Made by a program: the position numbers and the translations under genes. This document shows, one piece after another, positions 1-32,158 of a stretch of 32,158 nt of DNA. Where the stretch lies: the NCBI GenBank assembly GCA_938041655.1, contig CALISW010000256.1, forward strand, positions 1 through 32,158, in the 5' to 3' direction. The notes under the pieces were generated by a model. That model worked only from the letters and a program-made list of their open reading frames with translations, made no database searches and was not told the DNA's origin. The number at the start of each line of letters is the position of its first letter. Position 1 is the first letter of the stretch. This stretch comes from an uncultured Thiotrichales bacterium (GTDB lineage Bacteria; Pseudomonadota; Gammaproteobacteria; CAZUMV01).

Positions 1-220
1 TGTCGCCCCCAGTCAGGACTAGCCACGGTCTTGTGTAAATGACCGACCATCAGAGGGCACAAGCACCACACTGGGGTCGGCTAGCAGGGTTTATGCCGCT
101 AGAGCGTAGTTATCGTCGTTAGCAACTATAACAATTACAGCAGGATAGTTTACGAGGCTCCGCTGTCACCTCGGCATGCACCTAAAGTTTCATAATCCAC
201 GTCGAAGCCAGGACACCCCC
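1..220 (-). ncRNA. ssrA: tmRNA (transfer-messenger RNA), 5' portion; 3' portion lies beyond the window start
   Basis: The reverse complement begins GGGGGTGTCCTGGCTTCGACG (tmRNA 5' acceptor/D-arm consensus, cf. E. coli GGGGCTGATTCTGGATTCGACG). It continues with GGTGCATGCCGAGG and GCCTCGTAAA as in E. coli ssrA, then GCT AAC GAC GAT AAC TAC GCT CTA GCG GCA TAA (ANDDNYALAA-stop). Confidence 0.96.
91..123 (-). other. tmRNA tag-peptide reading frame ANDDNYALAA* (proteolysis tag)
   Basis: Direct translation of the reverse complement of 91-123; matches the ANDENYALAA pattern with one D-for-E difference. Confidence 0.95.
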
Positions 221-337
221 GTATTCTTCGTACTACTCTAGAATGATTCATATTCTACGCTTAGATGGCGGTTATGCGTAGGCTTTTCAAGGCCCTGAGG
301 GTATTATTGCGACGAATACAGCACGGAATCACTGGCA

Positions 338-784
338 TTGGCCTCAAGTAAGATAAAAAAGACAAAACTGCGTGTTGGCAGGACAGAATGGGCTGCCTTG
401 CCGGAGCTGGGTATTAACAAGATTAAGGCCAAGATTGATACTGGCGCTTGGACGTCTTCGTTGCATGCAATGGATATTGAGCCTTATAAAACGCGGTGGG
501 GTCTGTTTGTGCGTTTTAAAACTGTGCCGCTGTCACGTAACTCAATCTCGTGTCGAGCGAGAGTTGTAGATGAGCGTGAGGTGACCAGTTCTGTTGGTGA
601 ATCGGAGTTGCGTTATGTCATAGAAACAGACGTTGTATTCGGTGAGAAGAGTTTGCCGATTGAGGTTACTTTGTCGAATCGGTCAAACATGAAATATAGG
701 ATGTTGTTGGGGCGTGCAGCTATGAAAGGAAAAATAATTGTTGACCCAAACAAGAATGAGTTATTAGGTCTGCCGAAAGCGTAA
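338..784 (+). CDS. RimB-like protein of the 'putative ATP-dependent zinc protease' family (retropepsin-like DTGA motif); TTG start as given by the ORF track
   Basis: [32 protein letters not shown] motif; directly upstream of rimK. Start codon uncertain (TTG, weak RBS). Confidence 0.85.
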
Positions 785-794
785 GGATGATCAA

Positions 795-1706
795 ATGAAG
801 ATTGCAATTTTATCTCGAGACAAAAATTTATATTCAACACGTCGTTTGCGTGAAGCGGCTCTTGAGCGTGGTCACTATGTTCATGTGCTCGACCACTTGC
901 GCTGTTTTATGGATATCACATCAGAGAAGCCGAGTATTCATTATCAAGAGCGTGAATATGTTGGTACTGACTTTGATGCGGTTATACCAAGAATAGGAAC
1001 CTCGGTTACTTTTTATGGTTGTGCTGTGGTGCGTCAGTTTGAAGTGATGAATATTTATAGTGTTAATGAGTCGGTAGCGATCACACGTTCACGTGATAAG
1101 TTGCGTTCATTGCAGTTGTTGTCTCGTAAAGGTCTGGGTTTGCCGACTACGACTTTCGCCCACTCGCCGCATGACCTTGATCAGGTTATTGAGGAGGTGG
1201 GTGGTGCGCCTCTGGTCATCAAGTTATTAGAAGGTACGCAAGGTAAAGGTGTTGTACTTGCTGAGACTAAAAAAGCGGCCGAGAGTGTTATTCAGGCGTT
1301 CATGGAATTGAAAGCCGATATTCTGGTGCAGGAGTTTATTAAAGAAGCGAACGGTGAAGACATTCGTGCCTTTGTGGTGGGTAAGCGGGTTATCGCGGCG
1401 ATGAAGCGTACTGCTCCCGAGGGGGAATTTCGTTCTAACTTGCATCGTGGTGGTACGGCAGAGTTGGTCAAGCTCACGCCGCAAGAACGAGAGGCGGCAG
1501 TTAAATCGGCCCGCGCGATGGGCTTGAATATTGCCGGTGTTGATATGCTGCGTTCAGATCGTGGCCCCTTGATTATGGAGGTAAACTCTTCACCTGGTTT
1601 ACAAGGGATTGAATCGGCAACGGGTAAAGATGTTGCTGGTATGATCATTGAATTCATAGAAAAGAACGCTCGACCTTACAGGACTAAAACCAGTGGCAAA
1701 GGCTAA
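795..1706 (+). CDS. rimK: Ribosomal protein S6--L-glutamate ligase RimK (ATP-grasp)
   Basis: [22 protein letters not shown] start, ATP-grasp motifs ([34 protein letters not shown]). Confidence 0.95.
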
Positions 1707-2733
1707 GAATTTTAAAATAGGTGGTGAAACGGTTGCTCCCGGCACCACTAAAATTGTGCGGCTGGAATTACCGAAGCTGTACACCATGCGTGCCTCTCCG
1801 GAAATGTCGGTGCATGTAATTAATGGTGCGAAACCCGGTCCCAAAATGTTCATTTGTGCCGCTATTCACGGTGATGAACTGAACGGTGTTGAGATGATCC
1901 GTCAACTGTTATCAAAGCTCGATCCAGATGAGGTGAGTGGTACGCTGGTAGCGATTCCGGTGGTGAATATTTTTGGTATTGTGCAGTACTCGCGTTACTT
2001 GCCTGATGGTCGTGATTTGAATCGTTCCTTCCCGGGTTCTCGACGTGGTTCTCTGGCCTCACGTTTGGCATATGAGTTTTTCACCGAGATAGTCGAGCAG
2101 TGCGATTACGGTATTGATCTGCACACCGGAGGAGGGCACCGAGCCAACTTGCCTCAGATTCGTGCCAATCTTGATGATCCGGAGACCTTGCATTTGGCGA
2201 AAGCATTTGGTGTGCCGGTACTCATGAATTCAAAAGGAACTGACGGTACTTTGCGTGAAGCTGCATTAAAGGCTGATGTGAAGATACTTCTCTATGAAGC
2301 TGGCGCCGCACTTCGGTTTGATGAGTTTTCTATCAAAGCTGGCGTGCTGGGCATGCGATCCGTGATGCAATTGGTAAACATGTTACCTGGTGAACCTGAG
2401 TTAAAGTCTGAGCCCTATATCGCCAAAGCGTCACGTTGGGTGCGTGCTACCGAGAGTGGGATATTCCACAGTACGGTTGAAATGGGTGATCGGGTGGCGA
2501 AAAAAGGTGTAGTGGGTTACATCACTAATCCATCGGATTGTTTCACCGATGAGCGCCATGAGATTGCCTCACCTGCAGAGGGTGTAGTGATCGGTTTAAC
2601 CTTGATTCCACTAGTAAATGAAGGTGATGCGCTACTGCATATAGCGTTGTTTTCAGACAGCGAAGAAGTTGCCGAAGAGGTGGATGATTTTCATAGTGCT
2701 TTATTGACAGAAGATCACCCCGCGAAGGTGTGA
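1693..2733 (+). CDS. Succinylglutamate desuccinylase/aspartoacylase family (M14-like) protein; GTG start overlapping rimK by 14 bp
   Basis: Zn-binding motifs [10 protein letters not shown] and [17 protein letters not shown]; genomic link with rimK. Confidence 0.9.
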
Positions 2734-2791
2734 TTTTGTTGCTGTCAGGGGTATGATACGCGCCTGCATTTAATGCCTATCAGGGACGACT

Positions 2792-5700
2792 ATGTTAACC
2801 ATACCCGGTAGTCAGGCACTGTCTGATTTCCGCCTCAAACGACTATTCGATGAGGTTGTGAAAAGTGTACCCGAAGTCTTTGAAATCAATTCAATTTTTA
2901 TTCACTTTGTGGATCTTGAGCGCGAGCTGGCGCCTGTTGAAAACACTAAACTTTCCAAATTACTGATTGAATCCGGGCGTGCCGAGCTTGAAATCCCTGA
3001 AGGCAATCAATTCCTGATAACGCCCAGACCGGGTACCATTTCACCGTGGTCGAGTAAATCTACCGATATTGCCCATAACGCCGGTCTGGATGTGGTCAAA
3101 CGCATTGAGCGCGGGATCTTGCTGGCGATGCAAACCGATGAAGAACTCACCGAGCAACAGCGCAGCCTGATTTCTAGCATGATTCATGATCGTATGACTG
3201 AAAACGTATTCAGTTCATTGGATGAAGCGTCCGTATTGTTTCAGGAAGAGCAGCCCAGAGCGTTGCAAACCATTAATTTGGGTAATGATGCAACCGCCGC
3301 TTTGAACGAGGCGAATCAATCACTGGGTTTGGCATTATCTGCCGATGAGATTGAGTATTTAGTTGAGAATTATGCGGAACTGGGAAGAGATCCGACTGAT
3401 GTCGAGTTGATGATGTTTGCCCAGGCTAATTCAGAGCACTGTCGGCATAAAATATTTAATGCTGATTTCACTGTTGATGGTGAAGTCGCAGAGCGCTCGT
3501 TATTCAGTATGATTCGCAACACCCATGAGTTGCATAGTGATGGTGTGTTATCGGCTTATCATGATAATGCCGCGGTGTTGCAAGGGCCCGCAGCAAAAGT
3601 ATTCGCGCCTGATCCCGCAACCCACACTTATGCAGAACAGCGTGTGCATGCCAACCTGGTGATCAAGGTTGAAACGCATAATCATCCAACCGCAATCTCG
3701 CCCTTTGCCGGTGCAGCAACCGGCTCTGGTGGTGAGATCAGAGACGAAGGAGCAACCGGCATTGGCTCGCGCCCGAAAGCGGGGCTAACAGGGTTCTCTG
3801 TTTCTAACTTGCGCATACCCGGGTTTGAACAAGCCTGGGAAACCGATCATGGTAAACCTGATCGCATTGTCAGCGCGCGAGATATTATGTTGGAAGGCCC
3901 AATCGGTGGTGCTGCTTTTAACAATGAATTTGGTCGGCCCGGCTTATGTGGTTATTTTAGAACCTTCGAAGAAATCGTGCCTTCGGAAAACGGGCAAGCA
4001 TTACGAGGCTACCACAAGCCCATCATGATCGCGGGTGGTGTTGGCAGTATTCGTTCTAAACACGTTGATAAGAAAACACTGCCCGAAGGAACACCAATCT
4101 TTATTCTGGGTGGTCCTGCCATGCTGATCGGTCTCGGTGGTGGTGCAGCGTCTTCCATGACCAGCGGAGCGAGTGCGGAAGATCTGGATTTTGCATCGGT
4201 GCAACGCGGTAATCCTGAGATGCAACGACGTTGTCAGGAAGTTATTAACGTCTGTACCTCGCTTGGTGATAATAACCCCATACTCTCAATACATGATATT
4301 GGCGCTGGTGGGCTATCTAATGCGGTGCCTGAAATTATTCATGATGCGGATCGCGGTGGTCACTTCGAATTGCGAGAAGTGCATAGCGCTGAAACCGGTA
4401 TGTCGCCAATGGAGATCTGGTGCAACGAGTCGCAAGAGCGATATGTGCTCGCGATAGATGTTAACAAGATTGAAGAGTTTGAAGCATTTTGTGCGCGTGA
4501 GCGTTGCCCGGTAGCGGCAATCGGTACAGTTACCAGTGTGGAACAATTGCGTCTGGATGATGAGTTATTGGAGTCACAACCAGTAGACATTCCAATGGAT
4601 GTGCTATTCGGCAAGCCACCCAAGATGAGTCGTGATGTGAAACGTGTGCATCCCCACTTTAAATCATTCTCGACTAAAGATATTGACCTGCGTGAAGCGA
4701 TTGAGCGCGTGCTGCGCTTACCCACAGTCGCGTCGAAACGTTTTCTAATTACCATTGGTGATCGATCCGTTACCGGTCTGGTTGCGCGTGATCAAATGGT
4801 GGGGCCGTGGCAGGTACCGGTTGCTGATGTGGCAGTAACCCTCAGTGATTATGAAGGCTATACCGGTGAAGCTATGGCTATGGGTGAAAGAACACCGATT
4901 GCATTACTGGATGGTCCTGCGTCAGGCCGTATGGCGGTTGCCGAAGCGGTAACTAATTTGGCTGCAGCTCGTATCGATAACTTAAAAGATATCAAACTCT
5001 CCGCTAACTGGATGGCAGCAGCAGGTCATAGCGGCGAGGATGCATGCCTCTATGACACCGTCAAAGCTGTGGGTATGGAGTTTTGTGCTGAACTGGGACT
5101 GACTATTCCAGTGGGTAAAGACTCATTGTCGATGAAAACTGTGTGGAAAGATGGCGATGAAGATCGCGAGATGGCAGCACCAATGTCTCTTATTATTTCA
5201 GCCTTCGCGCCGGTGGTTGACGCACGCAAAACGCTAACGCCGCAACTCAATACCAGTGTCGAAGACAGTCGTTTGATTTTGATTGATTTGGGAGAGGGTA
5301 AGAATCGCCTTGGTGGTTCCTGTCTTGGTCAAGTTTATAAGAAGCTGGGTGATGAGCCTGCTGATCTTGATGATCCGCAAAAACTTAAACAGTTTTTTAA
5401 TAGTATTCAATCTCTGAATGAACGGGGAAAAATACTGGCCTATCATGATCGCTCAGATGGTGGTTTGTTTGTCACTATTTCTGAAATGGCATTTGCGGGC
5501 CGCGCTGGTGCCGAGGTTGATCTAGGTTGTGATGAAGAGCGTGTGTTAGACGCGTTGTTCAGTGAAGAGTGCGGTGCCGTGATTCAGGTCAAGCAAGAAG
5601 AAGTGGAAAACGTCATGGCCACCCTGACCAAACATGGCCTGGAAGAATGTAGCAGAGTGATTGGTAAGGTCAGTACCGACGAGCGCGTTACCATCAATAA

Positions 5701-6679
5701 TGGTAAGCAGGTGGTGTACAGCAAAGGCCGTGCTGACCTGCACAGTATCTGGGCTGAAACCAGCTATCACATGCAAGCCTTGCGAGATAACCCGCAGTGC
5801 GCTGCCGAAGAGCATGAGCAGATCAAGGTTGATCGCTATGGTATGAAGCCGCAAGTAGGTTTTGATGCGCAACTGGATATCGCGGCGCCTTATATAAAGT
5901 CAGGCGTGCGACCCAGAATTGCGATATTGCGTGAGCAAGGTGTCAATTCACAAGTTGAGATGGCGGCGGCATTTCATAAGGCAGGCTTTGAGTCGGTTGA
6001 TGTACACATGACTGATATCCTGTCTGGGCTCGATGATTTAAGTTCCTATAAAGGCCTGGTAGGTTGCGGCGGTTTTTCTTATGGCGATGTCCTGGGTGCA
6101 GGTGGAGGGTGGGCTAAAACCATTTTGCACAACAATAAAGCGCGTGACAGGTTCGCCGAATTTTTTCATCGCGACGATGTGTTTGGCCTGGGTGTGTGTA
6201 ACGGCTGCCAAATGTTTTCTCAGCTCCGTGAGTTGATTCCGGGCAGCAACCACTGGCCGTATTTCAGGCGCAATACCTCAGAGCAGTTTGAAGGGCGTCT
6301 CAGTATGGTCGAAATATTGCCATCACCCTCAATTTTCTTTAATGAGATGCAAGGTTCACACATACCTATTGCTGTCTCTCATGGCGAAGGTAGGGCGGTG
6401 TTTACTGATGTTACCCCTGAGGCGGTGACCAAAGCTGGTCTGGTCTCAATGCGCTTTATCAATACCTTTGGTCACGAAACAGTGGCTTATCCTGATAACC
6501 CCAATGGATCTCCTATGGGAATTACGGGTCTAACCACTGAAGATGGTCGTTTTACCATTATGATGCCTCATCCCGAACGGGTCTTCAGGACTATACAAAT
6601 GTCATGGCATCCTTCGGATTGGGGTGAAGACAGTCCGTGGATGAGAATGTTTAGAAACGCACGAGTATGGATAGATTAA
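2792..6679 (+). CDS. purL: Phosphoribosylformylglycinamidine synthase (single-chain, with C-terminal glutaminase domain)
   Basis: 1295 aa; [59 protein letters not shown] glutaminase Cys motif, MPHPERVFR. Confidence 0.98.
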
Positions 6680-7101
6680 TGAAAATTTTACTAACGATAT
6701 TTTTGATAATGATGTTGTCTGCTTGTGAAACGCAAGTAGCAGAGCCCGAGCAGCAGCAGAGTCTTAACAGTAACAGTGAACAACAGCAGCAAAAAGCTGT
6801 CGTAGCTAAAGCAAGTATCTTTTGCGATGAGCTCAATGGCCAAACCTGGGAGTCGGTCGATCAGCTTGATGCAGGTCGTTCTGTTAATGGTATGGCAAAG
6901 ATGCATTGGAAGCTCGGGTTTGAAAATGGACAGTTTCGTTGGCGTTATGCTGATGTGGTTGAGATGGGTACTTATGCTTGTGATGCCAATACATTGTCAT
7001 TAACGAGTTCTATGAAAGACCCGCGAGCAACAGGCAGTTTTAATACCGAATTGTCTGAGCTGGTTATTAATAACGTGAGATATGTTTTACAAACTGAATA
7101 A
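6679..7101 (+). CDS. Small predicted lipoprotein with META-like/unknown C-terminal domain (start taken at the TAATG overlap with purL rather than at 6667)
   Basis: [19 protein letters not shown]: signal peptide with LSAC lipobox; ATG overlaps the purL stop. Confidence 0.75.
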   Translation: MKILLTIFLIMMLSACETQVAEPEQQQSLNSNSEQQQQKAVVAKASIFCDELNGQTWESVDQLDAGRSVNGMAKMHWKLGFENGQFRWRYADVVEMGTYACDANTLSLTSSMKDPRATGSFNTELSELVINNVRYVLQTE

Positions 7102-7807
7102 TACTTCTAGTCTGTGCGCCACCATCATATTACTGATGGTCGTTGTGCATCAACCTCTGTTTGCTCAGGCTGAGCAAGCGTGTTTAATTAAAGGCCAAAC
7201 ACTAGCCGGCGAAGAAATTACTGACTGTGTAATCAATGTTGGTATTGATCAACAAAAGGATTTGGCCAAGTTTTGTTTTGATTACACAGAATTACGCTCT
7301 TCTTTTGTGCGTAACCCGGAACCCAGGATTGTGTATATGGCCGTTTGCCCGCTTGCAGAGCAAGCGCAATGTGACCGTCCTGCTGATGAAAATGTCCAGG
7401 TATTGTTTTACGACAGAACCCCGTCACAGCTAGCACTTGAGCAAGAGTATTGTGGTTTGCTGGCTGGTGAGTGGTCTGATCAATACACAGCAGAGAAAAA
7501 TCCGATTGGTGCTATCGACGAGCGTTACAACCTTTGTAACTATCTTGAAGGTAAGTCTTTCGTCTCCTTGCAGCGTTTTACCTATGGCTTGTCTTTGCTC
7601 TCCTACCATTGGAAACTGGAGTTTAATGCCGGCAAGTTGATGTGGCGTAAAAGTGGAGATCAAACCGAGCTGGCAGGGTATCGATGTAAAGGCGGAGAGA
7701 TCACCGTCAAATCACTGGAGACGGGTGATGAATATCAGCTGGATGCCAGTATCTATTCAAATTCAGTGACTTTTGATGGTGTGGCGTACGACCAAAGCAG
7801 TCGATAA
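7082..7807 (+). CDS. Exported protein of unknown function; C-terminal domain paralogous to the upstream lipoprotein
   Basis: Hydrophobic signal sequence (IILLMVVVHQPLFAQA); C-terminal CNYLEGKSFVSLQR...HWKLEFNAGKLMWR...GYRC resembles CDELNGQTWESVDQ...HWKLGFENGQFRWR...TYAC in the upstream protein. Confidence 0.75.
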   Translation: MFYKLNNTSSLCATIILLMVVVHQPLFAQAEQACLIKGQTLAGEEITDCVINVGIDQQKDLAKFCFDYTELRSSFVRNPEPRIVYMAVCPLAEQAQCDRPADENVQVLFYDRTPSQLALEQEYCGLLAGEWSDQYTAEKNPIGAIDERYNLCNYLEGKSFVSLQRFTYGLSLLSYHWKLEFNAGKLMWRKSGDQTELAGYRCKGGEITVKSLETGDEYQLDASIYSNSVTFDGVAYDQSSR

Positions 7808-7878
7808 TCTTTAATTATTGTTTCAGTATACCGTTCATTCACTATTAATTACCGTTCGTAAGAAGTCCTCGCAAGTGT

Positions 7879-9657
7879 GTGATTAGTAACACATTTGACT
7901 GTAAATCACTTGGCTATGCTTGGCGTATGGCTACCATGATATGCAATGAAGCTCTGGCGCAAGCTGCTGAGCACAACAAGATTTTCACCTACCTCCAGTC
8001 ACAATTGCCTGAAAGCGTTGTCGTTTGGCACAAAGTGCCTTTCGGTGAGAACGGGTATGTACCTGACTATGTGATTCTGCATCCCAATTTCGGTTTGTTG
8101 ATATTGGTAGAGAAGCAGTGGGATTTTGATTTTCTCTGTTCTGAAGAGTTTGAGCATCAGGTTATTGGAAATCCAAGTCTGGTTGCAAAAACCTATGCCA
8201 GAGCGATACGTGCTAATTTTAAAAATGACCCTGTACTCAGCTGTTGTCACGATGGAGGCATGCTACCTATTCAGAGCGCGCTTTTATTACCGCAGTTGAG
8301 TCGAGCAGAATTTGATCAGTCACCTCTGACTGCTTTGATAGATCCAGAAAGCGTGATCTGCGCAGAGTCCCTAGAAACCAATACACATTCAAACGACAAC
8401 ATAGTTGAACGCTTTTTTCAAAAGCGATTATTTTCTGTCATGTCAGCTCGATTGTTTGATCGAATTCGCTGGCATTGTTTTCCGAATTTACGCATTAACG
8501 AGCACGTGGTTGCAGAAGACGGCAGTATTAATGTGCTTGATTTACAAAAAGAACAGCACTTGCATAATCCGACTGCTTCCGTCCATTACATTCATGGTGT
8601 TTCTGGTTCTGGTAAAACAACGTTATTGTTGCATCGTTGCAAGCGCATCAAAGACGCACAAAAAACGGCGTTGGTGTTGTGTTACAACAACGTCCTCGCA
8701 TCAGAGTTAAAATTTAAAATATCGTTGCTAAAGCTTGATACTGCGATTGATGTCATGAGCCTTGAGAGTTGGTGTCGCTCCGTCTTGAAGCGTGCGGATC
8801 TTTCCTCGCAGATTCGGCGCAGACTCGAAAAGAGTGATCGCCTCGAACGCTTGATGGAAATGGTGATCGATGGTTATAACAACGACAAGATAAAAACATT
8901 TGCTTACGATGCAGTCATGATAGACGAGGCGCACGATTTTAATCAGGATTGGTTAAATACCGTTGAACAATTAAGCGCCGGTGCAAGCCAATATTATTTT
9001 TATGACTCAGCACAAGGCAGCAGGTTGGCGATGCCCGAGCAATTGTCGGAGCAAACTGAAATACTGGAGCTGGAGCAGAATTATCGCAATTCGGCTCAGA
9101 TCATTGAGTTGGCGCGTGAATTTGCAGAAGACAAAAAGCTGATGCCGGAGCAAGCGACAGACAAGCTGCTCTCGATAAATAGTAGTGACAAAGAAGGCGA
9201 CTTGCCTGAGTTAATCAGAAAGCAGAGTTTGCATGCCGAAATAGACTACATGCTGGAACGCCTTAACGAATATAACCAAAATGGTTTGCAGTGGAACCGG
9301 ATGGCGATTATTTGTCGCTCAGTAGAAATAGGGCAGATGATAGAGAACTGTCAAGCAGATACAGATATACCATTGGATTTAATGTTGCACGAAGATGTCC
9401 TTTACCATCCACAGAGTAACGCGGTTAAAGTACTGTCACTTGAGCAGGCTAAAGGTCTGGAGTTTGATGTGGTTGTCATGCCTGGACTTGGTCATATCGG
9501 CAAGCAACAGAATACGTATGTAGAAGACTTGCAGCTGATCTATATGGGTATGACTCGAGCATCTCAGCATTTGATCATGAGCTATCATCGTCACACACCA
9601 TTTGTTGCCAGAATTAAAAATCTTACGGCGGCTAACCGAGTTACTCTCTCAGCCTAG
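7879..9657 (+). CDS. SF1 (UvrD/Rep-like) helicase with NERD-like N-terminal region; GTG at 7879 or ATG at 7927
   Basis: Walker A HGVSGSGKTTLLLHR, Walker B VMIDEAHDF, LEQNYRNSAQI, VKVLSLEQAKGLEFDVVVMPG, YMGMTRASQHL; N-terminal LPESVVVWHKVP...VPDYVILHPNFGLLILVEKQW is NERD-like. Confidence 0.85.
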   Translation: MISNTFDCKSLGYAWRMATMICNEALAQAAEHNKIFTYLQSQLPESVVVWHKVPFGENGYVPDYVILHPNFGLLILVEKQWDFDFLCSEEFEHQVIGNPSLVAKTYARAIRANFKNDPVLSCCHDGGMLPIQSALLLPQLSRAEFDQSPLTALIDPESVICAESLETNTHSNDNIVERFFQKRLFSVMSARLFDRIRWHCFPNLRINEHVVAEDGSINVLDLQKEQHLHNPTASVHYIHGVSGSGKTTLLLHRCKRIKDAQKTALVLCYNNVLASELKFKISLLKLDTAIDVMSLESWCRSVLKRADLSSQIRRRLEKSDRLERLMEMVIDGYNNDKIKTFAYDAVMIDEAHDFNQDWLNTVEQLSAGASQYYFYDSAQGSRLAMPEQLSEQTEILELEQNYRNSAQIIELAREFAEDKKLMPEQATDKLLSINSSDKEGDLPELIRKQSLHAEIDYMLERLNEYNQNGLQWNRMAIICRSVEIGQMIENCQADTDIPLDLMLHEDVLYHPQSNAVKVLSLEQAKGLEFDVVVMPGLGHIGKQQNTYVEDLQLIYMGMTRASQHLIMSYHRHTPFVARIKNLTAANRVTLSA

Positions 9658-9705
9658 TGTTAAAGTTTTCTTGAAAATAGAGTCGTAAGCTTGCACTATT
9701 CGTGT

Positions 9706-10089
9706 ATGAAAAATACACATGTTATTGATGTTCTCGACCGCTGGGCCTCAGGCATAAATACTGCTGAATATTCTTCTGTTGTAGCTATGTATGCAGAAGA
9801 AGCAAGTCTGTTACCCACTTTTTCCAGTCAGGCCTGTCATTCAACAACTGACATACAAAACTATTTCACCGGTGTGTCTAAAAATGACAAGGTTACTGTA
9901 AGCTTTGATCAGGAGAGTCTGCAATTTGAGTCGTTGAGCGAGGACTGCAGTCTGGTCACAGGGCTCTATGATTGGGTGATAATTTCAGATGGCGTCAGCA
10001 AAGAAGTTCATGCGCGTTTCAGCTTTGTAATCAATGCCAGTGATAAGAGCCCGATCACACATCAACATTCATCAGTCGTGCCGGCGTAA
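9706..10089 (+). CDS. SnoaL/NTF2-like (SgcJ/EcaC or DUF4440-type) protein; ATG at 9706 preferred over TTG at 9691
   Basis: VIDVLDRWASGINTAEYSSVVAMYAEEASLLPTFS... typical NTF2-like N-terminus; C-terminal HARFSFVI. Confidence 0.7.
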   Translation: MKNTHVIDVLDRWASGINTAEYSSVVAMYAEEASLLPTFSSQACHSTTDIQNYFTGVSKNDKVTVSFDQESLQFESLSEDCSLVTGLYDWVIISDGVSKEVHARFSFVINASDKSPITHQHSSVVPA

Positions 10090-10101
10090 ACACAGATTTA
10101 C

Positions 10102-10704
10102 TTATAGCGAGTATTGAATGTTCTCCTGTTTGGTTGGTATTACTTTATTCGCCACGACTACGTAGCGTAAGGGGCCTCCTGCATTCAAAGTAAAAAATGG
10201 ATAGCAGGTAATTAAAATCAAATGCTCGTCATCGCGGGCTGTTATCTCTTTTGACACTCTGCTATCAACCACCGTCAATTCTGATACCTGATATTGGTGT
10301 ATTTTTTTATGTTGGTCTTCAAGAGAGATGATATCCCCATTTTGAATGTTTCTTATCTGTTTAAAATGAGTGTCTCGATGCCCGGCAATGATTACCGGGC
10401 CAGCTTCACCAGGGACTGAACTACTGGTGTCGTAGCCGGGCCCGAATGCCAGTGCCTCACCGTGCGTGCCCGACATCACCAGCAAGTTTTCGCTCTCGGC
10501 AAAAGAGAGTTTGGCAACAGGCCAGGTATCCGCCCACGGCCAGGGCTTGTGGTTATTCTGCTCCTGCTGGCTTTTGTTCCAGGCACTGTCAATCAGGCTG
10601 TAAGCGAGATTGGCTTTAATATGTATCCAAGAGCCATTGGCGAATAGTCCAACGGCAAATACCAGAATGATCAGCTCTAGATAAAAGGTTTTTCTCTTGC
10701 TCAT
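10102..10704 (-). CDS. Class GN-type (proteobacterial) sortase
   Basis: N-terminal TM helix, GHRDTHF (catalytic His), LILITCYPF (TLxTC-like Cys), LRYVVVA (Arg); 4 bp overlap with its VIT/VWA target gene. Confidence 0.92.
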   Translation of the reverse strand: MSKRKTFYLELIILVFAVGLFANGSWIHIKANLAYSLIDSAWNKSQQEQNNHKPWPWADTWPVAKLSFAESENLLVMSGTHGEALAFGPGYDTSSSVPGEAGPVIIAGHRDTHFKQIRNIQNGDIISLEDQHKKIHQYQVSELTVVDSRVSKEITARDDEHLILITCYPFFTLNAGGPLRYVVVANKVIPTKQENIQYSL

Positions 10705-10808
10705 GATCTTCTCCCAACCGGGCGCAGCAGGCTACGCAGGAATAACATCAACATCAAGCCTAGAGCGACCAGGATGTGTTGGTCTGCATTGGTAGCTGTT
10801 TGTGGGTA
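10701..10808 (-). other. C-terminal sortase recognition/sorting signal YPQTATNADQHILVALGLMLMLFLRSLLRPVGRRS*
   Basis: Tripartite organisation (PxTxT-like motif, hydrophobic stretch, basic tail); TAC of YPQTAT read at 10806-10808 on the reverse complement. Confidence 0.85.
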
Positions 10809-12674
10809 GTTAATTCTCATGGTATTACCAGCCGGCATCAGGTTCGCTACCTCGGCATCAAGATTATTCTCCGGGTTACTGTTAACCGGGGTTTTATCTA
10901 CCGCAACCATGCTGGTAAAGGGGGTGACTAATTGATGTAAAAGACCCACTGCGACGACTTTGGGTTTGATCAAGTCATCGCTAATACCGTCAATACGAGC
11001 TTCAAGATAGTCATCGATACTCGCTTTAGCCCAGATGATATGAGTACCCTGACTATTATCTTTAGCAGGAAGCTTCACAGTTTGTTGCCACAGTTCTTTA
11101 CCAAAACGACCGGTGATTTTTGCTTCACCGCCAGCTTGCGCAAGTTCTGCGGTCACTTGTAATGGCTGACCATGGTAGAGATCAGGTATTTGTTGCGGGT
11201 AGGAGATTGCTTTGCTACTTGCAGGCCAACTAACTGCAAGGTCTTGCAGCACGGGTCGTTCAAGTTTCTCAAACAGATTGTCCATGGTTTTCTTTACCTG
11301 GTTGAGATTGTCAATATAAGTGAAGGTACCGCGCCCATACTTCGCTGCTTTACGCATAAAGTGTGAGTTGGGGGCTGAGCCTATACCAATAGTAAAGAGA
11401 CGATCATTATCAATTCGTTCTTTGATCAAGCTGAATAGTCCCTGCTCATCACCAACGCTACCGTCAGTGATAAAAATAATCTGCTTGATAGTGTCTTGCA
11501 TGGCGGGTTGTTCAAATGCCTGGGTCAGTGCAGTGTATATGTTGGTACCACCGTCGGCGTTCAAGTTGTCAACTGCTTGTATGGCGCGGGTCAGGTTTAG
11601 GCTGGTGGCGAGTAGCGGCTCGGGATAAAACACGCGAGCGGTATCGTCAAATTCAATTACGTTAAAATATTGATTGGTGTCCAGTCGTTTTAATGCATTC
11701 TGCAAACTTTGGCGTGCCTGCAGTATTGAAATACCACTCATCGAACCGGATGTATCAATTACAAACACAATGGTTCTTGGTATGGCTTCACTACTAGCCG
11801 TTACTGGTGGAACTACCAGTAAATTGACGTATTGTTTGTCGGCATAACTCTCCGAAAAAGTGGCGATATGGGGTGAGCTTGACGGGTCAAGTTGCCAGCT
11901 AATAACCGCATCGCGATCCATAGATGCTTTGCCCTGGCGCAATGACACTTCGTAGCCCATGTCATGTTCCAGCCATTCAATATCGTGAGTGCTGCTTTGA
12001 ATGGTTGTGATGGGTAAGCCGGCGTTAATATTCATCTGTAAGGTGAGATTATCTCTGTCTTCACGCTTCATATGAGTCATGGGTGGGTTAATTAAATTCG
12101 CATCAACAATGTCAGTAAGAATAGTCTCCGCTTGTTTGCCGTTGAAACGAGGGGTCAGGGTAGTTGGCAGTCTGAGGCTAAAAGTTCCATCCTCGTAATG
12201 TACCTGGTCGTAATACACCAACTCGGTTTCTACCAGTGAACCTGCGGCTACGTTGGCGATCTCGGTGCTGAATAAATTTGCACGTTGACTGGTAACCAGG
12301 GCAGCTTGTTGTCCGTTAGCTTTGGCTGTCTGATAGATTTTCTTTGCTTCAGACTTTTCATGAACTTCAGATTCGATCAGTTTGTCATCGACACGTAAAC
12401 GATATTCATTGACGGCAGCGGTTTCTGGAAGCGGGAATAAGTATCTGCCGTTCATCCATTGATCACTGTTGTTGCGAAATTGCTGCCTGATCTTAACCTT
12501 GATCATAAGGCCGCTGACATCTACCTCCATTGAAGTGTTTTGACTCATACTTTGGTGAGTGATTGAGTTTTCGTTGTTGCTGAATACCATCTCACCAGTA
12601 TTTGTATCAGCATGAAGCTGAGTGCAAAGGATCAGTGAGGTCAGTATTACTAGTTGTTTGCTCAGTGTTTTCAT
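10701..12674 (-). CDS. VIT and VWA domain-containing sortase target protein (marine proteobacterial sortase target type)
   Basis: Signal peptide; VIT domain (GRYLFPLPETAAVNEYRL); VWA MIDAS (VIDTSGSMSG); C-terminal YPQTAT + TM + RPVGRRS. Confidence 0.93.
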   Translation of the reverse strand: MKTLSKQLVILTSLILCTQLHADTNTGEMVFSNNENSITHQSMSQNTSMEVDVSGLMIKVKIRQQFRNNSDQWMNGRYLFPLPETAAVNEYRLRVDDKLIESEVHEKSEAKKIYQTAKANGQQAALVTSQRANLFSTEIANVAAGSLVETELVYYDQVHYEDGTFSLRLPTTLTPRFNGKQAETILTDIVDANLINPPMTHMKREDRDNLTLQMNINAGLPITTIQSSTHDIEWLEHDMGYEVSLRQGKASMDRDAVISWQLDPSSSPHIATFSESYADKQYVNLLVVPPVTASSEAIPRTIVFVIDTSGSMSGISILQARQSLQNALKRLDTNQYFNVIEFDDTARVFYPEPLLATSLNLTRAIQAVDNLNADGGTNIYTALTQAFEQPAMQDTIKQIIFITDGSVGDEQGLFSLIKERIDNDRLFTIGIGSAPNSHFMRKAAKYGRGTFTYIDNLNQVKKTMDNLFEKLERPVLQDLAVSWPASSKAISYPQQIPDLYHGQPLQVTAELAQAGGEAKITGRFGKELWQQTVKLPAKDNSQGTHIIWAKASIDDYLEARIDGISDDLIKPKVVAVGLLHQLVTPFTSMVAVDKTPVNSNPENNLDAEVANLMPAGNTMRINYPQTATNADQHILVALGLMLMLFLRSLLRPVGRRS

Positions 12675-14017
12675 AAAGATTCCTTGTTAGTGCCAGAGTA
12701 AATCGGGGTTAAAGTGTCGAGCTTGTGCCAGTCAATTTTTCTGGTGAGGGTCATAACACTCGCCAGTCCTGCAAAAATGAGTACTGAGCCATAGAGCAGA
12801 GCATGATCCTCAACAAATAAAATTAGATAGCACGCCAGGTAGGTGAGCAGGAGCAAGAATAAAAAGAAGAGGCTCGCTTTTTTACCGGCGAAGGGCAGCA
12901 GGTAATAACCGATTAGCCCGCTTGAAGAAGCAGCAGCTATTAAGTAAGCAATGGAGAATCCTAAATGCTCAGATAACGATAGTAGTAATAAAAAGAATAT
13001 GGCGAGTGCCAGACCAACCAATGCATATTGGATCGGGTGTATTTTCAAACCTTTGAGTAATTCAAAAAGATAGAAGCCTGTAAACACCAGAATAATCATT
13101 AGAGCGCCATACTTGGTGCTGCGATTAACCAGTGAGTACTCGTCTACCGGGGTAAAAATATTGACCCCGAAGTTAAAATACTCAGGGTGATATTCGCGCT
13201 TGAGTTGATCAAGAATGACCGGTTTGGAGGAGAGGTTACTGTTGTAAGGGCTCACTTCCCAGTTGGCTTTAAACCCAGTTTCTTTGATGTCTCTCGTTAG
13301 TGGCAATAAGTCACCGGAGAAGCTCGGGTGTGGCCAGGTAGAGCTTACTTCGGTAGTTGCTTGTTGTGCATTGGGCGACATGTTAAATGACTCGGCACCA
13401 CGCAGTGAGAATTCATTGACGATGGTCAAGCCTGCGTTGCTGCGCAATGCTGACTCGCTCACCGGGGTGTGAAAACCTTGTAGTTGTGAGAGTTCTCGTG
13501 CGCCTGGTTCAGTTGCAACTGTTTCTTGATTGATCAGCGTGTTGATCGAACTTCCGTCTAAGCCGCGTGCATCCGATACGGCATTCACAAAGTAGGCAGA
13601 CTTGAATTCAAAGTTATCGGTGGATGAAAGTGTTTTGAGGAATTCATGTGTATCGAATTGACTAATGATGTTGACGTCAGAGGTGTAAACGGGAATCGAG
13701 TAAATCCCGCGTTTTCGCTCGCTCATATTTAACACACCGCTAAGTTCCGAGGTGGTCGGTTTGATGATTGCGGTGCGTTGGAATTTCCAGGCACTGGCTT
13801 GATTGTCTTTGCTTTTTACTGTGCCACTAACTTCATACTCAATGACCAGTATTGGGTCTTGAACAATCTGTGCACTCGCCCACGAGTTGATGATGTTCAT
13901 AGTGGCATCATGTTTATAACGAATGCGCTCGTGAACTGTGCCGCCAATCATGGTTAAGGGGATTAACAACAGTAGCGTTAAGAGCAGCAGAATCGCTGGT
14001 TTTTTCAAGCTATGCAT
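12671..14017 (-). CDS. creD: Inner membrane protein CreD family
   Basis: Periplasmic region VSGTVKSKD...RGIYSIPVYTSDV; FNFGVNIFTPVDEYSLVNRSTKYGALMIILVFTGFYLFELLKGLKIHPIQYALVGLALAIFFLLLLSLSEHLGF is the highly characteristic CreD signature. Confidence 0.95.
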   Translation of the reverse strand: MHSLKKPAILLLLTLLLLIPLTMIGGTVHERIRYKHDATMNIINSWASAQIVQDPILVIEYEVSGTVKSKDNQASAWKFQRTAIIKPTTSELSGVLNMSERKRGIYSIPVYTSDVNIISQFDTHEFLKTLSSTDNFEFKSAYFVNAVSDARGLDGSSINTLINQETVATEPGARELSQLQGFHTPVSESALRSNAGLTIVNEFSLRGAESFNMSPNAQQATTEVSSTWPHPSFSGDLLPLTRDIKETGFKANWEVSPYNSNLSSKPVILDQLKREYHPEYFNFGVNIFTPVDEYSLVNRSTKYGALMIILVFTGFYLFELLKGLKIHPIQYALVGLALAIFFLLLLSLSEHLGFSIAYLIAAASSSGLIGYYLLPFAGKKASLFFLFLLLLTYLACYLILFVEDHALLYGSVLIFAGLASVMTLTRKIDWHKLDTLTPIYSGTNKESL

Positions 14018-14030
14018 AATGTCTCCGGGG

Positions 14031-14312
14031 TTATCGTGTTTGGTGTAGTTGCATTAAATGGTCGATTACTTTTTTCAATAAGTCGTTTTGTCGCTTCAGC
14101 TCCCAGTTTTCTTTTTGGATAGCACGCGTCGCAATTTGATCGTGTTGTTTGTGCTTGGCTTTCAGCAGCAGGGTGTCTTCGACCCAGTCATTTAAAAGGA
14201 CTTTTGAAATGCCTGCTTTGCGTGCTACCTTTGCTACTTCAAGACCTTGTTCAATAACTTGCTTGACGATGCTCTGTCGAAACGAATCGATATATTTAAG
14301 TTCTGTTTGCAT
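14031..14312 (-). CDS. Small HTH protein resembling IS3-family transposase OrfA (helix-turn-helix plus coiled coil)
   Basis: FRQSIVKQVIEQGLEVAKVARKAGISKVLLNDWVED HTH plus a heptad-like C-terminus (ENWELKRQNDLLKKVIDHLMQL); GAGAGG Shine-Dalgarno ahead of ATG at 14312; 13 bp gap to creD. Confidence 0.75.
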   Translation of the reverse strand: MQTELKYIDSFRQSIVKQVIEQGLEVAKVARKAGISKVLLNDWVEDTLLLKAKHKQHDQIATRAIQKENWELKRQNDLLKKVIDHLMQLHQTR

Positions 14313-14458
14313 GTTGATACCTCTCAATGTGAGACTTATTGTGGAATTACAGTGTGTGGTTGATGTGTGTTTTGTATGTGTTTTATGCGAAAACAAGGTC
14401 CGTCACAGTGTGATTTTGTGTTTTAATATCGCTGCAAATACATAACTACGGAATATTC

Positions 14459-15241
14459 ATGCAAGAGCAGAAAGTCATTGATCACATTGTTGCGTGGTTG
14501 TCAGATTATTTAGGTCAGTCGGGTATGCAAGGCTTTGTTTCCGGTGTTTCGGGCGGCATAGATTCTGCGCTCACCTCAACGCTGTGCGCATTGACAGGCG
14601 CTAAAGTCACGGTGCTTTCGATGCCTATCCTACAAGCAGAGGACCAACACTCTTTGTCGCAACAACATATGCAATGGTTGGTTGACAAGTTTGATAATGT
14701 GGAACAAGAAACTATTGATTTAACGCCTGCCTTTAAAAGTATCCAGGCGACATTGCCCGAGGATATACAGGACCCGTTGACCATGGCGAATACGCGCTCA
14801 CGACTGCGTATGTTGACGCTGTATGCCTATGCCGGTAACCATAAAAAGCTGGTAGCAGGTACTGGCAACAAGGTTGAAGATTTCGGTGTGGGTTTCTACA
14901 CCAAGTATGGTGATGGTGGGGTGGATTTGTCGCCCATTGCTGATCTGATGAAGTCTGAAGTCTATGCTTTGGCGAAGCACCTTGATGTATTGCAAGGAAT
15001 TCAGGATGCGGCTCCGACTGATGGTTTGTGGGATGACGAGCGTACTGATGAAAGCCAGATCGGAGTTAGTTACGATGAGTTGGAGTGGGCCATGAAGTTT
15101 CTTGCTACTGGTGCCAGCCAAGATGAGCTTTCAGAGCAAGAGCAGCATGTGATTGCTACCTATCTGAAGTTCAATACAGCGAACAAGCACAAAATGCTGG
15201 AAATACCAGTGTGTGAAATCCCAACTGGCTTATTAGATTGA
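14459..15241 (+). CDS. nadE: NH3-dependent NAD(+) synthetase
   Basis: SGVSGGIDSALTSTLC PP-loop; NTRSRLRMLTLYAYAG; LVAGTGNKVEDFGVGFYTKYGDGGVDLSPIADLMKSEV. Confidence 0.97.
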   Translation: MQEQKVIDHIVAWLSDYLGQSGMQGFVSGVSGGIDSALTSTLCALTGAKVTVLSMPILQAEDQHSLSQQHMQWLVDKFDNVEQETIDLTPAFKSIQATLPEDIQDPLTMANTRSRLRMLTLYAYAGNHKKLVAGTGNKVEDFGVGFYTKYGDGGVDLSPIADLMKSEVYALAKHLDVLQGIQDAAPTDGLWDDERTDESQIGVSYDELEWAMKFLATGASQDELSEQEQHVIATYLKFNTANKHKMLEIPVCEIPTGLLD

Positions 15242-16702
15242 TTAGTTGCAGGTAGTCGCTTGTAGTAAAGGCCAACTAATTGAAGCAGAGGTGCCTTGGC
15301 CCGCTCTGTTTTTCAATTCAGCTTTCCCTTTATGAAGTTTCATGACCTCATTGACGAAACTCAGCCCCAATCCAGTGCTGCGTTGTTGATTGTCAGGGCG
15401 TGGTAAAGAATAAAAGCGTTCAAATATTTTTTCTTGAGCGTAATCAGGTATTCCAGGTCCGTTATCATCAATGCTTATAGTGTATTGATCATTTTCCATT
15501 AGTGAGCAAATGCTGATACTGCTGCCGCTTGGTGAAAATTCAATCGCATTATCGAGCAAGTTGGCAATCGCCTGTTCGAGTAAGACACTGTCACCGGTAA
15601 TGGTCTGTTGCTCCAGTGCCTCGGTTTTGATGCTGATCTCGAGAGTCTCCAGTCTTTTGCTGCGGTCTTTGACTAAACGAGTGATTATGGTCGGAAGATC
15701 AATCTCCTGAATGTTATCCAGCTCGCGTTGTCTTTCAACGCTGGCCAGGTTTAGCATGCGCTCTACTAACAGGTTCATCCGCTCAGATGACTGGCTGATG
15801 TTGTTGGCAAGTTTTGATTGTTGCTGCGGGTCTTTGTTCTCACTGAGTAGTTCTGCAGAAGCGCTCAGGCTGGTGAGAGGGGATTTAAGCTCATGGGCAA
15901 CCGAGTGTAGATAGTTCTCGATATACTCTTTATCTTCCAGTTCAACTTTCATGCGTTGCATTGCATCTGCCAGCTTGGCAAACTCGCTTTCTCGCAACCT
16001 CGGGGCAGGCACTTCCTGTCGTGAACCAAGTAAGTCAGCATAGTTACCCAGCTTGCGCATCGACCGGCTCAACCACCACGTCATAAACATACTGAAAAAC
16101 ACCATTGCACCTACAACAAATAAAACAAAGCGCTGCATTTGCTCTGTGGCGCTATCCATAAAAGGTTCAAGGTAGGCCAGACCTTTGGAAACCGTCACTA
16201 CGCCCACAATTTCATTTTGATGAATTACCGGTGCACCTATATAAAGCGCTTTAAGCGGGTCATCTTCGAGTTGGTCTGAAATCTCATCAATTATGCTGGT
16301 GCGCGCACCATAGTCACCTTTTAGAGTTAAAATCACGTCATTCCATCTAGAAAAATCTTCACCTTCGCTTTGCCCGGTAGAGTCATACAGTACCTGGCCG
16401 TTTTTGTCGGTTATATAGACTTGCATGTCTGGCTTGGTTTTCATGACTGAATAGATTTCAGCATTAAGACGACGCTCGAGATAGGCCGGGATTAAGTTGT
16501 GAATCTGGTGTAATTGTATTTCGCCTTCAATGACATTCTGGCTGACCAGCTCGGCGATAAAGTTAGCCGAGTCGACCATGACTTCTTCGGCTGAGGTTCG
16601 GACACTGTCGTCCAACGTCTTGAGTGATTTATCCAGAATGAACCAGGCAATGATACTGGTGATAAAGAAAAAGAATAAGAACAGGCGGAGTACAAAGCTC
16701 AT
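15242..16702 (-). CDS. creC: Two-component sensor histidine kinase CreC
   Basis: HAMP/kinase architecture; SVAHELKSPLTSLSASAELL H-box, N-box LEQAIANLLDNAIEF, DNGPGIP; AEIYSVMKTKPDMQVYITDKNGQVLYDSTG sensor region typical of CreC. Confidence 0.92.
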   Translation of the reverse strand: MSFVLRLFLFFFFITSIIAWFILDKSLKTLDDSVRTSAEEVMVDSANFIAELVSQNVIEGEIQLHQIHNLIPAYLERRLNAEIYSVMKTKPDMQVYITDKNGQVLYDSTGQSEGEDFSRWNDVILTLKGDYGARTSIIDEISDQLEDDPLKALYIGAPVIHQNEIVGVVTVSKGLAYLEPFMDSATEQMQRFVLFVVGAMVFFSMFMTWWLSRSMRKLGNYADLLGSRQEVPAPRLRESEFAKLADAMQRMKVELEDKEYIENYLHSVAHELKSPLTSLSASAELLSENKDPQQQSKLANNISQSSERMNLLVERMLNLASVERQRELDNIQEIDLPTIITRLVKDRSKRLETLEISIKTEALEQQTITGDSVLLEQAIANLLDNAIEFSPSGSSISICSLMENDQYTISIDDNGPGIPDYAQEKIFERFYSLPRPDNQQRSTGLGLSFVNEVMKLHKGKAELKNRAGQGTSASISWPLLQATTCN

Positions 16703-17379
16703 GTGCTGATACTGTAGCCGATTCCTCGGTGGGTATTAATTTGATCTGAGCCAGCGTCAATTTCTTTTAACTTGGCGCGTAGGGATTTTATGTGGGTGTC
16801 GATAGTTCGTTCTTCTGAGGGATGATTGGCATCCCAGATGATTTCCAGAAGTTGGGTACGGGTAAAGACCCGGTTGGGTTGACTGAGCATGCCGCTTAAC
16901 AATTTATATTCGGCTAAGGTTAGATCCAGTGCCTGTTGTTGAAAGCTGATTTTGGCCTGTTGGTCATTAACTTCGAACTTTTTTGAGTTTGAATCACTCT
17001 TTGTTTCCGGGCTGTTGTTGGTTCTGCGCAGTACCGCTTTAATGCGCGCCATCAACTCACGTGGGCTAAAGGGTTTGGTGATGTAGTCATCGGCGCCAAT
17101 CTCAAGCCCAACCACCCGATCAATTTCCTCACCACGCGCGGTTAGAAAGATGACGGGTGTATTGTGTTGTTGGCGAATCAGTTTAAGTAACTCAAATCCG
17201 CTCATGTCAGGCAGTCCAACATCGAGCACAATCAGATTGGGGGATACTTTTTCTAAATGATCTAGGGCTGCTTCACCAGTAGCTGTCCAGTCACAAGAGT
17301 AGGATTCGTTCTCAATGGCAATTTTTATCGTTTCAGCAATATTGGCTTCGTCTTCTACTACCAGTATGCGGTCGTTCAT
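16699..17379 (-). CDS. creB: Two-component response regulator CreB (OmpR/PhoB family)
   Basis: Receiver domain (ILVVEDEANIAETI, LDVGLPDMSGFELL, GADDYITKPFSPRELMARIKAVLRR) plus winged-helix C-terminus; 4 bp overlap with creC. Confidence 0.92.
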   Translation of the reverse strand: MNDRILVVEDEANIAETIKIAIENESYSCDWTATGEAALDHLEKVSPNLIVLDVGLPDMSGFELLKLIRQQHNTPVIFLTARGEEIDRVVGLEIGADDYITKPFSPRELMARIKAVLRRTNNSPETKSDSNSKKFEVNDQQAKISFQQQALDLTLAEYKLLSGMLSQPNRVFTRTQLLEIIWDANHPSEERTIDTHIKSLRAKLKEIDAGSDQINTHRGIGYSIST

Positions 17380-17386
17380 TTTTTAC

Positions 17387-18226
17387 TTACGCCTCAATCC
17401 AGTCTTTGACAAACTGATGTGCGACTCTACCACTGCGCGAACCACGATGAATGCTGAAGCGCATCGCAGCTACACTAAGCTCCTCTTCATTGCTAATTTG
17501 CACATGATAATGATCAAGCCAGTGGTTAACGATGTTCAAATACTCAACCTGCTTTAGCGGATGAAAAGAAAGCCACAAGCCAAAGCGTTCTGCCAACGAA
17601 ATTTTTTCTTCTACCGCATCACTATGGTGAATCTCATTATCAACCATACGAGTGTCCTGATTGTCTCGCATGGATTCTGGTAACAGGTGTCGCCGGTTAG
17701 AGGTGGCATAGACAAGCACATTATTCGGCCTGGCGGCGACTGAGCCATCCAGAGCAGCCTTCAATGCTTTATAGCTGGCATCATTTTCTTCGAAAGAGAG
17801 GTCGTCGCAGAATAAAATAAAGTGCTCGGGTCTCTCACCGAGACGTTCGGTTAATTCACTGAAGTGAATTAAGGAATCTTTGTCTACTTCGATAATGCGC
17901 AAGCCTTTGTCTGAATATTCATTGAGTAAGGCTTTAATCAGTGATGATTTTCCGGTGCCGCGCGCTCCCCAGAGCAAAACATCATTGGCAGGTTTGCCGT
18001 TAAGAAACTTGACGGTGTTCTTAACCAGTTGCTGCTTTTGCTTATCGACATGTAGCAAGTCATCCAGGCGAATCGGGTCAATCTTCTTTACTCGGTGTAA
18101 TTGCCCCTGATTGATCCATTGAAAGGCTAAGCCATCCCAATCAGTAGCTTCCATCGTCGGGAACTGACGCTCCAGGCTTGCAGCGATAGAATCCAGCTTG
18201 TTGAATAGTTGATCTAAATCACTCAT
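17387..18226 (-). CDS. DUF815 family AAA+ ATPase
   Basis: WGARGTGKSSLIKALLNEY Walker A, FCDDLSFEE, YATSNRRHLLPESMRDN sensor region. Confidence 0.9.
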   Translation of the reverse strand: MSDLDQLFNKLDSIAASLERQFPTMEATDWDGLAFQWINQGQLHRVKKIDPIRLDDLLHVDKQKQQLVKNTVKFLNGKPANDVLLWGARGTGKSSLIKALLNEYSDKGLRIIEVDKDSLIHFSELTERLGERPEHFILFCDDLSFEENDASYKALKAALDGSVAARPNNVLVYATSNRRHLLPESMRDNQDTRMVDNEIHHSDAVEEKISLAERFGLWLSFHPLKQVEYLNIVNHWLDHYHVQISNEEELSVAAMRFSIHRGSRSGRVAHQFVKDWIEA

Positions 18227-18235
18227 GCTGTGATG

Positions 18236-19702
18236 TTAACGCCCTCGAAACACAGATCCGAGGATGCCGCGCACAATACTGCGACCTAAATTGGTTCCAA
18301 TCGAACGAGCGACGCTTTTGGCGGCGGCTTCGCCAACACTCTGGCGATTACTGCGGCGCTTTTTAGGTTTGGCTTTTGCTTTCTTGGCAGCGGCTTCTGC
18401 TTTCTCCGCTTTTTCTGCGGCTTTTTTAGATCGCTCCTGTAGTTCCTCATGAGCCGATTCACGATCTTTGGTTTCTTCATATTTACCCAGTAACGGGCTG
18501 GACTTTCTCACCTTGCTGCGTTCACTATCCGTTGCAGGGCCAATACGAGAATGTGGCGGGCAAATCAGAGTCTGCTGTACGATACTCGGTGTACCTTTGA
18601 GTTCCAGAACTGAAACCAGCGCTTCACCGACACCTAGTTCGGTAATGGTTTGCTCGGTATCCAGGTTCGGGTTGGGTCTGAAGGTTTGTGCTGCTGCCCG
18701 TACTGCTTTTTGATCGCGAGGAGTAAACGCGCGTAACGCATGTTGTACACGATTACCTAGCTGTCCCAGGACATCATCCGGAATATCAGTCGGGTTCTGG
18801 GTAATGAAGTAAATGCCTACGCCTTTGGAACGAATCAGTTTGACGGTTTGTTCAACTTTTTGGGTTAAGGCTTTAGGTGCATCGTCAAACAACAGGTGTG
18901 CTTCGTCGAAGAAAAAGACCATGCGTGGTTTTTCCATATCACCCACTTCAGGCAGCTCTTCAAATAATTCTGAAATCAACCAGAGTAGAAAGGTGGCATA
19001 TAAACGTGGTGATTCCATCAGCTTGTCTGCCGCAAGAATATTGATTTGTCCCAGGCCACCATCACCAGTGCGCATCATATCCCAGATATCGAGTGCTGGT
19101 TCACCAAAAAAGTTTTCGGCACCTTGTTGCTCAAGCACTAGCAAGCGACGTTGTATTGCGCCGATAGAAGCGTTGCTGACGTTGCCATACTCTTTTTGAA
19201 ATTCTTCGCGGTTATCACCGATATAACGTAGTGTCGAACGTAAATCATCAAGGTTGAGTAATGCCAGGCCTTCTTCGTCGGCAAACTTGAAGGCAACATT
19301 GATGACACCTTCTTGAGTATCATTCAAGTCAAGCAAGCGAGATAAAATCAGAGGTCCCATATCTGTGATGGTGGTTCTGATGGGTGTGCCTTGTTCTCCA
19401 AACAGATCCCAAAAGACACTCGGGAAGCCTTCGAATTTAAAATCTGTGATGCCAATTTTCTCAATGCGTTCGTCGACTTTCGGGTGCGGTTTACCTTCCT
19501 GGGTGATGCCTGAAAGATCACCTTTAACGTCCGCCATGAACACGGGCACACCAATGCGTGAAAAGCCTTCGGCCAGCACCTGTAGTGATACTGTTTTACC
19601 GGTACCGGTTGCTCCTGCAATCAAGCCATGACGATTGGCGAATTCCGGATCAAGAAATACCTGTTCTTCACCTTTGCCTATAAGTATGGGTTGTACGCTC
19701 AT
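18236..19702 (-). CDS. HerA-like helicase/ATPase, DUF853 (YjgR-type)
   Basis: [96 protein letters not shown]; Lys/Ala-rich C-terminal linker. Confidence 0.93.
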
Positions 19703-19716
19703 AATGTTTTCCTGTC

Positions 19717-21384
19717 TTAAGTCGCGAGACGTTTGTATTTAATTTTGGTGGGTTGGTTAGCGTCTTCTCCAAGACGTCTTTTACGATCAGCTTCATAATC
19801 AGAATAGTCGCCAGCAAACCAGGTGCTTTCACTGTTACCTTCAAAGGCGAGAATATGGGTGGCGATTCGATCCAGAAACCAGCGATCGTGAGAGGTGACG
19901 ACCACACAGCCGGGGAAGTTAAGAATAGCTTCTTCCAGTGCACGCAGGGTGGCGACGTCCAGATCGTTGGTGGGTTCGTCAAGCAGTAAGACATTACCGC
20001 CAGAGCTTAATAATTTGGCCAGGTGTACCCGGTTGCGTTCACCACCTGACAAGTCACCAATTCTCTTTTGTTGGTCGGTACCCTTGAAGTTAAAGCGCCC
20101 CACATAAGCTCGTGACGCTATTTCGTAAGTGCCTACCTGCATGTTGTCTGAGCCGCCCGAGACTTCTTCCCAGACAGTTTTGCTGTCATCCAATGCATCC
20201 CGGCTTTGATCTACATAAGCAATCTTGACGGTTTCACCGATATCAAGCTTGCCGCTATCGGGTTCTTCTTGCCCGGTCAGCATTCTAAAAAGGGTGGTTT
20301 TACCGGCGCCGTTGGGGCCAATTACACCGACGATGCCACCCGGTGGTAATGAGAAACTCAGATCTTCATAGAGGACCTTGTCACCATAGGCTTTTTTCAG
20401 TCCTTCAGCGACTACCACTTTGTCGCCCAGTCTCGGACCGGGCGGGATGTAGAGTTCAAGTGTCTCACTTTGTTGCTGAAACTCTTTAGAGTTGAGTTCT
20501 TCAAAACGTTTCAAGCGTGCTTTGCTTTTGTCATGCCGGCCTTTGCTACCTGAGCGTACCCATTCCAGTTCAGCCTTGATGGCTTTTTGATGAGCCGCTT
20601 CGGTTTTTTCTTCCTGTGCCAGTCGTTGTTCTTTCTGTTCCAGCCAGGTTGAGTAGTTACCTTCCCAGGGAATGCCGTGACCACGGTCCAGTTCGAGAAT
20701 CCAGCCAGCCACGTTATCCAGAAAGTAGCGATCGTGTGTCACCGCAACCACAGTGCCGGCATATTCTTGTAGAAAACGTTCCAGCCATGCGACTGATTCA
20801 GCATCCAGGTGGTTGGTAGGCTCATCGAGTATGAGCATGTCCGGGTCGGACATTAATAAACGACACAAGGCGACCCGACGTTTCTCACCGCCAGACAATG
20901 TAGTGACGTCCGAATCCCATGGGGGTAGGCGTAAGGCGTCCGCGGCGATTTCGAGCTTGCGTTCCATATCATGTCCGCCACCGGCCTGAACAATGTTCTC
21001 AAGTTCGGCTTGTTCTTTAGCCAAGGCGTCAAAGTCTGCGTCTTCCTCAGCGTATGCCGCGTAAACTTCTTCGAGTCTGGCCTGTGCTTCGGTGATATCA
21101 CCCATTGACTCCGCCACATTACCGCGCACATCTTTACTGGCGTCCAGTTGCGGCTCTTGTTCCAGGTAGCCAATTTTGATACCTGTTTGCGGGCGCGCTT
21201 CTCCGATATATTCCTTGTCGACACCGGCCATGATTCTGAGCAAGGTGGATTTTCCGGCGCCGTTGTAACCGAGCACGCCGATTTTCGCACCTGGGAAAAA
21301 GTTAAGTGAAATATCTCTGAGGATCTGTTTTTTCGGCGGGACAATTTTGCCAACGCCGTTCATGGTGAAGATGTATTGAGCCAT
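19717..21384 (-). CDS. ettA: Energy-dependent translational throttle protein EttA (ABC-F)
   Basis: [39 protein letters not shown]; two ABC cassettes with [12 protein letters not shown] and [13 protein letters not shown]. Confidence 0.97.
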
Positions 21385-21632
21385 GGAATAAGAGCTTATG
21401 TTGAATAACGTTCTGATTATTCAGTATCTGGGCGCTGGATGCCACTGCTGACACTAAGAAACATCAAGACACATTATATGTGAAATTCATGGATCTGCCT
21501 CACACTCGTCTGTGGGGACTTTGTAAACAAGAATCACATCCACGTAAAAACAGGATTCATAGCACATTGCCCATGGCTATCAGAGGTTATAGTGCGGCTC
21601 ATCGTTGCTGACCAACTACTTGGGGTAGTGTC

Positions 21633-21908
21633 ATGAGACAGACTGGACTTGCTACATTATTAATCGCTTTACTGCTGTTACTGGCGGTGCAGGGCAATGC
21701 CCACGACGTTAGTGTTGAAAACTCTCAGGCTCAAGCTAATCAAGAACAGGTTGTAGCAACACAGCTGCCGATGCCAGCCATTGGTGCTTGTGGCGCAGAA
21801 TACGGTTGCTCCGTGACTGAGTTGCCAGTATCTGAAGCTGTCAATCATGATGACTTGCTGGCAGAACTGGCTGGTTCACTCGGTCAGGACGATTCAATCA
21901 CTCAGTAA
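21633..21908 (+). CDS. Small predicted secreted protein of unknown function (91 aa)
   Basis: Signal peptide MRQTGLATLLIALLLLLAVQGNAHD; two Cys in GACGAEYGCS; ORF only, no family recognised. Confidence 0.5.
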   Translation: MRQTGLATLLIALLLLLAVQGNAHDVSVENSQAQANQEQVVATQLPMPAIGACGAEYGCSVTELPVSEAVNHDDLLAELAGSLGQDDSITQ

Positions 21909-22022
21909 GCCGCTACAACATCTCGTTGTAAGTTGCCTTATTTCCCTCTGAAGGTACATTATTTGGTATAGACCAGATATAATTCTGGCTATATAAATAC
22001 ACTACATCTTTGAGGGTTTGTC

Positions 22023-23303
22023 ATGTTCGATCTTGATATGGATATTGCTGGTTTTGATCCGCAGCTACACCAGGCCATGGAGCGTGAAACGCTTCGGCAG
22101 GAAGAGCATATCGAGCTGATAGCCTCCGAGAACTATGCCAGCCCACGTGTCATGTTGGCGCAAGGCTCTATGCTGACCAACAAGTACGCTGAGGGCTATC
22201 CTGGTAAACGGTATTACGGTGGTTGCGAATATGTTGATACCGCTGAGACTCTGGCTATTGAGCGTGTTAAAGAATTGTTTGGTGCCGACTACGCGAACGT
22301 CCAACCACACTCTGGTTCGCAGGCAAATGCTGCCGTCTACATGGCCTTACTCAATGCTGGCGACACGATCCTGGGTATGAGTCTGGATCATGGTGGTCAT
22401 TTAACCCATGGTTCAAAAGTAAATTTTTCCGGCAAGATTTTTAATTCCTATCAATACGGTATTGATCTCGATACCGGTGAAATTGATTACGCCGAAGTTG
22501 AAGCGCTGGCTAAAGAACACAAACCAAAAATGATCATTGCCGGTTTCTCTGCCTATTCTAAAATTGTCGATTGGCAGCGCTTCCGCGATATTGCTGATGA
22601 GGTTGGTGCTTATCTGGTGGTTGATATGGCGCACGTTGCCGGTTTGGTTGCGGCAGGGCAATATCCAAGTCCGGTGCAAATTGCTGATGTATGCACTTCT
22701 ACCACGCACAAAACTTTACGCGGCCCTCGTGGGGGCATCATCCTGGCAAAAAGTAACCCCGAGATTGAAAAGAAAATTAACTCGATGGTATTCCCGGGTT
22801 CACAAGGTGGCCCGTTGATGCACATCATTGCCGCCAAAGCAGTCGCTTTTAAAGAAGCGCTTGAACCAGAATTCACCGCCTATCAAAAGCAAGTGGTGCT
22901 AAACGCCAAGGCCATGGCGACCACCTTACAGTCCAGAGGATACAAGATAGTCTGTGATGGTACTGAAAACCATTTGATGTTGGTTGACCTGATTGATAAA
23001 CCAATGAACGGTAAAGAAGCAGATGCCGTCTTGGGTAGCGCCAATATCACGGTGAACAAAAACTCGGTGCCTAATGATCCTGAGTCTCCCTTTGTTACCA
23101 GTGGCTTGCGTCTTGGCACGCCGGCTATCACTACACGTGGCTTTACCGAAAAAGAAACCATAGAGTTGAGCGGCTGGATTTGTGATGTACTGGATGATCA
23201 TACTAATCCTGATGTGGTCGCAGAGGTAAAAGACAAAGTGCTCGATATCTGTTCCAGGTTCCCGGTCTATGGAGATCGTCTCGCTGCAAGAGCTAGCGCG
23301 TAA
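22023..23303 (+). CDS. glyA: Serine hydroxymethyltransferase
   Basis: [61 protein letters not shown]-lysine motif. Confidence 0.99.
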
Positions 23304-23333
23304 GTAGCTGGACGAGACTGGAGACTCGACGCC

Positions 23334-23837
23334 ATGCGTTGTCCTTTTTGTAATCACTCAGACACCAAAGTCACTGACTCGCGCCTGGCCGGTGAGGGTC
23401 AGAAGATTCGTCGTCGTCGTGAATGTCTCGAATGTGAAGAACGTTTCACTACCTATGAAATAGCAGAACTGTCTATGCCCAGGATCGTGAAGCGTGACGA
23501 TGCACGCGAGCCGTTTGATAATGAAAAACTCAAGTCCGGCATGTTACACGCACTGGAAAAACGCCCGGTAAATACCGAAGATATCGAAAACGCTATCGAG
23601 CGGATTAAAAACCGTGTCTTGTCTGCGGGTGTCAGCGAATTGCCTGCCAAGCGTGTTGGTGACTGGGTCATGGAAGAATTGCGTCAGTTGGATGATGTGG
23701 CGTATGTTAGATTTGCCTCGGTCTATCTGGGGTTTGAAGGTATCAATGCCTTCCGTGAGACCATCGAAAAGCTGGAAACCCAGCCATCAGCCAAGATGAA
23801 GCGCGATCAGATTCCTCTGATCGATAGTGGCGGGTGA
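23334..23837 (+). CDS. nrdR: Transcriptional repressor NrdR (Zn ribbon + ATP cone)
   Basis: [42 protein letters not shown]. Confidence 0.99.
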
Positions 23838-24949
23838 GTTTCAGTACAACTGATCATGAGCATATGTCGCTGGCGATTGAAACAGCCAGACGCGCACGTA
23901 ATATAACTACCCCTAATCCTGCCATTGGCTGCGTTATCGTGGTTGATGAAAAAGTTGCTTCCACAGCCCACACCATGCCAGCCGGTGATTTACACGCTGA
24001 AGCGCAAGCCTTGCTCAAGACTGATCGCGATGTAATGGGTGGCACAGCTTACGTCACCCTCGAGCCTTGTTGCCATCATGGTAAGACACCACCTTGTACC
24101 GAAGCGATTATCTCCGCGGGTATCAAACGCGTCGTGATTGCCCAGCGTGATCCGAATCCATTGGTCGCTGGTAAGGGTGTGGCTGCCTTACAAGCTGCTG
24201 GCATTGAAGTAGAAGAAGGTTTACTCGCTAATGAAGCAGCACAAGTGAATGCCGGATTTTTAAAGCGCATGAAGAGCGGCTTACCTAAAGTAACCATCAA
24301 AGCCGCCATGAGCATGGATGGACGTACAGCCATGGCTTCAGGTGAAAGTAAATGGATTACTGGTACCAGCGCCAGGCAAGACGTACAACAACTACGTGCA
24401 CGTAGTTGTGCGATTATGACGGGCATAGAGACCGTGTTGGCGGATGACCCGTCCATGACTGTTCGTTTGAGTGCCTCCGAGTTGGGTCAGGATGGTTTCG
24501 TGGTTCGTCAGCCGTGGCGAGTGATCCTCGATACCAACATGCGCACTCCCGCCAATGCAAAAATCATAGGTGAAGATTCCCGAAGCATCATCTTTCACGC
24601 TGATAGTAGTGGTGAAAAAAGCGCCCTGGAGAGCAGCGGTGCTAACTGTGTAATCGTAGACACAGACTCGGGGTCAATAGACTTGAAATCAGTGCTCGCA
24701 CAGCTGGCAGAGCGTGAAATAAATGAGGTCTTGGTCGAAGCGGGGGCTACTCTCACAGCAGCATTAGTCAAAGAACGACTGGTGGATGAGATAGTCTTAT
24801 ATATTGCTCCAAAACTGATGGGTAGTAAGGCCAGACCGCTGTTCGATTTGTCGACGATTGCAATTATGGACGATGCGATTCAACTGGAGTTTATTGGTTT
24901 CACGCAAATTGGAGATGACCTTAAAATTCGTGCCATTCCGAAATATTGA
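23834..24949 (+). CDS. ribD: Bifunctional diaminohydroxyphosphoribosylaminopyrimidine deaminase / reductase (GTG start, 4 bp overlap with nrdR)
   Basis: Deaminase Zn motif HAEAQAL...[21 protein letters not shown]; reductase [22 protein letters not shown]. Confidence 0.98.
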
Positions 24950-24965
24950 TTAAAGTTAATCCAGA

Positions 24966-24994
24966 TTCCTACATAATCGAAAATTATGTAGGAA
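24966..24994. repeat. Perfect 12 bp inverted repeat (TTCCTACATAAT-CGAAA-ATTATGTAGGAA), hairpin downstream of ribD
   Basis: Read directly in sequence; 5 nt loop. An AT-rich tract follows but there is no immediate clean U-run. Confidence 0.85.
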
Positions 24995-25272
24995 ATACAA
25001 GTACTTATTACATTATTTTTACCTAATCTGACTTGACCATCGCTGTCAGTTCAAGCACACTTCGCTGTATAGATACTCTACAATGTATTGAATAACAATA
25101 AACATTTATCGGGTGGGTTATAGCTCGGATCATTAGATAGCCTGAGGGACAACAGGCAAAGTGATTCATCAGCGATAATCAATAACTAGAATTAAAGATA
25201 TGGGCTTCAAAGAATTCGCCGACAAGGGCTTGCCGCTAATTCATTGATCATAAACCGTATGGGAGCATATCC

Positions 25273-25878
25273 ATGTCAACGATCGTCGTTGTCAGGAAGA
25301 AAAAGCAGGCTTGTATTGCAGCGGATAGCGTCACCAGTTTTGGTGATACGTTATTACCTGCTGATTTCGATCAGGCCAGTGACAAAATCACTTATCATCT
25401 TGGAAACTATATCGGCACTGTCGGCAGTGCTGCGCATCAGCTTGTTCTCGAGAGTGCTTTGCATTCAATGCGCCAGGTTGATCTGCATACCCGCCAATCA
25501 ATTTTTGAGTCATACCGTCGTCTACATAGAACCCTGAAAGATGATTATTATCTGAAGCCTGCGGAAGATGAAGAAGATCCTTATGAATCATCTCGTATGG
25601 ATTCACTGATTCTAAATGACTCGGGTATTTTTGGTGTATATGGTATGCGAGAAGTATTTGAATACAGTCGTTTCTGGGCGATCGGTTCGGGCGCTGACTA
25701 CGCGCTCGGCGCAATGCAGGCTATCTATGAGTATTCCGATAGCGCCATAGAAATTGCTCGCGCCGGTATAAACGCAGCAGCGAAATTTGATAACAGCAGC
25801 TCATTGCCAATGACTTTGTATAGCGTCAGTATGGATTACACAGACACCATGGGCATGGAACGTTTCGGGCAGCGATAG
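25273..25878 (+). CDS. Proteasome/HslV-like Ntn-hydrolase fold protein of unknown function
   Basis: [26 protein letters not shown] resembles HslV [44 protein letters not shown] resembles HslV AIGSGGxYAxAAxRAL; candidate N-terminal Ser nucleophile, Asp17-equivalent, Lys in SDKI. Confidence 0.75.
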   Translation: [201 protein letters not shown]

Positions 25879-25953
25879 TTCGCAGACAGCTTGTCTGGAC
25901 AGCAACGAGAGACTGCTGCAACATAGCAGTCAACTTACGGAAATGGACAAGCC

Positions 25954-26550
25954 ATGTTTACCGGACTGATAGAAGCAACGGGTGAAATTCTTGAAGCAAT
26001 AGAAACCAAAGGTGATATTACCTTGCGCGTGCACGTGCCTGATGGTTTTCTGGAGCAAGTAGAATTGGGTGAGAGTATTAGTGTTAATGGTGTTTGTCTG
26101 ACCGCCATAAATTTTACCGACACAGCCTTTAGTTGTGATGTTTCCAACGAAACCTTGCGTTGTTCAACACTGGCTAACGTCAAGCCGGGTACAATCGTCA
26201 ATCTCGAGCGTGCCTTGTTACCAACCTCTCGCCTTGGCGGTCATATTGTGAGTGGCCATGTCGATGGCATCGGTAAAGTTGAATCCCTGACTACAGACGC
26301 ACGTAGCACCTGTTTTATTCTTTCTGCTCCTGCTGAGCTGGCTAAATATATCGCTGCCAAAGGCTCTATCACTATTAATGGTGTGAGTTTGACGGTTAAT
26401 AGTGTTGATGGAGATAATTTCAGCGTCAACATTATTCCGCATACGATGGAAATGACTAATCTGAATGAATTGGAATCAGGTACCACGGTGAACCTTGAAG
26501 TTGATATAATCGCGCGGCACGTAGAGCGATTGCTCAACCGGGAAGACTGA
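25954..26550 (+). CDS. ribE: Riboflavin synthase (alpha chain)
   Basis: MFTGLIEATGEI; VNGVCLTAI; LGGHIVSGHVDGIG; duplicated lumazine-binding domains. Confidence 0.98.
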   Translation: MFTGLIEATGEILEAIETKGDITLRVHVPDGFLEQVELGESISVNGVCLTAINFTDTAFSCDVSNETLRCSTLANVKPGTIVNLERALLPTSRLGGHIVSGHVDGIGKVESLTTDARSTCFILSAPAELAKYIAAKGSITINGVSLTVNSVDGDNFSVNIIPHTMEMTNLNELESGTTVNLEVDIIARHVERLLNRED

Positions 26551-26590
26551 GGGTCCCCGGGTAGTTCATTAACATCAAGGTAACAGTATT

Positions 26591-27709
26591 GTGACTGCAT
26601 TCAATTCGATTTCCGAGCTCATTTCGGATCTGGCAGCTGGAAAGATGGTTATTCTCATGGACGATGAAGATCGTGAGAACGAAGGTGATCTGGTCATGCT
26701 GGCGTCGCAGGTGCGACCTGAAGACATTAATTTTATGTCAAAAAATGGACGTGGTTTGATTTGCCTGACCTTGACCGAAGAGCGCTGCAAGCAATTAAAT
26801 TTACCCTTGATGGTAGAGCAGGGCAACAACGCCCGCTTTGGAACCAATTTTACTCTTTCTATTGAAGCTGCCGAAGGTGTCACCACCGGCATTTCAGCTT
26901 ATGATCGCGCTCATACTATTCGCACGGCAATTGCGCCGGATGCACAACCCGAAGATCTGGTGCAACCCGGCCATATTTTCCCAATCACCGCTCAGCCAGG
27001 TGGCGTACTAACCCGCGCTGGTCATACCGAGGCTGGCTGTGATCTGGCTAGAATGGCAGGCTCGGAACCCGCTGCCGTAATCGTAGAAATACTAAATGAT
27101 GATGGCACCATGGCTCGTCGTGATGATCTTGAGATTTTTGCCAAAGAGCATGATATTAAAATCGGTACGATCGCCGATTTAATTCAACATCGCCTGAATA
27201 CTGAGAGCTCTATAGAGTTATGTGCAGAAACACCGCTGGATACCGAGTTTGGTGAATTTAGCTTGCGTGCCTATCGTGATCAAATTAGTGATCAGATTCA
27301 TTATGCCTTGGTCAAAGGTGAAATAGACCCGGATGATGCAGTCATGGTGCGCGTGCATTTGCACGATGCATTGGCGGATGGCTTGCCTGTAGAGAATCAA
27401 AATTTTGGCTGGCCACTACGTGATGCGTTACGACGTATTGGTGAAGAAGGCAAAGGTGTTGCCGTGATATTACGATGGAATGAATCTAACGATTCACTGC
27501 TGGGTCGTATCAAGGCGTTGGGAGGGGAAGAGAGTACCCCGTCTGAAGAGGGCTCGGAGTCAAGCGATCAGCGGACCTATGGTATTGGCGCTCAAATATT
27601 ATTGGATATCGGCGTGCACCACATGCGTCTATTAAGCGCGCCCAAACAATTTCATGCACTGGCGGGATTTAACTTGACCATCACCGATTATATTTGGGAC
27701 GAGGCATAA
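26591..27709 (+). CDS. ribBA: 3,4-dihydroxy-2-butanone 4-phosphate synthase fused to a GTP cyclohydrolase II-like domain lacking the Zn-binding cysteines (RibBX-type)
   Basis: MDDEDRENEGDLVMLA and PGHIFPITAQPGGVLTRAGHTEAGCDLARMAG for RibB; the C-terminal half aligns with GCHII in outline (VRVH..., FxLRxY) but no CxxGDxxxSxxCxC is present. Confidence 0.93.
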   Translation: MTAFNSISELISDLAAGKMVILMDDEDRENEGDLVMLASQVRPEDINFMSKNGRGLICLTLTEERCKQLNLPLMVEQGNNARFGTNFTLSIEAAEGVTTGISAYDRAHTIRTAIAPDAQPEDLVQPGHIFPITAQPGGVLTRAGHTEAGCDLARMAGSEPAAVIVEILNDDGTMARRDDLEIFAKEHDIKIGTIADLIQHRLNTESSIELCAETPLDTEFGEFSLRAYRDQISDQIHYALVKGEIDPDDAVMVRVHLHDALADGLPVENQNFGWPLRDALRRIGEEGKGVAVILRWNESNDSLLGRIKALGGEESTPSEEGSESSDQRTYGIGAQILLDIGVHHMRLLSAPKQFHALAGFNLTITDYIWDEA

Positions 27710-27711
27710 GC

Positions 27712-28182
27712 ATGGCAATAAATACACTGCGCGGGAATCTTGATGGAAAAGGTATGCGCATCGCATTACTGGCATCCCGTTTTAACGGCTTCGTAGTAGA
27801 TGCTTTGGTGGGTGGCGCACAAGCAGCATTAGTCGAGCATGGTGTTAAGGAAGAAGACATAGACTTTGTCTCCGTCCCCGGCGCGCTCGAATTAAGTGTG
27901 GTTGCGGAGACGGCGGCTGCGAGCGGCAACTACGATGCCATCGTTGCGATTGGTGCGATCATTCGCGGTGAAACTTATCATTTTGAAATTGTCGCTAATG
28001 AGTCAGCGCGCGGTTTGGCTGATGTTGCTGCCAGACACAAGCTGCCAGTTCTGAACGGTGTGATCACCACCAATGATGAGGCTCAGGCAATGGCAAGAGC
28101 TGCAAGCGGTAAAGATAATAAAGGTGCGGAGGCAGCACTGGGTGCAATCGAAATGGCAAACTTGCTCAAGCAGCTTTCATAA
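27712..28182 (+). CDS. ribH: 6,7-dimethyl-8-ribityllumazine synthase
   Basis: ALLASRFNGFVVDALVGGAQ; VSVPGALELSVVAE; AIGAIIRGETYHFEIVANESARGL. ATG at 27712 preferred over upstream TTG at 27694. Confidence 0.98.
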   Translation: MAINTLRGNLDGKGMRIALLASRFNGFVVDALVGGAQAALVEHGVKEEDIDFVSVPGALELSVVAETAAASGNYDAIVAIGAIIRGETYHFEIVANESARGLADVAARHKLPVLNGVITTNDEAQAMARAASGKDNKGAEAALGAIEMANLLKQLS

Positions 28183-28619
28183 TGGAGCAGCAATCAATTC
28201 ATAAACGTCGAGCCGCCAGACGTTTGGCTATGCAGGCGCTCTATTCATGGCACTTTAATGATGAAAATCCAGGCGCGCTGATTGATTCATTCAAGGGTGA
28301 TGAAGAATACGTGCGCGTGGACAAAACTTACTTCAAAGATCTGGTCAGCGGTGTCATCAAGCACCAGCAAGAGCTGGATGACGTGATTGAGAAATATGTG
28401 TCGCGCGCCAGCGAACAACTTGATCAGGTAGAAAATGCTGTGCTTCGTTTGGCTTCTTTTGAATTAATGCACCATCACGAAACGCCCTATAAAGTCATTG
28501 TCAGTGAAGCAGTTGCTCTGGCCAAAAAATTTGGTGCGCAGGACGGCTACAAGTTTGTTAATGGCGTGCTGGATAAGCTGTCTACAGAATTACGTGCTTT
28601 CGAAACTGCTGATAAATAA
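28182..28619 (+). CDS. nusB: Transcription antitermination factor NusB
   Basis: RRAARRLAMQALYSWHFN...; TPYKVIVSEAVALAKKFGAQDGYKFVNGVLDKL. Confidence 0.98.
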   Translation: MEQQSIHKRRAARRLAMQALYSWHFNDENPGALIDSFKGDEEYVRVDKTYFKDLVSGVIKHQQELDDVIEKYVSRASEQLDQVENAVLRLASFELMHHHETPYKVIVSEAVALAKKFGAQDGYKFVNGVLDKLSTELRAFETADK

Positions 28620-28631
28620 AGAGTTGCTGGT

Positions 28632-29591
28632 ATGCATGAATTTGCTCTAATTCAAAAGTACTTCGCTGATTTTCCCGGTGACGATTCGCTGGTCGAAGGT
28701 GTCGGTGATGATGCGGCTGTGATGAGGCCACCCAAAGATCACTTGTTAGTTCAGTCCAGCGATACGCTGGTCAGTGGCGTACATTTTCCAGACGATGCTC
28801 CTGCCGGTGATATTGCCTTCAAAGCCCTGATGGTGAATTTAAGCGACATTGCTGCAATGGGCGCCAAACCGCTGTGGTTTACGTTGGCTTTGACCTTGCC
28901 GGAAGTAAACGAGGCATGGTTACGTTCCTTTTCCGAAGTCTTAAGAGATCTATCTCAGCAAAAGGAAGTGGTGCTTGTTGGTGGCGATACTACATCAGGT
29001 TCTGAACTAGCGCTGACTATTACTATCACTGGTGCGGTCATGGAAGGTGAGCAAGTGATGCGCAGCGGTGCGAACGTCGGAGACCTGGTGTTTGTCACCG
29101 GCAATATCGGCGATGGTGCTTTAGGTTTGGCTCTGTGGCAAGAGCGCATTAAAAGTGTAGTAAATGCCGAGCCCTGTCTGGAACGCTTTTATCGACCAGT
29201 CGCACGTACCGAAATAGGTATATCGTTAGGGCCTATGGTAAGCGCCATGATTGATTGTAGTGATGGTTTGTTTGCCGATCTTGGGCATATTTTGAAGCGT
29301 AGTGAGTGTGGTGCAGAGATCATGCTTTCCAGTATTCCGGTTTCTGAAAGTTTCGTGTCTGTTGCCAGTGATGATCAGCTTAGGACAGAAATGTTAAACG
29401 GTGGTGATGACTACGAATTAATATTCTGTGCTTCTGCTGAAGCAAAAGACGAAATCCTCTCGCTGGCAAAGGTGCATGATTGCCCAATAACGCAGATTGG
29501 TGAGATTACGGGCTCTTCGGGTTTGCGAGTCATCAACGATGAAGGACAAGAAATAAATGTCTTTGAATCAGGGTATCGTCACTTTGGCTAA
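28632..29591 (+). CDS. thiL: Thiamine-monophosphate kinase
   Basis: MHEFALIQKYFA...GVGDDAAVM; SDTLVSGVHFPDDAPAGDIAFKALMVNLSDIAAMGAKPLWFTLALTLP; MIDCSDGLFADLGHI; GGDDYELIF. Confidence 0.98.
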   Translation: MHEFALIQKYFADFPGDDSLVEGVGDDAAVMRPPKDHLLVQSSDTLVSGVHFPDDAPAGDIAFKALMVNLSDIAAMGAKPLWFTLALTLPEVNEAWLRSFSEVLRDLSQQKEVVLVGGDTTSGSELALTITITGAVMEGEQVMRSGANVGDLVFVTGNIGDGALGLALWQERIKSVVNAEPCLERFYRPVARTEIGISLGPMVSAMIDCSDGLFADLGHILKRSECGAEIMLSSIPVSESFVSVASDDQLRTEMLNGGDDYELIFCASAEAKDEILSLAKVHDCPITQIGEITGSSGLRVINDEGQEINVFESGYRHFG

Positions 29592-30078
29592 GTCTGAAAA
29601 AAATCACCCGGTTTCCGCCCGTGAGATCATGACCGACACTGTGCACATTCTGGCTTTCGGTTTCGGTAGTGGTTTGGCGCCCAAAGCGCCAGGTACTTTC
29701 GGTAGTGTCATAGGCGCACTGATTGCCTGGGCAATGTTGTCCTTGGGCCCGGCCAATTATCTAATTATTACCATCTTGAGTTTTGTATTTGGGGTGTGGT
29801 TGTGTGGCGCCTCCTCTACAAAGCTGGGCGTGCATGATCATGGTGGCATAGTGTGGGATGAAATCGTCGGTATGATGATTACCTATTTCATGCTACCGCA
29901 AGGCTGGTGGTGGTTATTGCTTGGGTTTGTGCTGTTCCGCTTGTTTGATATCGTCAAACCATGGCCAATAAGCTGGTTGGACAAGAGAGTTCACGGTGGT
30001 TTTGGTATTATGATAGATGACGTTATTGCTGGCTTGTTCGCGCTGGCTGTTTTGCAGCTGTTAAGTAGGTTTTTATGA
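29557..30078 (+). CDS. pgpA: Phosphatidylglycerophosphatase A (start may be ATG at 29557, overlapping thiL, or ATG at 29629)
   Basis: GFGSGLAPKAPGTFGSVIGALIAW; HDHGGIVWDEIVGMMITYF; FRLFDIVKPWPISWLDKRVHGGFGIMIDDVIAGLFA. Confidence 0.96.
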   Translation: MSLNQGIVTLAKSEKNHPVSAREIMTDTVHILAFGFGSGLAPKAPGTFGSVIGALIAWAMLSLGPANYLIITILSFVFGVWLCGASSTKLGVHDHGGIVWDEIVGMMITYFMLPQGWWWLLLGFVLFRLFDIVKPWPISWLDKRVHGGFGIMIDDVIAGLFALAVLQLLSRFL

Positions 30079-31253
30079 ATGAAATAATCGATGTGGTTGC
30101 AAGGAACTGGAACACCTTCAGTACCCTTGAGTTCACTTTGTTGGGCTCTTGTTTATTGTTGGTGATTTTTGCCAGAAAAATTCTTGGAACATTGTTCCAT
30201 CTGGGCTTTAACGACCGTCAGAATGTCGTCAAGTTACAAGTATTTCGTGCAGTCTGTTTGCTCATCATTATGGTTTTATTGCTCAATCATTTTGTCTTTC
30301 CGGGTGATCGTGAATCGATTGCCAGTAAAGTGGTTGGCGTCATCATGGTGCTATTTTGTGCTTTTTGGGCGACCCAGGTACTCAAGTTTTTCATCCGCAG
30401 GCAGTACGGCCATGCTCGGGAAGTAAACGGTAATAAAGTCATATCTGATACCTATAACAGTCGTCTGTTGAGTCTGTTGGTTACTGTGTTGGTAGTGATT
30501 GTTGCCTTAATCGGCATTGTTCAGGTGCTCGGTTTTAACAGTCTCCTTGAAGCAGGGGGTATGATTGGATTCCTCGGTGTGATGTTGGCATTAACACAAG
30601 CCAGCTGGGCGCCGGATATTATCAGTGGTTTGATTATTCTTAATAGTGGTTTGGTGGATGAAGAAGACGTCATCGAAATGGGTGATGGTGTGGTTGCACA
30701 AGTGTTCAGAACCAAGCTGTTTCATACCGAGTTACTCAACCTGATCGATAATCACAGAATAATGATCAAGAATGCGCAACTACGCGACATGAGTATTTGT
30801 AATTATTCCAAATTTGCCAGTGCAAAAGGCTTGCGCGAAAAACTGGCTTTCAAGATTGGTTACGATGTTGAGCCCGATGATGTAAAAGACATGTTCGAGG
30901 CGGCGTTTGTACGTGCGGTTGAAGATTCTTCTATACCGATTAATGAAGGTCATGCGATGGAAATTCGGGTGTTAGATACCGGAGACTATGCCGTTGAGTG
31001 GGGAGTGTTTTACTACGTCAATGATAAAAAACGAATCAAGGAAATGGTCAAAACAAAACAGTTCTTTAGAGAAATGATTCTCGAAGAATCACTCAAGCGT
31101 GGTATTAGTCTGGCGACCCCGGATCTTTTTCAAAATGCACTCGCTGGAGCGGCTCCAGTGCATCCGGTTGAGTCTGATACCAAGCAAATGAATTTTCCAG
31201 ACCCTGAGCTGGAGTCAATTTCTGCAGAATTACAGCAAAAAAATAAAGAGTAG
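30075..31253 (+). CDS. MscS-family mechanosensitive ion channel
   Basis: Multiple TM helices; GMIGFLGVMLALTQASWAPDIISGLIILNSGLVDEEDVIEMGDGVVAQVFRTKLFHTELLNLIDNHRIMIKNAQL. Confidence 0.85.
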   Translation: MNEIIDVVARNWNTFSTLEFTLLGSCLLLVIFARKILGTLFHLGFNDRQNVVKLQVFRAVCLLIIMVLLLNHFVFPGDRESIASKVVGVIMVLFCAFWATQVLKFFIRRQYGHAREVNGNKVISDTYNSRLLSLLVTVLVVIVALIGIVQVLGFNSLLEAGGMIGFLGVMLALTQASWAPDIISGLIILNSGLVDEEDVIEMGDGVVAQVFRTKLFHTELLNLIDNHRIMIKNAQLRDMSICNYSKFASAKGLREKLAFKIGYDVEPDDVKDMFEAAFVRAVEDSSIPINEGHAMEIRVLDTGDYAVEWGVFYYVNDKKRIKEMVKTKQFFREMILEESLKRGISLATPDLFQNALAGAAPVHPVESDTKQMNFPDPELESISAELQQKNKE

Positions 31254-31262
31254 CTAAACCAC

Positions 31263-32158
31263 ATGACAGTAAGAACCAGATTCGCCCCCAGCCCAACGGG
31301 TTATTTACATTTGGGCGGAGCGCGTACCGCTTTGTTTGCCTGGCTATATGCCCGGCACAATCAAGGTGACTTCATACTACGTATCGAAGATACCGACCGT
31401 GAACGTTCTACTGAGGAATCAGTGCAGGCAATTCTGGATGGTATGGAGTGGTTGGGGCTGGATTATGACGAAGGTCCTTTCTACCAGACACATCGTATGG
31501 ACCGTTATAAAGAAATGATCCAGCAACTGCTCGACAATGATCAAGCCTACTACTGTTATTGCAGTAAAGAAGAGTTGGATGCTCTGCGCGAAGAGCAAAT
31601 GAAGAATAAAGAAAAGCCACGTTACGATGGCCGCTATCGAGACTTCAATGGCACACCACCAGAAGGTGTAGACCCGGTAATACGCTTCAAGAACCCGTTG
31701 CAAGGCGAGGTCACTTTTAATGACTTGGTCAAAGGTGAGATTAGTGTCAGCAACACTGAGCTGGATGATCTGATCATAGCGCGATCAGACGGCACACCAA
31801 CCTATAATTTCACCGTGGTAATTGATGATCTTGATATGGAAATTAGCCATGTTATTCGCGGCGATGATCATGTCAATAATACCCCGCGTCAGATTAATAT
31901 CTTCAAAGCGCTTAATGCTCCCATCCCTGAGTTTGCACATTTACCCATGATTCTTGGAGAGGACGGCCAACGACTTTCCAAACGCCACGGTGCGGTGAGC
32001 GTAATGCAGTATCCGGAGCAGGGCTATTTGCCCGAAGCGTTGCTGAACTATCTGGTTCGTTTGGGTTGGTCACATGGTGATCAGGAGTTATTTACGAAAG
32101 ATGAAATGATCAAGTTGTTTGCGCTGAAAGATGTGAATCGTGCGCCATCGAGTTTTAA
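31263..32158 (+). CDS. gltX: Glutamate--tRNA ligase, truncated by the window end (not in the supplied ORF track)
   Basis: ATG ACA GTA AGA ACC AGA TTC... = [31 protein letters not shown] (HIGH motif region), later [11 protein letters not shown] (KMSKS-equivalent region LSKRHG); frame open to 32156. Confidence 0.98.

What the first reader, a model, noticed from the sequence alone, without database searches (positions are those of the whole stretch)
10102..14312. Four-gene operon: HTH - CreD - VIT/VWA protein - sortase, a candidate surface-display envelope-stress module
The minus-strand genes overlap by 4 bp (creD/VIT-VWA and VIT-VWA/sortase) and sit 13 bp apart (HTH/creD), so they are probably co-transcribed. 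Established: class GN sortases in Proteobacteria pair with a single VIT/VWA target. Seen here: CreD, the CreBC-regulated inner-membrane protein, forms part of the same unit, and creBC lie just beyond nadE. Inference: CreBC and/or the HTH protein control a dedicated sortase-anchored surface protein, linking Cre signalling with envelope protein sorting.
Basis: partly seen in the sequence, partly recalled or inferred. Interest (0 to 1): 0.62.

Follow-up and report, generated by a model that had tools for sequence, protein, structure and literature searches.

The report
CreBC-linked Gram-negative sortase operon
This bacterium keeps its single sortase (an enzyme that attaches proteins to the cell envelope) and that sortase's target in one operon with the envelope protein CreD, behind what looks like a binding site for the CreBC two-component regulator; related sortase operons elsewhere carry the same kind of site, which suggests that CreBC controls a group of Gram-negative sortases whose role is unknown.

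Summary
The operon is real: HTH, creD, VIT/VWA target and class GN sortase, with +13, -4 and -4 bp junctions, conserved in a sister species. The HTH gene is an orphan IS3-OrfA-like gene under purifying selection; its role is unknown. The creD-sortase fusion itself is local: none of about 140 other GN-sortase loci has creD nearby.

The Cre-sortase link, however, recurs. True CreBC (not the usual PdsSR pair) lies beside target-sortase genes in about nine families, including all 15 sortase-bearing Pseudomonadaceae among 249 sampled, none of which carries creD. A half-site model trained only on creD promoters of genomes without a detected sortase finds a triple direct repeat (period 11, NNCACA, about -70) upstream of these target genes (median score 15.0, against 1.4 for PdsSR-linked promoters). 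The same repeat sits upstream of the window's operon; its strict pattern occurs once in the 2.9 Mb genome. CreB's recognition helix is conserved.

Best reading: a CreB-controlled operon joining the classical Cre effector (CreD) with a sortase and its substrate, a CreBC-wired variant of the dedicated proteobacterial sortase system. Binding, expression and anchoring remain untested. No earlier report of this wiring was found in the open literature searched.

The parts
14355..14382 (-). Putative CreB box: AACACA-N5-AACACA-N5-ACCACA, period 11, ending 42 bp before the hth start codon
   Evidence: Strict pattern unique in the genome; half-site matrix from creD promoters scores it second in the whole window; half-sites identical in the sister species, box 27/28 against flanks 86/105
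14031..14312 (-). hth: 93-aa orphan IS3-OrfA-like HTH protein, first gene of the operon
   Evidence: PF01527 45.5 bits; 13 bp to creD, no orfB; no inverted repeats found around it; dN/dS 0.063 against the sister species
12671..14017 (-). creD, inner membrane protein
   Evidence: NF008712 429 bits, PF06123 417 bits
10701..12674 (-). VIT/VWA sortase target protein (657 aa)
   Evidence: TIGR03788 658 bits; VIT and VWA domains; relatives of known structure: PARP4 and inter-alpha-trypsin inhibitor heavy chains
10794..10808 (-). YPQTA sorting motif of the target, followed by a hydrophobic stretch and a basic tail
   Evidence: Read from the translation; YPQTA/S, FPATA, LPQTA and similar motifs at the same place in most relatives
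10102..10704 (-). Class GN sortase (200 aa) with His109, Cys167 and Arg180
   Evidence: TIGR03784 202.8 bits; the three residues invariant in 16 sequences
15242..16702 (-). creC, sensor histidine kinase
   Evidence: NF008312 538 bits; PdsS model TIGR03785 far below its cut-off
16699..17379 (-). creB, response regulator
   Evidence: NF008296 302 bits; recognition helix as in E. coli CreB, unlike PdsR
14459..15241 (+). nadE, divergent neighbour between the operon and creBC; probably not part of the system
   Evidence: TIGR00552 180.6 bits

Best explanation
The four genes form one CreB-controlled operon. CreC senses an envelope or peptidoglycan disturbance (in P. aeruginosa loss of PBP4 activates CreBC) and phosphorylates CreB. 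CreB binds the triple period-11 repeat at 14355-14382 and switches on hth-creD-VIT/VWA-sortase. CreD goes to the inner membrane; the sortase cleaves the VIT/VWA protein at its YPQTA signal and anchors it in the envelope. The unit is a CreBC-wired variant of the dedicated proteobacterial sortase system, in which CreBC takes the place of PdsSR, and in this genus the classical Cre effector creD has been joined to the same transcript. Shown here by sequence: gene order, family membership, recurrent CreBC linkage, the shared repeat, conserved catalytic and recognition residues. Inferred: CreB binding, activation, co-transcription, sorting and anchoring.
For: Operon junctions and their conservation. 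CreBC beside vwa-srt in about nine families, single-copy CreC in each genome searched. CACA pairs at spacing 11 upstream of 23/25 CreBC-linked units against 3/105 others. Half-site matrix trained only on creD promoters of sortase-free genomes separates CreBC-linked from PdsSR-linked target promoters, medians 15.0 and 1.4, and hits the window's operon. Exact cre-tag at about -77 of E. coli creD. In G144 and G355, where creD lies far from the sortase, both promoters carry the repeat. CreB recognition helix conserved. Own genome has no PdsS over cut-off.
Against: The window's repeat does not match the E. coli tag TTCACN6TTCAC, and its CA-rich stretch scores higher at spacing 13 than at 11. Few independent PdsSR/CreBC switches (4 on the best tree), so the cross-locus P values overstate independence. 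No expression or binding data. CreBC represses creD in S. maltophilia (PMC4689548), so the sign of control is not certain.
Confidence: 0.72

Rival explanations
1. Chance juxtaposition: creD happens to lie upstream of an ordinary GN sortase cassette in this genus, with no shared control by CreBC.
For: creD is next to a GN sortase only in this genus; a draft genome can hold odd neighbours.
Against: 4-bp overlapping starts conserved in two species; CreBC-sortase linkage recurs in other families with the same repeat in front.
Confidence: 0.13
2. The repeat is bound by another regulator (an OmpR-family protein, or a regulator of nadE), and CreBC linkage is incidental.
For: Period-11 direct repeats are usual for OmpR/PhoB-family regulators (own knowledge); hth and nadE share one 146-bp intergenic stretch.
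Against: The repeat is directional (0 of 25 on the reverse strand), sits where the cre-tag sits in E. coli and in Pseudomonas creD promoters, and is rare at PdsSR-linked promoters.
Confidence: 0.08
3. The HTH protein is the local regulator of the operon (autoregulation by a domesticated IS3 OrfA protein).
For: First gene of the operon, purifying selection, no transposase partner.
Against: Absent from every other sortase or creD locus examined outside the genus; OrfA-type proteins are not known as operon regulators outside their elements (own knowledge).
Confidence: 0.07

Closest known systems
Proteobacterial dedicated sortase system (class GN sortase TIGR03784, target TIGR03788, PdsS TIGR03785, PdsR TIGR03787)
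   Same: Same sortase and VIT/VWA target families, overlapping genes, a two-component system nearby
   Different: CreBC instead of PdsSR; creD and hth in the same operon; a different promoter repeat
creABCD / creBCD of E. coli, Pseudomonas, Stenotrophomonas
   Same: CreB, CreC and CreD of the equivalog families; direct-repeat site upstream of creD at about -80
   Different: creD leads into a sortase operon; nadE (opposite strand) and hth separate creBC from creD; half-sites are AACACA/ACCACA instead of TTCACN
vwa-srt-creB-creC units of Halopseudomonas and Alcanivorax (found here)
   Same: CreBC plus VIT/VWA target plus GN sortase, same kind of repeat in front
   Different: No creD in the 15 Pseudomonadaceae genomes; creBC follow the sortase directly

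Membership tests
Class GN sortase (TIGR03784) | Score over the curated cut-off; catalytic His, Cys, Arg | tested here: met
   202.8 bits against 158.25; residues invariant
Class GN sortase (TIGR03784) | Transpeptidase activity on the target's sorting signal | not testable with these tools
   Needs biochemistry
Marine proteobacterial sortase target (TIGR03788) | VIT and VWA domains, C-terminal LPxTA-like motif, hydrophobic stretch, basic tail, next to the sortase | tested here: met
   657.9 bits against 551.65; YPQTA signal
Dedicated sortase system with PdsSR | PdsS (TIGR03785) and PdsR (TIGR03787) over cut-off, next to the sortase | tested here: not met
   No PdsS over the cut-off in the genome, which is about 85% complete; the window's pair scores 126 and 150 bits against cut-offs 612 and 336
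CreBC-CreD system | CreB, CreC, CreD over equivalog cut-offs | tested here: met
   CreC single copy at E up to 1e-80
CreBC-CreD system | Canonical cre/blr-tag TTCACN6TTCAC in the regulated promoter | tested here: not met
   No site within 1 mismatch in front of the operon, and scan with 2 mismatches at chance level; a variant triple repeat is present instead
CreBC-CreD system | creB-dependent expression | not testable with these tools
   Needs mutants or footprints
IS3 insertion (for hth) | orfB transposase and terminal inverted repeats | tested here: not met
   creD begins 13 bp after hth; no inverted repeats in 13900-14520

The most novel reading that the evidence does not exclude
CreBC is a cell-wall-damage sensor with two partly interchangeable envelope effectors: CreD, or a VIT/VWA protein anchored by its own sortase. 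Some lineages (Halopseudomonas) have the sortase unit and no creD, some keep both behind separate boxes, and this genus joined both in one operon. The unknown task of these Gram-negative sortases would then be an envelope-maintenance function parallel to that of CreD.
Probability: 0.4. Interest if true: 0.75.

Novelty: new variant of a known kind. Interest (0 to 1): 0.6.

Why it matters
The role of Gram-negative sortases is stated to be unknown (PMC10581121), and the function of CreD is unsettled. A shared, recognisable regulator site suggests an input signal (envelope or peptidoglycan disturbance through CreBC) and makes a direct test possible in culturable Halopseudomonas. It also shows that GN sortase units come with one of at least two alternative two-component systems.

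Tried and rejected
CreBC as mislabelled PdsSR: rejected by family scores. creD as a usual companion of GN sortases: rejected (0 of about 140 loci), although genome-level co-occurrence in the class is above independence (14 observed, about 5 expected; Fisher 5e-5, not corrected for phylogeny). Strict cre-tag scan in the window with 2 mismatches: uninformative (37 hits, 37 expected). Other box-like sites in G000 (C103) and G002 (C236) do not face a gene start and look like chance. hth as a recent copy of the genome's other PF01527 gene: that one (C113) lies beside an IS3-type orfB and looks dissimilar on inspection. CreD fold by AlphaFold2 without an alignment: mean pLDDT 39.6, unusable; CreD has no relative among solved structures by sequence. 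Sigma-70 scan: nothing on the operon strand in front of the operon. Phylogenetically independent pairs: too few to test.

Full report
OBSERVATION. The four minus-strand genes are at the stated coordinates, with 4-bp overlaps between creD/VIT-VWA and VIT-VWA/sortase and 13 bp between HTH and creD. NCBIfam and Pfam confirm class GN sortase, its marine proteobacterial target, CreD, CreB and CreC, all over curated cut-offs; the HTH protein matches the transposase HTH family PF01527. The window is an entire contig of a draft genome of 2.93 Mb, about 85% complete, with one GN sortase, one CreD and one CreC detected. A sister species (G001) has the same genes in the same order at 86-94% protein identity, and the operon genes are under strong purifying selection (dN/dS 0.04-0.10, hth 0.063).

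HOW GENERAL IS creD NEXT TO A SORTASE? Not general. In 369 genomes of the class, 55 have a GN sortase, 33 a CreD and 14 both (one CreD match is weak), but by coordinates the two are neighbours only in this genus. Among 80 GN sortase loci taken from GTDB contigs and 60 further loci with flanks of up to about 9.5 kb (a few are the same contigs, and some flanks are cut by contig ends), a CreD profile finds none. In the next genus of the same family, creB, creC and creD lie on one contig and VIT/VWA-sortase on another, each with unrelated DNA where the junction would be.

HOW GENERAL IS CreBC NEXT TO A SORTASE? Recurrent. Most GN sortases have the known PdsSR pair next to them. But Halopseudomonas, P. 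abyssi and Alcanivorax have vwa-srt-creB-creC; the Halopseudomonas CreB and CreC pass the equivalog cut-offs. In Pseudomonadaceae, 15 of 249 sampled genomes have a GN sortase, and all 15 have this arrangement. In the class survey CreBC also flank vwa-srt in six further families (G017, G144, G191/G295, G211, G234, G355; in G234 the contig ends after creB, and in G144 about 2.3 kb with other genes lie between), with a single CreC in each genome searched. In the Pseudomonadaceae sample creD occurs in 103 genomes and in none of the 15 sortase-bearing ones (Fisher 0.0003; this may be one evolutionary event). A tree of CreB+CreC puts the sortase-linked pairs and the window's in one supported branch, with three creD-linked pairs, apart from the Pseudomonas creBCD pairs; the window groups with G002 and with G144 and G355, which have CreBC beside the sortase and creD elsewhere (quick tree, some long branches).

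A SHARED SITE. Upstream of hth lies AACACA-N5-AACACA-N5-ACCACA on the operon strand. I noticed it beside a similar repeat in Halopseudomonas, so the pattern itself is post hoc; three controls follow. (a) The strict pattern occurs once in 2.93 Mb, here, and its reversed control not at all; with a looser third gap each of seven genomes has 1-6 sites, one of them at the sortase or creD promoter. (b) Across loci, CACA pairs at spacing 11 occur in 23 of 25 CreBC-linked units and in 3 of 105 others, never on the reverse strand of the former; the triple in 22 against a shuffle mean of 0.06. (c) A half-site matrix was trained only on 26 creD promoters of genomes with creBC and no GN sortase detected (consensus about TCCACA-N5-TCCACA-N5-CCCATA near -80). 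Applied to the sortase-target promoters it gives median 15.0 for CreBC-linked, 1.4 for PdsSR-linked and 2.4 for promoters with neither (Mann-Whitney 5e-13 for the first two, not corrected for kinship), and 12.6-13.5 for the window's operon, second best of all positions in the window. E. coli K-12 has its exact cre-tag at about -77 from the creD start, the distance seen here; that tag is the known signature of the Cre regulon (PMC3660660). The region that holds the recognition helix of CreB is nearly unchanged between E. coli, window and sortase-linked CreB, and differs in PdsR. Genomes with both genes apart (G144, G355) carry the repeat at both promoters.

LIMITS. In the window's promoter itself the CA-rich stretch scores higher at spacing 13 than at 11, so its register rests on the comparison with relatives and on conservation in the sister species (27/28 bases in the box, 86/105 in the flanks). 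The number of independent switches between PdsSR and CreBC is small (4 on the best VIT/VWA tree). The box lies between divergent hth and nadE. All regulation is inferred.

MECHANISM. CreBC is activated by loss of PBP4 in P. aeruginosa and drives creD there (PMC2654508); loss of CreD in S. maltophilia damages the envelope, though CreBC represses creD in that species (PMC4689548). The simplest reading is that CreB acts on this operon when the envelope is disturbed, making CreD together with the VIT/VWA protein and the sortase that anchors it. VIT/VWA proteins of this family with other C-terminal sorting signals are described (PMC3237569), so the protein may be useful in the envelope whatever anchors it. 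The orphan HTH protein sits between site and creD; its conservation suggests a function, perhaps fine tuning, but nothing ties it to the sortase elsewhere.

NOVELTY. No paper in the searched open library links CreBC or CreD with sortases (most subscription literature is not held). The parts are known; the wiring is a new variant of the dedicated sortase system and of the Cre regulon.

Noticed in passing
vwa promoters of the 77 PdsSR-linked loci: CACA pairs at spacing 10 (not 11) occur in 19 of 77: a possible PdsR box.
   Followed up: no
window 17387-18226; L089, L092, L096, L101 and other Marinobacter loci: A DUF815 AAA-ATPase gene lies 7 bp from creB here, and a DUF815 gene also lies near pdsS in Marinobacter sortase loci.
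   Followed up: no
G121, G128, G168, G178, G290, G301, G366: These genomes have CreD and a GN sortase but no CreC at E up to 1e-80: CreD without its usual sensor.
   Followed up: no
window 14031-14312: Orphan IS3-OrfA-like gene at the head of a conserved operon, dN/dS 0.063 between two species: a possible domesticated transposon protein.
   Followed up: partly
window 338-2733: Putative zinc protease, RimK-like ATP-grasp and AstE/AspA-type genes in a row; homologues of all three also lie in a row about 5 kb downstream of the sortase in G095 (L210).
   Followed up: no
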